From the NCBI RefSeq assembly GCF_002117445.1, contig NZ_CP019937.1:1609501-1673500 (forward strand): a stretch of 64,000 bases of DNA. The letters are read 5' to 3'. The position numbers and the translations under genes are program-made. Under the pieces are notes generated by a model. It made no database searches and was not told the origin of the DNA. It saw nothing but the letters and a program-made list of their open reading frames with translations. Source of the stretch: Ketogulonicigenium robustum (lineage in GTDB: Bacteria; Pseudomonadota; Alphaproteobacteria; Rhodobacterales; Rhodobacteraceae). Each line of letters opens with the position of its first letter. Within the stretch, counting starts at the first letter, position 1. This document shows positions 1 through 64,000 of the stretch, in pieces.

Positions 1-668
1 TCGACGAGGCCTTCCCCCGCAGCGTGATCGAGGATCTGGGCTACAATCTGGAAACACACGGCCAGAAGGGCTTCAACGGCGTCGCGATCCTGTCCAAACA
101 CCCGTTGGAGGACGTTACCCGCGGCCTGCCCGGCGATGACAGCGACGAGCAGGCCCGCTGGATCGAAGCGACGGTCGTCGGCAAAACCGCGCTGCGCATC
201 TGCGGGTTGTATCTGCCAAACGGCAACCCTGCCCCCGGCCCGAAATACGACTACAAACTGGCATGGATGCAGCGCCTGCAGGCCCGCGCCGCCGCGCTAT
301 TGGCGGCCGAGGAACCCGCCCTCATGGCCGGCGATTACAACGTAATTCCGCAGGCCGAGGATGCCCGCCACCCCGAAGACTGGGTCGAAGACGCCCTTTA
401 TCTGCCGCAAACGCGCGAGGCTTTCCGCAGCATCGTGAACCTCGGCTTCACCGATGCGTTCCGCGCGGGCACGCAGGGTGCAGGGCATTACTCCTTCTGG
501 GACTATCAGGCAAGGTCGTGGGAACGCGACAACGGCATCCGCATCGACCACTTCCTGCTGACACCGCAATGCGCCGACCTGCTGCAGGGCGCGTGGATTG
601 AAAAAGAGGCACGCGCCTTGGATAAACCGTCCGATCACGTACCCGTTTGGGTCGAACTCGACATCTGA
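1..668 (+). CDS. xthA: Exodeoxyribonuclease III, 5' end cut by window
   Basis: AP endonuclease / 3'-5' exonuclease of base excision repair. The frame is open from base 3 to the TGA at 666-668, giving about 221 residues; the family is about 260 long, so roughly 40 N-terminal residues lie outside the window. Visible family motifs: LYLPNGN near the middle, the catalytic GDYN (Asp and Asn of the exonuclease-endonuclease-phosphatase fold), IRIDHFLLT, and the terminal SDHVPVW with the catalytic His. Its last 34 bases overlap the end of the convergent FAD monooxygenase gene. The in-frame GTG at base 24 is internal and not the start. Confidence 0.95.
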   Translation, partial: DEAFPRSVIEDLGYNLETHGQKGFNGVAILSKHPLEDVTRGLPGDDSDEQARWIEATVVGKTALRICGLYLPNGNPAPGPKYDYKLAWMQRLQARAAALLAAEEPALMAGDYNVIPQAEDARHPEDWVEDALYLPQTREAFRSIVNLGFTDAFRAGTQGAGHYSFWDYQARSWERDNGIRIDHFLLTPQCADLLQGAWIEKEARALDKPSDHVPVWVELDI

Positions 669-1777
669 GACGGGTCGAACCCGTAAAGCCAATCCGTCGC
701 GCCCAAGAAAGCGCGCGGTGCTATCCGCCCGATAGCCCCCAGACCAAAATGCGCAACCCGCTGCGCGGGGCCAGACAGGTGGTAGTTGCGCGCATTGGCG
801 CTGGCGGCGCGAATGGCACGGCTGACCCGCGCGATACGCGCCCCCTGCCACGCGGCAAGATCATCAGCCAACGCCAGCGACACCGCATCCTCGATTGCCA
901 AATTCGCGCCTTGCGCCAAAAACGGCAGCGTCGGGTGTGCCGCGTCGCCAATCATCACGCAGCGCCCGTGCACCCATTGGCGCGCCACGGGGTGCAAAAA
1001 CAGTCCCCACAGCATTGGCTGCCGTACATGCGAAATCAAGTTGGCCAGTTCGGGCGCTGCATCGGTAAAAGCGGTTTTAAGATTTTCGGGCGTATCGAGG
1101 TGCCTCCATCCCTCCGGTGCCCAGCCGCTACGCTCCTCGACCGCGACAATATTGACCATCGGATCAGGCGCCGCAGGCAAGGGATAGGTCACGACGTGGT
1201 GGCGCGGCCCCATCCAGATATGCGCCTCGGGGGGGTGATCGGCGGGCACCACCGCGCGCCACGCCACCTGCCCCGTAAAGCGCGGCGCGGCGGGGAACAG
1301 CGCCTGCCGCGTGGCGGAATGCAGCCCGTCGGCCACTACGATCAGGTCGGCTTGCTGCGTGCCACCATGCCATGAGACCGTGCCGCTCTGGTCGGCAGAC
1401 GCCTTGGTATTCAGGTGAAACCGCACGCCCGCCGCTGTGCACGCTGCCGCCAGCAAGCCAATCAGATCGCCACGGTGAAAGAACCGATATGGCGGCCCCG
1501 AAAGACCCGTAAGGTCAAAGCGGGCAACCTGCCTGCCTGAGTGCAGATCGCGCGGCACAACGGCCTGCCCCACAAGACCGGACGCCAAATCCAGCCCCAA
1601 GCTTTGCAGCCCGCGCGCACCATTCGGGGTGATCTGCAACCCAGCGCCGAACTCGCGAATGGCGGCCGCACGCTCGTACACATCAACAAAAGCGCCGCGC
1701 CGGGCAAAAGCCAGCGCGGCGGTCGTGCCGGCAATGCCCCCGCCAATGACGGCGACATGTTTGCCTTCATACATCAT
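635..1777 (-). CDS. FAD-dependent monooxygenase (salicylate hydroxylase / UbiH-like)
   Basis: Group A flavoprotein hydroxylase of 380 residues. Sequence shows the Rossmann dinucleotide motif GGGIAG at residues 12-17, the mid-protein DG motif (D150-G151) and the ribityl-binding GDAAHPTLPF at 277-286. The family hydroxylates aromatic or quinone-like substrates with NAD(P)H and O2; the substrate cannot be read from sequence. Start is an ATGATG pair at 1777/1774. It lies 15 bases downstream of dksA on the same strand, so it is probably cotranscribed. Its 3' end overlaps xthA by 34 bases in a convergent arrangement. Confidence 0.88.
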   Translation of the reverse strand: MMYEGKHVAVIGGGIAGTTAALAFARRGAFVDVYERAAAIREFGAGLQITPNGARGLQSLGLDLASGLVGQAVVPRDLHSGRQVARFDLTGLSGPPYRFFHRGDLIGLLAAACTAAGVRFHLNTKASADQSGTVSWHGGTQQADLIVVADGLHSATRQALFPAAPRFTGQVAWRAVVPADHPPEAHIWMGPRHHVVTYPLPAAPDPMVNIVAVEERSGWAPEGWRHLDTPENLKTAFTDAAPELANLISHVRQPMLWGLFLHPVARQWVHGRCVMIGDAAHPTLPFLAQGANLAIEDAVSLALADDLAAWQGARIARVSRAIRAASANARNYHLSGPAQRVAHFGLGAIGRIAPRAFLGATDWLYGFDPSQMSSSTQTGT

Positions 1778-1792
1778 GGCACACCCGGACGA

Positions 1793-2215
1793 TCAGTCGT
1801 CGCGGTGCACCTTCTCGCGGCGCTCGTGGCGTTCTTGCGCCTCGAGGGTCATGGTCGCAATCGGGCGGGCATCCAGACGCTTGAGGGAGATCGGCTCGCC
1901 GGTAATTTCGCAGTAGCCGTATTCACCCTCGTCGATGCGGCGTAGGGCAGCATCGATCTTGCTGACCAGCTTGCGCTGACGGTCACGGGTCCGCAGCTCT
2001 AGCGCGCGGTCGGTTTCCTCGCTGGCGCGGTCGGCCAGATCGGGGATGTTGCGCGTCTGATCCTTCATGCCTTCGATGGTGTCGCGGCTTTCGTTCAGAA
2101 GATCCGCCTTCCATTGCAGCAGCTTGCGCCGGAAATATTCCAGCTGCAGATCATTCATGAAGGGTTCACCGTCAGCGGGACGGTAATCGTCGGGCAGAAA
2201 AGCTTCTGCTTTCAT
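1793..2215 (-). CDS. dksA: RNA polymerase-binding transcription factor DksA, single-cysteine type
   Basis: DksA inserts a coiled coil into the RNA polymerase secondary channel and works with ppGpp to retune transcription. The 140-residue protein shows the coiled-coil tip motif DxxDxA (D59, D62, A64) and the C-terminal finger region. Of the four zinc cysteines in E. coli DksA only C102 remains; the others are T105, T123 and A126. Single-cysteine DksA proteins are known from alphaproteobacteria, including Rhodobacter, so this should not be called a decayed gene. ATG at 2215 follows a good ribosome site (GGGGAG). A second in-frame ATG at 2158 would remove 19 residues. Confidence 0.93.
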   Translation of the reverse strand: MKAEAFLPDDYRPADGEPFMNDLQLEYFRRKLLQWKADLLNESRDTIEGMKDQTRNIPDLADRASEETDRALELRTRDRQRKLVSKIDAALRRIDEGEYGYCEITGEPISLKRLDARPIATMTLEAQERHERREKVHRDD

Positions 2216-2297
2216 GGCTGCTCCCCTAAATTGTAGCTCAGCCGACTGTCAGGGGCGAACCTGATCGCCGGCACCCTTATGCTGGCGCTGATAAACC

Positions 2298-2315
2298 TGA
2301 CTTTCAGTAAAGTCA
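2298..2315. promoter_or_regulatory. Perfect inverted repeat upstream of dksA
   Basis: TGACTTT and AAAGTCA form a perfect 7-bp inverted repeat around the 4-base spacer CAGT. It sits in the 245-bp gap between the divergent dksA (start 2215) and the small membrane gene (start 2461), about 83 bases upstream of the dksA ATG. It could be an operator; no U-tract follows, so it is not an obvious terminator. The rest of the gap shows no convincing gene. Confidence 0.35.
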
Positions 2316-2460
2316 CGCAGCTTTTACAGCCAGAGCTACCGCGAAATGAAACCGATTGCTTTGTGCTGAAAGGCGCGGCACATCCTGCACAGTCTGGACA
2401 GTCGGGGGCACAACAGCTAGGGCTTCGATCAGTTTTACACACAGCAATTCGGGCAAAGCG

Positions 2461-2634
2461 ATGATCCTTATCCTTGTTGGGATGATAATTGGGGCAGCCA
2501 TCGGCGCATGGCGCGCCAAGCAACGCGGCGGTGCTGTACTGGACATGGTGCAATGGGGTGCAGTCCACGCGGTGGTGGGCATGCTGATTGCAACCGCGAT
2601 CTTCGTCATCATCCTGCGCCGCCTTAGCGCCTGA
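2461..2634 (+). CDS. Small two-helix membrane protein, conserved hypothetical
   Basis: 57 residues starting at ATG 2461 and made almost entirely of two hydrophobic segments (residues about 2-17 and 37-54) joined by a short basic loop WRAKQRGG. The frame stays open upstream to 2356, but those codons encode no hydrophobic or conserved-looking sequence, so the short version is preferred. It ends 10 bases before the GTG of the M48 protease gene, which suggests cotranscription. Function unknown; a membrane partner of the protease is only a guess from position. Confidence 0.6.
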   Translation: MILILVGMIIGAAIGAWRAKQRGGAVLDMVQWGAVHAVVGMLIATAIFVIILRRLSA

Positions 2635-2644
2635 CAGGCTGGCA

Positions 2645-3334
2645 GTGCTGCGGTTACTGCCCCTTATTCTTGTCGTTTTGTGGCCACTGGTCAGCTATTG
2701 GCTGGCGGTGCGTCGCACCAAGCGGATGTTGGACACCCAGTCCACGCTGCTGGCCGTGCCCGAACTGAACGCCGTAATGGCGCGGCTGGGGGCGGCGCTG
2801 GATCTGCCCCGCGTCAAAGTCCACGTCCTCGAGGTGCCCGCGATCAACGGGCTGGCCGCCCTCGATGGCCGTATTTTCATCACACGCGGTTTTCTGAACG
2901 CCTACAGCAACGGCCAAATCACCGCCCCCGAGATGGCCAGCGTCATCGCGCACGAGTTGGGCCATGTCGCGCTGGGGCATGGGCGCCGCCGGATTTTCGA
3001 CTTTGCGGGCCAAAACGCGCTGCGCACCGCGCTGGTCATGGTGCTGGGGCGGCTGGTGCCGGGCCTTGGGCAGATGATGGCGGGCCTAGCGGCGACAGCC
3101 TTTGCTGCCCGTCTTTCGCGCGGGGATGAATACGAGGCCGACGCCTACGCCACGGCGCTGATGGATAAATCCGGCATCGGCGTGGCGCATCAAATATCGA
3201 TGTTCCACAAGCTCGACCGCATGACAGGCGGCGGCAGTGGTCAGGCGGCGTGGCTGCTGTCGCACCCCAAAACCGCGCAGCGCATCGCGGCGATCGAAAA
3301 AAACGCCGCCAAATGGGGCCTACGGATCGAGTAG
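2645..3334 (+). CDS. M48 family zinc metalloprotease (HtpX/Ste24-like)
   Basis: Membrane-anchored zinc protease of 229 residues from GTG 2645. A hydrophobic N-terminal segment (residues 1-21) is followed by the zinc motif HELGH at 103-107, and the third-ligand region EYEAD at 162-166 lies about 60 residues later, as in M48 enzymes. A second hydrophobic stretch around 130-155 lies between the two motifs, also typical. The start is uncertain: the frame is open to a TTG at 2588 inside the preceding gene, but the GTG places the anchor helix at the N terminus. Family members degrade misfolded membrane proteins; the target here is unknown. It overlaps the convergent PIN gene by 15 bases. Confidence 0.88.
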   Translation: MLRLLPLILVVLWPLVSYWLAVRRTKRMLDTQSTLLAVPELNAVMARLGAALDLPRVKVHVLEVPAINGLAALDGRIFITRGFLNAYSNGQITAPEMASVIAHELGHVALGHGRRRIFDFAGQNALRTALVMVLGRLVPGLGQMMAGLAATAFAARLSRGDEYEADAYATALMDKSGIGVAHQISMFHKLDRMTGGGSGQAAWLLSHPKTAQRIAAIEKNAAKWGLRIE

Positions 3335-3880
3335 CTTGCCAAGGCGGTTCAGCCGCGCCCGCTTCATCAGCGCGCGCAGACGCCACGGCGCACCGCCGGG
3401 CGGGGCCAGCTGGTTGGCGCGGTCCAGCACCTTTTGCACCACAGCCACCATCACATCGGGCGCGCGCACAGCCAAGCCCAGCAAAAAGCCGTCGGGATCA
3501 AGGCGGTCGACACCTTCCTCGGCCAAAATATTTTTGGGAAAGTCGGCGGCGTTCATCGTCACAATCGCATCGGCAGATGATGCAATCGCCGTGGCCAGCA
3601 CATGACGGTCATTGGGGTCGGGCAGATACAACCGCTCGATCATCTCGGGCGGGGTGTTGACGGTGGCCTGCGGAAAAGCGGCGCGCAGCATCGCAATCTC
3701 GCCTTCGGCCTGCAGCGCGGCCGCAGGCCCCAGCTTTACCACCGCGCGCTGCCATTCCCCCAAGATCCGGTCAGACCAAACAGGCCGGAACAGACCTGCC
3801 GCAGCGGCACCAACCGTGACCTCGCGCATCACGGTCGGGAACAGAACACAGGCATCAATGACAATGCGCGGCGGCGTCAT
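3320..3880 (-). CDS. PIN-domain ribonuclease-like protein (RSP_2648-type)
   Basis: 186-residue PIN-domain protein. The acidic residues expected of an active PIN nuclease are present: D9 (VIDAC), E42 (GEWQ), D91 (NDRHVLA) and D113 (AADFP). It resembles the family I recall as RSP_2648 of Rhodobacter sphaeroides, found next to an RNA methyltransferase. The start ATG at 3880 overlaps the stop of that methyltransferase by four bases (ATGA), so translation is likely coupled. No small antitoxin-like gene lies beside it, so a VapC-type toxin role is not supported; the pairing suggests a job in RNA processing or quality control, which is inference. Confidence 0.85.
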   Translation of the reverse strand: MTPPRIVIDACVLFPTVMREVTVGAAAAGLFRPVWSDRILGEWQRAVVKLGPAAALQAEGEIAMLRAAFPQATVNTPPEMIERLYLPDPNDRHVLATAIASSADAIVTMNAADFPKNILAEEGVDRLDPDGFLLGLAVRAPDVMVAVVQKVLDRANQLAPPGGAPWRLRALMKRARLNRLGKLLDP

Positions 3881-5088
3881 AGCCGGAAGAACACCGACTT
3901 CAGGTAGCCGCTTTCGGCCAGATGCGGCAGCAACGGGTGGTCGGGGCCCGCGTATCCGGTGTGAATCACCTGCCCCCGCCGCCCTGCGCGCCCAATACCC
4001 CGCGCCGAGGTATTGCGGAACTTCGTCAGATCGGCTGCATGGGAACACGAACACAGCGCCAGATAGCCACCCTCGGCCACCAAGGGCGCGGAAAGGCGGG
4101 CGATGCGTTCATACGCCCTCAGCCCAGCCTCAAGCGCGGCTTTATTTGGCGCGAAGGCAGGCGGATCGCAAATGACCACATCGAAGACCGCGCCTTCGGC
4201 GGCCAATGCTTCGAGCGCGGCGAAAGCGTCGCTTTGGCGCGTCTGGAAACGGTCGGCGACGCCCATCGCCTCGGCCCCTTGCTGGGCCAAGGCAAGCGCA
4301 TTGGCCGACCCGTCCACCGACAGTGCCTGCGTGGCACCACCGGCTAGCGCGGCAAGGGCAAAGCCCCCCACATGGCTGAACACATCCAGCACGCGCGCCC
4401 CGCGCGACAGGCTGGCGGCAAAGGCATGGTTCGGACGCTGGTCAAAGAACAGGCCGGTTTTTTGCCCGCCCATCACATCGGCCATATAGGTCGCGCCATT
4501 CATCGGCACAGGAATGGGCGCAGTGGGTGCATCGCCCCGCAGCACAGCCATTTCCTCGGGCAGACCTTCCAGCGCGCGGGCACGGCCTTCGCCGTTTTTG
4601 ATGATCTGCGCCACGCCAGTCACCGCCACCACGGCGTCGGCCAGCACATCCACCATCGTTTCGGACCAAGCAGCGTTGGGCTGGATCACGGCCAGATCGC
4701 CAAACCGGTCGATCACCACACCCGGCAGGCCATCTGCTTCGGCGTGAACCAGACGGTAAAAGGGCTGGTCGTAAAGGCGGCTGCGGTGGGCCAAGGCGCG
4801 GGCCAGTTTAGCCTGCAGCCATGCGCCATCAATAACCGCATCGGGGTTCTGGTCCATTACGCGCGCCGCGATGCGGCTGGCAGGGTTGACGGTCACAACC
4901 GCCATCGGACGGCGCTCGGCATCCTCGAGCACGGCAAAGGTGCCGGGCTTCAGCGCCTTCGTGCGGCGGTCCAGAACAAGCTCGTCGCTGTAGACCCAAG
5001 GGAAGCCGTGGCGGATGGCACGGGCGTCGGCCTTGGGCGACAAGCGGACGGTCGCATAGGCGGGGGCGGTCGGGGTGTGATCTGTCAT
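3877..5088 (-). CDS. Class I SAM-dependent rRNA methyltransferase (RlmI-like, PUA domain)
   Basis: 403 residues. An N-terminal PUA-like RNA-binding segment (residues about 11-90, with GFPWVYSDEL) precedes a Rossmann methyltransferase domain with motif I VLDVFSHVGGFAL at 233-245, CDPPAF at 307-312 and CSCSH at 346-350. The layout matches RlmI, which makes m5C1962 in 23S rRNA; whether the same base is modified here is inference. ATG 5088 is chosen over an upstream TTG at 5100. It starts 12 bases after the glnE stop and overlaps the PIN gene start by four bases, forming an operon glnE > methyltransferase > PIN. Confidence 0.88.
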   Translation of the reverse strand: MTDHTPTAPAYATVRLSPKADARAIRHGFPWVYSDELVLDRRTKALKPGTFAVLEDAERRPMAVVTVNPASRIAARVMDQNPDAVIDGAWLQAKLARALAHRSRLYDQPFYRLVHAEADGLPGVVIDRFGDLAVIQPNAAWSETMVDVLADAVVAVTGVAQIIKNGEGRARALEGLPEEMAVLRGDAPTAPIPVPMNGATYMADVMGGQKTGLFFDQRPNHAFAASLSRGARVLDVFSHVGGFALAALAGGATQALSVDGSANALALAQQGAEAMGVADRFQTRQSDAFAALEALAAEGAVFDVVICDPPAFAPNKAALEAGLRAYERIARLSAPLVAEGGYLALCSCSHAADLTKFRNTSARGIGRAGRRGQVIHTGYAGPDHPLLPHLAESGYLKSVFFRL

Positions 5089-5100
5089 GATAGGGACCAA

Positions 5101-7896
5101 TTACGCGCTTTCGCCCGTGCGGGAAAGGGGGTCCGCAAGACCGGCCGCAATCGCGCTGGCGGCCTGCGCTGCGACCCGCTCGATCGTACTGTTCAGCGCC
5201 GCGACCGAGGGTTGCCCTGTCTCGCGTAGCAAAAAAGCCTGCGCGCCCGCGCCCAGCGCATCGGCGGTCAGCGGGCCAGCCGTCAGTAAGCGCTGCGCGC
5301 ATTGCAACTGCCAGAAAAGGTGCTCGCCCGCCGCCAGCGCCGGTGAACTCTCGCTAGCAGCGGTCAGTTGCGCAGCCACAGCCCGCGCGGGGCTGGCAGA
5401 CAGCAAGGCCTGCGTTTCGGCGAAAAGCTCGATATCCTGCAAGCGGCCGGGGCCGATTTTGGCATCCCAGTCGCCCTGCGGCGGTTTTGCCGCGCTGATA
5501 CGCGCCCGCATATCGCGCACGTCGGCCCGCACTGTCGCACCCCTCGCCTTTTGCCGCAGCAAATCGCGGCGGAAGGATTCGAATTCAGCCATCAAGCCCA
5601 CGTCGCCCACAATCGGGCGCGCGCGCGTTTGGGCCAGATGTTCCCACGTCCATGCGGCGTCTTGCTGGTAGGCCCGAAACGCCCCCCACGCCGTCGCAAC
5701 CGGCCCCTGTCGGCCCGAGGGGCGCAGACGCATGTCAACTTCATACAGGCGCCCTTCGGCCATAGCGGCAGACAGCGCGGTGACCAGCGCCTGCGTTAGG
5801 CGCGCGAAATAGGCCGAAACCGCCAGCGAACGGGGGCCGTCCGACACCTCGGCCCCTTGGGCGTCGTAAATCAATATCAGGTCGAGGTCGGATTGCGCAT
5901 GCAGCCGCCCAGCGCCCAGCGAGCCCATACCGACCACAATCGCCCCGCGCCCGGGCTGCGGCCCGTGGCGGCGTTCAAATGCGGCCACAACGCGCGGCCA
6001 GATCCCCCGCAGAACCGCATCGGCCAAGGCGGCGTATTGTCCGCCAGCCTCTTCCGCCGTGATCACGCCTTGCAACAAATGCACGCCAATACGGAAATGC
6101 CATTCTTTCATCCAACGGCGGGCGGCATCCAACTGCTGTTCGTAATCGGGCGCGCCATCCATGACATGGTCCAGCCCAACCAGCAGCGCATCGTCTGTGG
6201 GCCATGGGTCAAAGAAGCTACCGCCGAGCACGGCGTCGAGCACGCCCGCGTTACGCGACAGGTATTGGGCCAGCGCGGGCGCTGTCGCACAAATATCTAT
6301 CAGCAGATTCAATAGATTTTCGTTCGCGTCGAACAATGCGAACAGTTGCACCCCCGCCGGAAGACCCGACAGGAACTGGTCGAAAACCCCCAAGGCCTCG
6401 TCAGGTTTTGCCGCTTGTTGCAGTCGCGCCAGAATGCGCGGGCGCAGCCGGCGGAAAATCTCGCCCGCGCGGGCCGATCGCAGCGCGGGGTACGACCGCC
6501 AGCGGGCAATCACATCCGCACCAAAGCCGTCTTGCGGTGGTACTGCCGCCCCATCGGACGCAGTTTCGGGCGCAAAGAAGGCCGCTGTCAGCCGGTCAAC
6601 CGCGCGAATGCGGCGGGTAATATCGGCCTTCAAGGATGGCACATCTGTGTCCATGAAGGCTGCCAAACGCGCGAAACCTTCGTCGGTCACGGGCAAGTCG
6701 TGGGTCTGCGCATCGCCCAGCATCTGCAAGCGGTGTTCGACCAAGCGGTGCGCACGGTAATGGTCGGACAGCGCCTCGGCAACGTCGGGCGCGATCCAAC
6801 CCGCATCCGCCAAGCGGTGCAAGCTGGGGACGGTGGCCCGCAGGCGCAAACTCTCGTCCCGCCCGCCCGCGATCAGTTGGCGCGTCTGGGTGAAAAACTC
6901 GATCTCGCGTATGCCGCCCTGCCCCAGTTTGATATTGTGACCAAACAAGTTCAGCTTGCCATGCAGCCCCTTGTGGTCGCGGATACGGACCAGCATCTCG
7001 TGCGCATCCTGAATGGTCGCAAAATCCAGATGCCGCCGCCAGACAAAGGGGCGCAGATCGCGCAAGAACCGCTCGCCCGCCGCAATATCGCCCGCAGCCG
7101 CGCGGGCCTTGATATAGGCGTTCCGCTCCCACGTGCGGCCCTCGGCCTCGTAGTACCGCTCGGCGACCGACATGGCCACGCAGACCGGCGTGACCGAGGC
7201 ATCGGGGCGCAGACGCAAATCGGTGCGAAACACATACCCCTCGGGCGTGATGTCGGACAGCAGCGATGTCATCTTGCGGGTGGCGCGCACATAGGCGGCG
7301 CGCGCATCGGGGTAGGTATCGCGGTCAAAAGGAGAATCGTCGAACAGGCAGATCAGGTCGATGTCGGACGAATAGTTCAACTCGCCCGCGCCCATTTTCC
7401 CCATCGCCAGCGCCACCATCGCGGCACCGGTTTCGACATCGTCGGGGGTCATGCCGGGCAATTTGCCGCGCGCAATTTCTGCGCGCAGCGCGGCCTTCAT
7501 AGCGGCATCGGTCGCGGCATCGGCCAGCCACGTCAGCGTCTCGGTCACGTCCTCTAGCTGCCACGCGCCGCCCAAATCGGCCAAGGCGACCAGCAAAGCC
7601 ACACGCCGCTTGGCTTGGCGCAGGCCGTCGGCCAACCGGTCGGGCGGCAGCGCGGCAAGGCCGCCTATCACCGCGTCCAACGCTTGCGCGGGGGCCAAAA
7701 CCGCCTCGGCCACCCAAGCACCTTCGCGTTCGAGCGAGCTGGCAAGGTACGGGCTGCATCCGGCGGTGCCGACCACCAAATCGGCGACTCGGTCGGGCAA
7801 TGACGGGATCTGGCGCAGCACATCCGCCCCGCGGGCGGGGTCAAAGGCGCGCGGGATGCGGGTGATCCGCGTGGTCAGGGGCGTATTGTCCAACAT
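5101..7896 (-). CDS. glnE: Bifunctional glutamine synthetase adenylyltransferase / deadenylylase
   Basis: GlnE attaches AMP to, and removes it from, glutamine synthetase in response to PII and glutamine, setting nitrogen assimilation. The 931-residue protein has the two nucleotidyltransferase domains expected: the N-terminal one with YSSDIDLICLF near residues 174-184 (adenylyl removal) and the C-terminal one with QSDLDLILIYD near 665-675 (adenylylation). ATG 7896 fits the family start (xTRITRIPRAFDP a few residues in); the frame also has a GTG at 7953 that would add 19 residues without recognisable similarity. It is divergent from moxR and heads the methyltransferase-PIN operon. Confidence 0.95.
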   Translation of the reverse strand: MLDNTPLTTRITRIPRAFDPARGADVLRQIPSLPDRVADLVVGTAGCSPYLASSLEREGAWVAEAVLAPAQALDAVIGGLAALPPDRLADGLRQAKRRVALLVALADLGGAWQLEDVTETLTWLADAATDAAMKAALRAEIARGKLPGMTPDDVETGAAMVALAMGKMGAGELNYSSDIDLICLFDDSPFDRDTYPDARAAYVRATRKMTSLLSDITPEGYVFRTDLRLRPDASVTPVCVAMSVAERYYEAEGRTWERNAYIKARAAAGDIAAGERFLRDLRPFVWRRHLDFATIQDAHEMLVRIRDHKGLHGKLNLFGHNIKLGQGGIREIEFFTQTRQLIAGGRDESLRLRATVPSLHRLADAGWIAPDVAEALSDHYRAHRLVEHRLQMLGDAQTHDLPVTDEGFARLAAFMDTDVPSLKADITRRIRAVDRLTAAFFAPETASDGAAVPPQDGFGADVIARWRSYPALRSARAGEIFRRLRPRILARLQQAAKPDEALGVFDQFLSGLPAGVQLFALFDANENLLNLLIDICATAPALAQYLSRNAGVLDAVLGGSFFDPWPTDDALLVGLDHVMDGAPDYEQQLDAARRWMKEWHFRIGVHLLQGVITAEEAGGQYAALADAVLRGIWPRVVAAFERRHGPQPGRGAIVVGMGSLGAGRLHAQSDLDLILIYDAQGAEVSDGPRSLAVSAYFARLTQALVTALSAAMAEGRLYEVDMRLRPSGRQGPVATAWGAFRAYQQDAAWTWEHLAQTRARPIVGDVGLMAEFESFRRDLLRQKARGATVRADVRDMRARISAAKPPQGDWDAKIGPGRLQDIELFAETQALLSASPARAVAAQLTAASESSPALAAGEHLFWQLQCAQRLLTAGPLTADALGAGAQAFLLRETGQPSVAALNSTIERVAAQAASAIAAGLADPLSRTGESA

Positions 7897-8016
7897 ATCC
7901 GTATCGTGTGCGCTGGCGCGCTTCGGCGCAAGGGTGCGAAATTGTTTCACCACTCTGTGTTTTTCCGATTTGCATCGCTATGACTAGAGTGAATTGACCA
8001 GACCGCCGGGGGACCC

Positions 8017-9024
8017 ATGGCCGAAGACGACAGCCTGTTGGCAGAAGTAGAAGCACTCCAGACCCGCCTTGGGGCCGCACGGGCCAGCATCGCGCGCAGC
8101 GTAATCGGGCAAGAACGCGTGGTCGATCTGGCCTTGGGGGCCGTGCTGGCGGGTGGCCACGCCCTGCTGGTGGGCCTGCCCGGCTTGGGCAAGACACGGC
8201 TGGTCAACACGCTGGCGCATGTGCTCGGCCTCAATTCCAGCCGCGTGCAGTTCACGCCCGACCTGATGCCCGCCGATATTCTGGGGTCGGAGGTGCTGGA
8301 AACCGCCGCCGACGGCACGCGCAGCTTCCGCTTTATCGAAGGGCCGGTCTTCTGCCAGCTGCTGATGGCCGATGAAATCAACCGCGCCAGCCCGCGCACC
8401 CAGTCTGCCCTGCTGCAAGCCATGCAGGAAGGCGAGGTCACCATTGCAGGCCAGCACCGCCCGCTGGGTCGCCCCTTCCACGTTCTGGCCACGCAGAACC
8501 CGCTAGAGCAAGAGGGCACCTACCCCCTGCCCGAGGCGCAGCTTGACCGTTTTCTGGTCATGATCGACGTCCCCTACCCGACCCGCGCGACCGAGCGCGA
8601 AATTCTGTTGGCCACAACCGGCAGCGACGAGGCCGAATCCGAAGCCGTCTTCACGCCCGATGACCTGTTGGCCGCCCAAGCCCTGCTGCGCCGGATGCCG
8701 GTGGGCCAAAGCGTCGTCGATGCGATCATCGATCTGGTGCGCGCTTGCCGCCCTGACGATGAAACCGCCCCCGATTTCATCCGCGAGAATATCGCCTGGG
8801 GCCCCGGCCCGCGTGCCGCGCAGGCCCTGATGCTGCTGGCCCGCGCCGAGGCGCTGCTGAACGGTCGCCTGTCGCCCAACATCGCCGATGTCGCCGCCTT
8901 GGCCGGCCCTGTTCTGGGGCACCGTATGGCCGCCAGCTTTGCCGCCCGCGCGCGCGGCGCGACGGTCGAGAGCCTTGTGGACCGTCTGGTCGCCCACGTT
9001 CTGCATACCGAGGCGGCTGCGTGA
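8017..9024 (+). CDS. MoxR-family AAA+ ATPase
   Basis: 335-residue AAA+ chaperone-like ATPase. Walker A GLPGLGKT at residues 53-60 and Walker B LLMADE ending at D119-E120, followed by the sensor region ATQNPLEQEGTYPLPEAQLD, identify the MoxR group. MoxR proteins are thought to help assemble or activate VWA-domain partners, and this gene heads an operon of DUF58 and VWA-type proteins. Its stop overlaps the GTG of the DUF58 gene (GTGA at 9021-9024), so the genes are translationally coupled. Confidence 0.94.
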   Translation: MAEDDSLLAEVEALQTRLGAARASIARSVIGQERVVDLALGAVLAGGHALLVGLPGLGKTRLVNTLAHVLGLNSSRVQFTPDLMPADILGSEVLETAADGTRSFRFIEGPVFCQLLMADEINRASPRTQSALLQAMQEGEVTIAGQHRPLGRPFHVLATQNPLEQEGTYPLPEAQLDRFLVMIDVPYPTRATEREILLATTGSDEAESEAVFTPDDLLAAQALLRRMPVGQSVVDAIIDLVRACRPDDETAPDFIRENIAWGPGPRAAQALMLLARAEALLNGRLSPNIADVAALAGPVLGHRMAASFAARARGATVESLVDRLVAHVLHTEAAA

Positions 9025-9899
9025 CAGCACGAACCGTCCCTACCGCGCCGCTGCGGTCCGAGGCCGAAGCCTTAGCTGCCAGCCTGCCCGCACTGATGGC
9101 TGCCGCCGATGCGTTGGCCGCAACCATTACCCCCGGCGTGCACGGCCGTCGGCGCGCGGGTATGGGCGATACGTTCTGGGAATACCGCGCCGCCGAGGCG
9201 TGGGACGATGCCGCCCGCATCGACTGGCGCCGGTCGGGGCGCGGCGATACCGCCTTCGTGCAAGACCGCGAATGGCAGCTGGCGCAAAGCGTCAGCCTGT
9301 GGGTCGATGACAGCGCGGCGATGCGCTACACGTCGGGCGCGCAGAGCAAGGCCGATGTCGCGCGCAAATTGGCGCTGGCCTTGGCCATATTGCTGGAACG
9401 CGGCGGAGAGCGTGTGGGCTATTTGCGCCCCGACCTGCCGCCCCGGCGCGGGCGCGCCCAACTGGAACGGCTGGCCAGCGCCCTGCTGCACGATGGCACC
9501 GGCGATTACGGCACCGCCCCCACGGCGCAGCCACCGCAGCGCGGCCAATCGGTGCTGTTCTCCGACTTCTTTGGCGACCTTGCGCCGCTGGAATCCTATC
9601 TGGCGCAAGCATCGGCCAGCGGCGGTACCGGCCTTTTGGTGCAAGTGCTGGACCCCGCGGAAGAGGCGTTTCCCTTCCAAGGCCGCACCCTGTTTCAAAG
9701 CATGGTCGGCGCGCTGCGCCACGAAAGCCTGAAGGCCGACAGCCTGCGTGCCCAATACCAAACCCGCCTTGCCGCGCGCAAAGATGCGCTGTTCACCATC
9801 GCCTCGCGCGCGGGCTGGCGGTTTCACACCATCCACACCGATACCCCGCCGACGACCACGCTGATGTGGCTGTTCGGCGCGCTTGAGGGGGCGTTATGA
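9021..9899 (+). CDS. DUF58 domain protein (VWA-like)
   Basis: 292 residues; the DUF58 core is visible as the GRRRAGMGDTFWEYR...RIDWRRSGR segment (residues about 42-75) and the following VWA-like strand LWVDDSAAMRY. The metal-binding motif of VWA domains is DxSxS; here it reads D-D-S-A-A, so the second serine is missing and metal binding is doubtful. No membrane segment is evident. DUF58 proteins usually sit immediately after a MoxR gene, as here; start GTG 9021 and stop 9899 both overlap the neighbours by four bases. Confidence 0.9.
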   Translation: MTARTVPTAPLRSEAEALAASLPALMAAADALAATITPGVHGRRRAGMGDTFWEYRAAEAWDDAARIDWRRSGRGDTAFVQDREWQLAQSVSLWVDDSAAMRYTSGAQSKADVARKLALALAILLERGGERVGYLRPDLPPRRGRAQLERLASALLHDGTGDYGTAPTAQPPQRGQSVLFSDFFGDLAPLESYLAQASASGGTGLLVQVLDPAEEAFPFQGRTLFQSMVGALRHESLKADSLRAQYQTRLAARKDALFTIASRAGWRFHTIHTDTPPTTTLMWLFGALEGAL

Positions 9900-12622
9900 G
9901 CGGCCTGATCTTTACCAGCCCGTGGCTGCTGCTGGGCCTTGTGGCCTTGCCGGCGTTGTGGTGGTTGCTGCGCGCCGTGCCGCCCGCGCCGCTGACCCGT
10001 CGCTTCCCCGGCGTGGCGCTGCTGCTGGGCCTGCCCGACCCCGAGGCGGAAAGCGCCCGCACGCCGTGGTGGCTTTTGCTGCTGCGTGCCTTGGCTGTGG
10101 CCGCTGCAATTTTGGGGTTCGCGGGGCCGATCCTGAACAGCCAACAGCAAACGACCGGCGACCAGCCGCTGCTGATCTTGGTCGATGGCAGCTGGGCCCA
10201 AGCGCCCGATTGGCCCGCCACCCGCGCCCGCATCGCCGCATTGGCCGCCGAAGGCGACCGGCCTGTTGCAGTTGAATCGCTGACAACCCCCTCGCCCGAC
10301 GGCCCGCTGTTCCGCCGCCCGTCCGAGGTTGAGGGCACCATCGCCGCAATGTCGCCCGCCGCGTGGGAACCCACCGACCCCGCCGAGTGGCTGGAGACAC
10401 TGACCGGCACCTTCGACACCGTCTGGCTGTCGGACGGGCTAGATCGCGATAGCCGCAGCGTGGTAACCGCCGCGCTGCAGCAACACGGTCAGGTGCGCGT
10501 GATCCAATCGCCCCGCACCGTGTTGGCGCTGCGCCCGCCTGTGTTCACCGGTGGCGCTGTCAGCCTGACGGCACTGCGCAGCGATGCGGGGCCCGAAGCG
10601 ACCGTGCCCGTGATGGCGCATGGCACCGACCCGAACGGGCTGGGGCGCGTGCTGGCCACCGCCGATGCCACCTTCGCCAGCGGTGACACCACCGCCGAGG
10701 TCAGCTTCACCCTGCCGCCCGAAATGCTCAAACGGATCACTCGGTTCGAACTGGGCACGGCCCCGTCGGCAGGCGCGACGGCACTGGCCGATGACGGGCT
10801 GCGGCGGCGCGAGATCGCGCTGATCCCCCCTGCTGGCGCAGGCGAAGCCGTCAACCTGCTGTCGCCGCTGCATTATTTACGTCAAGCCCTCGCCCCCGAG
10901 GCCGACCTGATCGAGACCGACATAGCAACCGCCCTGCGCGCAAACCCCGATGTGGTGGTGTTGATTGATTCGGCGACGCTAACTCCTGACGAAACCGACA
11001 ATCTGTTGAACTGGATCAACGACGGCGGGCTGCTACTGCGCTTTGCCGGCCCGCGTCTGGCCGCGTCCGATCTGGGGCGTGGCGGTGAAGACCCGTTGCT
11101 GCCGGTGCGCCTGCGCGCGGGGGGGCGGACAATCGGCGGGGCCCTCAGCTGGGGCGAGCCGAAAACGCTGGCAGCCTTCCCCGAAAATTCGCCCTTCCAC
11201 GGCCTTGCTGTGCCCGATGATGTCACCGTCAGCGCGCAGGTCATCGCCCAACCCGACCCGAACCTTGCGCCACGCGTCATCGCGCAGCTATCGGACGGAA
11301 CCCCGCTGGTGACGCGCAATTTCATCGGTCAGGGCCAAGTGGTGCTGTTCCACGTGACAGCCAGCCCCGATTGGTCAAACCTGCCGCTGTCGGGCCTGTT
11401 CGTCCAAATGCTGGAACGGCTGACGCTGGCCTCGGGCGGGGCGATCACAGCAGATGAACTGGAGGGAACGCGCTGGACGCCGGACGAGGTGCTGGACGCT
11501 TTCGGCACCTTGCACAACAGCGACGGCCTAGGCGCTGTCGATGGTGCCGCACTGGCCACCGCCGAACCCAGTGCCACAACGCCCCCCGGCCTTTACGCGG
11601 GTGGCGGGCGGCGTGTAGCGCTGAACGCGGTCGGCCCCGAGGCTACATTACACCCGGCGGTATGGCCCGCATTCGTCGCAGTCGAGGGGATCGAGGGCGC
11701 AGGCGCGATAGCCTTGCGGCCGTGGTTGCTGGCCGCAGCTATAGTGTTTTTGCTGCTGGATACGCTGGCGACGCTTGCATTGTCGGGGCGCATCCGCCGC
11801 ACGGGCGTGGCGGCTGTGCTGGCGGCTTTGGTCTTGGCGCAACCTCAGCCCAGTGCCGCGCAGGAATTCGACCAAGGCTTCGCCATTTCGGCAACCTCGC
11901 AGGTCGTTCTGGCGCATGTCGCCTCGGGTGATGCGCAGACCGACGCGGTCGTGGCAGCGGGGCTAGCCGGCCTGTCCGACGCGCTTGCCCAGCGGACCAC
12001 GGTGGTCACTAGCCGACCCATTCTAGTCGATCTGGAAACCGACGAGCTGGCGTTTTTCCCCCTGCTGTATTGGCCAATCACCGCGCAAAGCCCGCTTCCC
12101 TCGCGCGAGGCGTACCAACGGCTGAACCGCTACCTGCGCACCGGCGGCATGATTGTCTTCGACACGCGCGATGCCGATCTGGGCAATTTCGGGGCCACCC
12201 CTGCCAGTCGCCGCTTGCAGGAAATCTCGGTCGCGCTGGATATTCCCGCGCTGGAAGTGATGCCAAGCGACCACATTCTGAACCGCAGCTTCTACCTGCT
12301 CGACGGCGCACCCGGGCGATTCACAACGGGCGCGACATGGGTCGAGGCGACGCCTGCGGGCGATCCCGTCGATGGAATGCCGTTTCGCAACCTGAACGAC
12401 AATGTGACGCCCGTGGTGATCGGCAGCAACGACTGGGCCGGCGCGTGGGCCAAGCGCCCCGATGGCGCGCCGATGTTGCCTGTCGGGCGCGGCTTGGCGG
12501 GCGATCGGCAACGCGAGATGGCGCTGCGCTTCGGGATCAATCTGGTGATGCATGTGCTGACCGGCAACTACAAATCCGATCAGGTGCACGTGCCTGAATT
12601 GCTTAACCGTTTGGGGAACTGA
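9896..12622 (+). CDS. Large membrane protein, BatA-like N terminus and DUF4159 C terminus
   Basis: 908 residues. Two N-terminal transmembrane helices (about 9-28 and 58-78, each preceded by the PWWLL/SPWLLLGLVALP pattern of BatA-type proteins) anchor a long periplasmic region. A second hydrophobic pair near residues 604-650 precedes the DUF4159 domain (about 665-900) containing ELAFFPLLYWPI, RTGGMIVFDTRD and the closing HVLTGNYKSDQVHVPELL. A VWA-like strand ILVDGSWA near residue 97 has a degenerate metal site. Translation is coupled at both ends: ATGA overlap with DUF58 and a one-base TGATG overlap with the next gene. Probable envelope-integrity function by analogy to Bat/aerotolerance operons. 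Confidence 0.88.
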   Translation: MSGLIFTSPWLLLGLVALPALWWLLRAVPPAPLTRRFPGVALLLGLPDPEAESARTPWWLLLLRALAVAAAILGFAGPILNSQQQTTGDQPLLILVDGSWAQAPDWPATRARIAALAAEGDRPVAVESLTTPSPDGPLFRRPSEVEGTIAAMSPAAWEPTDPAEWLETLTGTFDTVWLSDGLDRDSRSVVTAALQQHGQVRVIQSPRTVLALRPPVFTGGAVSLTALRSDAGPEATVPVMAHGTDPNGLGRVLATADATFASGDTTAEVSFTLPPEMLKRITRFELGTAPSAGATALADDGLRRREIALIPPAGAGEAVNLLSPLHYLRQALAPEADLIETDIATALRANPDVVVLIDSATLTPDETDNLLNWINDGGLLLRFAGPRLAASDLGRGGEDPLLPVRLRAGGRTIGGALSWGEPKTLAAFPENSPFHGLAVPDDVTVSAQVIAQPDPNLAPRVIAQLSDGTPLVTRNFIGQGQVVLFHVTASPDWSNLPLSGLFVQMLERLTLASGGAITADELEGTRWTPDEVLDAFGTLHNSDGLGAVDGAALATAEPSATTPPGLYAGGGRRVALNAVGPEATLHPAVWPAFVAVEGIEGAGAIALRPWLLAAAIVFLLLDTLATLALSGRIRRTGVAAVLAALVLAQPQPSAAQEFDQGFAISATSQVVLAHVASGDAQTDAVVAAGLAGLSDALAQRTTVVTSRPILVDLETDELAFFPLLYWPITAQSPLPSREAYQRLNRYLRTGGMIVFDTRDADLGNFGATPASRRLQEISVALDIPALEVMPSDHILNRSFYLLDGAPGRFTTGATWVEATPAGDPVDGMPFRNLNDNVTPVVIGSNDWAGAWAKRPDGAPMLPVGRGLAGDRQREMALRFGINLVMHVLTGNYKSDQVHVPELLNRLGN

Positions 12623-14712
12623 TGAACGGCGCGCTGGTTTTTTCGCCTCTGTTGGGGTGGCCACTTGTGGCGGTTGCAGGCGCGGTCGCCCTGCTGATCG
12701 CGGGCCTGGCGCTATGGCGCGGTTTGGCGGGCTGGGGCTGGCGCGCGCTGGCGGCAGCTGTGCTGACGCTGGCGCTGGCCAACCCCGTCGTGCAACAGGA
12801 AACGCGCGCGGCGCTGTCGGATATCGTCGTGGTAGTGGTCGACCGATCGGCCAGCCAACGCATCGGCGGGCGCGCGGCGCAGACCGATGCGGCGCTAGCC
12901 CACCTGCAAAGCCAAATCGCCGCGCTGCCCAACACCGAGCTGCGGCTGGTGGAGGTTAGCGATGCGCAGAGCAACGATAGCGATGGCGGCACGCGCCTGT
13001 TGACCGTGCTGTCCGATACCCTCGCCGAGGAACCTGCCGCGCGCGTGGCGGGCATTATTCTGCTGACCGATGGCCGCGTGCATGACGTCGACATCAACCC
13101 CCAGCTTCCCGCGCCGACACACATTGTGCTGACCGGACAGCCCGATGACTGGGATCGCCGCCTGATCGTGCGCAACGCCCCCGCCTTTGCCATTTTGGAC
13201 GAACCGATCCGCCTGACGCTGCGCATCGACGACCAAGGGGCAGCCCCGCAGACCGACAGCGTCCCCCTAACCATCGCCATCGACGGCGGTGAGCCGATGC
13301 GCTTCACCGTTCCCGTCGGCCGCGACATTGAACTGCCGGTGACCCTGCCTCACGGCGGCATGAATGTGCTGCAATTCGAAACCCCCGCCGCCGAGGGTGA
13401 GTTGACCGACCGCAACAACGCCGCTGTCGTGCAGATCAACGGCGTGCGCGACCGCCTGCGGGTCATGTTGGTGTCGGGCGAGCCACACGCGGGCGAGCGG
13501 ACATGGCGGAACCTGTTGAAATCCGACCCTGCTGTCGATCTGGTGCACTTTACGATTCTGCGCCCCTCGGATGCGGTCGACCCGACCCCGACCGAGGAGC
13601 TGGCGCTGATCGCCTTCCCGACCCGCGAGTTGTTCGTCGACAAGATCAACGATTTCGACCTGATCATTTTCGACCGCGATCGCAGGCGCGGGTTGGTGCC
13701 CGACGATTATATGCAAAATGTCGCGAATTACGTGCGCAATGGCGGCGCGGTGCTGGTCTCGACGGGGCCTGAATTTGCGGGGGCGGAATCGATTGCCCGC
13801 TCGCCTTTGGCGCAGGTGCTGCCTGCGCGCCCCAGCGGCCAAGTATTCGACGGTGCGTTCCGCCCGCAACTGACCGAACTGGGGCAACGCCACCCTGTGA
13901 CCGCAGGCCTGCCAGCGCTGTCGGGCGTCGATGAAGACGGCAACCCGCTGTGGGGCCATTGGCTGCGGCTGTTAGATGTGAAACCTACCGATAGCGCCGA
14001 AGTCGTCATGTCCGACGAAAGCGGCCACCCCCTGCTGGTACTGGACCGCGCAGGCGAGGGCCGCGTAGCCCTGCTGTCGTCCGACCAAGCATGGCTTTGG
14101 GCGCGCGGCTTTGAAGGGGGCGGGCCGCAGAACGAATTCCTGCGCCGCTTGGCCCATTGGCTGATGAAGGAACCCGACCTTGAGGAAGAAGCACTGTGGG
14201 CCGAGCCGCAAGGCCAGCAGATGCGGGTCATTCGCCGCACAATGGAAGACGCCGCCCCGCCGGTGACGATCACCCTGCCCGACGGGTCGACCGCCACCGT
14301 GACCCCGACCGAAGTTGCACCAGGCCGGTTCGAATCACTGTGGACGGCACCCGAAGCGGGCCTGTACCGCCTGACCGACGGCACGCTGGAGGCTGTCATC
14401 GCGGTCGGCCCAGCAGCGCCGCGCGAGTTTGAGCAGACGATTGCAACCGCCGATATCTTGTCGCCCCTGACGACACCGACCGGCGGCGGCACGCTGGCAG
14501 CCTCGGACAGCATGCCCGATGTGCGCACGGTGCGCGCCAATCAAACCGCGTTCGGCCCTGACTGGATCGGCATCACACCACGCGACGTGGCGCGCGTCAC
14601 ATCGCTGCAGACCAGCCCCGTGCTAGCCGCATGGGCGTGGCTGTTGATTGCTGCAGGCCTGATGTTGATCGGTTGGCTGCGCGAAGGGCGGCGGGGCGGC
14701 GCAAAGCCTTAG
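12622..14712 (+). CDS. Membrane VWA / glutamine amidotransferase-like protein
   Basis: 696 residues. Two N-terminal helices (about 10-31 and 40-55) are followed by a VWA strand VVVVVDRSASQR with an intact DxSxS metal motif (D74, S76, S78). A middle region (about 275-520) has the class I glutamine amidotransferase-like fold signature YVRNGGAVLVSTGPEFAGAES, without an evident catalytic cysteine, and a C-terminal helix at about 638-660 ends in a basic tail. This is the last gene of the MoxR operon; of the operon's three VWA-like strands, this is the only one with a complete metal motif. Its end overlaps the convergent DUF599 gene by four bases. Confidence 0.87.
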   Translation: MNGALVFSPLLGWPLVAVAGAVALLIAGLALWRGLAGWGWRALAAAVLTLALANPVVQQETRAALSDIVVVVVDRSASQRIGGRAAQTDAALAHLQSQIAALPNTELRLVEVSDAQSNDSDGGTRLLTVLSDTLAEEPAARVAGIILLTDGRVHDVDINPQLPAPTHIVLTGQPDDWDRRLIVRNAPAFAILDEPIRLTLRIDDQGAAPQTDSVPLTIAIDGGEPMRFTVPVGRDIELPVTLPHGGMNVLQFETPAAEGELTDRNNAAVVQINGVRDRLRVMLVSGEPHAGERTWRNLLKSDPAVDLVHFTILRPSDAVDPTPTEELALIAFPTRELFVDKINDFDLIIFDRDRRRGLVPDDYMQNVANYVRNGGAVLVSTGPEFAGAESIARSPLAQVLPARPSGQVFDGAFRPQLTELGQRHPVTAGLPALSGVDEDGNPLWGHWLRLLDVKPTDSAEVVMSDESGHPLLVLDRAGEGRVALLSSDQAWLWARGFEGGGPQNEFLRRLAHWLMKEPDLEEEALWAEPQGQQMRVIRRTMEDAAPPVTITLPDGSTATVTPTEVAPGRFESLWTAPEAGLYRLTDGTLEAVIAVGPAAPREFEQTIATADILSPLTTPTGGGTLAASDSMPDVRTVRANQTAFGPDWIGITPRDVARVTSLQTSPVLAAWAWLLIAAGLMLIGWLREGRRGGAKP

Positions 14713-15413
14713 GGCTTGCCCGCCCCTTCCAACATTACATCGCGCGAGCGCGAGGCAAATTCGCGCGACCACAAGAATGCCGTGACCGCCACAATCGACA
14801 CAAGCATAGCCCCCGTGCCCAGCACCCAAGCCAAAGTGCCCAGCGCAAAATACATCGCGCGCAAGCCGCGATTGAACGAAACGGCAGCGCGGATGTTCAA
14901 CTCGGCCGCGCGATTGGCGCGTTCGTGCCCCTCGGGGTGGCCAAAACTGGACGGCACCGAGCCCATCAAAATCGAGCAGTAACCAAACAGTCGGTTCGAC
15001 CAGATGAACTTCAGCACCGCGATCACCAGAAAGACGGTCGCGGGCAGCAGGCGGATCTGCCACAGCAGCTGCGATGATGTCTCGTGCGTAAACTGCTCGG
15101 CCACGCCGCTGATTTGATCGACGTTGCGCATTAACGCCAGCAGCCCGCCCACGGCCAGAAGGCAGGTCGACACAAAGAACGACGTTGACTGCCTTAAACT
15201 AGAGATGATCTGCGAATCGAAAACACGGTTTTCGCGGGCACGGAAGTCATCCATCCACGCGCGCCGATACCCCTCCATCAGGCGCGAGACCGACGGACGA
15301 TTTGCGGGCGGGTTTTCAATTACATAGCCCAGCCCCAGCCACGCCACTGCGACAAAGGCAAGTGTGGCCAGATCGAACCAGTCGACCATGCGGAATAATT
15401 CGATCAGATGCAT
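14709..15413 (-). CDS. DUF599 family inner-membrane protein
   Basis: 234 residues with four predicted membrane segments (about 13-33, 82-102, 115-138 and 188-215). The segment DDFRARENRVFDSQIISSLRQS-like sequence between helices 1 and 2 and the pattern RAAELNIRAAVSFNRGLRAMYF match DUF599 proteins. Function unknown. ATG 15413 starts directly before MHLIELFRMVDWFDLA; an in-frame ATG at 15389 is an alternative. It is convergent with the VWA gene (four-base overlap) and divergent from the protease gene at 15548; the 134-bp gap between holds only promoter-type sequence that I cannot assign firmly. Confidence 0.82.
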   Translation of the reverse strand: MHLIELFRMVDWFDLATLAFVAVAWLGLGYVIENPPANRPSVSRLMEGYRRAWMDDFRARENRVFDSQIISSLRQSTSFFVSTCLLAVGGLLALMRNVDQISGVAEQFTHETSSQLLWQIRLLPATVFLVIAVLKFIWSNRLFGYCSILMGSVPSSFGHPEGHERANRAAELNIRAAVSFNRGLRAMYFALGTLAWVLGTGAMLVSIVAVTAFLWSREFASRSRDVMLEGAGKP

Positions 15414-15547
15414 GACGTTTCCCTGCCTATGCCCGCGGTTATGTCCGCGCCCTTTTGCAGCAGATTCGCGTAAAAAATTGAAAAAGTCACGCCTTGCGCG
15501 GGGCCCGTGCGCTTGCAAAACTGGCGCTGTGGCACAGGAGCCAACCC

Positions 15548-16309
15548 ATGAAACACCACTGGCCCAAACCCAACTGGCGCAGGTGCGTGACACCTGTCTT
15601 CGTTGCGGCTGTGCTGTTGGGCGGCGGGAATGCCATCGCCCAAACCGTGCCAGCGGTGGGGCGCATCGAAATCAACGGCGCGGGGCATTGCAGTGCGGTT
15701 CTGATTGCACCTGACCAGGTGCTGACGGCGGCGCATTGCCTGTTCGACCCTGCCACCGGCGCGCGCCTGCCCGCGCAAGACATTGTCTTTCAAGCTGGTT
15801 TTTCACACGGGCGCGCCATGGCATTTCGGCAAATCCGCCGCATGACGGTGCACCCCGACCATCGCCCCGACACGGCACCCTCTGGCAACGCAGCACGCAG
15901 CGCGGCGGATCTGGCGTTACTGCAGTTGTTCCAACCGGTCACCGCGCTGTCGGGTATCACACCCCTCGTCATCGCGCCGGTCTTCCCGCGCGAGGGGGCC
16001 GTCACCCTTGTCGGCTATGGCAGCGGCGCGGCAAGCTACGTGCAGCAGCGCGAAAGCTGCGACCGCCACGGGGCGGACGGGGCGGTCTTGCTGTTTGCTT
16101 GCCATGTCGAACGCGGCGCATCGGGCGCGCCGCTGTTGGCGGAACGGGGCGATGCCGTGCAAATCATATCGCTAGTGTCGGCCGTCGGCCAAGTGGGCGG
16201 CGTCGATCTGGCGGTTGGCGTGGATGTGCCAGCCCAAATCGGCGCCCTGCGCGCGGCCTTTGATGCCGACGCCGCCCTTGGGGCCGAGCCACGCACGTCG
16301 CGGCGGTGA
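15548..16309 (+). CDS. Secreted trypsin-like serine protease
   Basis: 253 residues. A signal peptide covers residues 1-31 (basic start, hydrophobic VTPVFVAAVLLGGG, likely cut after AIA). The chymotrypsin-fold triad is complete: H63 in LTAAHC, D121 in SAADLALLQL and S192 in ERGASGAPLL. The serine motif is GASGAP instead of GDSGGP; the missing Asp normally stabilises the active enzyme after N-terminal cleavage, so activation may differ. The ATG has a clear ribosome site (AGGAG about 8 bases upstream). Substrate unknown; the protein should act in the periplasm or outside the cell. Confidence 0.86.
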   Translation: MKHHWPKPNWRRCVTPVFVAAVLLGGGNAIAQTVPAVGRIEINGAGHCSAVLIAPDQVLTAAHCLFDPATGARLPAQDIVFQAGFSHGRAMAFRQIRRMTVHPDHRPDTAPSGNAARSAADLALLQLFQPVTALSGITPLVIAPVFPREGAVTLVGYGSGAASYVQQRESCDRHGADGAVLLFACHVERGASGAPLLAERGDAVQIISLVSAVGQVGGVDLAVGVDVPAQIGALRAAFDADAALGAEPRTSRR

Positions 16310-16312
16310 GCC

Positions 16313-16341
16313 CCTTGAAAGCTGCGTAACAGCCCCCAAAT
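16313..16341 (+). promoter_or_regulatory. RpoH (sigma-32) type heat-shock promoter for hsp20
   Basis: A CCTTGAA -35 box at 16313-16319 is followed, after a 13-base gap, by CCCCCAAAT at 16333-16341. This matches the sigma-32 pattern (CTTGAA, then C-rich CCCCAT). It would start RNA near 16348, about 90 bases before the hsp20 start, exactly where the first hairpin of the leader begins. Confidence 0.7.
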
Positions 16342-16347
16342 CAGTTG

Positions 16348-16437
16348 CATCGGGATGCCGGTGACCGGGCCCGATGGAACCGCCCTGCCATCTGATGGAG
16401 GGCACAACTTTCGTTATCGCTCATCTGGAGGATGACC
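16348..16437 (+). promoter_or_regulatory. ROSE-like RNA thermometer in the hsp20 leader
   Basis: The leader folds by eye into three successive hairpins: CATCGGG (16348-16354) with CCCGATG (16370-16376); GCCCT and CCAT (16382-16391, one bulged G) with ATGG and AGGGC (16395-16403); and a last one in which GTTATC-G-CTC (16413-16422) pairs with GAGGATGAC (16428-16436), leaving G16419 bulged. The last hairpin buries the ribosome site and ends one base before the ATG. It contains TCGCT, which fits the ROSE signature UYGCU with its bulged G opposite the Shine-Dalgarno. ROSE elements of alphaproteobacterial small heat-shock genes melt on heating and free translation. Confidence 0.75.
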
Positions 16438-16911
16438 ATGCGTACCTTTGATCTTGCACCGCTTTACCGTGCCACTGTCGGTTTCGACCAAATCGCCGAT
16501 CTGATCGACCGCACCCTGAGTGCCGACAGCACCCAAACCAATTACCCGCCCTACAACATCGAAAAAACCGCTGATGACGCTTGGCGCATCTCGGTCGCCG
16601 TTGCAGGCTTTGCCGATGACGAGCTGGATGTAGAACTGCGCGAAAACGCCCTGATCGTGACCGGCCGCAAGGCTGACGACACCACCGGCGAGCGTAAATT
16701 CCTGCATCGCGGTATCGCCACCCGCGCGTTCGAGCGCCGCTTCCAACTGGCCGATCACATCCGCGTCGAAGGCGCGACCCACGAAAACGGTATGCTGCAC
16801 ATCGATCTGGTTCGCGAGGTGCCCGAAGCGCTGAAGCCCCGCCGGATCGCCATCACCAATGCCGGCCCGAAAGTCGAGCAAGCCTTGGTTGAAGCAAAAC
16901 CCGTCAACTAA
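16438..16911 (+). CDS. Small heat-shock protein, Hsp20 / IbpA family
   Basis: ATP-independent holdase that binds unfolding proteins in the cytoplasm. 157 residues; the alpha-crystallin domain spans about residues 35-130 (YNIEKTADDAWRISVAVAGF, ELDVELRENALIVTGRK, then FQLADHIRVEGATHENGMLHIDL). The N terminus MRTFDLAPLYRATVGFD is typical of the IbpA group. ATG 16438 is chosen over the ATG at 16432 because it lies seven bases from the GGAGG ribosome site, while 16432 is only one base away. A RpoH-type promoter and an RNA thermometer lie upstream, and a terminator at 16925 closes the unit. Confidence 0.94.
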   Translation: MRTFDLAPLYRATVGFDQIADLIDRTLSADSTQTNYPPYNIEKTADDAWRISVAVAGFADDELDVELRENALIVTGRKADDTTGERKFLHRGIATRAFERRFQLADHIRVEGATHENGMLHIDLVREVPEALKPRRIAITNAGPKVEQALVEAKPVN

Positions 16912-16924
16912 CCAAACGCGACAG

Positions 16925-16952
16925 CGCGGCCCCCATCGGGGCCGCGTTTTTT
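16925..16952 (+). terminator. Rho-independent terminator after hsp20
   Basis: CGCGGCCCC (16925-16933) pairs with GGGGCCGCG (16938-16946) around a four-base loop and is followed by six T residues (16947-16952). It starts 13 bases after the hsp20 stop. The T-run reaches the stop codon of the convergent GNAT gene. Confidence 0.9.
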
Positions 16953-17418
16953 ATTGGGCCACGCGATAGACTTTCTGCACACGCCCATTGGCTGTTTGCC
17001 ACGTCTGGAACCCCATCGCAGCGTAATACGCCTGCCCTTCGGGATTATCCGCCCCGATCGATGCATCGATCTGCGTGACACCCGCATGCCGCGCCGCCGC
17101 CAGCGTACACGCGAAAAGTGCCCGCCCGACCCCCTGCCCGTGCGCATCGGGGCTGACATGGGTACCAATTGCGCCCCAGCCTTCGGGGGTGCCATAGGCG
17201 CTATCTGGCCCTGCAATCGTCAGCGACTGAAACCCGACAACCTGCTCCGCGCCATCGATGGCGACAGTGCAGCACACGCTTGCAGGGTTTTCGATGTAGG
17301 TCGCAAGGCAATATGCGGCGTCGCTGGCGCGCATCCGCCCGGTCAGCGCGATGATGTCACGCAGAATTTGCGCCATACCGGCCGCGTCGGCAGGCTGCGC
17401 ATCGCGGTAGGTCAGCAT
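16951..17418 (-). CDS. GNAT family N-acetyltransferase
   Basis: 155-residue acetyl-CoA dependent transferase. The acetyl-CoA pyrophosphate loop is visible as VSPDAHGQGVGRALF (residues about 88-102), after the strand EGWGAIGTHV, and the C-terminal YYAAMGFQTW is the usual last part of the fold. The acceptor is unknown. The ATG at 17418 overlaps the polA stop (TGATG), so it is probably translated as the second gene of the polA operon. Confidence 0.9.
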   Translation of the reverse strand: MLTYRDAQPADAAGMAQILRDIIALTGRMRASDAAYCLATYIENPASVCCTVAIDGAEQVVGFQSLTIAGPDSAYGTPEGWGAIGTHVSPDAHGQGVGRALFACTLAAARHAGVTQIDASIGADNPEGQAYYAAMGFQTWQTANGRVQKVYRVAQ

Positions 17419-20252
17419 CAGTGCGCCTCGGCCCAGCTGTGGCCTTTTCCTGCCTCGACCACCAGTTTCAGGCCCAAATGCACGGCGGGGGCCGAAGCAT
17501 TTTCCATGATATCACGCGCCACATCGATCAGCTTGTCGGCGGCGGGGGCCTCGACCTCGAACAGCAGTTCGTCGTGAACTTGCAGCAGCATCTTTGCGGG
17601 CAGGTCGGCGATGGCAGGTTCCATGCGGATCATGGCGCGGCGGATGATGTCGGCGGCGGTGCCCTGAATCGGTGCGTTGATCGCAGCGCGGCGGGCGAAA
17701 CCTGCGGTCGGGCCCTTGGCGTTAATTTCGGGGGTGTTGATACGGCGCCCAAACATGGTGCGCACATGGCCATGTTCCTTGGCGTAGGCCACAGTCTCGT
17801 CCATGTAGGCCCGAATACCGGGGAAGCGTTCAAAATACCGATCGATAAAGGCCTGTGCGCGGTCGCGGGGAATGCGCAGGTTACGGGCCAACCCGAAGGC
17901 CGAAATGCCGTAGATCACCCCGAAGTTGATCGCTTTGGCCTGACGGCGGATTTCGGATGTCATATCCTCTAGCGGGACGTTGAACATCTCGGATGCGGTG
18001 GCGGCGTGAATATCGATGCCCTGCCGGAAAGCATCTTTCAGCGCCTCGATCCCCGCAACTTCAGCCAGAATGCGCAGCTCGATCTGGCTATAGTCCAGCG
18101 ATACCAGCACTTTGCCGGCAGGCGCGACGAAAGCACCGCGAATACGGCGGCCTTCCTCGGTCCGCACCGGAATGTTCTGCAGGTTCGGGTCGGTCGAGGC
18201 CAGCCGCCCCGTGATCGCGCCCGCGATGGAGTACGACGTATGCACCCGCCCCGTGTCGGGGTTGATATGGTCTTGCAGCGCGTCAGTATAGGTCGATTTC
18301 AGCTTCGACAGCTGCCGCCAATCCAGCACCAAGCCCGGCAAGGCGTGTTCGGTGGCCAAATCTTCCAGCACATCCGCGCCCGTGCCCCACGCGCCATTCT
18401 TGCCCTTGGTTCCGCCCGGCAGGCCCATTTCGTCAAACAGGATTTCGCCCAGTTGCTTGGGCGATCCGACGTTGAAACTGCGTCCCGCGCTGGCGTGAAT
18501 TTCTTCCTCAAGCTGCACCATTTTCTGCGCAAAGGCGTTCGACATGCGTGCCAGCGTATCGCGGTCGACTTGCACGCCAGCCATTTCCATCCGCGCCAGC
18601 ACGGGGATCAGGGGGCGTTCCAATGTCTCGTACACCGTCGTCACGCGCGCTGTGTGCAACTGCGGCTTGAAATGGTGCCACAGGCGCAGGGTGACATCCG
18701 CATCCTCGGCAGCGTAAGTCGCGGCTTTGTCGATGGGGACGTGATCGAAGGTCACCATGGATTTGCCCGACCCGATCAGATCCTTGATGGGGATGGGGCG
18801 GTGATTCAGATAAAGCTCGGACAGATCGTCCATGCCGTGGTTGTGCAGCCCCGCATTCAGCGCGTAGCTGAGCAGCATCGTATCATCGACCGGCGCCAGC
18901 GTGATGCCGTGGCGCGCCATGATTTTGACATCGTATTTGATGTTCTGGCCGATTTTCAGAACGGATGGGTCTTCCAGAACGGGGCGCAAGGCTGCTAGCA
19001 CATCGTTCAGTGGCAACTGGCCTGAGGCCAAGCTGTTGTCTGCAAACAGATCGTCACCGCCTTGGGACAAATGCCCCACAGGGATATAAGCGGCCACGCC
19101 CGGTTGCGTCGCCAGCGAGATACCGACCAGCTCCGCCTGCATCTCATCCAGACTGGTGGTTTCGGTGTCGAATGCGACGAAGCCCTGCTGGCGAATGGCG
19201 GCGATCCATTGGGCCAAGACCTCGGCGGTGGTGATCGTGACATAACCGCTGTGATCGATGGGGGCCGTCGGCGGGGCGATGGGCGCGGGGGCATCGGCCT
19301 TTGGCGCGGCGGCTTTGGTCACCGCTGCGGCAATCATCGGGGCATCGACCCCCATGCGGTCAGCCACCCGCTTGGACATCGTGCGGAACTCCATCTGCGT
19401 CAGGAAGGCCAGCAGCGTATCGGCATCGGGCGCGCGCAGCGTCAGATCGTCCAGATCGAAATCGAGCGGCACGTGGTTGTCCAACTGCACAAGTCGCTGC
19501 GAGATTCGGATTTGGTCAGCAAAATTCAGCAGCGTTTCTCGGCGTTTGGGTTGTTTGATCTGCGCTGCGCTGGCCAGCAGGGTTTCCAGATCACCGTATT
19601 CGTTGATCAGCTGCGCGGCGGTTTTGATACCGATGCCCGGCGCCCCCGGCACGTTATCGACCGAATCCCCTGCCAGCGCTTGCACATCAACCACGCGCTG
19701 CGGCCCGACCCCGAACTTTTCAACGACACCTTCGGCGTCGATCACCTTGTTCTTCATCGGGTCGAACATGACGACCTGCGGGCCGACCAGCTGCATCAGG
19801 TCTTTGTCGGATGAAATGACCGTGACCCGCCCACCCGCTTCGGCCGCTTGTCGCGCAAGGGTGGCGATGATGTCGTCAGCCTCGAACCCTTCGATTTCTT
19901 TATAGACGATATTGAAGGCGGCTGTGGCCGCGCGCGTCAGGGGGAACTGGGGGCGCAGATCCTCGGGCAGCGGCGGGCGGTGCGCCTTGTATTCGGGGTA
20001 GATACCATTGCGGAAGGTGATCGACCCCTTATCGAAGATCACCGCAATATGGCTCGCGGCCTCGGGGCCGGTGTTGTTTTCGACATAGCGCTGCAGCATG
20101 GCGCAAAAGCCAGCAACAGCCCCTACAGGCAGCCCGTCGGACTTGCGCGTCAGCGGCGGCAGCGCGTGATAGGCCCGAAAGATATAGGCCGACCCGTCGA
20201 TCAAGTGCAGATGGCTGCCCGCGCCAAAGGGGGCTTTGATGGTGTCCGTCAT
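17418..20252 (-). CDS. polA: DNA polymerase I
   Basis: 944 residues with the full three-domain layout: N-terminal 5'-3' exonuclease (LHLIDGSAYIFRAYHALPP at the start, then GFEADDIIATLA and SSDKDLMQLV), a 3'-5' exonuclease with intact FDTETTS near residue 361, and the polymerase domain with SLDYSQIELRI near 720 and VHDELLFEVE near 894. It fills Okazaki gaps and repair patches. ATG 20252 has an AGGAGCG ribosome site; the frame continues upstream to 20411 but those codons do not look like PolA. The GNAT gene follows with overlapping stop and start. Confidence 0.97.
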   Translation of the reverse strand: MTDTIKAPFGAGSHLHLIDGSAYIFRAYHALPPLTRKSDGLPVGAVAGFCAMLQRYVENNTGPEAASHIAVIFDKGSITFRNGIYPEYKAHRPPLPEDLRPQFPLTRAATAAFNIVYKEIEGFEADDIIATLARQAAEAGGRVTVISSDKDLMQLVGPQVVMFDPMKNKVIDAEGVVEKFGVGPQRVVDVQALAGDSVDNVPGAPGIGIKTAAQLINEYGDLETLLASAAQIKQPKRRETLLNFADQIRISQRLVQLDNHVPLDFDLDDLTLRAPDADTLLAFLTQMEFRTMSKRVADRMGVDAPMIAAAVTKAAAPKADAPAPIAPPTAPIDHSGYVTITTAEVLAQWIAAIRQQGFVAFDTETTSLDEMQAELVGISLATQPGVAAYIPVGHLSQGGDDLFADNSLASGQLPLNDVLAALRPVLEDPSVLKIGQNIKYDVKIMARHGITLAPVDDTMLLSYALNAGLHNHGMDDLSELYLNHRPIPIKDLIGSGKSMVTFDHVPIDKAATYAAEDADVTLRLWHHFKPQLHTARVTTVYETLERPLIPVLARMEMAGVQVDRDTLARMSNAFAQKMVQLEEEIHASAGRSFNVGSPKQLGEILFDEMGLPGGTKGKNGAWGTGADVLEDLATEHALPGLVLDWRQLSKLKSTYTDALQDHINPDTGRVHTSYSIAGAITGRLASTDPNLQNIPVRTEEGRRIRGAFVAPAGKVLVSLDYSQIELRILAEVAGIEALKDAFRQGIDIHAATASEMFNVPLEDMTSEIRRQAKAINFGVIYGISAFGLARNLRIPRDRAQAFIDRYFERFPGIRAYMDETVAYAKEHGHVRTMFGRRINTPEINAKGPTAGFARRAAINAPIQGTAADIIRRAMIRMEPAIADLPAKMLLQVHDELLFEVEAPAADKLIDVARDIMENASAPAVHLGLKLVVEAGKGHSWAEAH

Positions 20253-20317
20253 GCTGCGCTCCTGTCCGTCCGTGCTAGGGCAAGCTTTGACAGAAACGCA
20301 GCCTTCTGGCCAGACGG

Positions 20318-20527
20318 CTAGTGCCCCTGCCCCTCGCCGCCGACCTGCACAAAACGGGCATCGCAATAGGGGCAATCGACGAAATCCTGCCCCGGCGGGA
20401 TCGATAGCCACACACGCGGATGGCCCAGCACGGGGCTGTTGGTCAGACCATCACAGGCGACGCGCGACGCGCTGACGGTGCGGATGACAGGCGCAGGTCG
20501 GTTCAGTTGAACGGCGGGCGTGGACAT
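20318..20527 (-). CDS. Zinc-finger CHCC protein (NDUFS6-like)
   Basis: 69 residues. The zf-CHCC metal ligands are C25 (RVACDG), H36 (LGHPRVWL), C52 and C55 (DCPYCDARF). The fold is that of the zinc subunit of respiratory complex I (NDUFS6), and free-standing versions are common in alphaproteobacteria. It lies between polA and the HIT gene on the same strand, about 20 bases after the HIT stop. Confidence 0.88.
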   Translation of the reverse strand: MSTPAVQLNRPAPVIRTVSASRVACDGLTNSPVLGHPRVWLSIPPGQDFVDCPYCDARFVQVGGEGQGH

Positions 20528-20547
20528 CGTTTATCCTTTCGGGCGGA

Positions 20548-20910
20548 TTATGCGGGCAGAAGCGGCCCCAGATTACGGCCACCCAGCAGATGCAGGTGAA
20601 AATGCGGCACTTCCTGGTTCGAATCGGGGCCGGCGTTGCCGATCACGCGAAAGCCGGTCGGCAAATCCAGCGTGGCGACCAACTGCGCCAGCGCGGCGTT
20701 GAAGCCCAGCTGTTCCTCGGGCGAGGCTTCGGCGACGAAATGGCCGAAGTCGACATACGGCCCCTTGGGGATCAGCAGCACGTGCACGGGCGCCTGCGGG
20801 TGAATGTCGTAAAACGCCAGCGCATGGTCGGTTTCAAGGACGGTCTTGTTCGGAATCTCGCCGCGCAGAATTTTGGCGAAAATGTTGTTCGAATCGTATT
20901 GCTTGCTCAC
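20548..20910 (-). CDS. HIT family nucleotide-binding protein (HinT-like)
   Basis: 120-residue histidine-triad hydrolase. The triad is H103-F-H105-L-H107 in VPHFHLHLLGG, preceded by the NAGPDSNQEVPH segment typical of HinT. Family members hydrolyse adenosine phosphoramidates and acyl-adenylates. N terminus NNIFAKILRGEIPN is also canonical. Nothing unusual. Confidence 0.95.
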   Translation of the reverse strand: MSKQYDSNNIFAKILRGEIPNKTVLETDHALAFYDIHPQAPVHVLLIPKGPYVDFGHFVAEASPEEQLGFNAALAQLVATLDLPTGFRVIGNAGPDSNQEVPHFHLHLLGGRNLGPLLPA

Positions 20911-20928
20911 GCCGAGCCTCCGACAGGG

Positions 20929-22506
20929 TTAGTCGCTGAAAATATAGGGTGTGTGGATGATTTCGGTCGCAGCATCCGGCTTGATCCCAAAGAATTCGAC
21001 CAGCGCCGCAACGTTTTGCGCCTCGGGGCCACTTTCCTGCACACGGTGGTGGAAGGTGAAGCCCATGTCACGCATCCGCTCGCTCTCTAGGGTGAGGTCG
21101 GCGCGCACGGCGGGGATCAGCCGTTCCAACAAATCCGACGGCGAGCGTTCGGACGCCAGCCCCACACGCGTCGCATGGCCGCGCAGGAAATCGTCCGAGA
21201 GGTCACATTCGATTTCCAGCACGCGCATTGTCGCGCGGTCGGATTCAAAATCGCTCATCAATTCAACGTTGGACGGATCGAGGCAGACGACTAGCTTGTC
21301 GGAATCGAAGTATTCGAACAGCATCCGCAACAGCGCACGGCGGTGGCGGGTGCGCTTGGCCACCGTGGTCTGGATACCCCCCAGATCGGGCAGCGGCGCG
21401 CGATCTTCGTTGAACATGTATTCCAGCGACGGCAGCCCGGTAACGCGCGATGCCGCCTGCACGAACCGCTTGGCGACGTGCCACTTTTTACACACGACGA
21501 CCAGCACCTCGCGGCCGCGCCCGACGGATGTGATCTCCTCCCAGAAACGGGGGGCGAAGCGTTGGCCGACGCGGCCGCGGCCGGTCTGGAATTTGAAGAG
21601 GTTGCGCCCCTCGCCCGAGATCTGGAAATCGTCGCGGTCCGACCCGTAAAGCTGACCCAGCCGCAAGCGCAGGTCCTTGGCCTCGGGCGAGATCTTGCGC
21701 GCGAACAGATAGTCTTGCGAGACCAGCAGGTCGTAATGGTCGTTATAGAACACCACCGGCATGCCGTAATCGGTGAACATCAGGAACGTCAGCGTCCGCC
21801 GGCGGATTTCACGGTCGGGCACCAAGTGCGGCACGAGGGTCTGGAAAAACGTCTCGTCCGGGATCCAGGTCGTGCGGAAGAAGCGCACGACATCGGCACG
21901 CTGGTCAATGAATTTCAGAATCGCCTCGATCGTGTGACGGCGCAGGCACCACCACTGCGAGCCGATCATGATCTGCATGTCTTCGGGCACGGGCCGCGTC
22001 AGCCCGAACTTTTGCTGCAGATCGTAGCTCCAGTAAAACAGCTTCTTTTGTGTGCGCTCATTGAAGAAGTGCCTATAGATCAGGCGCTCTTCCTTGAAAC
22101 CGGTCTTGATCCATTCACTCTCGAAGAAGTCGAAACACTCGATGAAATCGGCGTCCTGCTCCTCGAGGTAGCGGTGCGTGTAGATCGCCGATTTGACCGC
22201 CATGCAGTCGCCCGAGACCATGTAGAAATGCGTGGCATCGGGGAATGCCGATTCGGCTGCCCGCACCGCCTCGATCGTCGCTTCGACCAAGCTCCACTCG
22301 CCCCAGCCGCACTTCAGGCGGCGGCGCGCGAAGGTCACGCCGGGGTTTCCGGCCAATGTACGCTGGATCTCGTCGTAATCTTCTTGCGCGGCGCGCCCGT
22401 CGAAGTGAATCGCAACACAGTCACCGCCGCTGGTCAGCTGCATCGCCTGATTGATAATCGCTTTCGCGTCTTTATGGCACAAAAGTATAAAGGCAATCTT
22501 TGTCAT
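20929..22506 (-). CDS. Core-2/I-branching beta-1,6-GlcNAc-transferase-like protein
   Basis: 525 residues. The N-terminal half resembles the GT14 branching enzyme fold: KIAFILLCHKDA start, CVAIHFDGRA, THFYMVSGDCMAVKS and IMIGSQWWCLRRHTIE. The C-terminal part (about 300-525) contains a P-loop-free domain with VLVVVCKKWHVAKRFVQAA; Rhodobacteraceae proteins with this layout carry a DUF59xx annotation, as I recall. ATG 22506 is chosen; an upstream TTG/ATG extension to 22605 would cross the promoter region of the divergent gene. The substrate is unknown, probably a cell-surface glycan, and the divergent neighbour is a sulfotransferase. Confidence 0.82.
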   Translation of the reverse strand: MTKIAFILLCHKDAKAIINQAMQLTSGGDCVAIHFDGRAAQEDYDEIQRTLAGNPGVTFARRRLKCGWGEWSLVEATIEAVRAAESAFPDATHFYMVSGDCMAVKSAIYTHRYLEEQDADFIECFDFFESEWIKTGFKEERLIYRHFFNERTQKKLFYWSYDLQQKFGLTRPVPEDMQIMIGSQWWCLRRHTIEAILKFIDQRADVVRFFRTTWIPDETFFQTLVPHLVPDREIRRRTLTFLMFTDYGMPVVFYNDHYDLLVSQDYLFARKISPEAKDLRLRLGQLYGSDRDDFQISGEGRNLFKFQTGRGRVGQRFAPRFWEEITSVGRGREVLVVVCKKWHVAKRFVQAASRVTGLPSLEYMFNEDRAPLPDLGGIQTTVAKRTRHRRALLRMLFEYFDSDKLVVCLDPSNVELMSDFESDRATMRVLEIECDLSDDFLRGHATRVGLASERSPSDLLERLIPAVRADLTLESERMRDMGFTFHHRVQESGPEAQNVAALVEFFGIKPDAATEIIHTPYIFSD

Positions 22507-22551
22507 AACACTTGATACCTGCGAGAGCGTCGGTTGGCTATTGATAGCTGG

Positions 22552-22615
22552 CCTAGGTGCTGGATAGAAGAATACTAAAGCGGGTTTTGACCCTATTGCC
22601 AGCACCTTCTAGGCT
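22552..22615. promoter_or_regulatory. Inverted repeat overlapping the sulfotransferase promoter
   Basis: GGTGCTGG (22556-22563) and CCAGCACC (22599-22606) are perfect inverted repeats, extended outward by CCTA and TAGG with a 3-base bulge. Inside lies a smaller repeat, GGGT-TTTG-ACCC (22582-22593). A candidate promoter for the plus-strand gene overlaps them: TTGACC (22587-22592), 17 bases, TAGGCT (22610-22615). The element lies midway between the two divergent genes and may regulate either or both. Confidence 0.4.
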
Positions 22616-22663
22616 GTGGTTGGGTATTTCCTGAAAGTTGTGCACCAGAAAAAGGCCTGTGAA

Positions 22664-23482
22664 ATGAGTTTCCCCGGAACTTGGATGACCGAGAGCGAAA
22701 GCATGATCTATCGCGTCGTTCCAAAATGCGCCTGCTCGACCATCGGCCAGATCATGTATTACTCGGATCACGGCAGCTTCTTCGATGGCGACATCCACGA
22801 CTCGACTAAGGGTCTGCACAAGTGGAACCAGCCCGAAAGCCAGCCCCTGATCACCGAGGCCGTCACTGCACACAACGCCTATGTGTTCACCTGCGTGCGC
22901 AACCCCTACACCCGCATCCTGTCGTCGTTCTTTGACAAAATCGCCGGCATCCAGCGCAACGGGCGGCGCTACCGCGGCAATCTGGTGCCGCAGTTGGTAC
23001 AAAAATACGGGATCGAGGTAGGCTCGCCCGAAGACGAGTTCGATTTCGACCAGATCAAAAGCTTCCGCCGCTTCTTGCTGTTCGCGCGTGACACCATCCG
23101 TTTCCGCAAGCCGATGGAACCCGACATTCACTGGTCGGCCATGTCGGGCCACATTGCCACGTTCATCGCCAACGGCGGTCGCTACAACTCGATCTTCTGG
23201 ACCGAGAAGTTCAACGACGGCATGGATAAAGTACTGAAGAAGAGCAAAACGCCCAATAAAGTCGACATCAAGTCCATTCCCCGCTTTAACGAAAGCGAAG
23301 GGCACGGGCCCAAGCGCCTCTATCCCGTCGAGGATTACTTCGACGACCTGTCGATGCATCTGATGTTCGAAATCTACAAGCGCGACTTCCGCCTGTACAA
23401 ATACGACTTTGAGAACCCCGCGAACAAGAACCCGATCGGCGAGATCGATCTGGACGAAGTTCACAAAAAGCTGGCGCGCTAA
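22664..23482 (+). CDS. Sulfotransferase family 2 protein
   Basis: 272 residues. The PAPS phosphosulfate-binding loop is VPKCACSTIG at about 19-28, near the N terminus, and the 3'-phosphate element RNPYTRILSSFF is at 79-90; both fit the sulfotransferase family 2 (HNK-1 / chondroitin sulfotransferase-like) that sulfates sugars. ATG 22664 has a fair ribosome site; a GTG at 22616 would add 16 residues ahead of the conserved FPGTWM start. It has no signal peptide, as expected for a cytosolic PAPS enzyme acting on a lipid-linked or nascent glycan. It pairs with the divergent branching glycosyltransferase. Confidence 0.85.
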   Translation: MSFPGTWMTESESMIYRVVPKCACSTIGQIMYYSDHGSFFDGDIHDSTKGLHKWNQPESQPLITEAVTAHNAYVFTCVRNPYTRILSSFFDKIAGIQRNGRRYRGNLVPQLVQKYGIEVGSPEDEFDFDQIKSFRRFLLFARDTIRFRKPMEPDIHWSAMSGHIATFIANGGRYNSIFWTEKFNDGMDKVLKKSKTPNKVDIKSIPRFNESEGHGPKRLYPVEDYFDDLSMHLMFEIYKRDFRLYKYDFENPANKNPIGEIDLDEVHKKLAR

Positions 23483-23490
23483 GCCCGGCT

Positions 23491-23530
23491 GTTACCCCGC
23501 CGTAGGGCTTGTTCCCTGCGGCGCGGTAAC
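23491..23530 (+). terminator. Long stem-loop after the sulfotransferase gene
   Basis: A 16-bp stem with one mismatch and one G-U pair joins 23491-23507 with 23514-23530 (outer arms GTTACC and GGTAAC) around a 6-base loop. It begins 9 bases after the stop codon. No T-run follows, so it is either a terminator needing Rho or a 3' end stabiliser. Confidence 0.5.
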
Positions 23531-23575
23531 CTATCCCCGTCGCACGATACCCGTTGACGACAGCCGGAGAGCCCC

Positions 23576-24481
23576 ATGCCCCTATCCCCCGAGCAGATCG
23601 GCGAAATTGCCGCCCAACGCGCCGACACCCAGCCCACGTTGCGCGCCGTCAGCCCCGGGATGGAGGCACATCTTTTCAACGCCTTGCCCGTGCTGGATCA
23701 CGGTTTCGTCCGCGTAGTGGATTACATGGGCGACGATAACGCGATCGTTCAGGCGGCCCGCGTGTCTTACGGCAAGGGCACGAAATCGGTCAGCAATGAC
23801 GAAGGGCTGATTCGCTACCTGATGCGGCACTGGCACTCGACCCCGTTCGAGATGTGCGAGGTGAAGCTGCACGTGAAGTTGCCGGTTTTTGTGGCCCGCC
23901 AGTGGATTCGCCACAGGACGGCAAACGTGAACGAATATTCGGGCCGCTACAGCATTCTCGATCGGGAATTTTATATCCCCTCGCCCGAACATCTGGCCGC
24001 GCAGTCGGTGGTGAACAATCAAGGCCGGGGTGCGCCCCTGTCCGGCGAGGAAGCCGCCCGCGTATTGGAATGGCTGAAGCAAGACGCCGGCCGCGCCTAT
24101 GACCATTACGAGGCGATGATCAGCCAGGAAGGTCAGCAAGGCCTAGCCCGCGAGCTGGCCCGTATGAACCTGCCCGCGAACATCTATACGCAATGGTACT
24201 GGAAGGTTGACCTGCACAACCTGCTGCATTTCCTGCGCCTGCGCGCCGATGCCCACGCGCAATACGAAATCCGCGTCTATGCCGATGCGATCTGCCAGAT
24301 CGTGAAAGATTGGGTGCCCCTCGCCTATAAGGCGTTCGAGGATTACCGATTGGGGGCCGTATCGCTGTCGGCCCAGCAGGTCGACGTGATCAAGCGCCGC
24401 CTTGCCGGCGAGGATGTCGTTCAAGAGACATCCGGCATGAGCAAGGGCGAGTGGCGCGAGTTCACCGCGATCTGGGGTTAG
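23576..24481 (+). CDS. thyX: FAD-dependent thymidylate synthase
   Basis: ThyX makes dTMP from dUMP using methylene-tetrahydrofolate and FADH2. 301 residues; the signature RHRX7S is present as R112-H-R114 with S122 ([13 protein letters not shown]), and [10 protein letters not shown] and [15 protein letters not shown] are typical. Start ATG follows a strong AGCCGGAGAG region. No thyA is visible in the window. Its stop overlaps the end of the convergent mntP by four bases. Confidence 0.96.
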
Positions 24482-25041
24482 CCCGCCCCGCTCAAATGCT
24501 CGATCAAGATCATCAGGCCTAGCCCGCACAGGGCCAGGCCGCCCAAGCCTTCGGCAACGCGGCCAAAGCGGTTCCCCAGCAAGCGCCCTGCCAGCATACC
24601 CGATGTGCTCATCAACATCGTCGCACAGCCAATCGCCAGCGCAATGACGATGATATTCGCATTCAAGAACGCCAGCGACACGCCAATCGCCATCGCATCG
24701 ATAGATGTTCCGATGGCGGTCAAAACAGTCGCCCACAGGGCTGTGTCGGCGCGCGAGGCTGCATCGTCGTGGTGCAGCGCCTGCCAAACCATATGCGCGC
24801 CGACGCCGCCCAGCAGCGCAAACGCGATCCAGTGATCGACCGCGTCTATGTATTGGCTGGCCGCCACGCCCAGAACCCAGCCGATCAAGGGGGTGATCGC
24901 CTCGACCACGCCGAAAATAAGCCCGGTACGCAGCGCGGTGCCGAAGCTGACACGCGGCAGCGCCGCGCCTTTGCCAACCGATGCGGCGAAGGCATCTACC
25001 GACATAGAAACGGCCAAAACGCCGATTGAGATCGGGGTCAT
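24478..25041 (-). CDS. mntP: Manganese efflux pump MntP
   Basis: Inner-membrane exporter of Mn2+. 187 residues with six hydrophobic segments and two related metal-site segments, [16 protein letters not shown] near the N terminus and [15 protein letters not shown] near residue 115, the internal duplication expected of the family. Two consecutive ATGs (25044 and 25041) are possible; 25041 gives the family's spacing to the first Asp. A yybP-ykoY manganese riboswitch precedes it, which strongly supports the function. Confidence 0.94.
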
Positions 25042-25104
25042 CATATAATCCTCGGGGGCGTGCCGGGCGATGGTCGGACCCCGCCCGCAGGGTTCCCTCG
25101 CCAC

Positions 25105-25198
25105 GGTCTTGCAAAGCCCCGATGGGCCGGACATGCCACGCGCATCTGGCGCGAGCCTGTTGACATGTCACCCGCTTGAAAAGCGATCGCTACTCCCC
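25105..25198 (-). promoter_or_regulatory. yybP-ykoY manganese riboswitch upstream of mntP
   Basis: Read on the minus strand, the leader holds the conserved yybP-ykoY parts in order: GGGGAGTAGC (starting at 25198), then GTCAACA, and finally GCAAGACC (ending at 25105). These form the L1 and L3 loops that clamp Mn2+. About 60 bases follow before the mntP ATG, including CGGGCG and CGCCCG that can pair and could act as the expression platform near the GAGG ribosome site. The class is known to activate Mn2+ exporters when Mn2+ is bound. Confidence 0.85.
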
Positions 25199-25251
25199 GA
25201 TAGGGATCGGACTGCCCGTGATCTACATAAATTGCAAGCGAAAACAATAAC

Positions 25252-25281
25252 TTACAAATGCGTCGCATTCGCAACTTGTAA
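25252..25281. promoter_or_regulatory. Palindromic operator-like element upstream of the mntP leader
   Basis: AATGCG-T-CGCATT (25257-25269) is a perfect 6-bp palindrome, framed by TTACAA (25252-25257) and TTGTAA (25276-25281). It lies about 55 bases upstream of the riboswitch. Weak promoter boxes, TTGTTT (25247-25242) and TAGATC (25225-25220) with 16-base spacing on the minus strand, lie between it and the riboswitch. The palindrome is of the size and AT/GC pattern of Fur/Mur-family operators; the assignment is inference. Confidence 0.4.
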
Positions 25282-25283
25282 AT

Positions 25284-25306
25284 GGCGGGCCGAAAACCGG
25301 CCTGCC
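25284..25306 (-). terminator. Terminator-like hairpin after the tat/DUF815 operon
   Basis: GGCGGGCCG (25284-25292) pairs with CGGCCTGCC (25298-25306) with one A-C mismatch, directly behind the stop of the minus-strand DUF815 gene. The downstream tract on that strand (ATTTAC) is only weakly T-rich. Confidence 0.5.
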
Positions 25307-25307
25307 G

Positions 25308-26147
25308 TCAAAGCTTTACCCCGCGCCGGCCAGCCAGATCGGTGAAATATTGCCATGCGACACGCCCCGACCGGCTGCCACGCGTGGCCTGCCACTCGAT
25401 CGCCTCGGCCCGCAGGGTCGCATCGTCAATCTCCACACCATAGGCGTCGCAATAGCCGCGAATCATGGTCAGGTAGTCGTCCTGCCCCGCGCCATGAAAC
25501 CCCAACCACAGCCCGAAGCGGTCTGAAAGCGAGACCTTCTCCTCGACAGCTTCGGTCTCGTGGACCGCTGCTTGACGTTCGTTTTCGATCATATCGCGCG
25601 GCATCAGATGGCGCCGGTTCGAGGTGGCATAAAGGACGACATTCTCGGGCCGCCCCTCGATCCCACCATCCAGCACGGCTTTCAGCGCTTTGTAGTGCTG
25701 GTCGTCGCTGCTGAACGATAGATCGTCGCAGAACAGGATGAATCGCTCGGGTCGACCGCGCAGCAAATTCAGGCAACGGCTGATCGACGGCAGGTCTTCG
25801 CGCTGCACCTCGACGATTTTCAGCTTGGGAAGGTCCTGCGCAACAGCTCCATGAGCCGCTTTGACGAGGCTGGATTTTCCCATCCCCCGCGCGCCCCACA
25901 ACAGGACGTTGTTGGCGGGCAGCCCTGCCGCGAATTGGCGCGTGTTCGCCAATAATGTGTCGCGCGCACGGTTGATGCCGACCAGTAACGACACATCAAT
26001 ACGGCTGACGGCAGTCACCGCCTCGAGGTGGTCAGGGTTGACGCGCCAGACGAATGCTGGCGCGTCAAAGTTCGGGGCGGGCTTTGGCGCGGGGGCCAGC
26101 CGCTCTAGCGCGGCGGCGATACGGGCAAGCTCGGTCGTATCGGTCAT
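25308..26147 (-). CDS. DUF815 AAA-type ATP-binding protein
   Basis: 279-residue P-loop ATPase. Walker A is GARGMGKSS at residues 85-93 and Walker B LFCDDLSF near 138-145; [14 protein letters not shown] resembles the sensor 1 and arginine region of AAA proteins. Function unknown. The ATG at 26147 overlaps the tatC stop by four bases, placing it as the last gene of the tatABC unit; a role in protein export is only suggested by position. Confidence 0.9.
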
Positions 26148-27019
26148 GGTTTGGTCGCCTTGGCATCAGCCTCGTCTTCCAATTCCTCGTCATCAACCCA
26201 CAGCCCTTCGGCACGCAGCTGGGCCTCGCGCTTCTTTTCGTACCGGCGCACCAGATAGATCGAGACTTCGTAGAGCGGGTAGACCGCCGCGAACAAGACG
26301 ATCTGACTGATGACATCGGGCGGCGTGGCAATTGCAGCCAGTATCAAAATGCCGACAATGGCATAGCGGCGCACAGCCGCCAAACCCGCCGCCGTCACGA
26401 TACCAGCGCGCCCCAACAGCGTCAGCAAGACCGGCAACTGGAAGCACAATCCGAATGCCACGATCAGCGCCATGGTCAGCGACAGATATTCTTGTGCCGA
26501 TCCTTGGAAGATAACGCTGGCGGGCGGCGCGCGGTCGGGGTCGATCACAGCGCTGCCGTCGGGCGCGAACTGCTGGAAGCCCAGGAAGAACGAATACGCC
26601 ATCGGCATGATGACATAAAACGCGAAAACCGCACCGAGGACGAACATGATCGGCGATGCGAACATGAACGGCAAAAACGCATTCTTTTCAGACTTGTAAA
26701 GGCCGGGTGCCACAAAGCGCCACAGCTGGTAGCCGATAACCGGAAACGACAGCGCCAACCCACCGAGCATCGAGATTTTGACCGCAACGAAGAAGCCTTC
26801 TTGCGGGCTGATGAAGATCAACTGGCAGTCCTGACCGCGCTTTGCAAGCTCGGTACACAGCGGGGCGGTCAGGATGTTGAACACCGGCGTCGCAAAGAAG
26901 AAGCAGAATGTCATGGCCACGACGAAGGCCAGAATGCTCCAGATCAGGCGATTGCGCAGCTCGGCCAGATGTTCGATCAGCGGGGCTGCGGAATCGTCGA
27001 TATCTTGCGGGGTGCTCAT
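26144..27019 (-). CDS. tatC: Sec-independent (Tat) translocase subunit TatC
   Basis: Polytopic core of the twin-arginine translocase that binds the RR signal. 291 residues with six membrane helices; the N-terminal [17 protein letters not shown] and the periplasmic/loop segment [17 protein letters not shown] are diagnostic. Slightly longer than E. coli TatC (258) because of an acidic-basic C-terminal tail and a longer periplasmic loop. Start overlaps the tatB stop by four bases. Confidence 0.96.
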
Positions 27020-27597
27020 TGTGGTTTCTCGCTGATTGACGCGCTTTCGGGCGCAGCCACATCTGCCACAACCGGCGCAGGCGCGACAGATGCTTCAGCG
27101 GCTGGTGTCACTGCGACAGGTGTCGACGTGACGGGCGCAGGTGCGACTGGTGGGGCGAAGGTCGGTTTCCCCACACCCGCAGCCGATGCGCTAAGGGTGT
27201 TGCGATGCATCGCGGCGGCGCCAGTATCGCGCAAGGTCTTTTCAGCCTCTGCTTTGTCGCCGGCGGCCTCATCCTCGACCGTTGTGGGCTCGACCGTTGT
27301 GGGCGAAAGCCCCGCCGCATCGCGCAGCTTTTGCGCGCCATAGGCTTTCGGGTTTTTCGCCGCGCTTACGGCTGTATTCAGCGATTGGCCCGCCGAGCGC
27401 AGCGTCTGGTTGATCTCGCTGACGCCCGAATCTTTGGCCGCATCGTTCATGGCGCGCGAAAATTCCCGCGCCATTCCCTGCGCCTTGCCGACGAAATTCC
27501 CGATGTTGCGAAACAGCACCGGCAAATCCTTGGGCCCGACGACAATCAGGGCGACGATCCCGATGACCGCCATTTCCCCCATGCCTAGTTCAAACAT
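27016..27597 (-). CDS. tatB: Tat translocase subunit TatB
   Basis: 193 residues. The N-terminal helix [26 protein letters not shown], then an amphipathic helix [18 protein letters not shown], are typical of TatB. The C-terminal 100 residues are a low-complexity Ala/Pro/Val/Thr tail, which varies widely between species. It works with TatC in binding Tat signal peptides. Confidence 0.95.
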
Positions 27598-27642
27598 GAC
27601 TTCCGCCCCGCTTCCTTATCGTAACACCAGACCTTGTTCAGA

Positions 27643-27897
27643 TCAGACCTTGTCTTTGGCCTCGGTGCTGACAGGCGTCACAACGGGCGCAACAGCGGCG
27701 TTTGCAGTCGGGGTCACATCACGCAACTCGTCAGCCGAGGATTCGAGTTCTTTTTTGCCATCATCGACGCCGCGCTTGAACGCGGTAATGCCTTTGCCGA
27801 CCTCGCCCATCAGGCTCGAGATTTTGCCCCGGCCAAACAGAACCAGGACCACAACAGCGATCAGCAGAATGCCCATCGGGCCGATATTGTTAAACAT
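27643..27897 (-). CDS. tatA: Tat translocase pore subunit TatA
   Basis: 84 residues from ATG 27897 (GGAGA ribosome site). The single helix IGPMGILLIAVVVLVLFGRGKISSL carries the FG hinge, followed by the amphipathic GEVGKGITAFKRG helix and a short acidic tail. The longer reading to 27945 adds a non-conserved basic segment and is rejected. First gene of tatA-tatB-tatC-DUF815. Confidence 0.95.
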   Translation of the reverse strand: MFNNIGPMGILLIAVVVLVLFGRGKISSLMGEVGKGITAFKRGVDDGKKELESSADELRDVTPTANAAVAPVVTPVSTEAKDKV

Positions 27898-28029
27898 GTC
27901 ATTCTCCGCAGCAACCCGGCGCCGCAGCGCTCGGTGTAAATCCATGAGTCGTTTTGCACATGAAACGGCGGCACAGCCAAGCAGCCGCGCTGGGTTTGCA
28001 ACGATTTTCGGCGGTTGCGCCTCTGCGCT

Positions 28030-28058
28030 TTGACAAAAACATGTCAGTATATTAGACT
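28030..28058 (+). promoter_or_regulatory. Promoter with internal inverted repeat, YafY-like gene
   Basis: A consensus TTGACA (28030-28035), 17 bases, then TAGACT (28053-28058). The predicted start of RNA (about 28065) is next to the ATG at 28066, so the message would be leaderless or nearly so. The -35 box forms one arm of the inverted repeat TGACA-N6-TGTCA (28031-28046), a likely site for an autoregulator or repressor. Confidence 0.55.
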
Positions 28059-28065
28059 GCAGCGT

Positions 28066-28752
28066 ATGGAGTCCCCCAAGAACGAACGCCTGTTTGCCAT
28101 TTTGCAGCGCCTGCGCACCTTGGCGCCCGCTGCGCCTGCCGTGACCGCACAGGCTCTGGCCACCGAAAACAGGGTCACCCTGCGCACGATTTACCGCGAT
28201 ATCGCTGCGCTGATCGCGTCAGGCGTGCCGGTGCGTGGCACGCCCGGGCAAGGCTATCGCGTTGATTCGGGCCATGTGACACTGCCGCCCATGAACCTCA
28301 GCCTTGCCGAGGTCGAAGCCCTGCATATCGGCCTGACGATTCTGGGCGAGGCCGACGACCCCGCCCTTCGCAGCGCAGCGCGGGGGCTATCTGCAAAAAT
28401 CGATGCCGCGCTGGCGGCAGATCTGCGGGATGCAGACCGTGGCTGGGCCTTGGCAGGGCCCGGTATCACCGCGCCGGTCGCTGGCGACGCCCCCGATGCC
28501 GCGCGCGGCTTTCACGACCTTCCGCTGCTGCGCAGCGCCATCGCGCGCCGCCAGAAAGTCGCGATCACCACCGCCGCAGCGTCCCCCCCTGCTATCGTCC
28601 GCCCGCTGCGCATCGACTATTGGGGCCGCATCTGGACGCTGACGTGTTGGAGCGAAACCGAAGCCCGTCAGATCAACCTGCGCACCGACCATATCTTAAC
28701 GATACGCATTCTGCCGCAGCTGTTCTCGCCCGAGAACACGCCAATAACTTAG
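28066..28752 (+). CDS. YafY/DeoR-type HTH transcriptional regulator
   Basis: 228 residues. An N-terminal winged helix (residues about 6-68; helix-turn-helix ATENRVTLRTIYRDIAALIASGVPV) precedes a WYL-like ligand domain ending near IDYWGRIWTLTCWSETEARQINLRTDHI. Such regulators bind a small ligand or nucleic-acid signal. The gene starts 3-8 bases after the predicted transcription start, and an inverted repeat overlaps the promoter, consistent with self-control. Its target is unknown; it is divergent from tatA, 169 bases away. Confidence 0.85.
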   Translation: MESPKNERLFAILQRLRTLAPAAPAVTAQALATENRVTLRTIYRDIAALIASGVPVRGTPGQGYRVDSGHVTLPPMNLSLAEVEALHIGLTILGEADDPALRSAARGLSAKIDAALAADLRDADRGWALAGPGITAPVAGDAPDAARGFHDLPLLRSAIARRQKVAITTAAASPPAIVRPLRIDYWGRIWTLTCWSETEARQINLRTDHILTIRILPQLFSPENTPIT

Positions 28753-28885
28753 CTAAATACAATGCAAACTATGGAATACATATTAATGCCTCTGAAAAAT
28801 CATTAACATAGCAGCCCTACACGCTTGACTTGTGTCCCGCCCGTGGGCCTATTCGGTGTAGTATTGTTTGCGGTGATTCAAAGGT

Positions 28886-29776
28886 ATGGAAATGGAATTC
28901 GGATCGTCGGATCTGTTTTGCCAGTCTTTCATGGTTTTCAGCGGCAATGATTTTATCGCCACCGACGGGGTGGCCGAGGGCGACCCCCTGATCTTTGGTG
29001 AAGATCTTCTCGTCGACGATTATTATACCCTACAACCCGATGCGCTTCCGAACCGCCTTAGCATTGCGCAAAACGCGGGTGCGGCGCTGGTCGTCGGGCC
29101 GGATTCGGGCACCGGCACCGCAGGTAACACCGTGCATGTCGATAGCCACCTTCTGCTGATCGACCGCTTGGGCAACACCCTCGAGGCGCTGCTGTTGGTC
29201 GAGGAATTGGGCGGGCTGGCCGTAGCGATCCACCTTCTGCCGTTGGGGGCATTGCAGCCCAAGGTCGAATACCGCCTGTCGGGGATTCGCCAGCAGGGCA
29301 CGCGGCACCGGCTGGCACAAGTGCCGCTGCTGCAATTTCCACTGGGAACCCGCGTTGCGACCGCCGACAACATTCTGCGCACTGTCGAAGACATCAAGAC
29401 GGGCGACCGCATTCTGGCCGAGGATGGTCGCAAAATGACCGTGCATTGGGTCGGCGCGACCCCGCTGTTGTCATCGCGTGCGATGGCGCCTGTGATGGTG
29501 GATGCGGGCCGGTTTGGGAATGAAAAAGCGCTGCTTCTGTCGCCCCGCCACCGCGTGCTGGGGCAATTGCTGCGCAACAAAATGGGGCAAGATGGCATTC
29601 GCCAGATCGAACCCAAGCTGATGACCTATGTGCAGATGGTCGTTGTTGATCCGCAAGCGGTGCGGATCGATGGCGCGAGTGCAGATTGCCTGTTTATCGG
29701 CCACCCTGCCCGCAGCGCTGCCAATGCGCAGCACCCCGTGCCGCAGCAAGCCGCCGCCCAGCATAACTGGCGCTAG
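28886..29776 (+). CDS. Hint-domain protein lacking the catalytic cysteine
   Basis: 296 residues. The C-terminal half has the Hint_2 pattern: LGTRVATADNILRTVEDIKTGDRI, then VHWVGATPL and ALLLSPRHRVLG. In active Hint domains a Cys stands just before this start (CFxxGT); here it is replaced by Gln (QFPLGT), so self-cleavage is unlikely. The first 145 residues have no recognisable family: acidic, with the DGVAEGDPLIFGEDLLVDDYY segment. No signal peptide is evident. Function unknown; the gene stands between the regulator and prfC. Confidence 0.75.
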   Translation: MEMEFGSSDLFCQSFMVFSGNDFIATDGVAEGDPLIFGEDLLVDDYYTLQPDALPNRLSIAQNAGAALVVGPDSGTGTAGNTVHVDSHLLLIDRLGNTLEALLLVEELGGLAVAIHLLPLGALQPKVEYRLSGIRQQGTRHRLAQVPLLQFPLGTRVATADNILRTVEDIKTGDRILAEDGRKMTVHWVGATPLLSSRAMAPVMVDAGRFGNEKALLLSPRHRVLGQLLRNKMGQDGIRQIEPKLMTYVQMVVVDPQAVRIDGASADCLFIGHPARSAANAQHPVPQQAAAQHNWR

Positions 29777-29840
29777 ATTACTGACGCCAGCTGCGCGCGG
29801 ATTTCTTGCCGTAGCTGCACGGATCGCCTATAGCCGCGCC

Positions 29841-31442
29841 ATGCAAAACCAGACCTCGCCCCTCCCCGCCGAAATCGCCCGCCGTCGCACCTTCGCGATC
29901 ATCGCGCACCCTGACGCGGGTAAAACGACACTGACCGAAAAATTCCTGCTGTTTGGTGGCGCCATCCAGATGGCCGGTCAGGTGCGCGCCAAGGGCGAGG
30001 CACGCCGGACGCGGTCCGACTTCATGAAGATGGAACAAGATCGCGGGATCTCGGTGTCGGCCTCGGCGATGTCGTTTGATTTCGGACAGTTCCGCTTCAA
30101 CCTTGTCGACACCCCCGGCCACAGCGACTTTTCCGAAGATACCTACCGCACGCTGACCGCGGTGGATGCGGCGGTGATGGTCATCGACGGGGCGAAGGGC
30201 GTGGAAAGCCAAACGCGCAAGCTGTTCGAGGTCTGCCGCCTGCGCGACCTGCCGATCCTGACATTCTGTAACAAGATGGACCGCGAGGCCCGCGACACGT
30301 TCGAGATCATCGACGAGATCCAGGAAAATCTGGCCATCGACGTGGCCCCTGCCAGCTGGCCAATCGGATCGGGCCGCGACTTTTTGGGTTGCTACGACCT
30401 ACTGCATGACCGGCTGGAGCTAATGGACCGCGCCGACCGCAACCGCGTCGCCGAGACAGTCTCGATCAGCGGGTTGGACGACCCCAAGCTGGCCGAACAC
30501 ATCCCCGCCGACATGCTGCAAAAGCTGCGCGAAGAGATTGAGATGGCGCGCGAACTGCTACCCGCCTTCGACCGCGAGCGTTTCCTTGAGGGGTCGATGA
30601 CGCCGATCTGGTTTGGCTCGGCCATCAACTCGTTCGGCGTCAAGGAATTGATGACCGGCATCGGCGAATTTGGCCCCGAGCCTGAGCCGCAAAAAGCGGC
30701 CGAGCGCACCGTATCGGCGGCGGAAACCAAGGTGACGGGTTTTGTCTTCAAGGTGCAGGCAAATATGGACGCGCGCCACCGCGACCGCGTCGCATTCATC
30801 CGGCTTGCCTCGGGCCACTTTGAACGCGGGATGAAACTGGTGCATGTGCGGTCGAGAAAGCCGATGGCCGTGACTAACCCCGTGCTGTTTTTGGCCGCCG
30901 ACCGCGAGCTGGCCGAAGAAGCTTGGGCCGGCGACATCATCGGCATCCCGAACCACGGCCAGCTGCGTATCGGCGATGCCCTGACCGAGGGAGAGACCCT
31001 GCACTTCACCGGCATCCCCAGCTTCGCCCCCGAATTGTTGCAAAACATCCGCGCGGGTGACCCGATGAAGGCCAAGCATCTGGAAAAAGCCCTGATGCAA
31101 TTCGCCGAAGAAGGCGCGGCCAAGGTGTTCAAGCCGATGATCGGGTCGGGCTTTATCGTCGGCGTCGTCGGTGCCCTGCAGTTCGAGGTGCTAGCCAGCC
31201 GGATCGAGGTGGAATACGGCCTGCCCGTGCGGCTGGAAAGCTCGCAATTCACCTCGGCCCGCTGGGTGTCGGGCGAAAAAGATGCGGTCGAGGCTTTCGT
31301 ATCGGCGAACAAACAGCACATCGCCACCGACAACGATGGCGATCTGGTCTACCTGACCCGCCTGCAGTGGGACATCGATCGCGTGGCCCGCGACTACCCC
31401 AAGATTGCGCTGACCGCGACCAAGGAGATGATGGTCTCGTAA
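29841..31442 (+). CDS. prfC: Peptide chain release factor 3
   Basis: GTPase that recycles RF1/RF2 after termination. 533 residues; G1 AHPDAGKTT at about 20-28, G3 DTPGHSDF near 91, G4 NKMD near 145, and a C-terminal half without EF-G-type ribosome-contact domain IV, as in RF3. Start ATG 29841 gives MQNQTSPLPAEIARRRTFAII; the frame also stays open far upstream through the neighbouring gene, which is a shadow. Confidence 0.96.
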   Translation: MQNQTSPLPAEIARRRTFAIIAHPDAGKTTLTEKFLLFGGAIQMAGQVRAKGEARRTRSDFMKMEQDRGISVSASAMSFDFGQFRFNLVDTPGHSDFSEDTYRTLTAVDAAVMVIDGAKGVESQTRKLFEVCRLRDLPILTFCNKMDREARDTFEIIDEIQENLAIDVAPASWPIGSGRDFLGCYDLLHDRLELMDRADRNRVAETVSISGLDDPKLAEHIPADMLQKLREEIEMARELLPAFDRERFLEGSMTPIWFGSAINSFGVKELMTGIGEFGPEPEPQKAAERTVSAAETKVTGFVFKVQANMDARHRDRVAFIRLASGHFERGMKLVHVRSRKPMAVTNPVLFLAADRELAEEAWAGDIIGIPNHGQLRIGDALTEGETLHFTGIPSFAPELLQNIRAGDPMKAKHLEKALMQFAEEGAAKVFKPMIGSGFIVGVVGALQFEVLASRIEVEYGLPVRLESSQFTSARWVSGEKDAVEAFVSANKQHIATDNDGDLVYLTRLQWDIDRVARDYPKIALTATKEMMVS

Positions 31443-31460
31443 GCCGAACAGTGGCTGGGG

Positions 31461-32246
31461 TTAGTCAAGCAGCCCCAGCGCCGTGCGCGAACTCAGGGTG
31501 ATGGCGGCCGTGCAGGCCTCCTCGCCCAGATCGCCAGCCTCGCAGGTCTGCCACTGGTTGATCAGCACGTTGCCTAAGCCATCACACGCGTTTCCGGTCA
31601 CCTCGTAACGCCGCACGCGGGTTTGCCCTGCGGCCACGTCGCCCAATTCAAACATCGTCATCTTGGCAACGCCGCCGTTCGGGTCGAACAGAACGGTCTC
31701 GGCCATCATACCTGCGATCGGCTGCGACAGGCCATTGCGGGTGACGAACGTCAGGCGGCAACTCCCCTCGAACGACTCAAGGCGGTTCAGTTCGATCGCG
31801 ACTTGGCCTTCGGTCACCTCGTTCGTGCTGATGCGGCTGGTCACATCAAGATTTTGTGCGCAGGCGCTGGGGTCAAGGCCGACAGCCTCGCACGTCAGGG
31901 TACGGTTGACGACCACCTGCCCCACATCATCGCAGCTACGCCCGCGCAGATCGAATTGCCGCACGCGGACCGCGCCTTTGTTCAATTCGGTGAACTCCAG
32001 CAGCGTGAACTGGGCTGCCTCGCCTGCCTTGTCGAACACCACAGCCTCGAAGCTCAGCTTGTATAGGTTCTCGTCCAGCCCGTTTGTGGCCAAAAACGAC
32101 ACGCGGCAGGCGCCGTCCACGTCCTCTTTGGCGTTTGCCTCGATTCCAAGGCGGCCGGGCACTACTTGCTGCGCGCCCGCAGCACTTGCCCCCATCGCCA
32201 AGGACAAGGCGGCAATCAAAGGCGAAATCTGGCGAAAGAAGGTCAT
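31461..32246 (-). CDS. Secreted protein of two tandem Cys-rich repeats, function unknown
   Basis: 261 residues. An N-terminal signal peptide (about 1-26, ending AAGA) is followed by two copies of one domain of roughly 110 residues: copy 1 from GACRVSFLATNGL to ACAQNLDVTSR, copy 2 from GSCRLTFVTRNGL to ACTAAITLSSR. Both copies share the cysteines in the same order (G-C-R, C-D, TCEA, and AC near the end), so two disulfides per domain are likely. The copies are clearly diverged, so the duplication is old. No known family is recognised. ATG 32246 is chosen over a TTG at 32252. It is convergent with prfC and divergent from hmuS. Confidence 0.7.
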   Translation of the reverse strand: MTFFRQISPLIAALSLAMGASAAGAQQVVPGRLGIEANAKEDVDGACRVSFLATNGLDENLYKLSFEAVVFDKAGEAAQFTLLEFTELNKGAVRVRQFDLRGRSCDDVGQVVVNRTLTCEAVGLDPSACAQNLDVTSRISTNEVTEGQVAIELNRLESFEGSCRLTFVTRNGLSQPIAGMMAETVLFDPNGGVAKMTMFELGDVAAGQTRVRRYEVTGNACDGLGNVLINQWQTCEAGDLGEEACTAAITLSSRTALGLLD

Positions 32247-32460
32247 GTCCAATCCAGTCTACATGCTGTTATACAGGCCGTGTTACGCGGGGGCGCATGG
32301 GTGGGGCGCAGGATGCACCTGCTCGCTTGCCTCTGCTGCTTTCTCCGAGTAAATTAATCAAGATTGCCGTTCAAGAGGGACGGCGAACCACCAGCCACGC
32401 AACCGCCCTTTCAGGTGCGGCGCGCAGCCAGATATGCCAGCTTTAACCAACAGGTGCATC

Positions 32461-33522
32461 ATGGCTGATTCCCTAGCCCCCATCCCCAGCCCGGCCGAAA
32501 TCCGCCAAGCGCGCGCCGATAACCCCAAGGCCCGCGACCGCGACCTGGCCGACAGCCTTGGCATTACCGAGGCAGATCTGGTCGCCGCATATGTCGGCCA
32601 CGGGGTCACGCGCATCAACGCCCACCCCGACCAGCTGATGCCACTGATCCCCGCCTTGGGCGAGGTCATGGCCCTGACGCGCAACGACGCATGCGTGCAC
32701 GAGAAAGTCGGCACCTACACCGACTATCACGCCAACCCCCATGCCGGCAGCGTGCTGAACCCCGATATCGACCTGCGCACCTTCCCCAAATACTGGGTGC
32801 ACGGCTTTGTCGTCGAAAAGACCACCGATACCGGCACGCGCCGCAGCATTCAGGTGTTCGATCAGGCCGGCGATGCCGTCCACAAAATCTGGATGCGCGA
32901 AAATTCAGATCTGGCCGCATTTGAAGCCCTGAAAGACGCGCTGCGCCTGCCCGAGCAAGACTCAACGCTGGTACTGGAGCCGCGCCCTGCGACAGAAGCC
33001 GCCAAAGTCGACGCCAGCAAGGCCGACGAGTTGCGCACCGAATGGGCCGCGATGACCGACACGCACCAGTTCCTGCGTATGGTCGGCCGCCTGGGTATGA
33101 ACCGCTTGGGGGCCTACCGCACCGTCGGCGCACCCCATGCCCGCCTGCTGGACAAAACCGCCTTCCAAACCATGCTGGAAGGCGTCGTCGCGCAAGAGCT
33201 AGGCATTATGATTTTCGTCGGCAACCGCGGGATGATCCAGATCCACACCGGCCCGATCTTCAAGCTGATGCCGATGGGCCCGTGGCAGAACATCATGGAC
33301 CCCGGTTTCAATCTGCACCTGCGCGCCGACAAAATCGCCGAGGTCTGGGCCGTCGACAAGCCGACCAGCCGTGGCCGCGCAGTCTCGGTCGAGGCGTTTG
33401 ATGAGGACGGCGGCCTGATCTTGCAGATCTTCGGCCTGCAAAAACCCGGCGCCGAATTCCGCGACCGCTGGAATGCGCTGGTCGAGGCGCTACCGTCGGC
33501 CCAAGTGGAAGAGGTAGCCTGA
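32461..33522 (+). CDS. hmuS: Haem-degrading factor / haem-binding protein HmuS
   Basis: 353 residues of the HemS/ChuS family, which accepts imported haem in the cytoplasm and in several species releases its iron. The duplicated family domain is visible: HEKVGTY...RSIQVFDQAGDAVHKI in the first half and FVGNRGMIQIHTGPIFKL, MDPGFNLHLR in the second. ATG 32461 has an AGG ribosome site. First gene of hmuSTUV; the ABC importer genes follow at 2 to -3 base spacing. The outer-membrane receptor and TonB are not in the window. Confidence 0.93.
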   Translation: MADSLAPIPSPAEIRQARADNPKARDRDLADSLGITEADLVAAYVGHGVTRINAHPDQLMPLIPALGEVMALTRNDACVHEKVGTYTDYHANPHAGSVLNPDIDLRTFPKYWVHGFVVEKTTDTGTRRSIQVFDQAGDAVHKIWMRENSDLAAFEALKDALRLPEQDSTLVLEPRPATEAAKVDASKADELRTEWAAMTDTHQFLRMVGRLGMNRLGAYRTVGAPHARLLDKTAFQTMLEGVVAQELGIMIFVGNRGMIQIHTGPIFKLMPMGPWQNIMDPGFNLHLRADKIAEVWAVDKPTSRGRAVSVEAFDEDGGLILQIFGLQKPGAEFRDRWNALVEALPSAQVEEVA

Positions 33523-33523
33523 T

Positions 33524-34369
33524 ATGAAACGCGTCCTTCTTACATCGTCCCTTGCGCTGGCGCTGTTTGCCAGCGCCGCCAGCGCGCAAGACCGTATCTT
33601 GTCGCTCGGCTCCTCGACCACCGAGATCTTGTTTGCGATTGGTGCGGGCGACAAGGTTGTCGCGCGGGACTCGACCTCGACCTATCCGGCCGAAGTCGAA
33701 TCGCTGCCTGATATCGGCTATCTGCGCGCGCTCTCGCCCGAGGGGGTTTTGTCGGTGAACGCCGACATGATCATCGCCGAACATGATGCGGGCCCGGTGG
33801 AAACGATTGATGTACTGAAGGCCGCGTCTATCCCGTGGATCAGCCTGCCCGCAGGCTGGTCTGCCGAACAGATTGTCGCCAACATCCGCACGGTCGGTGA
33901 AGCGAGCCACCACGTCGCAGAAGCCGAGGCACTGGCAACCGAAGTCGAGGCCCAACTGGCAGCCGCCGCAACCGCCGCCGCATCTGTTCCAGCCACGGCC
34001 CGCAAACGGGTGATGTTCATCATCTCGACCCAGGGCGGCCGTGTGATGGCGGCTGGGCAGAACACCGGCGGCGATACAATCATTGGCATGGCCGGTGCGG
34101 TGAACGCCATTCAGGGCGTCGACGGTTACAAACCCCTGACCGACGAGGCGATTGCAACCGCCGCGCCCGACGTCATCTTGATGATGGACCGTGGCCACGA
34201 TCTGGATGCCGCAAATTCCGACCTGTTCGCGATCGCCCCGTTGGCGGCAACGCCTGCGGGCCAAAATCAGGCCGTAATCCGCATGGATGGCGCTTATCTG
34301 CTGGGCTTCGGCCCGCGTGCCGGCGCAGCTGCGCTGGAATTGCACAACACGCTGTACGGCGGGAACTAA
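33524..34369 (+). CDS. hmuT: Haem ABC transporter substrate-binding protein HmuT
   Basis: 281-residue periplasmic protein with a signal peptide (residues 1-22, cut near ASA). The body starts RILSLGSSTTEILFAIGAGDKVV and contains PDIGYLRALSPEGVLSVNADMIIAEHDAGP, typical of class III (FecB/HmuT) haem binders. Delivers haem to HmuUV. Confidence 0.94.
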   Translation: MKRVLLTSSLALALFASAASAQDRILSLGSSTTEILFAIGAGDKVVARDSTSTYPAEVESLPDIGYLRALSPEGVLSVNADMIIAEHDAGPVETIDVLKAASIPWISLPAGWSAEQIVANIRTVGEASHHVAEAEALATEVEAQLAAAATAAASVPATARKRVMFIISTQGGRVMAAGQNTGGDTIIGMAGAVNAIQGVDGYKPLTDEAIATAAPDVILMMDRGHDLDAANSDLFAIAPLAATPAGQNQAVIRMDGAYLLGFGPRAGAAALELHNTLYGGN

Positions 34370-34373
34370 ACCG

Positions 34374-35444
34374 ATGTCGATGGCCCTTTCACACGCAGGC
34401 GGCGACGTCGACCTGCGGGAACTGCGCGCAAAACGCCTGACCATCTTGCTGGCGGTCGCCCTTGTCATCACCTGCGCGCTTTCGGTGCTGTTTGGGGCAT
34501 CGGGGACCTCTGCGATCAAGGTTCTTGGGCAATGGCTGCGCGGCGAGGATATCACCCTCGTCGACCGCATCGTTCTGCTGCAAGTGCGCATCCCTCGCAT
34601 GGTGCTGGGCGTGCTGGTCGGGGCAAGCTTGGCGGTTTCGGGCGCGGTTATGCAGGGCCTGTTCCGCAACCCGCTGGCCGACCCCGGCTTGGTTGGGGTC
34701 AGCGCGGGGGCGAGCCTTGGGGCCATCGTCGCTATCGTTCTGGGGGGCTTTCTGCCCGCCGCATTCGCCGCCATGATCGGCAGCTGGCTGGTGCCAGCCG
34801 CCGCGTTCTTGGGCGGCTGGGGCGCCACCATGGCGCTGTATATGGTCGCCACGCGGCAGGGGCGCACGTCGATTGCCACCATGCTGCTGGCGGGTATTGC
34901 GCTCGGTGCGCTGACAGGCGCGCTGTCGGGCATCATGATTTACCGCGCCAACGACAACCAGCTGCGCGACCTGACCTTTTGGGGCATGGGGTCGTTGGCG
35001 GGCGCAAACTGGCCGAAAGTCATCACGGCCGCACCGCTGATTGTCATTGCGCTGGCGGTCGCGCCCTTCTTGGGCCGGTCGTTGAACGCGCTGGCCTTGG
35101 GCGAGGCAGCCGCCGCGCATATGGGCATTCCGGTGCAACGCATGAAGTCGATCGCAATTCTAACAGTCGCTGGCGCGACCGGCGCTGCAGTAGCGGTATC
35201 TGGCGGCATCGGGTTCATCGGCATCGTCGTGCCGCACCTGCTGCGCCTTGCAGCGGGGCCGGACCACCGGCACCTGTTGGTTAACGCGGGCTTGTTGGGC
35301 GCGATCGTCCTGTTGCTGGCCGACATGATCAGCCGCACCATCGTCGCACCGGCCGAGCTGCCCATCGGCATCGTCACTGCCGTCATCGGCGGCCCCGTAT
35401 TCTTGTGGGTTCTTCTGAAGCAACGCGGGATCATCGACCTATGA
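34374..35444 (+). CDS. hmuU: Haem ABC transporter permease HmuU (FecCD family)
   Basis: 356 residues, about nine to ten membrane helices. FecCD signatures VRIPRMVLGVLVGASLAVSGAVMQ, NPLADPGLVGVSAGASLG and PHLLRLAAGPDHR are present. ATG 34374 is used (34380 is a second ATG). Last codons overlap the hmuV ATG (ATGA). Confidence 0.94.
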   Translation: MSMALSHAGGDVDLRELRAKRLTILLAVALVITCALSVLFGASGTSAIKVLGQWLRGEDITLVDRIVLLQVRIPRMVLGVLVGASLAVSGAVMQGLFRNPLADPGLVGVSAGASLGAIVAIVLGGFLPAAFAAMIGSWLVPAAAFLGGWGATMALYMVATRQGRTSIATMLLAGIALGALTGALSGIMIYRANDNQLRDLTFWGMGSLAGANWPKVITAAPLIVIALAVAPFLGRSLNALALGEAAAAHMGIPVQRMKSIAILTVAGATGAAVAVSGGIGFIGIVVPHLLRLAAGPDHRHLLVNAGLLGAIVLLLADMISRTIVAPAELPIGIVTAVIGGPVFLWVLLKQRGIIDL

Positions 35445-36232
35445 GCCTGATCGCAACGAATGTCCGCGTCCGTCTTGGGCGCAAACAAATCCTCGACGGT
35501 GTCGATTTCGCGGCCGAAGGGGGCCAAGTGACCGCAATCGTCGGCCCGAACGGGTCGGGCAAGACGACCCTGCTGAAAGCGCTGACCGGCGAGGAAGGTA
35601 ACGGCGCGGGGATCACCCTGAACGGTCGCGCCGTTGACACGCTGAAAGCGTGGCAGGTCGCTGCGATGCGGGCCGTGATGCCGCAAGCCTCCAGCCTCGC
35701 ATTTCCCTTCACCGCGATCGAGGTTGTGCGGCTGGGCCTGCAAGCCGGCGTGCACGCTGCCGACCGCACCCTGCCCCGCCGCGCGCTGGACCGTGTCGGC
35801 CTTGGGTCCAAGGCCGAACAGCATTACCAGCAGATGTCGGGCGGCGAACAAGCGCGTGTTCATTTGGCCCGTGCGCTGTGTCAGGTGTGGGAACCCACCG
35901 CCCACGGCCAGCCCTCGTGGCTGTTTCTGGACGAGCCGGTATCCGCGCTGGATATCGGGCACCAACTGCAGGTGATGGAGATCACCCGCCAGTTCGCGCA
36001 AGCCGGCGGTGGCGTGGTCGCTGTGATGCACGATTTGAACCTGACCGCGCTTTATGCCGACCGCGTGGTGCTGATGCGCGACGGCTGCATTTTGGCCAGC
36101 GGCCCCGTGGAAACCGTCATGACCAGCGAGAATCTGTCGGCGGCCTATGGCTGCGCGCTGCGCGTAAACCACGCGCCGACCACGGGTCATACCTTTTTGC
36201 TGCCCCATGCCGCCGGTGCGCACGCAGCGTAA
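35441..36232 (+). CDS. hmuV: Haem ABC transporter ATP-binding protein HmuV
   Basis: 263 residues. Walker A GPNGSGKTT near residues 38-46, signature MSGGEQARV near 132, Walker B LFLDEPVSALD near 163. ATG 35441 overlaps the hmuU stop. Final gene of the operon; the next 150 bases hold the Pho box and the pstS leader. Confidence 0.94.
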   Translation: MSLIATNVRVRLGRKQILDGVDFAAEGGQVTAIVGPNGSGKTTLLKALTGEEGNGAGITLNGRAVDTLKAWQVAAMRAVMPQASSLAFPFTAIEVVRLGLQAGVHAADRTLPRRALDRVGLGSKAEQHYQQMSGGEQARVHLARALCQVWEPTAHGQPSWLFLDEPVSALDIGHQLQVMEITRQFAQAGGGVVAVMHDLNLTALYADRVVLMRDGCILASGPVETVMTSENLSAAYGCALRVNHAPTTGHTFLLPHAAGAHAA

Positions 36233-36272
36233 GCTGACGTGCGCCCGAAATGGCATGAAAGGTCTTTGTCGA

Positions 36273-36301
36273 TTGTCATAAAATCGTTACACTTGTGTCA
36301 C
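36273..36301 (+). promoter_or_regulatory. Pho box (three PhoB repeats) upstream of pstS
   Basis: Three 7-bp direct repeats spaced at the 11-bp helical turn: TTGTCAT (36273-36279), TCGTTAC (36284-36290) and GTGTCAC (36295-36301), separated by AAAA and ACTT. They match the PhoB half-site CTGTCAT/C. The array ends 85 bases before the pstS ATG. It explains phosphate-starvation control of the operon, whose last gene encodes PhoB, so this is a self-regulated unit. Confidence 0.82.
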
Positions 36302-36385
36302 ATTCCCTTCGCACGGGTCACCTAGACCCTCGGGCGACGGTGCTGCCTTCGCAGTCCAACCGCACCCACGACACAGGAGTATGTC

Positions 36386-37414
36386 ATGTCGTTGAAGACC
36401 GTTTGCGCCTCGGCCATCGCACTGGCAGCCGCCACCGGCGCTGTGCAGGCCCGCGATAATATTCAAATCGCAGGTTCCTCGACCGTTCTGCCCTATGCCT
36501 CGATCGTCGCCGAATCGTTCGGCGAAAACTTCCCCGACTTCCCGATCCCCGTTGTCGAATCGGGCGGCTCCTCGGCTGGCCTGCAGCGCTTCTGCCAAGG
36601 CGTCGGCGAAAACCAGATCGACATCGCCAACTCCTCGCGCCGCATCCGCGCGGGCGAAATGGAAACATGCGCCGCCAACGGCGTGACCGAAATCATGGAA
36701 GTGCGCGTCGGTTATGACGGCATCGTCTTTGCTTCGGCACTGAACGGCCCCGAATTCGCCTTCACCCCCGCCGACTGGTACAAGGCGCTGGCTGCCGAAG
36801 TCGTCGTCGACGGCGAAGTCGTTGCCAACCCCTACACCACTTGGAACGAAGTGAACCCCGATCTGCCGAACCAGCCGATCCTGGCCTTCATCCCTGGCAC
36901 CAAGCACGGCACGCGTGAAGTGTTCGACGAAAAAGTCCTGACCGCTGGTTGCGAAGAATCCGGCGCACTGGAAGCATTGACCACTGCGCGCGGCGATGAC
37001 GGCAAGAAAGCCTGTACCGCGCTACGCACAGACGGCGTCTCGGTCGACATCGACGGCGACTACACTGAAACACTGGCCCGCATCGCGGCAAACCCGCAAG
37101 CCTTCGGCGTGTTCGGCCTGTCGTTCTACGAAAACAACACCGACACCCTGCGCGTCGCCACCATGAGCGATATCGCACCCAGCGTCGAAACCATCGCCAC
37201 CGGCACCTACCCCGTGTCGCGCCCGCTGTACTTCTACCTGAAGAAAGCCCACATCGGCGTGATCCCCGGCCTGAAGGAATTCGCTGAATTCTTCATGTCG
37301 GACGACATGGCTGGCCCCTCCGGCCCGCTGGCACAATACGGTTTGGTGTCGGACCCCGAGCTTGCCCAGACACAGGCCATGATCGCCGACGAAACCGTGA
37401 TGGCACCTCTCTAA
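36386..37414 (+). CDS. pstS: Phosphate ABC transporter substrate-binding protein PstS
   Basis: Periplasmic phosphate receptor, 342 residues. A signal peptide covers about 1-22 (ending VQA). The mature N terminus DNIQIAGSSTVLPYASIVAESF and the ESGGSSAG phosphate-binding loop match PstS. ATG 36386 has a strong AGGAG site 8 bases upstream. A perfect stem-loop lies in the 60-base gap to pstC. Confidence 0.96.
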   Translation: MSLKTVCASAIALAAATGAVQARDNIQIAGSSTVLPYASIVAESFGENFPDFPIPVVESGGSSAGLQRFCQGVGENQIDIANSSRRIRAGEMETCAANGVTEIMEVRVGYDGIVFASALNGPEFAFTPADWYKALAAEVVVDGEVVANPYTTWNEVNPDLPNQPILAFIPGTKHGTREVFDEKVLTAGCEESGALEALTTARGDDGKKACTALRTDGVSVDIDGDYTETLARIAANPQAFGVFGLSFYENNTDTLRVATMSDIAPSVETIATGTYPVSRPLYFYLKKAHIGVIPGLKEFAEFFMSDDMAGPSGPLAQYGLVSDPELAQTQAMIADETVMAPL

Positions 37415-37425
37415 GTCGAAATAAC

Positions 37426-37450
37426 AAGGGCGGCCAACTGGGCCGCCCTT
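37426..37450 (+). terminator. Stem-loop between pstS and pstC
   Basis: AAGGGCGGCC (37426-37435) and GGCCGCCCTT (37441-37450) form a perfect 10-bp stem with loop AACTG, 11 bases after the pstS stop. No T-run follows, so it is likely an attenuator or 3' end stabiliser that keeps pstS mRNA more abundant than the permease genes, not a full terminator. Confidence 0.6.
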
Positions 37451-37474
37451 GGCAACTTCAGCGGCAGGACACTC

Positions 37475-38851
37475 ATGCCTCTCTTCTGGACGTTCATCGT
37501 CATTTTATTGATCGCGGCGGCCGGATTTTGGCTTGGCCGCGCGCGCGCGTTGCAGGCGGCTGGCGGTACGGCCCGCGGGCTGCATTCGCTGCCGCGCTAT
37601 TATGGTTGGAATGTCGCCATCTGGGCGCTGATCCCTGCCTTTTTGCTGATTTTGGTCTGGCTGGTCATCCAGCCCGCCTATGTGAACCATATTGCTTTGC
37701 AGACACTGGGCACAGCCGCCGATAGTGCAAGCAGCGCCAGCTTGCTGCTGTCGGATGTGCACCGCCTTGCCCGCGATCTGGGTCGCGGTATCGCAATCGA
37801 CCCCACTGCAGTCGCCTATGACGCGTCGGTTGCGGCCTACACCGCTAATGCCACGGGCCGCTTTTGGATGAGCGTTGCGGCCATCGCGCTGTCGGTTGCG
37901 GGGGCCGCATGGGCCTATACCCGCACGAACCCCGCCTTCCGCGCCCGCCCCCGCGTCGAGGCGGCGGTGCGCGTTTTGCTGATCGCTGCCGCGATGATCG
38001 CCATTCTGACCACGGTCGGTATCGTGATCGCGCTGATTTTCAACACGATCGCCTTCTTCCGCGCCTACCCCGCGCTGGACTTCTTCTTCGGCCTGACTTG
38101 GAGCCCCTCGTTCGGTGGCGGCTCGCAGCTCGGCATTCTGCCGCTGCTGTGGGGCACGCTTTATATCTCGTTCATCGCGCTGCTGGTGGCCGTGCCGCTG
38201 GGCCTTTTCGCGGCGATCTACCTGTCCGAATATGCAAGCCCCAAAGTGCGCGCCCTCGGCAAGCCGATGCTGGAAATTCTGGCCGGCATCCCCACCATCG
38301 TTTACGGCCTGTTCGCGCTGGCGACGGTCGGGCCGCTGCTGATGCAGATTTTCGGTCCTGGCGGCTTGCTGGGCGTCGGTTGGATGCGCGGCGGCACCGC
38401 CGTGATGACGGCTGGCCTTGTGATGGGGGTGATGATCATCCCATTCGTGTCATCCTTGTCGGACGACATTATCAACGCCGTGCCGCAATCGCTGCGCGAC
38501 GGCTCGCTGGGTCTGGGCGCGACACGCTCCGAGACGATCCGGCAGGTGATCCTGCCCGCCGCACTGCCGGGTATCGCTGGTGCGATCCTGCTGGCCGCAT
38601 CCCGCGCGATTGGCGAGACGATGATCGTGGTCATGGGCGCAGGCGCCGCTGGCGCGCTGTCGATGAATCCCTTTGATGCGATGACAACGGTCACCGCGAA
38701 AATCGTCAGCCAGCTGACTGGCGATGCCGACTTTTCCTCGCCCGAGGCGCTGGTCGCCTTTGCCCTTGGCATGACGCTGTTCGTCATCACGCTGGCCCTG
38801 AACATTCTGGCCATGGCGATCGTGCGCAAATATCGCGAGCAATACGAATGA
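37475..38851 (+). CDS. pstC: Phosphate ABC transporter permease PstC
   Basis: 458 residues, longer than E. coli PstC (about 320) because of an N-terminal extension of two membrane helices and a soluble stretch (residues 1-150). The inner-membrane permease core has the EAA loop DGSLGLGATRSETIRQVILPAALPGI near 345-370. Its TGA overlaps the pstA ATG by four bases. Confidence 0.94.
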   Translation: MPLFWTFIVILLIAAAGFWLGRARALQAAGGTARGLHSLPRYYGWNVAIWALIPAFLLILVWLVIQPAYVNHIALQTLGTAADSASSASLLLSDVHRLARDLGRGIAIDPTAVAYDASVAAYTANATGRFWMSVAAIALSVAGAAWAYTRTNPAFRARPRVEAAVRVLLIAAAMIAILTTVGIVIALIFNTIAFFRAYPALDFFFGLTWSPSFGGGSQLGILPLLWGTLYISFIALLVAVPLGLFAAIYLSEYASPKVRALGKPMLEILAGIPTIVYGLFALATVGPLLMQIFGPGGLLGVGWMRGGTAVMTAGLVMGVMIIPFVSSLSDDIINAVPQSLRDGSLGLGATRSETIRQVILPAALPGIAGAILLAASRAIGETMIVVMGAGAAGALSMNPFDAMTTVTAKIVSQLTGDADFSSPEALVAFALGMTLFVITLALNILAMAIVRKYREQYE

Positions 38852-40182
38852 CACAGAACACCAACCACCGCCACGGATCGCTGCTGGTCGCCGACGGCCG
38901 CACCAAATCGCGCAACCGCGCCGAGGCCCGCTTCCGCAGCTATGGCATCGGGGCACTGGTGCTGGCCTGCGGGTTCCTGCTGGCCCTGCTGTGGACGATC
39001 ATCTCGAACGGGCTGGGCGGGTTTACGCAAACCTACGTCCGCATTCAGGTGCCGCTGCAAGAATCGGTGCTTGACCCGAACGGCAACCGAGATCCGGCCG
39101 ATCTGGCCCGCGCGACCACGTTGCGCTATGGCAGCATGCTGCAAGAGGCGATGGCTGCAACGCTGGTGGCCGACGGGATCGAAACCGACCTGCCCCCTGC
39201 CGCCTTGGCACAAATTCTGTCGTCATCTGCGGCCGCAACGGTGCGCAATCGCGTTCTGGCCGACCCCACGCTGATCGGGCAGACCGAGACATTCGAGGTT
39301 CTCGCCTCCTCGCGCGTTGACGGCTACCTGAAGGGCCGCGTGACGCGTGAAAGCCTGGCCCGCGACCGCAACCTCAGCCCCGCCGCGCTGGATGTAGTCG
39401 ACGCCATGCAAGAGGAAGGCCTGATCCAGCGCCGCTTCAACATGGACTTCATCTTCGGGTCGGACGCGTCGGACGCGCGCCCCGAACAGGCGGGTATCGG
39501 CGTAGCTATGCTGGGTTCGATGTACATGATGCTGGTGGTGCTGTTTCTGGCCCTGCCGATCGGCGTCGCCGCCTCGATCTACCTAGAGGAATTCGCCCCG
39601 CAAAACCGCCTGACTGACCTGATCGAGGTGAACATTTCGAACCTCGCCGCGGTGCCGTCGATTGTTTTCGGGATATTGGGCCTCGCGGTCTTCATCCAGA
39701 TCATGCACCTGCCCCAGTCGGCGCCCATCGTCGGCGGCTTGGTGCTGACACTGATGACGCTGCCCACGATCATCATCTCGACCCGCGCGGCGCTGAAGGC
39801 GGTTCCGCCCTCGATCCGCGATGCGGCACTGGGTCTGGGGGCCTCGCGGATGCAGGCGGTATTCCACCACGTGTTGCCGCTGGCGATGCCAGGTATTCTG
39901 ACCGGCACCATCTTGGGTTTGGCGCAGGCCTTGGGCGAGACAGCCCCGCTGCTGCTGATCGGGATGGTGGGCTTCGTCGCCTCGAACTACCCCAGCGGTG
40001 CGGTCGAGGGTTTTGTCGCCCCGAACTCGGCCATGCCCGCCCAGATCTATGAATGGGCCAAGCGGGCCGACCCCGCCTTCTACGAGCGTGCATGGGGCGG
40101 GATCATTCTGCTGCTGATCTTCCTGATGCTGATGAACATTCTTGCAGTGCTGCTGCGCCGCCGCTTCGAGCGGAAGTGGTAA
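38848..40182 (+). CDS. pstA: Phosphate ABC transporter permease PstA
   Basis: 444 residues. As with PstC there is an extra N-terminal region (residues 1-200), including a periplasmic stretch between the first and second helices; the permease core holds the EAA loop [26 protein letters not shown] near 325-350. Paired with PstC in the membrane. Confidence 0.94.
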
Positions 40183-40205
40183 GAGCCGTTAAAAGGTTGC
40201 AAAAC

Positions 40206-40967
40206 ATGACGAACGCAAAAATCTCGGCCCGCGACGTGCAGGTCTATTACGGCGACACCCACGCGATCAAAGATGTGAATGTCGATATCTCGGACCGTAT
40301 GGTCACCGCGTTTATCGGCCCGTCGGGCTGCGGGAAATCGACCTTCCTGCGCACGCTGAATCGCATGAACGACACCATCGCCAATGCGCGCGTGGAAGGC
40401 CAAATCCTGCTGGATGGCGAAAACATCTACGATCCCGCTGTGGACCCGGTGCAGCTGCGCGCCAAGGTCGGCATGGTGTTCCAAAAGCCGAACCCCTTTC
40501 CCAAGTCGATCTACGATAACGTGGCCTATGGCCCCCGCATCCACGGCCTTGCCAAGAACAAGGCCGAACTGGACGAGATCGTGGAAAAGGCCCTGCGCCG
40601 CGGCGCCATCTGGAACGAAGTGAAAGACCGCCTTCATTCCCCCGGAACGGGCCTGTCCGGTGGCCAGCAACAGCGCCTATGCATTGCCCGCGCCGTCGCT
40701 ACCGAACCCGAAGTGCTGCTGATGGACGAGCCTTGCTCGGCCCTTGATCCCATCGCGACGGCGCAGGTCGAGGAACTGATCGACGAGCTGCGCGCGACCT
40801 ATTCGGTGGTGATCGTGACCCACTCGATGCAGCAGGCCGCCCGTGTCAGCCAGAAAACCGCCTTCTTCCATTTGGGCAACTTGGTCGAGTTCGACGACAC
40901 TACCAAGATTTTCACCAACCCCGAAGACCCCCGCACCGAGAGCTACATCTCGGGCCGTATCGGCTAA
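40206..40967 (+). CDS. pstB: Phosphate ABC transporter ATP-binding protein PstB
   Basis: 253 residues from ATG 40206 with Walker [10 protein letters not shown] near 36-44, Q-loop [15 protein letters not shown], signature LSGGQQQR and Walker [13 protein letters not shown]. The frame reads further upstream (to 40053) inside pstA, which is a shadow. PstB powers import and signals with PhoU. Confidence 0.96.
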
Positions 40968-40979
40968 GGAGAGCGTGAT

Positions 40980-41690
40980 ATGAGCGAACAGCACATTGTA
41001 TCGGCCTATGACCGCGACCTGGAATCAATCCAAGGCCTGATCTTCAAGATGAGCGGTCTGGTCGAGGATGCGATTGCCAAAAGCGTCGAAGCCCTGTCCA
41101 CCCGCGATGTTGAACTGGCCGAAACGGTGCGCGCCGCCGACAAACAGATCGACGCACTGGAAGAACGCATCAACGACGAAGCCGCCCGCACCATCGCACT
41201 GCGCGCGCCCGTGTCGAAAGACCTGCGGATCATCCTGTCGGTGCTGCGGATTTCGTCCAGCCTTGAACGTATCGGCGATTACGCCAAGAACATCGCCAAG
41301 CGCGTGCCGGTTCTGGCCGAGCAGCGCGCGATTACCGAATCGGATGCCACGCTGCGCCGCATGGCGCGCGAGGTTGAGCGGATGCTGAAAGACACGCTGG
41401 ACGCCTTTGTGCAGCGCGATGCGACGCTGGCGCAGGAAATCATCACCCGCGATTCGGACATCGATCAGATGTACAACGCGCTGTTCCGCGAATTTTTCAC
41501 CTACATGCTGGAAGATCCGCGCAACATCACCGCCTGTATGCACTTGCACTTTGTGGCCAAAAATCTGGAACGCATGGGCGACATCGTCACCAACATCGCC
41601 GAACAGGTCATCTACGTGACCACCGGCAGCCGCCCAGACGAGCCGCGCCCCAAGGGCGACCAGACACCCTTCATTGGAACAGTGGATTAA
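40980..41690 (+). CDS. phoU: Phosphate signalling regulator PhoU
   Basis: 236 residues, all helical, with the two PhoU repeats: SGLVEDAIAKSVEALSTRDVELAE and the second with HFVAKNLERMGDIVTNIAEQVIY. It holds PhoR/PhoB signalling down when phosphate is plentiful. ATG 40980 follows TAAGGAGAG. Confidence 0.95.
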   Translation: MSEQHIVSAYDRDLESIQGLIFKMSGLVEDAIAKSVEALSTRDVELAETVRAADKQIDALEERINDEAARTIALRAPVSKDLRIILSVLRISSSLERIGDYAKNIAKRVPVLAEQRAITESDATLRRMAREVERMLKDTLDAFVQRDATLAQEIITRDSDIDQMYNALFREFFTYMLEDPRNITACMHLHFVAKNLERMGDIVTNIAEQVIYVTTGSRPDEPRPKGDQTPFIGTVD

Positions 41691-41693
41691 TCC

Positions 41694-42383
41694 ATGTCGA
41701 GCCAACTTCCCCATGTGCTGGTTATCGAAGACGAACCCGCACAGCGCGAAGTCCTTGCCTATAACTTCGAGGCCGAGGGCTATCGCGTCACCACCGCCCC
41801 GAACGGCGACAGCGCCCTGCTGCAGCTGGCCGAGGAGCCGCCAGACCTGATCGTGTTGGACTGGATGCTTCCCGGCGTGTCGGGGATCGAGATCTGCCGC
41901 CAGATCAAGGCCCGCACCGAAACCCGCGCCATCCCCGTGATTATGCTGTCTGCACGATCCGAGGAAGGCGACAAGGTGCGCGGCCTTGAAACCGGCGCGG
42001 ACGACTATGTGACGAAGCCCTATTCGATCACCGAATTGCTGGCGCGTGCACGCGCGCAACTGCGGCGCACCCGCCCCACCACTGTCGGCGGCGTGCTACG
42101 ATTCGAAGACATCTTGCTGGACGGCGAAACACACCGCGTCACCCGCGACGGCAATGAACTGCGCCTCGGACCGACTGAGTTTCGCCTGCTGACCACACTG
42201 ATGGAACGCCCCGGCCGCGTATGGTCGCGCGAGCAGCTGCTGGACCGCGTCTGGGGCCGCGATATCTACGTCGATAGCCGCACGGTAGACGTTCATGTCG
42301 GCCGCTTGCGTAAGGCGCTGATGGCCCACGGCGGGGCCGATCCGCTGCGCACCGTACGGGGTGCAGGATACGCTTTGGGTTGA
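41694..42383 (+). CDS. phoB: Phosphate response regulator PhoB
   Basis: 229 residues. Receiver domain 1-120 with the acidic pocket E11-D12 and the phospho-acceptor Asp in LIVLDWMLPG (D53-D54 area), then an OmpR-type winged helix (about 130-228) ending VDVHVGRLRKALMAHGG. PhoB binds the Pho box upstream of pstS. No histidine kinase phoR is next to it in this window. Confidence 0.94.
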   Translation: MSSQLPHVLVIEDEPAQREVLAYNFEAEGYRVTTAPNGDSALLQLAEEPPDLIVLDWMLPGVSGIEICRQIKARTETRAIPVIMLSARSEEGDKVRGLETGADDYVTKPYSITELLARARAQLRRTRPTTVGGVLRFEDILLDGETHRVTRDGNELRLGPTEFRLLTTLMERPGRVWSREQLLDRVWGRDIYVDSRTVDVHVGRLRKALMAHGGADPLRTVRGAGYALG

Positions 42384-42417
42384 CGTTCGGTCGTGGCGAT
42401 GCAGGTGATTTTTCCCC

Positions 42418-42446
42418 TTGCGCGTCAGGATCGAAACCCATAATTA
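42418..42446 (+). promoter_or_regulatory. Candidate promoter for the tRNA-Gly pair
   Basis: TTGCGC (42418-42423), 17 bases, TAATTA (42441-42446); start of RNA would be about 42453, 12 bases before the first tRNA. The -35 is weak compared with consensus, but the same TTGCGC -35 precedes the tRNA-Thr gene on the other strand. Confidence 0.45.
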
Positions 42447-42464
42447 GCCCATACCAACACGGAA

Positions 42465-42539
42465 GCGGGCGTAGCTCAGGGGTAGAGCATAACCTTGCCA
42501 AGGTTAGGGTCGGGCGTTCGAATCGCCTCGCCCGCTCCA
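42465..42539 (+). tRNA. tRNA-Gly (anticodon GCC), copy 1
   Basis: 75-base cloverleaf: acceptor GCGGGCG pairs with CGCCCGC, D-loop TAGCTCAGGGGTAGAGC, anticodon GCC at 42497-42499 in the stem-loop CCTTGCCAAGG, T-loop GGCGTTCGAATCGCC, and encoded CCA at 42537-42539. Confidence 0.97.
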
Positions 42540-42592
42540 AGTTGGTAAAAGGCCGGATAGATCAGCTACTGCTGAAATCTCCGTCCACGGAA

Positions 42593-42667
42593 GCGGGCGT
42601 AGCTCAGGGGTAGAGCATAACCTTGCCAAGGTTAGGGTCGGGCGTTCGAATCGCCTCGCCCGCTCCA
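42593..42667 (+). tRNA. tRNA-Gly (anticodon GCC), copy 2
   Basis: Identical to copy 1 over all 75 bases, anticodon GCC at 42625-42627, with encoded CCA (42665-42667). The two lie 128 bases apart start to start as a recent tandem duplication. A rho-independent terminator follows at 42678. Confidence 0.97.
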
Positions 42668-42677
42668 TATTAAACAC

Positions 42678-42713
42678 AAAGGCCCGGCCATTTGGCCCGG
42701 GCCTTTTGTTTTG
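42678..42713 (+). terminator. Rho-independent terminator after the tRNA-Gly pair
   Basis: AAAGGCCCGG (42678-42687) pairs with CCGGGCCTTT (42697-42706) around a 9-base loop and is followed by a T-rich tract TGTTTTG. It ends the tRNA transcript. Confidence 0.85.
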
Positions 42714-42827
42714 TTTAGCACCCCAACCTTGTAAAGCTACGGCACCCTTTTGAAGGCTACGATCTGGCAGGATGACCCGCACGCCACGAGTCATCCCTTT
42801 TATTTACGTCATTGAAACGGGCGCTAC

Positions 42828-43967
42828 TTAATCTTCGTGGGTGGCCACAGGCAGGCGCGTGTAGGGCGACTCGCCCTCAATTGCCATGATGGCCAACTGT
42901 GCTTCGATTTCCTCGGCCGTCAGATCCCGCCAGCCGTCAAGACTGCCGATCATGCCCGACGCCAGAAGATCCTCGCCGACGGCTCGCAAACCGACCTCGC
43001 TCCAAGACGTGCGGCCGATGCGGCGGTACTTCTTGTTCACATAGTCAGCGCGAATATGATCGATGACCTGGATGTCAGGCGACGCGAAGCTTTCCAGATG
43101 CGCAAGAATGTTGGAAATCGCATCCATCGAGCGACGCTTGATAATGCTAATTTTCTGATCTGGGCACGCAACATAGGCCAGAAAGTGAAGAGGCGAGGCG
43201 TCGACAGAAATAATTTTCTTGGCCGCGCGGTACTGGGCGGCCTGCTCGGCAAGCGTGTGGCGCTGCGGCTGGAATATCCGGTAGCCCTCTTTCACCAGTA
43301 AATCGACCAAGAGTTGCTCGCCCAGCAGCATCCCGCGATCGACGGGCAAACCCTGGCGCGAGATATAAACCAGCTCGGCACCCTCGGGCTGAACCGTAGC
43401 AGCACATTTGCGCATGAAATCTACATAGCGCGGGGTGCCGCGGATCAATGCGGGTGACAAGCCAAATTCTTGCGCCGGGATCAGCAGCCGCTCGACCCGC
43501 GTCGGACGGTCGACAACTGTCAAGCTGGTGTGAACGCCAATCGCGGCCAGCAAACCTGCCTGTCGTTGAACAGCGTGCTCGCTAAAGCCCTTTTCCTTTG
43601 GGGCATAGACAACGCCATCGAGCATCAAATCGGGTTCGCCCAAAGCCCAAAGGCGTCCGGTCGATTCCGCAATAAAGTGCCCGAAATGACCGAAGAAAAC
43701 CCCGCCAAAGGCATGGGTTCCCGGAAGGTAGCCTTCTTCGTATGAACCTTCGTCCGGTAACGCCGGCTCGCCGTGAATATGGCGATCGCCGGTCACGGTC
43801 AGCGACTCGGCTATAAAGGTTCCATCCTCGCGGAAAACACCCGATCTCGAGTCATACTTTCCTGCGGAGTCCGCTGTCGGCGGAACGATCAAAGCATTTT
43901 TAAATTCAAGAATATCAGTTGCACGCGACCGAATCGATGCAACTTTTTTTCGCGTTCTACGGACCAT
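42828..43967 (-). CDS. GT61 family glycosyltransferase (DUF563-like)
   Basis: 379 residues. GT61-type features: FGHFIAESTGRLW (the conserved HF.. region), VYISRQGLP and AKKIISVDASPLHFLA. Cytosolic or peripheral enzyme, probably adding sugars to a surface polymer; donor and acceptor unknown. ATG 43967 follows GAGAGTTGAG. It is the downstream member of the glycosyltransferase block; 208 AT-rich bases separate it from the next gene upstream, so it may have its own promoter. Confidence 0.8.
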   Translation of the reverse strand: MVRRTRKKVASIRSRATDILEFKNALIVPPTADSAGKYDSRSGVFREDGTFIAESLTVTGDRHIHGEPALPDEGSYEEGYLPGTHAFGGVFFGHFGHFIAESTGRLWALGEPDLMLDGVVYAPKEKGFSEHAVQRQAGLLAAIGVHTSLTVVDRPTRVERLLIPAQEFGLSPALIRGTPRYVDFMRKCAATVQPEGAELVYISRQGLPVDRGMLLGEQLLVDLLVKEGYRIFQPQRHTLAEQAAQYRAAKKIISVDASPLHFLAYVACPDQKISIIKRRSMDAISNILAHLESFASPDIQVIDHIRADYVNKKYRRIGRTSWSEVGLRAVGEDLLASGMIGSLDGWRDLTAEEIEAQLAIMAIEGESPYTRLPVATHED

Positions 43968-44175
43968 CTCAACTCTCAACAACAACTATAATAAATACAC
44001 CGCCCCGGCACTACTTCCGACAGCCAGATACCGAAAAGACCAAATCAAGCGGTTTGACAAGCGATATAGTTGACCTTGCCACATCGCGAAAAAATACACT
44101 CTAAAAATGTATATCTTTCAGACAAATATTTAGCATATTTTTAAATAATTGATTAACCGCTCTGGGGGTTATGCA
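43968..44175. other. AT-rich intergenic gap in the glycosyltransferase block
   Basis: 208 bases with clearly lower GC than the surrounding genes (runs such as TTTTTAAATAATTGATTAA). No ORF or hairpin stands out. It probably holds the promoter of the downstream GT61 gene. Its composition is the main hint that the block is an acquired or variable surface island. Confidence 0.5.
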
Positions 44176-45900
44176 TTAGCCCATTATGGAAATAGCACCA
44201 GTTTCTGTACGGCACCAGCGCATCCACCGTGCCCGCTTGTAAACTTCAGCTTCGGCTTCGGCCCATGCAACCGCGCTATCGTCACCAGACGCGGCCGCTA
44301 GTTTCGCCACAGCAACCCAGAGATCAGCCCGGTAAGGCACGATTTTCAACAGGTGAACATAGGTATTAATCGCCGACGGAATGTCACCTGCATGTACATA
44401 GGTCTCGGCAAGCGTCGTCAGTGCATTCGGGCACGCAGATGACCGCAAACGATCACTGGTGATCAGCGAAATGACGGCGGCATGATCCTGCCTCTTACGT
44501 AAAGCTCCGACGCGCGTGAAAAACGTCTTTGTGCTCTCCTTATCGGTCAGGTTGACGATCATCAGCTCCAACCGGTCGATCGCAAGCTGCGACAGAGCGA
44601 TACCCGCGTGCCCCTCGTGGTGGAGGTTCGGCACCGCGTCGTCTTCACCGATACTGTGGTCGGCGAAAAAGTGAGTGTAGAACACGCCAGAGGCAGAGGC
44701 GTGCATGTTGAAATCGCCAAAGCGATGCCGCGCGGTCTGCAGGTGGCTTAGTTCGATAAAATGGGCACCGGGTTTACCATAGAGCATGTTCGCAAACCCA
44801 GCGCCATGGGCCGAGATCAGCACATCGGCTGAGTTAACAAGGCTGGCTTGCTGGATAGGGGTCATCTCCTCGAACAAGACCGTTTTGAAACCATAGCGGC
44901 CCAGCATTTCCAGCAGCAGATCCTCGCCCACAATGGCGCGGTCACGTGCGGCGCCGGGTTTGCGCGACACATAGACCAACTTCGCGCTCTCGTCATGGAA
45001 GGTGCGCGTCAGGACCGCATCGCGATGTAGGCGAATATATTCGTCGCGGCTATTGCGGAAGATATTGCGGTAATTATCGATGGTCGCGGGACGCAGGTCG
45101 CCATTTTTCAATTTATTCGAAAAACCTGCCTCTTCCTCTATATCGGCCAGCATGGCGGCCGTCGAAAAATGATAAAGATGATTGGTCGTGAATGGAATAA
45201 TGGCTTCTTTATAGGACGTACTGCCCGTAAGAAACTGTATTCTATCGAACAGATCGGGGTAGAAGTCCTCAACCGCCCGTTCGATGTAAGGTTTTAATTC
45301 GCCCGCGCCGCCGGTCACGAAATGGATCGGGCCCGACATGCCGAAATCGCGATACATCTGCAGATAGATCAACGATTCCGTTGTGAAGTGGTAGTAGTTA
45401 TAAAAATTTCGGCACTCGACCACAAAAGGAAGTTCGGCGTAGGCAGTAAATTCCTCGGGCGAGATCGAGGGGATGGTAGATAGTCCCAAACTGCGCGCGG
45501 CCTCAGATTCGGCCATCAGCAAATGATTTGCTTCCTCCTCGCCCATGTCTTTGAGAATCTTGGTGCGCACCCGCAGCGCAGCGGCGCCCGTCATCAGCAC
45601 CGCCCCGCCGCATTTCGGCAGACGGCCCTTGAACGAGAAATTGCGCACGACCACGGGAAAGCTGCGCAACTCCACAGCCCTTTTCGCCGATTTGAAGTCG
45701 CGGTAGTTCGTCACGAAGCCATGCAGCAACTTGTTATGTGCCGGATTTTCGGCAGCAATCACCGACTGCAGCTCTGCGCGGTCGACGTAACGCGGGTTCA
45801 GGCCATCACCGTTGTCGACAAACCTAAACTTGTTGTTTTCGCCCGGCACGAAGAAGAACGGCCCGCTGGCTTTCTTCCTTTTCTCGTTATTCTCACTCAC
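44176..45900 (-). CDS. GT61-like glycosyltransferase with C-terminal TPR repeats
   Basis: 574 residues. Middle region with the GT61 pattern YNYYHFTTESLIYLQMYRD and the conserved LVYVSRKPGAARDR and ISAHGAGFANMLYGKPG. The C-terminal 100 residues form helix pairs of TPR type (ALTTLAETYVHAGDIPSAINTYVHLLKIVPYRADLWVAV). The start is GTG at 45900, next to the stop of the upstream gene (one base apart). Function in surface glycan assembly is inferred. Confidence 0.78.
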   Translation of the reverse strand: MSENNEKRKKASGPFFFVPGENNKFRFVDNGDGLNPRYVDRAELQSVIAAENPAHNKLLHGFVTNYRDFKSAKRAVELRSFPVVVRNFSFKGRLPKCGGAVLMTGAAALRVRTKILKDMGEEEANHLLMAESEAARSLGLSTIPSISPEEFTAYAELPFVVECRNFYNYYHFTTESLIYLQMYRDFGMSGPIHFVTGGAGELKPYIERAVEDFYPDLFDRIQFLTGSTSYKEAIIPFTTNHLYHFSTAAMLADIEEEAGFSNKLKNGDLRPATIDNYRNIFRNSRDEYIRLHRDAVLTRTFHDESAKLVYVSRKPGAARDRAIVGEDLLLEMLGRYGFKTVLFEEMTPIQQASLVNSADVLISAHGAGFANMLYGKPGAHFIELSHLQTARHRFGDFNMHASASGVFYTHFFADHSIGEDDAVPNLHHEGHAGIALSQLAIDRLELMIVNLTDKESTKTFFTRVGALRKRQDHAAVISLITSDRLRSSACPNALTTLAETYVHAGDIPSAINTYVHLLKIVPYRADLWVAVAKLAAASGDDSAVAWAEAEAEVYKRARWMRWCRTETGAISIMG

Positions 45901-45901
45901 A

Positions 45902-47557
45902 TCACTTGTCCGATAATGCTGGTTCGACTGCGCCGATGCCCGTCAAATGGCGGTCCAAATCTTGCGCGAATCCGTTGCGGTCAATCGCCGTGAAATACGC
46001 TTTGGCGATTTGCATCCGCCGGATCGACCCGTTCAGAATGATACGCTCGACAAGGTTGGCCTGGTACGTGCGGTTGGCGCGCGCGGCGCGATACCCGCGA
46101 TAGAACCAGTCCGGCGCCAAGGTTCCGTCGGCTGCGCCGCGCAGCGCGTCGTCGAGCAAGCCCAGATAGTCGACGAAACGCTTGCTGTAGGCGCCGGTGC
46201 CGCGCGCGTTCAAAACAAGGGTACGCGCGGGGCCCAACCCATCGATATATGCCGCGTCGGCCTGCTTTGGATCAGCGATAACATACGCCTTAGTGCCCGC
46301 CGCATGGCCGCCCAATGCGAGACCTGCCAAAGCTTTCGGCGAAAGGGCCAGCAGGTTTGCAGCCGGAAACAGGTCCTGCAATCCCGCCGCCAGCGCTGCG
46401 CCATCGCCAATCCCCACCAGCAGAATAGTCTTGAAATCCTGCAGCACTTTCAGGTTCTGAAGCTCGGCACGCAGGGCTTCGTACGCTGCCGTGTCGCCAC
46501 GGCGGACGACCAGATCCAGCGCCGAAACACCCAGACGGCGGCAGTTGCCGGCGATTACGCCTTCCTCGGCCCGCACAGCCGCAAAAGGCCCCACCGCAAA
46601 CGCAGCCGATATGATCAGAGTGTCGCTGTTGCGCGGCAGGTAGCGCACCATCATGTCGTCGGTCGAAACAAACCGCCCGCCGTTCATGGAAAGCTCGCTC
46701 ATCCACATGGCGGATTGGGCCGAAGACAACATCAGGAAATCGGTAATGCCCGACAGCTTCTTGCCCTGGTCACCTAGAAAACCGAAGTTGACCTCAATCG
46801 CGATTCTGACCTGATCGGGGGTCATCACCGACATGCGGCGTTTGCGGATCATATCGGGGGTGTAATCGGTGTCGTTGGTACCGTTATTGGTCACCAGCGC
46901 CAAACGCCCCGCGATCTTGATGGCTTTAAACCGCGACCCCAGCGCGAAGTGGCCGAAATCATACACGCTTTTGCTGGAATGCCGCACCGCGGCGCCCGCA
47001 CTGAAGAAGTCGACCGGCCAGTTATAGATCACCGTGTCCGGCCCGTTGACTTTGGTGTACATCACCCCGTGCACGGTGGCCGAAAAGGGCTCCTCGTCGG
47101 CCACCATCAGATGCTGCGTATGGGCCTTCATCTGTTCGACATAATCGGCGCAGAGGCAGTCGTCATCGTCCAGCCGAAACTGCAGGACATCGGCAAACTT
47201 CAGGCCCAACTCGCGGAAGACCTTCTTTTGCGCCTCGCCTGCAGCGGTCAATCCGAAGAACTGCAACTTCACCTGCGGAACGGCGGTGCAGATCTTCTCC
47301 AACCGTTCGCGGAATCGCTTCGGCATCAGCTTTGACGCCAGCACGACAAAGATGAAGTCCTGATCGGTCTGCGCGCGTAAAGACGCCAGTGTCAGGTGCT
47401 CGAACGTGGCAAGGCGCGCATTCATGCGTTCGGTCGTGAACAGCATTTTGACTTGCTCGAGCGCGATAGCCTCCACCTCCTCGGCGGATTTTCCCTGGTA
47501 GGCCTTCCAATCGCCGCGCCCGACAAGCGAAAAGCGGCACACACCGGCGACTATCAT
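45902..47557 (-). CDS. Putative rhamnosyl/glycosyltransferase, two-part protein
   Basis: 551 residues. The N-terminal half matches the putative rhamnosyl transferase pattern: CRFSLVGRGDWKAYQGKS near the start, TERMNARLATFEHLTLASLRAQTDQDF and the acidic metal motif RLDDDDC at 128-134. The C-terminal half (about 340-551) contains a Rossmann-like strand TILLVGIGDGAALAAGLQDL and is not recognised. It is the first gene of the block and starts at ATG 47557. Substrate unknown. Confidence 0.72.
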   Translation of the reverse strand: MIVAGVCRFSLVGRGDWKAYQGKSAEEVEAIALEQVKMLFTTERMNARLATFEHLTLASLRAQTDQDFIFVVLASKLMPKRFRERLEKICTAVPQVKLQFFGLTAAGEAQKKVFRELGLKFADVLQFRLDDDDCLCADYVEQMKAHTQHLMVADEEPFSATVHGVMYTKVNGPDTVIYNWPVDFFSAGAAVRHSSKSVYDFGHFALGSRFKAIKIAGRLALVTNNGTNDTDYTPDMIRKRRMSVMTPDQVRIAIEVNFGFLGDQGKKLSGITDFLMLSSAQSAMWMSELSMNGGRFVSTDDMMVRYLPRNSDTLIISAAFAVGPFAAVRAEEGVIAGNCRRLGVSALDLVVRRGDTAAYEALRAELQNLKVLQDFKTILLVGIGDGAALAAGLQDLFPAANLLALSPKALAGLALGGHAAGTKAYVIADPKQADAAYIDGLGPARTLVLNARGTGAYSKRFVDYLGLLDDALRGAADGTLAPDWFYRGYRAARANRTYQANLVERIILNGSIRRMQIAKAYFTAIDRNGFAQDLDRHLTGIGAVEPALSDK

Positions 47558-47587
47558 TTTGCCTTGAACCCTTCGGCTAGCGCAATT

Positions 47588-47707
47588 TCACTGGCGACGA
47601 TGCAACACAAAGACGCTGAACGCCAGTATTTTAGCGATGACATCCAGCTTTTCACCGCGCCAGCAGACGCCTGCACTGATTAACAGCACCGCGATAAAAA
47701 CACTCAT
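47588..47707 (-). CDS. Possible 39-residue small membrane protein
   Basis: ATG at 47707 to TGA at 47588: M-S-V-F-I-A-V-L-L-I-S-A-G-V-C-W as the first 16 residues, then a basic stretch and a second hydrophobic run before HRRQ. Two short hydrophobic segments could be membrane helices. No ribosome site is evident; it lies just downstream of the tRNA-Thr 3' end, in the 380-bp gap 47558-47938, and may be chance. Confidence 0.25.
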   Translation of the reverse strand: MSVFIAVLLISAGVCWRGEKLDVIAKILAFSVFVLHRRQ

Positions 47708-47719
47708 TTTTTTGGATAA

Positions 47720-47794
<75 letters not shown>

Positions 47795-47807
47795 AACCTT
47801 GCAGCGG

Positions 47808-47835
47808 CTTTTAGCGAAGATGACGGTGGGCGCAA
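47808..47835 (-). promoter_or_regulatory. Candidate promoter for tRNA-Thr
   Basis: Minus-strand TTGCGC (47835-47830), 16 bases, TAAAAG (47813-47808); RNA would start near 47801, 7 bases before the mature tRNA. Same -35 hexamer as the tRNA-Gly promoter. Confidence 0.45.
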
Positions 47836-47938
47836 GGGGGAAATTTGCTTGACGCTGCGGCCAGATGCGCACCGCTTTCGCGCATCGCGCGCGCGGGCAA
47901 AGCTGGACGGGCCGCCCTACGCGGTTTAGACCATAGGT

Positions 47939-48130
47939 ATGACGAATAACCAAACCTCCAAACGCCCCGGCGATTCCCCCCGCGACGCGCGCATCAAAGC
48001 CGCGCTCAAGGCGAATATCGCGCGGCGAAAGGCGCAAATGAAGGCGCGGGCCCCAAGTGACGCCGCCGCCGATAACGAGCAGCCCGCAGACGGTCTGGAA
48101 GCGCCCCAGCCCCCAGCGCAAGACGACTAA
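47939..48130 (+). CDS. Small conserved basic/acidic protein upstream of murA
   Basis: 63 residues: a basic helix RDARIKAALKANIARRKAQMKAR followed by an acidic, proline-rich tail. Short proteins with this helix occur just before murA in related genomes, as I recall. It ends 9 bases before the murA ATG, so it is probably cotranscribed. Function unknown. Confidence 0.65.
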   Translation: MTNNQTSKRPGDSPRDARIKAALKANIARRKAQMKARAPSDAAADNEQPADGLEAPQPPAQDD

Positions 48131-48139
48131 GGACGCCTG

Positions 48140-49408
48140 ATGGACCATATCATTTTGCGGGGTGGCCAGCCCCTGCGCGGCCAAATTCCCATCGCCGGCG
48201 CAAAAAACGCCTGCCTTGCGCTGATGCCCGCCACCCTGCTCTCGGACGAGCCGCTGACGCTGACGAACGCGCCGCGCTTGTCGGACATCGTGACGATGAC
48301 CCAGTTGCTGGAATCCCTCGGCACCGAGGTGAGCAGTCTGCAAAACGGCAAGACTCTGGTGATGTCCTCGCATGCGATGACCTCGGTGCAGGCCGATTAT
48401 GACATCGTCCGCAAAATGCGCGCCTCGAACCTTGTGCTTGGCCCGCTGTTGGCGCGCCATGGGCAGGCGATTGTTTCCTTGCCGGGCGGCTGCGCCATCG
48501 GCGCGCGGCCGATGGATATCCACATCACCGCGCTAGAGGCGCTGGGGGCCGAGATTGAACTGAAAGACGGCTACCTGCACGCTGTCGCCCGCAACGGCCT
48601 GCGCGGCGCGCGGGTGCCGCTGCGATTCGCCTCGGTCGGGGCAACGGAAAACGTGCTGATGGCGGCAACGCTGGCCAAGGGCACCACCATCATCGAAAAC
48701 GCCGCGCGCGAGCCTGAAATCGTCGATCTGGCCGATTGCTTGCGCAAAATGGGCGCGCAGATCGAAGGTGACGGCACATCGACCATCACCATTCAGGGCG
48801 TTGACCGCCTGCACGGCGCGACGCACCAAGTCGTCACTGACCGCATCGAATTGGGCACCTATATGCTGGCCCCCGTTATCGTGGGGGGCGAGGTCGAATG
48901 CCTTGGCGGACGACTGGCGCTGGTTGAAAGCTTTGTCGAGCACCTGCATGCCGCGGGTATCGATGTGACCGAAACGGCCCACGGCCTGAAGGTCAGCTGC
49001 GCAGGCGATCGCCCCCGCGCGGTCAACGTGACCACGCAGCCGTTCCCCGGCTTCCCGACCGACCTGCAAGCCCAGATGATGGCGATGCTGTGCACCGCCG
49101 ATGGCACGTCGGTGCTGGAAGAAACCATTTTCGAAAACCGCTTCATGCACGCCCCCGAGCTAATCCGCATGGGCGCGCGCATTGAAGTGCAGGGCGGCAC
49201 CGCCACCGTCCACGGCGTCGCCCGCATGAAGGGCGCTCCCGTGATGGCCACCGACCTACGCGCCTCGGTCAGCTTGATTCTGGCTGGGCTGGGGGCCGAG
49301 GGCGAGACAATCGTCAACCGCGTCTACCACCTTGATCGCGGCTACGAACACGTCGAAGATAAGTTGCGGGCCGTGGGCGCGCAGATTGAAAGGGTGCATG
49401 GATCATGA
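48140..49408 (+). CDS. murA: UDP-N-acetylglucosamine 1-carboxyvinyltransferase
   Basis: First committed step of peptidoglycan synthesis (enolpyruvyl transfer from PEP to UDP-GlcNAc), the target of fosfomycin. 422 residues. The catalytic Cys is present in [11 protein letters not shown], the position of Cys115 in E. coli. [14 protein letters not shown] and [15 protein letters not shown] are also typical. The stop overlaps the next ATG by four bases. Confidence 0.97.
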
Positions 49409-49881
49409 CCGAAGACGCACGTTTCGCCGACGGCGACGAACGCCCGCTGCGCCTGATGGCCGAAGGGCCAGAAGATTTGGAAATTATCGCCGCGCTGGTG
49501 CAGGATTCCGTCCTGCCCGCCGCCGAGATGATCTGGCAGCCCAAGCAGCGGCGTTTCGCACTGCTGCTGAACCGCTTTCGCTGGGAAGATCCGCTGAACG
49601 CGAACGGCCGCCGCAAGCGCCCCGAACGCGTCCGCAGCGTCCTGCGCTTTGACGATGTCTTGCGCGTGCGCAGCCAAGGCCTCGACCAAAACCAAAAGGA
49701 TGTCGTCCTGTCGCTGCTGACGGTGGAATTCGTCCCTGGCGTGGATGGCACGGGCCAGTTCAAGCTGGTTTTGGCTGGTGACGGCCTGATCGCGCTGGAT
49801 GTCGAGGCTCTCAATGCTACGCTCGAGGATGTGACGCGCCCCTATGCCGCGCCCTCGGGCAAGGTGCCGACCCACGACTGA
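49405..49881 (+). CDS. DUF2948 family protein
   Basis: 158 residues. The [19 protein letters not shown] segment and [17 protein letters not shown] are family features of DUF2948. No known role. It is coupled to murA by an ATGA overlap and lies upstream of hisD with a 52-base gap containing a normal AGGAG site. Confidence 0.85.
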
Positions 49882-49933
49882 GTGTTGCACCCCCTGCCCC
49901 GCAACGCTAAGCGCATAGGCAAAGGAGACCGCC

Positions 49934-51241
49934 ATGCCGCTGCACCTCAACAGCCAGAGCGCTGATTTCGAACAAGCCTTCACCGCCCTTCTGGGCATGA
50001 AGCGCGAGGATAGCCCCGATGTCGACGCCATCGTCGCCGACATTATCGCCGACGTGCGCGGACGGGGCGATGCGGCGCTAATCGAGCTGACGGCGCGTTT
50101 CGACAAGATGGATCTGACGCCCGAAACGCTGCGCTTTTCCGACGCCGAAATTGACGCGCTGGTCGCGCAAGTCCCGGCCGAGGAAGCCGCCGCCCTGCAA
50201 CTGGCCGCCGACCGCATCCGCGCCTACCACACCGCCCAAATGCCGCAAGATGCGCGCTGGACGGACGAGGCTGGTGCCGATCTGGGGTGGCGCTGGACGG
50301 CGCTGTCGGCTGCTGGCCTTTATGTGCCGGGTGGGTTGGCCAGCTACCCGTCTTCGCTGCTGATGAACGCAATTCCTGCCAAGGTCGCGGGCGTCAAGCG
50401 GTTGGCCGTGACCGTGCCCACGCCGGGCGGCGCTGCCAACCCGCTGGTGTTGCTGGCCGCGCGCATTGCGGGCGTGGACGAGGTTTACCGCGTCGGCGGC
50501 GCGCAGGCGATTGCCGCGCTGGCCTACGGCACGCCCACCATCCCGCCGGTCGACAAGATCACCGGCCCGGGCAACGCCTTTGTCGCCGCCGCCAAACGCC
50601 GCGTTTTCGGCAAAGTCGGCATCGATATGATCGCGGGCCCGTCGGAAATTCTGGTCATCGCCGATGGCGACAACAATCCCGAATGGATCGCCCTCGACCT
50701 GATGTCGCAGGCCGAACACGATGCCAGCGCTCAATCCATCCTCATCACCGACAGCCCGACGTTTGCACAGGCTGTCGAGGACGCCGTCGAACGCCTACTG
50801 ACGACGCTGACCCGCGCCGATATCGCAGGGGCCAGCTGGCGCGACTTTGGCGCGATCATTCTGGTGCGCGACATGGCCGAGGCTGCCGCGCTTTCAAACC
50901 GCATCGCGCCCGAGCATTTGGAAATCTGCACCGCAGACCCCGAAGCCCTGCTGCCGCAGATCGAACACGCCGGTGCCATCTTCCTTGGCCAATGGACCCC
51001 CGAAGCCATCGGCGACTACATCGGCGGCCCAAACCACGTGCTGCCGACGGCCCGCTCAGCGCGATTCTCCTCGGGCCTGTCGGTGATGGACTTCCTCAAG
51101 CGCACGACGATTGCCCGCATGACCCCCGAGGCCCTGCGCGCCATCGGCCCCGCCGCCGAGGTGCTGGCCGCCTCCGAAAGCCTCGAGGCGCATGGCCTGT
51201 CGGTCACCGCCCGCCTGAAGTCGTTGAACGCGGCGCCATGA
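49934..51241 (+). CDS. hisD: Histidinol dehydrogenase
   Basis: Last two steps of histidine synthesis (histidinol to histidine, NAD-dependent). 435 residues with GGLASYPSSLLMNAIPAKVAG, the NAD-loop region TGPGNAFVAAAKR, GPSEILVIAD and HLEICTADPE. Followed by UPF0262 with an ATGA overlap; in this family that neighbour is typical. Confidence 0.96.
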   Translation: MPLHLNSQSADFEQAFTALLGMKREDSPDVDAIVADIIADVRGRGDAALIELTARFDKMDLTPETLRFSDAEIDALVAQVPAEEAAALQLAADRIRAYHTAQMPQDARWTDEAGADLGWRWTALSAAGLYVPGGLASYPSSLLMNAIPAKVAGVKRLAVTVPTPGGAANPLVLLAARIAGVDEVYRVGGAQAIAALAYGTPTIPPVDKITGPGNAFVAAAKRRVFGKVGIDMIAGPSEILVIADGDNNPEWIALDLMSQAEHDASAQSILITDSPTFAQAVEDAVERLLTTLTRADIAGASWRDFGAIILVRDMAEAAALSNRIAPEHLEICTADPEALLPQIEHAGAIFLGQWTPEAIGDYIGGPNHVLPTARSARFSSGLSVMDFLKRTTIARMTPEALRAIGPAAEVLAASESLEAHGLSVTARLKSLNAAP

Positions 51242-51723
51242 ACCGCCTGATCGCGATCACGCTGGACGAGCACGGCCTGCCGCCTGCGGCACCCGAAGCT
51301 GTGCAAGAACGCGCGGTCGCGATCTTTGATTTACTGGAAGACAACGCCTTTGCCCTGCCCGCACGGCCCGATTACCCCGTGCCGGTCGGCCCCTACCGCC
51401 TGAATCTGGCGCTGCGCGAGCGGCGCCTGCATTTTACGATCGCGGGCGAATCCCATAATCCGATGGCAGAATTCCAGCTCTCGATGGGCCCGTTCCATCA
51501 GGTCATCAAAGACTACTTCCAGATCTGCGACAGCTACCACAACGCGGTGAAATCCATGCCACCCGCGCGGATCGAAGCCATCGACATGGCGCGGCGCGGC
51601 ATCCACAACGAAGGCGCCCGCATTTTGCAAGAACGGCTGCACGGCAAGGCCGAATTGGACGCCGCAACCGCGCGCCGTCTGTTCACGCTGGTCTGCGCCC
51701 TTTGCGAAGGCCCCGCACGGTGA
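51238..51723 (+). CDS. UPF0262 family protein
   Basis: 161 residues. Sequence ERRLHFTIAGESHNPMAEFQLSMGPFHQVIKDYFQICDSYHNAVKS and the closing DMARRGIHNEGARILQERL belong to UPF0262. Function unknown. Starts at ATG 51238 overlapping the hisD stop, ends in the GTGA of the next gene; a long frame running further upstream through hisD is a shadow. Confidence 0.88.
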   Translation: MNRLIAITLDEHGLPPAAPEAVQERAVAIFDLLEDNAFALPARPDYPVPVGPYRLNLALRERRLHFTIAGESHNPMAEFQLSMGPFHQVIKDYFQICDSYHNAVKSMPPARIEAIDMARRGIHNEGARILQERLHGKAELDAATARRLFTLVCALCEGPAR

Positions 51724-52202
51724 GCGCGACCGCACCCCTGCCCGGTTCGGTTTTGTTTTGCTGCGACCAAAACTCGGTCCGATCGCCCATGGCTGAGGGG
51801 ATTATGAAAAAGTTCTACGGGCGCGATACTTACGTGCAATCGGCGGGCGTCCGCTCTGATCTGGAAATCGACGGTTTTGCGATTGCCGTCTGCGCCGAAA
51901 TCGGGGTCGAGCTATCGCGCCACCGCGTGCGGTCCTTCGACGAGATGCAAGACTGGGGCGACGACATTTCCGCCTTCGACCTTGTGGTCGCCCTCTCGTC
52001 TGCGTCCGAGGCGCGCGTGCTGGAGCTGAGCCAGTATTTCCACATGAACGTCGCCTATTGGCCGATCCCCGACCCGACCAGCAGCGGCGAATCGCGCGAT
52101 GCGCGCTTGCAGGCCTATCGCGACACACGCGATGCCATCATCCGCCACCTGACCGACCGCTGGGGCCCGCCGAACGCGGCCACAAGCCTTGCCCAAGCCT
52201 GA
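51720..52202 (+). CDS. Low-molecular-weight protein-tyrosine phosphatase family protein
   Basis: 160 residues from GTG 51720. The C(X)5R active-site loop is present as [14 protein letters not shown] near residue 14, and the general acid Asp follows in [10 protein letters not shown] near 118. The loop differs from the classic CLGNICRS, so arsenate-reductase-like use cannot be excluded. Coupled to UPF0262 by GTGA. Substrate unknown. Confidence 0.8.
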
Positions 52203-52277
52203 GACGAAAAACACCTCCGCCGGGCGGAAGCCGCGCGTTTTCCCTTGAAATATACCAAAAGACAGCGCATCTAGCAC

Positions 52278-52298
52278 CCGTCCGCAACAGGCGGACGG
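52278..52298 (+). promoter_or_regulatory. Stem-loop in the infA leader
   Basis: CCGTCCGC (52278-52285) and GCGGACGG (52291-52298) form a perfect 8-bp stem with loop AACAG, 18 bases before the infA ATG. It lies upstream of the AGGAG site and may be a leader structure. Confidence 0.4.
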
Positions 52299-52315
52299 TT
52301 CTATCAGGAGATCAC

Positions 52316-52534
52316 ATGGCCAAGGAAGAACTGCTCGAATTCCCTGGTGTCGTCAAGGAACTCCTGCCGAACGCGACGTTTAGGGTCGAGCTAGAAAACG
52401 GCCACGAGATCATCGCACACACGGCAGGCAAGTTGCGCAAGAACCGCATTCGCGTTCTGGCAGGCGACAAAGTACAGGTCGAGATGACCCCTTACGATCT
52501 GACCAAGGGTCGGATCAACTATCGCTTCCGTTGA
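52316..52534 (+). CDS. infA: Translation initiation factor IF-1
   Basis: 72-residue OB-fold protein that binds the ribosomal A site. [53 protein letters not shown] is the canonical sequence. ATG 52316 with AGGAG 6 bases upstream. Leader contains a stem-loop. Confidence 0.97.
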
Positions 52535-52548
52535 CAGCCCGCGCGCCC

Positions 52549-53133
52549 ATGACGGGCCTGCAGCTGATTTTGGGTTCGGCCTCGCCGCGGCGGGCCGAGC
52601 TGTTGGCGCAAATCGGCGTCACACCCAGCGCGATTACCCCGCCCGACATCGATGAAACGCCCGCCAACGGCGAGTTGCCGCGTGACTATGTCGCGCGGAT
52701 GTCGCGCGAGAAGCTGACGGCCCTGCCACAGTCCGACGATACCGTGACCCTCTGCGCCGATACGACGGTTGCGATGGGGCGGCGTATTCTGGGCAAGCCC
52801 GCCGATGCGGCCGAAGCTGCCGCGTTCCTTTATAGCATGTCGGGTCGCCGCCACCGCGTGATCACCGCCGTGTCTGTCGGCCGTGGCAGCGACAGCTGGC
52901 AAAAGGTCGTTGAGTCGGTGGTGAAGTTCAAAGTCCTCTCGGATGCCGAGGTGAACGCTTATATCGCCAGCGACGAGTGGCGCGGCAAAGCGGGCGGCTA
53001 TGCCATCCAAGGCTTGGCCGCGGGGTTCATCCCGTGGATCAGCGGCTCGTTCAGCGGGATTGTCGGCCTGCCTTTGGCCGAGACCGCAGCACTGTTACAA
53101 ACCGCCGGCTACGTAAAGCCGCAGAAGGATTAG
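52549..53133 (+). CDS. Maf-like nucleoside triphosphate pyrophosphatase
   Basis: 194 residues from ATG 52549 (a TTG at 52531 overlaps the infA stop). Maf family motifs: [18 protein letters not shown] at the start, DIDETP, and [16 protein letters not shown]. Family members hydrolyse modified or excess nucleoside triphosphates. Confidence 0.92.
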
Positions 53134-53137
53134 GATC

Positions 53138-54169
53138 ATGAAGGGCCGGAAAATCGTCCTTGACCACTATCAGGGGCGCGAAGCCGCCGCCCTGCTTGTC
53201 GATGGCCGTCTGGACGACGTACTGATCGACAGCGATCATGTCCGCCCCGGCGCGATCTTCCGCGCGATCTGCGACCGCCCGCTGAAAGGCCAAGGCGGCA
53301 TGATGCTGCGCATTCCCAACGGTACCGCATTCTTGCGCCAAGGGCGCGGGCTGCACCCCGGCCAAGCGATGCTGGTGCAGGTCACTGGCCATGCCGAAGA
53401 CGGCAAGGCCGTGCCCGTGACCGACCGCGTCTTGTTCAAAAGCCGCTATGCCATCATCACCCCCGGGGCCCCCGGCCGCAACATCTCGCGCCAGATCGAG
53501 GACGAGGAGGAGCGCGACCGCCTGGCTGGCATCGCGCACGAGGCGATGGAGGGGGCTGACGAGGCTGCCTTCGGGCTGATCTTGCGGTCGTCCGCCGAGG
53601 GCGCGGACGCCGACGATATCTATGACGATATTCAGGAAATGCTGGATCTGGCCATCGCTGTGATGGCCGATGCCGAGGGCGACACCCCCGAGGCGCTGAC
53701 CGAAGGCGACGGCCCCCATACTGTTGCGTGGCGCGAATGGTCCGCCCCCGAAGTCGAGACAACCGAGGGCGGTTTTGCACGCAACGGCGTCGATCAAATG
53801 ATCGACGATCTGGCGCGGCCCTATGTCGAAATCGGCGAAGGCACGATGTATGTCGAAACCACCCGTGCGCTGGTGGCGGTCGATGTGAACACCGGCGGCG
53901 ATACCTCGCCCGCAGCCGCGCTGAAGGCAAACCTTGCCGCCGCGCGCAACCTGCCCCGCGCGCTGCGCCTGCGCGGCCTTGGCGGGCAAATCGCGGTCGA
54001 CTTCGCCCCGATGTCGAAAGCCCACCGAAAGCAGGTCGAACAAAGCCTGCGCGCGTCGTTCAAGCTGGACGCGGTCGAAACCAGCCTTGTAGGCTGGACG
54101 ACAATGGGCCTGTTCGAATTGCAGCGCAAACGCGAACGCCTGCCGCTGTCGCAACTATTGGGGGACTAA
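53138..54169 (+). CDS. Short RNase E/G family protein
   Basis: 343 residues, far shorter than RNase G (about 490). The metal Asp residues of the RNase E catalytic core appear as ALVAVDVNTGGD near residue 250 and GGQIAVDFAPM near 290. The zinc-link cysteines of RNase E (CPxCxG) are absent, because the protein ends soon after. The S1-domain region is only partly recognisable at the N terminus. Likely a lineage-specific compact RNase G-type enzyme in the infA-maf-yacG operon. Confidence 0.85.
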   Translation: MKGRKIVLDHYQGREAAALLVDGRLDDVLIDSDHVRPGAIFRAICDRPLKGQGGMMLRIPNGTAFLRQGRGLHPGQAMLVQVTGHAEDGKAVPVTDRVLFKSRYAIITPGAPGRNISRQIEDEEERDRLAGIAHEAMEGADEAAFGLILRSSAEGADADDIYDDIQEMLDLAIAVMADAEGDTPEALTEGDGPHTVAWREWSAPEVETTEGGFARNGVDQMIDDLARPYVEIGEGTMYVETTRALVAVDVNTGGDTSPAAALKANLAAARNLPRALRLRGLGGQIAVDFAPMSKAHRKQVEQSLRASFKLDAVETSLVGWTTMGLFELQRKRERLPLSQLLGD

Positions 54170-54172
54170 GCT

Positions 54173-54373
54173 TTGGCCAAATGTCCAATCTGCGCGAAGG
54201 ACGCCGTCGCCGCCTTCCGCCCCTTCTGCTCGGCGCGATGCGCCGACGTTGATCTGGGGCGCTGGCTGGGTGGCAACTACCGCATCGCCTCGGAAGACGC
54301 GGACGAGCAGAAAGAGGCCCTGCAAGAAATGGACGCGCTGATCGAAAGCCAGCTGAACGCGACCAAACATTAA
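54173..54373 (+). CDS. yacG: DNA gyrase inhibitor YacG-like zinc protein
   Basis: 66 residues. Zinc ligands C4, C7 (CPIC) and C19, C23 (FCSARC) match YacG. TTG start at 54173, four bases after the RNase stop. Acidic C-terminal half. Confidence 0.88.
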   Translation: MAKCPICAKDAVAAFRPFCSARCADVDLGRWLGGNYRIASEDADEQKEALQEMDALIESQLNATKH

Positions 54374-54391
54374 GCCGCGTTCAGGGCCGGG

Positions 54392-56284
54392 TTAGGCCCA
54401 ATCCCACGTGATGGTAAATTTCGCCATCACGTCCCGCAGGACGGCTTCCTTTAGCGCGGGACCCTTGCCGATAAAGGCGACGAGGCCGCGCTTACGATCT
54501 TCTTCGACCGCAACCACGCTGGCATCCACCCCCTCGGCGGCGAAGGCGCGGTTCAGCACGCGGGCAATCGCAAGCTTGCGCAGCGCGGGTTTGAATACCT
54601 TGCCGACCGCTGTTTTCGGCAATTCCGGCAGAACCTCGATATATTTCGGCACGGCGGCCCGCTCGTGAATGGTGGCTTTGGCATGGGCCATCAAGGCCTC
54701 GACCGTCACGTCCGCGCCCGAAACCAGCTCCACATAGGCACAGGGCAACTCGCCCGCGTGGGGGTCGGGTTGGCCGATCGCGCCGACGAAAGCCACGTCG
54801 GGGTGCGCCGCTAGCGCCGATTCGATCTCGGCGGGGTCGATATTGTGACCGCCGCGAATAATCAGGTCTTTGGACCGGCCAGTGATGAACAGGTAGCCGT
54901 CTTCGTCCAATTTCCCCAAATCGCCGGTGCGCAAGAAGGCTGGCGCCCCCGTGCGATCGGGGTAATACAGGTCGGCGTTCTTGGCGGCCTCGGTATAGGT
55001 GTGGCCTCCATAGACGCCGGGGCTTGCGACACAAATCTCGCCCACCTCGCCGGTCACGCATTGCATCTGCGTGACGGGATCGACGATTTTAACCTGTGTA
55101 TGCGGCACAGGCAGCCCAACCGAGCCCGATTTCTTCGGCCCGCGTGGCGGGTTCACGGCAATCAGGCAGGTCGCCTCGGTCATGCCGTAGCCTTCACAAA
55201 TGCTCAGCCCGGCCGCCGCTTCGAACCGGCGGTAAAGTTCAACCGGCAGAGCCGCCGAGCCGGAAATCGCCAACTGCAAGCTGGAAATATCGGCGTTGAC
55301 AGGCCGCTGCATCAGCGCCGAAATGGCGGTCGGGACGGTGATTAGGAAGGTCGCACGATAGCGTTCGATCAGCTTCCAGAAATTGTCGAACACGCCCTTG
55401 CCGCGATAGCCCGCAGGTGTCGGCATCACCAGTTCGGCCCCCGATGCCGTGGCCATCCCCAAGACGACAACCGCGCCAAACACGTGGAACAGCGGCAGTG
55501 GGCACATCATCACATCGCGTTCGTTGAACAAGATGTGCGCGCCAACCCACGCGTTATAAAGGATACCAGAAAAGCGTTGCTGCGCGACCTTCGGCAGGCC
55601 CGTGGTGCCGCCCGTGTGAAAATAGGATGCAACGCGGTCGGTGGCGGGCGCATCGAACGCCAGCTGCGTTCCCTGCCCCGCCAAAGCGGTAGGAAAATCA
55701 AGTACCTGCGCTTGGTGCGCCACATCCATCTTTGGCCGCATGAAGCCCGCGATGATGCGCTTGAACCATGGCAGATAGCGCGCCAGATCCACCTCGATCA
55801 CATGGGTCACGTTAGGCACATCGCGCAGCGCGGCGGCAGTTTTTTGCGCGACATCCGCCCCCGGCATCGTCTTCAGCGTGACGACGACCTTCGCACCCGT
55901 CTCGCGCAGGATGCCAGCAATCTGTTCCGCCTCGAGCAGCGGGTTGATCGGGCAGACGATACCAGCCGCCTGCGCCCCGAAATAGCTGACAACCATTTCA
56001 TTGCAATTGGGCAGCACCGTCGCGACCACGTCGGTTTCGCCAATACCCAAGCTGCGAAACAGGTTGGCCGCTTGCGCGACCTGGTCGCGCAGCTGCGCCC
56101 AAGTCAGCGTCTCGGCCCGCGCACGAGGGCCGGATGTCAGCTGGAACGTCACCCCGCGCCGTGCGCCAAAACGTGTCGCAGCGCGGTCGACCAGATGCCA
56201 CGTCGTGGTCGGAAAATCGGTGGGCGGCCATGGGGTTTCGGCGGCAATCGCAACGGAATCCGCTGCCGATATGAATTGAACCAT
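54392..56284 (-). CDS. AMP-forming acyl-CoA synthetase
   Basis: 630-residue ANL-superfamily enzyme. The AMP-binding P-loop-like motif is SYFHTGGTTGLPKVA near 215-230, the GYGMTEAT adenine motif near 362 and LRTGDLGKLDEDGYLFITGRSKD near 455-480. It activates a fatty acid or related acid to its CoA thioester; chain length cannot be read. It is monocistronic by spacing, with a 24-base gap to the next gene upstream. Confidence 0.88.
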   Translation of the reverse strand: MVQFISAADSVAIAAETPWPPTDFPTTTWHLVDRAATRFGARRGVTFQLTSGPRARAETLTWAQLRDQVAQAANLFRSLGIGETDVVATVLPNCNEMVVSYFGAQAAGIVCPINPLLEAEQIAGILRETGAKVVVTLKTMPGADVAQKTAAALRDVPNVTHVIEVDLARYLPWFKRIIAGFMRPKMDVAHQAQVLDFPTALAGQGTQLAFDAPATDRVASYFHTGGTTGLPKVAQQRFSGILYNAWVGAHILFNERDVMMCPLPLFHVFGAVVVLGMATASGAELVMPTPAGYRGKGVFDNFWKLIERYRATFLITVPTAISALMQRPVNADISSLQLAISGSAALPVELYRRFEAAAGLSICEGYGMTEATCLIAVNPPRGPKKSGSVGLPVPHTQVKIVDPVTQMQCVTGEVGEICVASPGVYGGHTYTEAAKNADLYYPDRTGAPAFLRTGDLGKLDEDGYLFITGRSKDLIIRGGHNIDPAEIESALAAHPDVAFVGAIGQPDPHAGELPCAYVELVSGADVTVEALMAHAKATIHERAAVPKYIEVLPELPKTAVGKVFKPALRKLAIARVLNRAFAAEGVDASVVAVEEDRKRGLVAFIGKGPALKEAVLRDVMAKFTITWDWA

Positions 56285-56308
56285 GGCTGGCCCTCCGGTC
56301 AGTGTCGT

Positions 56309-58090
56309 TTAGGCGGCGTCTGCGGCAATAAATTGCAGGCGCGCCAGACGCGCATAAAGCCCGTCTTCGGCGACCAAGGTATCATGCGTGCCCTGCGCGA
56401 CAAGCTTGCCGCCCTCGAACACCAAGATACGGTCGGCGCGCTTCACCGTCGCCAGACGGTGCGCGACGATCAACGTGGTGCGCCCCTTGGCCAGATGGTC
56501 GACCGCACGCTGCACGGCAGCCTCGCTTTCGGCATCAAGGGCCGAGGTCGCCTCGTCCAGCAACAGCACCGGCGCGTCGCGCAAAATCGCGCGGGCGATG
56601 GCGATCCGCTGGCGCTGACCACCCGACAGCATAATGCCGCGTTCGCCCACATAGGTGTCATACCCCTCGGGCAGCGCCATCAGGAAGTCGTGCGCGGCGG
56701 CAGCGCGGGCTGCGGCCTCCACCTCGGCATCAGATGCTTCGGGGCGGCCAAAGCGGATATTCTCGCGCGCGGTGGCGGCGAAAATCGCAGGATCTTGCGG
56801 AACCAGTGCCATTTGGGCGCGAAAATCGGCCCGCTTCATCGCCCGCAGGTCGACATCGCCAAACCGGATCGCGCCGCTTTGCGGGTCGTAGAACCGCTCG
56901 AGCAGTTGGATCACGGTCGTCTTGCCAGCGCCCGACGGGCCAACAAGCGCCACAGTCTCGCCCGGTTGGATAATGAAGCTGACGTTGTCGAGCGACGCCG
57001 TATCGGGGCGGGCCGGATAGGAAAACCCGACAGCATCGAAATGCAGCGACACCGCGCCCAAATTGGGGGCGACCACCGGCTGTTCGGGGTCGTTGACGGT
57101 ATCTTCGGTCTGAAGCAGCTCGACCAAACGCTCGGTCGCACCGGCAGCGCGTTGTAATTCGCCCCAGACTTCGGTCAGCGCGCCGGCGGCGCCAGCGACC
57201 ATGATGGCCAGTACGACGAACTGCACCAGTTCGCCCACCGACATGCGCCCTGCACGCACGTCATGCGCCCCGATCCACAGCACACAAACAACGCCAGCAA
57301 AAATCAGGAACATGACCACGGCCGTCATCGCCGCGCGGGTGCTGATACGCCCGCGCGCTGACTGGAAGGCGGCTTCGGTCACGTCGCCGAATGCGGCGCG
57401 GCTGGGGGCTTCGTGCGTGAAGGTCTGCACGGTTTGCGCGGCCAACAGTTGTTCCGACGCCTGCCCTGCCGACTTTGCGATCAGCTCCTGATTCTCGCGT
57501 GCGAGACCGCGCAAGCGCCGCCCCAGCAACACGATCGGCACCACGACCAGCGGCACCACCAGCATCACCAGCAGCGTCAGTTTCGCAGCCGAGACAAACA
57601 GCAGCGCGAGGCCACCAACCAGCATAATCGCATTGCGCAGCGCCGACGAGACCGACCCGCCGATGACCGACTGGATCAGCGTCGTATCGGTGGTGATGCG
57701 CGACAGCACCTCGCCGGTCAGGATGCGCTCGTAAAACGCGGGGCTCATCGCGATCATGCGGTCGAAGACGGCCTTGCGGATATCCGCAATGACCCGCTCG
57801 CCCAGACGCGTGACCAGATAGAACCGCGCGGCTGACCCGACGGCCAACAACCCGGCAACGCCCAGCGCCAGCAGAAAATACCCATCCAGCACGGCGACGT
57901 TTTCGGCGCTGAACCCATCGACGACATTGCGCGCGGCAAGCGGCAGGGCCAGCGACACCAGCGCGGTCAGAACAAGCGCGCCCAGCGCCCCCAGCAACGC
58001 AGTGCGATAGGGGCGCAAGAACGGCCACAGCGCCCGCAGCGCCCGCACATTGCGCGACGTCGGGCGGTCGGGTTGGGGTCCGCGCGCCAT
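56309..58090 (-). CDS. ABC exporter, fused membrane and ATPase domains (MsbA-like)
   Basis: 593 residues: six membrane helices (about 20-310) then an ATPase with Walker A GPSGAGKTT near 377, signature LSGGQRQR near 482 and Walker B VLLLDEATSALD near 500. Exporter type; the substrate could be lipid, peptide or drug. It ends close to the glyS start, sharing base 58090 at the junction with glyS. Confidence 0.9.
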   Translation of the reverse strand: MARGPQPDRPTSRNVRALRALWPFLRPYRTALLGALGALVLTALVSLALPLAARNVVDGFSAENVAVLDGYFLLALGVAGLLAVGSAARFYLVTRLGERVIADIRKAVFDRMIAMSPAFYERILTGEVLSRITTDTTLIQSVIGGSVSSALRNAIMLVGGLALLFVSAAKLTLLVMLVVPLVVVPIVLLGRRLRGLARENQELIAKSAGQASEQLLAAQTVQTFTHEAPSRAAFGDVTEAAFQSARGRISTRAAMTAVVMFLIFAGVVCVLWIGAHDVRAGRMSVGELVQFVVLAIMVAGAAGALTEVWGELQRAAGATERLVELLQTEDTVNDPEQPVVAPNLGAVSLHFDAVGFSYPARPDTASLDNVSFIIQPGETVALVGPSGAGKTTVIQLLERFYDPQSGAIRFGDVDLRAMKRADFRAQMALVPQDPAIFAATARENIRFGRPEASDAEVEAAARAAAAHDFLMALPEGYDTYVGERGIMLSGGQRQRIAIARAILRDAPVLLLDEATSALDAESEAAVQRAVDHLAKGRTTLIVAHRLATVKRADRILVFEGGKLVAQGTHDTLVAEDGLYARLARLQFIAADAA

Positions 58091-60180
58091 TAGCCGGCCA
58101 GCCGTGTCAGGTCAGCCACACCCAGACAAATTGTCCGGATTCGGCTAAGCAAATTCAACCGGTTACGGCGCACGACCGTGTTGTCGCTGTTCACTTGCAC
58201 GGCGGCAAAGAACGCGTCAATCGGGGCGCGCAGCGCGGCCATCGCTTGCATGGCGGCGGCAAAATCCTCGGCCTGCATCGCGAGGGCGATGGGCGCTTCG
58301 GCGGCATCAAGGGCCGCAAACAGGGCCTTTTCGCTGTCAACTTCAGCAAAAGCGGGGTCCGCGCCGAAGGAATATTCGACGCCATCCTTGGCCTCGGCCT
58401 GCGTCAGGATGTTGTTCGCACGCTTGAACCCTTGGACAAGGTTTTCGCCGTCGTCAGTCTTCATGAAGGCCTGCAGCGCACGCGCGCGGCGGACCAACAA
58501 ATCCAGATCGTCGTTGCCCGGCATGGCAAGGCAGGCGTCGATCACGTCATGGGACAGCCCCTCGTCCTTCAGGAACACCTTGAGGCGGTCGTGGAAGAAC
58601 GACAGCAGGCTTTCGGCGGTTGCGGTCGCATCACCTTGCGTGCCCAGCGCGGCGTAGTTGGCAGCCAGAGGCGCTTGCAGCGTGTGCAGCAGCGGCAGGC
58701 GCAGGCCGTTGACCAGTACCAGACGGATCACACCCAGCGCGGCGCGGCGCAGCGCGAAGGGGTCTTTCGATCCCGTCGGCTTTTCGTCCATCGCCCAGAA
58801 CCCAGTCAGCGTGTCCAGCTTATCGGCCAGTGCGACGGCGACCGAGACAGGCTCGCTGGGCACAGCGTCATCGGGGCCAAGGGGCTGGTAGTGCCCCTTG
58901 CATGCATTCGCGACCGCATCGGGCAGGCCCGCCGCGCGTGCATAATAGCCGCCCATCGTGCCTTGCAACTCGGGGAACTCGCCCACCATTTCGGACCGCA
59001 GGTCGACCTTGGCGACACGCGCGGCTAGGGCGGCTTCGCCAGCGTCGGCGCCCACCACAGGGGCGAGTGCCGTGGCCAAGGCCTCGATCCGCGCGATGCG
59101 GGCGGCTTGGCTTCCCAGACGGTTGTGGAAAGTCACTTGCGCAAGACCCGCGCCCATCCCCTCCATACCCGTGCGTTCGATCACGCGCAGGTCGTTTTCC
59201 CAGAAGAACCGCGCGTCAGACAGGCGGGCTGACAGCACTTTGCCGTTGCCCTTCAAAATCGTCGCGCCCTCGTCTGCAGTCAGAATGTTGGCGACGGTGA
59301 TGAACGCCTCGATGCGGCCGGTGGCGGGGTTGCGCACCGAGAAAAACTTCTGATGCTCGCGCATCGAGGTTTGCAGCACCTCGGACGGCAGGCCAAGGAA
59401 AGCCGCGCCAATCGGGCCCATCAGCACGACCGGCCATTCGACCAGACCGGCGACTTCGGCCAGCAAGCCCTTGTCCTCGACAACCTCCAGCCCTTGGGCG
59501 AAGGCGGCTTGGGTGGCGTCGTGCCAGATCGTCGCCGCGCGCTCGTCGGCGCGCAGCATCACGTGCGCGGCTTTCAGCTTTGCCTCGTAATCGTCAAAGC
59601 CCGTTACCGTGATCGCGCCCGGGGCCATGAAGCGGTGGCCGCGGGTGGTATTGCTGGCCACGATGCCGTCGATGTCTAGCGCGACCGACTGGCCGTCGAA
59701 CAGGCAGATGATGGAATGCAAGGGACGCACCCAGCGCAAATTGCCCGAGCCCCACCGCATCGCCTTGGGCCACGGGAAGGTGCGAATGGCGTTTTCCAGC
59801 ACTTCAGCGATAATCGCAGGCGCGGCGCGGCCTGGCTTTTCGGTCACAGCGTAATAGACTTCCGCGCCCTTTTCGGCGCGAACTTCCAATTGCTCCAACG
59901 CCAAACCGCTCGCGCGCAAAAAACCCTGCACTGCCGCATCAGGTGCGCCGACACGGGGGCCTTTGCGTTCCTCGCGCACGGCGCGCGATTCGGCGGTCAG
60001 GCCCGACAGGGTCAGAACCAGACGGCGCGGCGTCGAAAAGGCGGCGGCCCCTTCATACGTCAGGCCCGCATCGACCAGACCATCTGTGACCAGACGGCGC
60101 AAATCCTCGGCAGCGCGGGTCTGCATGCGCGCGGGGATTTCCTCGGAAAAGATTTCGATCAGCAAGTCAGCCATGGTCAT
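58090..60180 (-). CDS. glyS: Glycine--tRNA ligase beta subunit
   Basis: 696 residues. MADLLIEIFSEEIPARMQTRAAEDL and RKGPRVGAPDAAVQGFLRASG are typical of the bacterial alpha2beta2 GlyRS beta chain, which mainly binds tRNA. Start ATG 60180 (ATG 60174 is also possible). It overlaps the upstream DUF6446 gene by four bases. Confidence 0.96.
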   Translation of the reverse strand: MTMADLLIEIFSEEIPARMQTRAAEDLRRLVTDGLVDAGLTYEGAAAFSTPRRLVLTLSGLTAESRAVREERKGPRVGAPDAAVQGFLRASGLALEQLEVRAEKGAEVYYAVTEKPGRAAPAIIAEVLENAIRTFPWPKAMRWGSGNLRWVRPLHSIICLFDGQSVALDIDGIVASNTTRGHRFMAPGAITVTGFDDYEAKLKAAHVMLRADERAATIWHDATQAAFAQGLEVVEDKGLLAEVAGLVEWPVVLMGPIGAAFLGLPSEVLQTSMREHQKFFSVRNPATGRIEAFITVANILTADEGATILKGNGKVLSARLSDARFFWENDLRVIERTGMEGMGAGLAQVTFHNRLGSQAARIARIEALATALAPVVGADAGEAALAARVAKVDLRSEMVGEFPELQGTMGGYYARAAGLPDAVANACKGHYQPLGPDDAVPSEPVSVAVALADKLDTLTGFWAMDEKPTGSKDPFALRRAALGVIRLVLVNGLRLPLLHTLQAPLAANYAALGTQGDATATAESLLSFFHDRLKVFLKDEGLSHDVIDACLAMPGNDDLDLLVRRARALQAFMKTDDGENLVQGFKRANNILTQAEAKDGVEYSFGADPAFAEVDSEKALFAALDAAEAPIALAMQAEDFAAAMQAMAALRAPIDAFFAAVQVNSDNTVVRRNRLNLLSRIRTICLGVADLTRLAG

Positions 60181-60710
60181 ACTTCCGGTGCAGGGGGGCA
60201 GCCTTCGGGTGCGGCTTCGCCGTCATACACGACTTCGCCGCAGTGGTTCATCTGTTGCCATGCAAAGGCGCGTCCATCGGGCATGATGGCGACAACGCGG
60301 TCGATGCCGTAGTGGATGTTTTCCTGCCACAGATAGGCCTGCGCGACGCCCGATTCCAACGCCTCGCCCACTTCGCGCGCGTCGAAACAGTCAAACCAGC
60401 TGGGCCCAACCAAGGGGGATGCCCCCTCGTACCGCGCGAAGCTGGCACTGATTTCCGCAGGCGGCGCCGAAGCGCTGAAACACGCCCGAAAGCGCAACGG
60501 GCTGGAATCGCTGTCGATGGCGCGCATACCAGTCACCGGCAGCTCGGCGGCGGTGCCGTCGACCTTCACCAGCATGACAGGGCCGACGTCTTCGGGGGCC
60601 AGCGTTTCGTAATAGGCGTAGACCTGCGTGTAGTACATGACCCCGCCGAAAATCAGGGCGAACAGCAGCATCCCGACCAATACGCTGCGGGCAACTATCT
60701 TGTTGTTCAT
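60177..60710 (-). CDS. DUF6446-like single-helix membrane protein
   Basis: 177 residues. One N-terminal helix (about 8-27; [26 protein letters not shown]) and a periplasmic domain with two conserved-looking cysteine pairs ([37 protein letters not shown]). Found between glyQ and glyS, as in related genomes. Function unknown. Confidence 0.8.
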
Positions 60711-61633
60711 GCTTGGAATCCTGCGGCATCGGTGCGCACGAAGGCATCGGCGCATGCCTTGGCCAATGCACGGACACGCCCGATATAGGCTTGGCGCTCG
60801 GTCACGGAAATCACGCCGCGCGCGTCAAGCAGATTGAAAAGATGGCTGGCCTTGATGCATTGGTCATAGGCGGGGTGCACCATGATGATCCGCTTGCCGG
60901 TTTTGGGGTCGATCTCGGGCTGATCCAGCAGCGCCTTACACTCGGCCTCGGCATCCTCGAAATGGCGCAGCAGCTTGTCGGTGTTCGCCGCATCGAAGTT
61001 GTGGCGCGAATATTCTTCCTCGGTCTGGCGGAAGACATCGCCATAGGTCAGCGGGACGGCGGCTGCAGGATCGTTGTACGGCATGTCCATCACGTGATCG
61101 ACACCCAGCACATACATCGCCAGCCGCTCAAGCCCGTAGGTCAGCTCGCCTGGGACAGGTTTGCAATCATACCCGCCGACTTGCTGGAAATAGGTAAACT
61201 GCGACACTTCCATCCCGTCGCACCAGACTTCCCAGCCCAGACCCCACGCGCCCAGCGTCGGGCTTTCCCAGTCATCCTCGACAAAGCGCACATCGTGCAG
61301 GCCGGTGTCGATGCCGATCGCGTCAAGGCTGCCAAGGTACAGCTCTTGCAGATTGGCGGGGCTGGGCTTCATCAGCACCTGAAACTGGTAATAGTGCTGC
61401 AGACGGTTCGGGTTCTCGCCATAGCGCCCATCGGTCGGCCGGCGCGAGGGCTGCACATAGGCCGCAGCCCAAGGCTTGCTGCCCAGCGCGCGCAGCGTGG
61501 TTGCGGGGTGGAACGTACCTGCCCCGACTTCCATGTCATAGGGTTGCAGCACGGCGCAGCCTTGGGCCGCCCAATAGTTCTGCAGCCTCAGGATAATCTC
61601 CTGAAAGGATCGGGGGGCGCCGGTCTTTGTCAT
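60707..61633 (-). CDS. glyQ: Glycine--tRNA ligase alpha subunit
   Basis: 308 residues. [43 protein letters not shown] is the class II core start of GlyQ, which binds glycine and ATP. ATG 61633; an upstream ATG at 61705 would add 24 unconserved residues. Stop overlaps the DUF6446 start (60707-60710). Confidence 0.96.
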
Positions 61634-61815
61634 CGCAACCTCGGGATTTCTGGATGCATCGGGTCTTTGCACGCCGCGTGGCGCAGGATTTACAGCCGTT
61701 TCCATATTGCGCGCAGGCCAAAGGGTCAATGAAGCGCGCGCGTATCGCTGCTTTTGGGGCTGGCGGGGCGCGATCATCCGGCTAGATTGCCGCCACACCG
61801 ACCCGAGGAATACCG

Positions 61816-63555
61816 ATGCCCCCCCTGCGCGCCACTTCGCCCGACCTGTCCCGCCTTTGGCGCAAACTGGCCCTGTCGATCATCTTATGTGCAGCCGCGC
61901 TGCTGGCCGCCCACCGCGATGCGGCGGCACAAGATGGCCCCGCGTGGGTGCAGATCGAGGCGCAGCCGACCCTCGCCATGGCGCAGCAACGGGTGCGCGC
62001 CTATTCGGGCGGCCTTCCCGATGTATCGGGCTGGACGCTGCCCAGCGGGTGGTATGCCATCGTTCTGGGGCCCTACACCCGCAGCGATGCGACGGCCTAC
62101 CTTGCCCAACTGCTGCGCGACCGCGCGGCCCCGAACGACAGCTACATCGTCGACGGCAGCCAGTTTCGCCAACAATTCTGGCCTATCGGCAGCGGCGCAG
62201 ACCTCACGCCGCGCCCGCTACCGGCGGCTAGCGCTGTGGTGGCGCCGCCCCCTGCTGTGGAGCCTCCCGTAGAAACGGACCCTGCCGAGACGGTCGAGAC
62301 CGCGTTGGCCAGTGAAAACCTGCTGGATCGCGCGGCCAAGCAGGCCATCCAGTCGGCTTTGGCCGACGCCGGTGTTTACAGCGGCGCAATCGACGGCCTG
62401 TTCGGGCGCGGCACGCGCGATGCGATGACCGCGTGGCAAACCCAGCGCGGCAGCGCCCCGACAGGCGTTCTGACCAGCGCCGAGCGTGACGCGCTGATCA
62501 CCGATTACAACGCGATTCTCGCCCCGCTTGGCCTGACGCTGACGCGCGATACCGCCGCGGGCATTGAAATCGAGATCCCCACCGCAGTCGTCGCAGCGCG
62601 GGACGCAACGCCGCCCTTCGCGCTGTGGCAAGCGACCGACAGCCCCGCCGCAGTTCTGCTGATCTCGCAATCAGGCGACAGCGCGCGTCTTGCCAGCCTT
62701 GCCGCTGAACTGGGAGCGTTGCCCGTCGTGCCTGCGGGCGCGCGGGTACAGCGCAGCGGCCCGTCGCTGCTGATCGAGGGGGCGGACGCCCAGCGGCGGA
62801 TTCATCTGCAAGCCACCGCGCGCGACGGGGTGATCAAGGGATTCGCGCTGGTGTGGCCGACAGGTGATGACCGTGTGTTCGGCCGGCTGCTGGCGCGTAT
62901 GCAGGCCAGCTACCGCGTTCTGCCCGGCACGCTTGATCACGGGGCGACCAGCAACAGCACCACCCCGCCTGTAGACACGACAATCGATACGCCGCGCGTG
63001 CTGCAGGCGGGGGTCTACGTCAACGCGCAGGGCGAAGTTGCCACCGCAGCCGCGCCGTTGGCCCAATGCACCCGCTTTGTGCTGGGCGGCGACCGGCCCG
63101 CAACCCTGCGCCGCGCGGCAGGCGGTGTCGCGATCGTTGCCCCGGCGACGCCCAGCGCGCCCGCCGCTGTCGCGCGATTTGCAGCCCCCGCAGCAGGTGA
63201 CACCGCCGCAGTCGTCGCGGGGTTTTCGGCGGGTACCGTCTTGGCGCAGGCCAGCACAACACCCGCGCGTGCGCAAATGCTGGCACAGACGGACACAACT
63301 GCGACGCAACTGCGGATATCCGCGCAAACCGGCAGCGGCGACATCGGCGGCCCCGTTCTGGACGGGGCCGGATCGGTCATCGGGCTGCTGGTGCCCACCA
63401 GCGACAACGCAAGCGGCGCTGCATCAGCGGTGTCGGCTACGACCGTCGCAGCCTTTGCCGGTGCGGCGCTGGATGCTGGCCCGCACCCCGCCATCGCCGC
63501 TGGCGCGGTGGCGCAAATTGCCCGCGCAATCACCGTGCAGGTGGCATGCTGGTAA
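61816..63555 (+). CDS. Periplasmic SPOR / peptidoglycan-binding protein with dead trypsin-like domain
   Basis: 579 residues. Signal peptide about 1-39 (ending AAA). A SPOR-like segment (about 40-118; [20 protein letters not shown] and [21 protein letters not shown]), a peptidoglycan_binding_1 domain (about 170-232; [31 protein letters not shown]), and a C-terminal HtrA/trypsin-like region (from [17 protein letters not shown] at about 394). There the usual catalytic His region reads TAAAPLAQC and the serine motif GDSGGP reads GDIGGP, so both His and Ser are gone. It ends just before mtgA; SPOR and peptidoglycan-binding suggest a septal or wall-sensing role. Confidence 0.78.
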
Positions 63556-63583
63556 GCGAGCCGCTTGACCGGCACGGTGGCAC

Positions 63584-64000
63584 ATGCCTAATGCGCCTAT
63601 GGTTGACGAGCCCGATGCCCCACCCCCGCATGACACCAACGACGCGCCCCGCCCTGCGCGGCGGCGCAGCCGCACGGCCGCCCCTGCCGAAGGCGGATCT
63701 GAAAAAGTCGCGCCCGTGAAAAAGGCCTCCGCAAAAAAGGCTAGCCCGCGCAAGTCCGGCGCGCGCAAGGCAAGCAAGGCCCCGCCGCGCGCGGGCACAT
63801 GGGCGCTGCGCGCAGCCAAGGCCATAGGCTTGGCGGCGGCGGGCCTTGTCGTCGTGTTTGTCGCACTGACCATGATCTTCGCAGTCGTTCGCCCGCCAAC
63901 CACGCCCTACATGCTGGCCGAATCCGTCCGTCAGGGCGGCGTTCGCCATACATGGGTGCCGATGGACCGGATCGCCCCCGCCATGGCGCTGTCGGCCGTC
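63584..64000 (+). CDS. mtgA: Monofunctional peptidoglycan transglycosylase, 3' end cut by window
   Basis: Open to the last base. A Lys/Ala-rich N-terminal tail (about residues 37-65, rich in KKAS and ARKASK) precedes one membrane helix (about 78-98). Then TPYMLAE and VRHTWVPMDRIAPAMALSAV match the lead-in of the MtgA glycosyltransferase domain. ATG 63584 or 63599 may be the start. MtgA polymerises glycan strands at the inner membrane. It follows the SPOR/pseudo-protease gene by 28 bases. Confidence 0.85.
   Translation, partial: MPNAPMVDEPDAPPPHDTNDAPRPARRRSRTAAPAEGGSEKVAPVKKASAKKASPRKSGARKASKAPPRAGTWALRAAKAIGLAAAGLVVVFVALTMIFAVVRPPTTPYMLAESVRQGGVRHTWVPMDRIAPAMALSAV

Follow-up and report, generated by a model that had tools for sequence, protein, structure and literature searches.

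What controls the small heat-shock gene hsp20 of Ketogulonicigenium robustum, and at how many levels? In the window (the whole 64,000-nucleotide stretch of DNA that was analyzed), the upstream open reading frame ends at 16309, and the gap to the hsp20 start at 16438 is filled by a promoter and a leader. The features on which the analysis turns are as follows.

16314–16341, + strand: RpoH (sigma-32) type promoter, with -35 CTTGAA at 16314–16319 and -10 CCCCCAAAT at 16333–16341
16348–16376, + strand: hairpin 1, stable (predicted fold; helix 1 of the alignment)
16382–16403, + strand: hairpin 2, stable, GCCCU-G-CCAU/AUGG-AGGGC with the bulged G at 16387 (predicted fold; helix 2 of the alignment)
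16413–16436, + strand: hairpin 3, presumed thermosensor, GUUAUC-G-CUC, loop AUCUG, GAG-GAUGAC (predicted fold)
16427–16432, + strand: Shine-Dalgarno (SD) sequence GGAGGA, read in the sequence and held in hairpin 3 with its first G in the loop
16438–16911, + strand: hsp20/ibpA, small heat-shock protein of 157 amino acids (NCBIfam IbpA model)

We consider it very probable that these elements form a two-level heat-shock switch, in which an RpoH promoter feeds a ROSE-like RNA thermometer of hsp20. An earlier note on this DNA had proposed this reading, and it is supported by the universal presence of UYGCU and SD motifs in homologous leaders, by covariation, and by the spread of a covariance model of the leader in front of hsp20 genes.

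The 157-residue protein matches the NCBIfam IbpA model with 158.2 bits (E = 1.2e-46), a score that does not reach the curated cut-off of 212. A single scan for Hsp20 homologues kept 80 proteins with 68–78% identity in the best segment, and the closest relatives are labelled mostly Rhodobacteraceae or genera of Rhodobacteraceae. The start codon occupies 16438–16440. An alternative start at the in-frame ATG at 16432 was dropped, because this ATG overlaps the SD sequence and the stem of hairpin 3 and the matches of the homologues start where 16438 lies.

Sigma-32 promoters follow the consensus CTTGAA with a CCCCAT-like -10 element. In the window, CCTTGAA is found at 16313–16319, and 14 nt separate CTTGAA from CCCCAAAT. 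A TTGAA or TTGAC box lies 110–150 nt upstream of the start in 80 of the 81 leaders (the window and the 80 homologues), the 81st (L069) being cut by a contig end. By scripted placement, in which the upstream box was misassigned at about five loci (L009, L017, L020, L021, and L050), the -10 block lies 16 nt beyond the box in 62 of these 80 leaders and 15 nt beyond it in 12, and the promoter consensus of the homologous leaders reads CTTGAAA followed by TTCCCANAT. The genome encodes one RpoH above the family cut-off; the other match, of 142 bits in a 677-residue frame, is probably RpoD. The marks of an RpoH-dependent promoter, namely the box, a -10 block at sigma-32 spacing, and an RpoH in the genome, are thus all present. 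Judged from this conserved promoter, RpoH would transcribe hsp20, with a putative transcription start near 16348 and the leader stretch included in the transcript.

The leader of about 90 nt between the promoter and hsp20 is predicted to fold into three hairpins, of which hairpin 3 alone covers the ribosome site. Hairpin 3 consists of nine base pairs and one bulged G (G16419) that faces the SD sequence within the motif UCGCU (16417–16421). This G is flanked by two C-G pairs, 16418–16431 and 16420–16430, and remains bulged in the predicted minimum-energy folds at 20–48 °C. The corresponding bulged-G position of hairpin 1 is 16357, where the minimum-energy fold of the window itself has a 3x1 internal loop. 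In all 65 leaders of the alignment described below, hairpin 3 has the lowest stability, with a median of -5.3 kcal/mol vs -12.8 and -12.0 kcal/mol for the others. Deleting the bulged G in silico stabilized hairpin 3 of the window from -7.7 to -11.5 kcal/mol and raised its melting point from 70 to 82 °C in a simple two-state estimate, whose absolute values are not physiological. A U(U/C)GCU motif with a bulged G is the hallmark of ROSE elements, and heat induction is weaker once this G has been removed (PMC11342760). The leader shows the sequence features and predicted structural features by which ROSE-like elements are recognized (PMC3669281, PMC11342760): it lies 5' to hsp20, UCGCU pairs with the SD sequence in the last hairpin, the number of hairpins, three, falls within the usual two to four with the 5' ones stable, and a bulged G is located opposite the SD sequence in the predicted fold.

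Most of what the earlier note had described in this region is borne out. Its sigma-32-type promoter is there, with a box that recurs in nearly all leaders; its three hairpins fold at the positions listed above, with compensatory changes in their stems; and its last hairpin does place TCGCT and a bulged G on the SD sequence. The 9-bp final stem also stands, while its description as reaching the start codon is slightly loose, as the stem ends at 16436, one base short of a start codon that is mostly unpaired in the leader folds and whose G pairs downstream in a fold running to 16470. The leader had also been called compact, which does not hold, since its length is not unusual: the TTGAA box lies between -114 and -130 in 75 of the 76 leaders in which it was found for the distance count, and at -123 in the window.

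The strongest support for an RNA element comes from the comparison of homologous leaders. UYGCU occurs 18–27 nt before the start in all 81 leaders, and AGGA or GAGG occurs in the last 22 nt, start codon included, again in all 81. Alignment A1 contains 65 of them; 16 were left out by eye (L006, L011, L017, L026, L037, L044, L048, L056, L060, L062, L066, L069, L072, L073, L078, and L079) because they were near-duplicates, came from truncated loci, or had a different spacing. AGGAT is invariant across the 65 rows. The stems of A1 hold 94.7% standard pairs, compared with 39.9–55.6% when the partners are slid, and the covariation score is 0.299 against 0.153 in shuffles and 0.048–0.106 in slid versions. 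Cells with two-sided changes number 139, vs 36.8 ± 8.0 in shuffles (none of 500 as high) and 20–49 in slid versions; counted by pairs, 13 of 25 show a two-sided change, which is more than in any shuffle but within the 9–13 of the slid versions. Helix 1 and helix 2 are paired in 95.1% and 96.1% of cells, respectively, each with two-sided changes in five of eight pairs. In hairpin 3, 40 rows have C-G as the loop-closing pair next to the SD sequence, 23 have U-A, and two have U-G; the four inner pairs never vary across the 65 rows and are hence silent on covariation, and the outer pair 101–124 is unpaired in 23 of the 65 rows. Pairing of the anti-SD strand with the SD region at the level of RNA is thus supported, with the covariation as direct evidence, and the conservation in 81 of 81 leaders together with this covariation rules out a chance origin. 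In the leaders of L044 and L078, additional sequence, TATCGCACAGTCTCGCTC, lies ahead of the SD sequence, as if the anti-SD strand were partly duplicated.

A search pattern modelled on the window, TYGCTYN{2,9}RAGGAN{3,12}ATG, gave eight matches in the 2.71-Mb genome and none when reversed. Two of the eight are located at hsp20 starts, one being the window (by construction) and the other the second hsp20 of the genome; hsp20 was found at none of the remaining six loci, of which five represent one repeated sequence and one is single. An identical 27-base sequence is present five times on the minus strand (G000:C1 29072, 143219, 281781, 471757, and 500587), probably beside repeated rRNA/tRNA operons, a guess made from one copy.

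The comparison also revealed a design that the three hairpins share. In the bulge columns of A1, G is found in 65, 61, and 65 of the 65 rows for hairpins 1, 2, and 3, respectively. When the 81 leaders were folded individually, a single 5'-side bulged G was predicted in three hairpins in 58 leaders, in two in 13, in one in nine, and in none in one; the window leader has it in two hairpins of its minimum-energy fold, with a larger internal loop in hairpin 1. Among 405 single-base shuffles of the leaders, none has a bulged G in three or two hairpins, and 400 random 98-mers from the same loci, some of which may overlap the element, gave one case with three such hairpins and four with two. An outside set of 30, made up of 29 loci from the class (three of them, L085, L086, and L096, from the same family) and E. 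coli, has the bulged G in three hairpins in 15 cases, in two in 11, and in one in four, and the E. coli ibpA leader has it in all three predicted hairpins. The bulged G opposite the SD sequence is well known; for the upper hairpins, conserved bulged Gs were not found described in the ROSE literature consulted, and the observation may already be in print.

The function of the 5' hairpins of ROSE elements has been described as "not fully understood" (PMC3669281). The shared bulged-G design, taken together with the self-repression known for IbpA, suggests that the upper hairpins are a candidate binding platform. In its full form, the idea would be that every hairpin of alpha- and gammaproteobacterial ROSE leaders carries a 5'-side bulged G, that the upper two constitute a conserved binding platform, for example for Hsp20/IbpA, and that the leader senses temperature through hairpin 3 and protein aggregation through hairpins 1 and 2; we regard this as unlikely at present. 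It does turn the conservation of the non-sensing 5' hairpins into a question that can be tested.

A related alternative treats the leader mainly as a protein-controlled repressor, with Hsp20 bound to its own 5' UTR and released when aggregates titrate it, so that melting is secondary. There is a precedent in E. coli, where IbpA represses its own translation via the 5' UTR in a manner that needs R93, and the authors point out that alphaproteobacterial IbpAs likewise have R93 and Y34 (PMC10474464). Both residues (E. coli IbpA numbering) are present in all 80 homologues, in the Hsp20 of the window, and in the second Hsp20 of the genome, and each is found in 28 of the 29 class proteins; this conservation may, however, be structural, and one class protein without the R and one without the Y (possibly the same protein) have matching leaders nonetheless. 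Beyond the protein, the two hairpins that do not hold the SD sequence show conservation backed by covariation and look similar to their E. coli counterparts; no description of where IbpA binds in the E. coli leader was found. In Pseudomonas, disruption of the first hairpin derepressed a reporter and the second hairpin alone was still thermoregulated (PMC3669281), so that heat sensing does not require the first hairpin. Protein control would not take the place of the SD hairpin and can coexist with melting. We lean against a mainly protein-controlled leader, in favor of the two-level switch.

Established models might have been expected to decide the class of the leader. At gathering scores, Rfam returned three tRNA matches and no ROSE in the whole window; two tRNA-Gly(GCC) genes, at 42465–42539 and 42593–42667, have equal Rfam scores and lie on the same strand 54 bases apart. 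In a relaxed search of 16200–16600, the best two of three matches were ROSE_2 (RF01832; 15.4 bits, E = 1.6, gathering 65) and ROSE_3 (RF02523; 14.6 bits, E = 1.7, gathering 43), the latter aligned with 37 nt of the window where the model has eight. RF00435 and RF01832 gave nothing at E ≤ 0.001 in the genome. In the 20 of the 80 homologous loci that were scanned, no Rfam ROSE match reached gathering and six loci matched at E ≤ 10; the best score was 33.9 bits for RF00435, against a gathering score of 45, and 29.4 bits for RF01832, against 65. Because the gathering score is not reached, the leader is not filed under RF00435, RF01832, or RF02523.

We compared these results with those of R1, a covariance model of these Rhodobacteraceae leaders, whose E-values are rough. 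R1 matches at least 136 of 149 family genomes and at least 48 of 289 class genomes, 44 of the 48 being from other families; the numbers are lower bounds owing to strict filters and a limit on how many candidates were scored. The counts include the genome of the window and some genomes that coincide with rows of A1 or are close to them (L085 and L015 have leaders that look identical), which ties the family count to the model. Of the 52 class places listed, the locus was inspected for 32 (L083, which is the window, L085–L113, L127, and L130), and hsp20 lies directly downstream in 31, with clpB in L130; the inspected family loci (L131–L140) have hsp20 in ten of ten. Overall, 41 of the 42 inspected hits at E ≤ 0.001 directly precede hsp20 and one precedes clpB. 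The E. coli K-12 ibpA leader was also found by R1, with 29.4 bits and E = 2.3e-5 in 39 kb. A second hit in the genome (G000:C1:2221641–2221743, 15.6 bits, E = 2.44) has no hsp20 in its locus and was taken as chance. Over the same 289 class genomes at E ≤ 0.001, RF00435 matches eight (one over the cut-off), RF02523 two (none over the cut-off), and RF01832 none, and among the 48 R1-positive genomes the numbers are three, one (at the clpB leader), and none, respectively. With so few of the R1-positive class genomes matching Rfam ROSE, many leaders of this type escape the present Rfam models. R1 in turn misses five of the eight RF00435-positive genomes, so the two models are complementary and R1 is no replacement. 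After this comparison, Rfam was set aside as arbiter.

Thermodynamic prediction was no more decisive. The mean unpaired probability of the SD sequence of the window, calculated with ViennaRNA, rises from 0.22 to 0.25 over 20–48 °C. The same calculation for E. coli ibpA gave 0.10 at 20 °C, 0.15 at 42 °C, and 0.14 at 48 °C, and this ROSE element is reported to open at about 42 °C (PMC9450479). Since the positive control shows no predicted melting either, the calculation was set aside as a test. Opening the SD sequence at 25 °C would cost 6.0 kcal/mol in the window, against a median of 4.7 kcal/mol in the 80 homologues and 2.8 kcal/mol at 20 other start sites of the window, three of which reach the value of the leader; SD burial alone would not prove a ROSE and is not exceptional here. 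The earlier note had asked for an Rfam search and for folding between 25 and 42 °C, and had named no ROSE hit and no melting of the last hairpin as grounds against its reading. To the letter, this is what we found, with no match at gathering and a predicted SD opening that hardly changes, yet neither test discriminates: the Rfam models match few class genomes anyway, and E. coli ibpA behaves the same in the folding calculation. In light of the E. coli control and the comparison with R1, neither failure counts much against a ROSE.

The nearly flat opening curve at 20–48 °C is also what would be expected of a fixed structured leader that lowers and stabilizes expression with no temperature response in the physiological range. 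The surroundings of the bulged G fit such a leader as well, as it sits between two C-G pairs, whereas in many ROSE-like thermometers its neighbors are a C-G pair and a U-G wobble (PMC12857270). We nevertheless judge a fixed leader very unlikely, given that E. coli ibpA, with the same UCGCU form, is reported to open at about 42 °C (PMC9450479) with no melting predicted. Hardly credible is a transcription-factor site in the DNA with incidental hairpins, an interpretation once given to ROSE nucleotides (PMC4166951, a review) and invited by the location of the conserved block just downstream of the promoter, as compensatory changes keep the pairing while the sequence varies and the position is near-fixed relative to the SD sequence and the start codon.

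The two-level switch would thus operate as follows. RpoH would transcribe hsp20 from the conserved promoter at 16314–16341. At low temperature, hairpin 3 would pair UCGCU and its flanks with the SD sequence, as the covariation indicates. Upon heat shock, by analogy with the ROSE literature, the bulged G would weaken the stem, allowing hairpin 3 to open and the 30S subunit to bind. Hairpins 1 and 2 would stay folded, and probably assist in folding, shield the 5' end, or act as a recognition site.

Related leaders were observed at other heat-shock genes. A short ROSE-like leader precedes the second hsp20 gene (L082, whose start codon lies near 1469, in the G000:C1:724744 region), with GUC-G-CUUGUUGAAG-GAC over the SD sequence, where the predicted fold has a GUC-G-CUU/AAG-GAC hairpin. 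R1 scores it at 24.3 bits in a focused search; it is absent from the genome-wide R1 search at E ≤ 10, which we attribute to the scoring of 150 of 1238 candidates in that search. At L129 (1493–1579, - strand) and L130 (1492–1592, + strand), R1 matches of 26 and 33 bits, respectively, precede clpB and not hsp20, this clpB being named by eye from a translation that resembles the start of the ClpB of the genome itself, and the Rfam ROSE_3 matches there are sub-threshold. Both keep an element like hairpin 1, with no UYGCU seen there by eye, and hairpin 1 may be a module common to heat-shock leaders. Upstream of clpB in the genome of the window (L143, G000:C1:18790) are CTTGTAA and CTTCCCAAATAT, the latter resembling the -10 block of the hsp20 promoter; a ROSE before this clpB was rejected, as R1 has no match there.

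Among known systems, the E. coli ibpA ROSE (RF01832) is similar in several respects. It has UCGCU and a bulged G on the SD sequence, an upstream CTTGAAA box, a GACCU-G-UCC..GGA-AGGUC hairpin 2, and a bulged-G hairpin 1. It differs in its predicted last stem, which has six pairs compared with nine in the window, and its Rfam model gives the window only 15.4 bits, as noted above. The Bradyrhizobium-type ROSE (RF00435) has a UUGCU-SD hairpin with an unpaired G in its model and, like RF02523, leaves a base unpaired on the 5' side of its first hairpin, yet the window is below gathering for both. The short ibpA thermometers of Pseudomonas likewise have a sigma-32 promoter, U(U/C)GCU-SD pairing, a stable 5' hairpin, and a free start codon (PMC3669281). 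In those elements the SD hairpin melts and the first hairpin is unaffected; they contain two hairpins in 61–62 nt (PMC3669281), whereas the leader of the window contains three in about 90 nt. A prediction of 2005, cited by both PMC3669281 and PMC4166951, had yielded more than 40 ROSE candidates in alpha- and gammaproteobacteria. Nautella sp. R11, of the Roseobacter clade (Rhodobacteraceae), belongs to the same bacterial group as the source of the window; ROSE-like motifs are reported there before ibpA and hspD, likewise small heat-shock genes, in one sentence of PMC3230580 that comes with no sequence, structure, or test. With the Nautella motifs and the 2005 predictions preceding it, the leader belongs to an already known kind; as a single element it is ordinary, a further ROSE-like leader in a family where a Roseobacter had already been noted to carry such motifs (PMC3230580).
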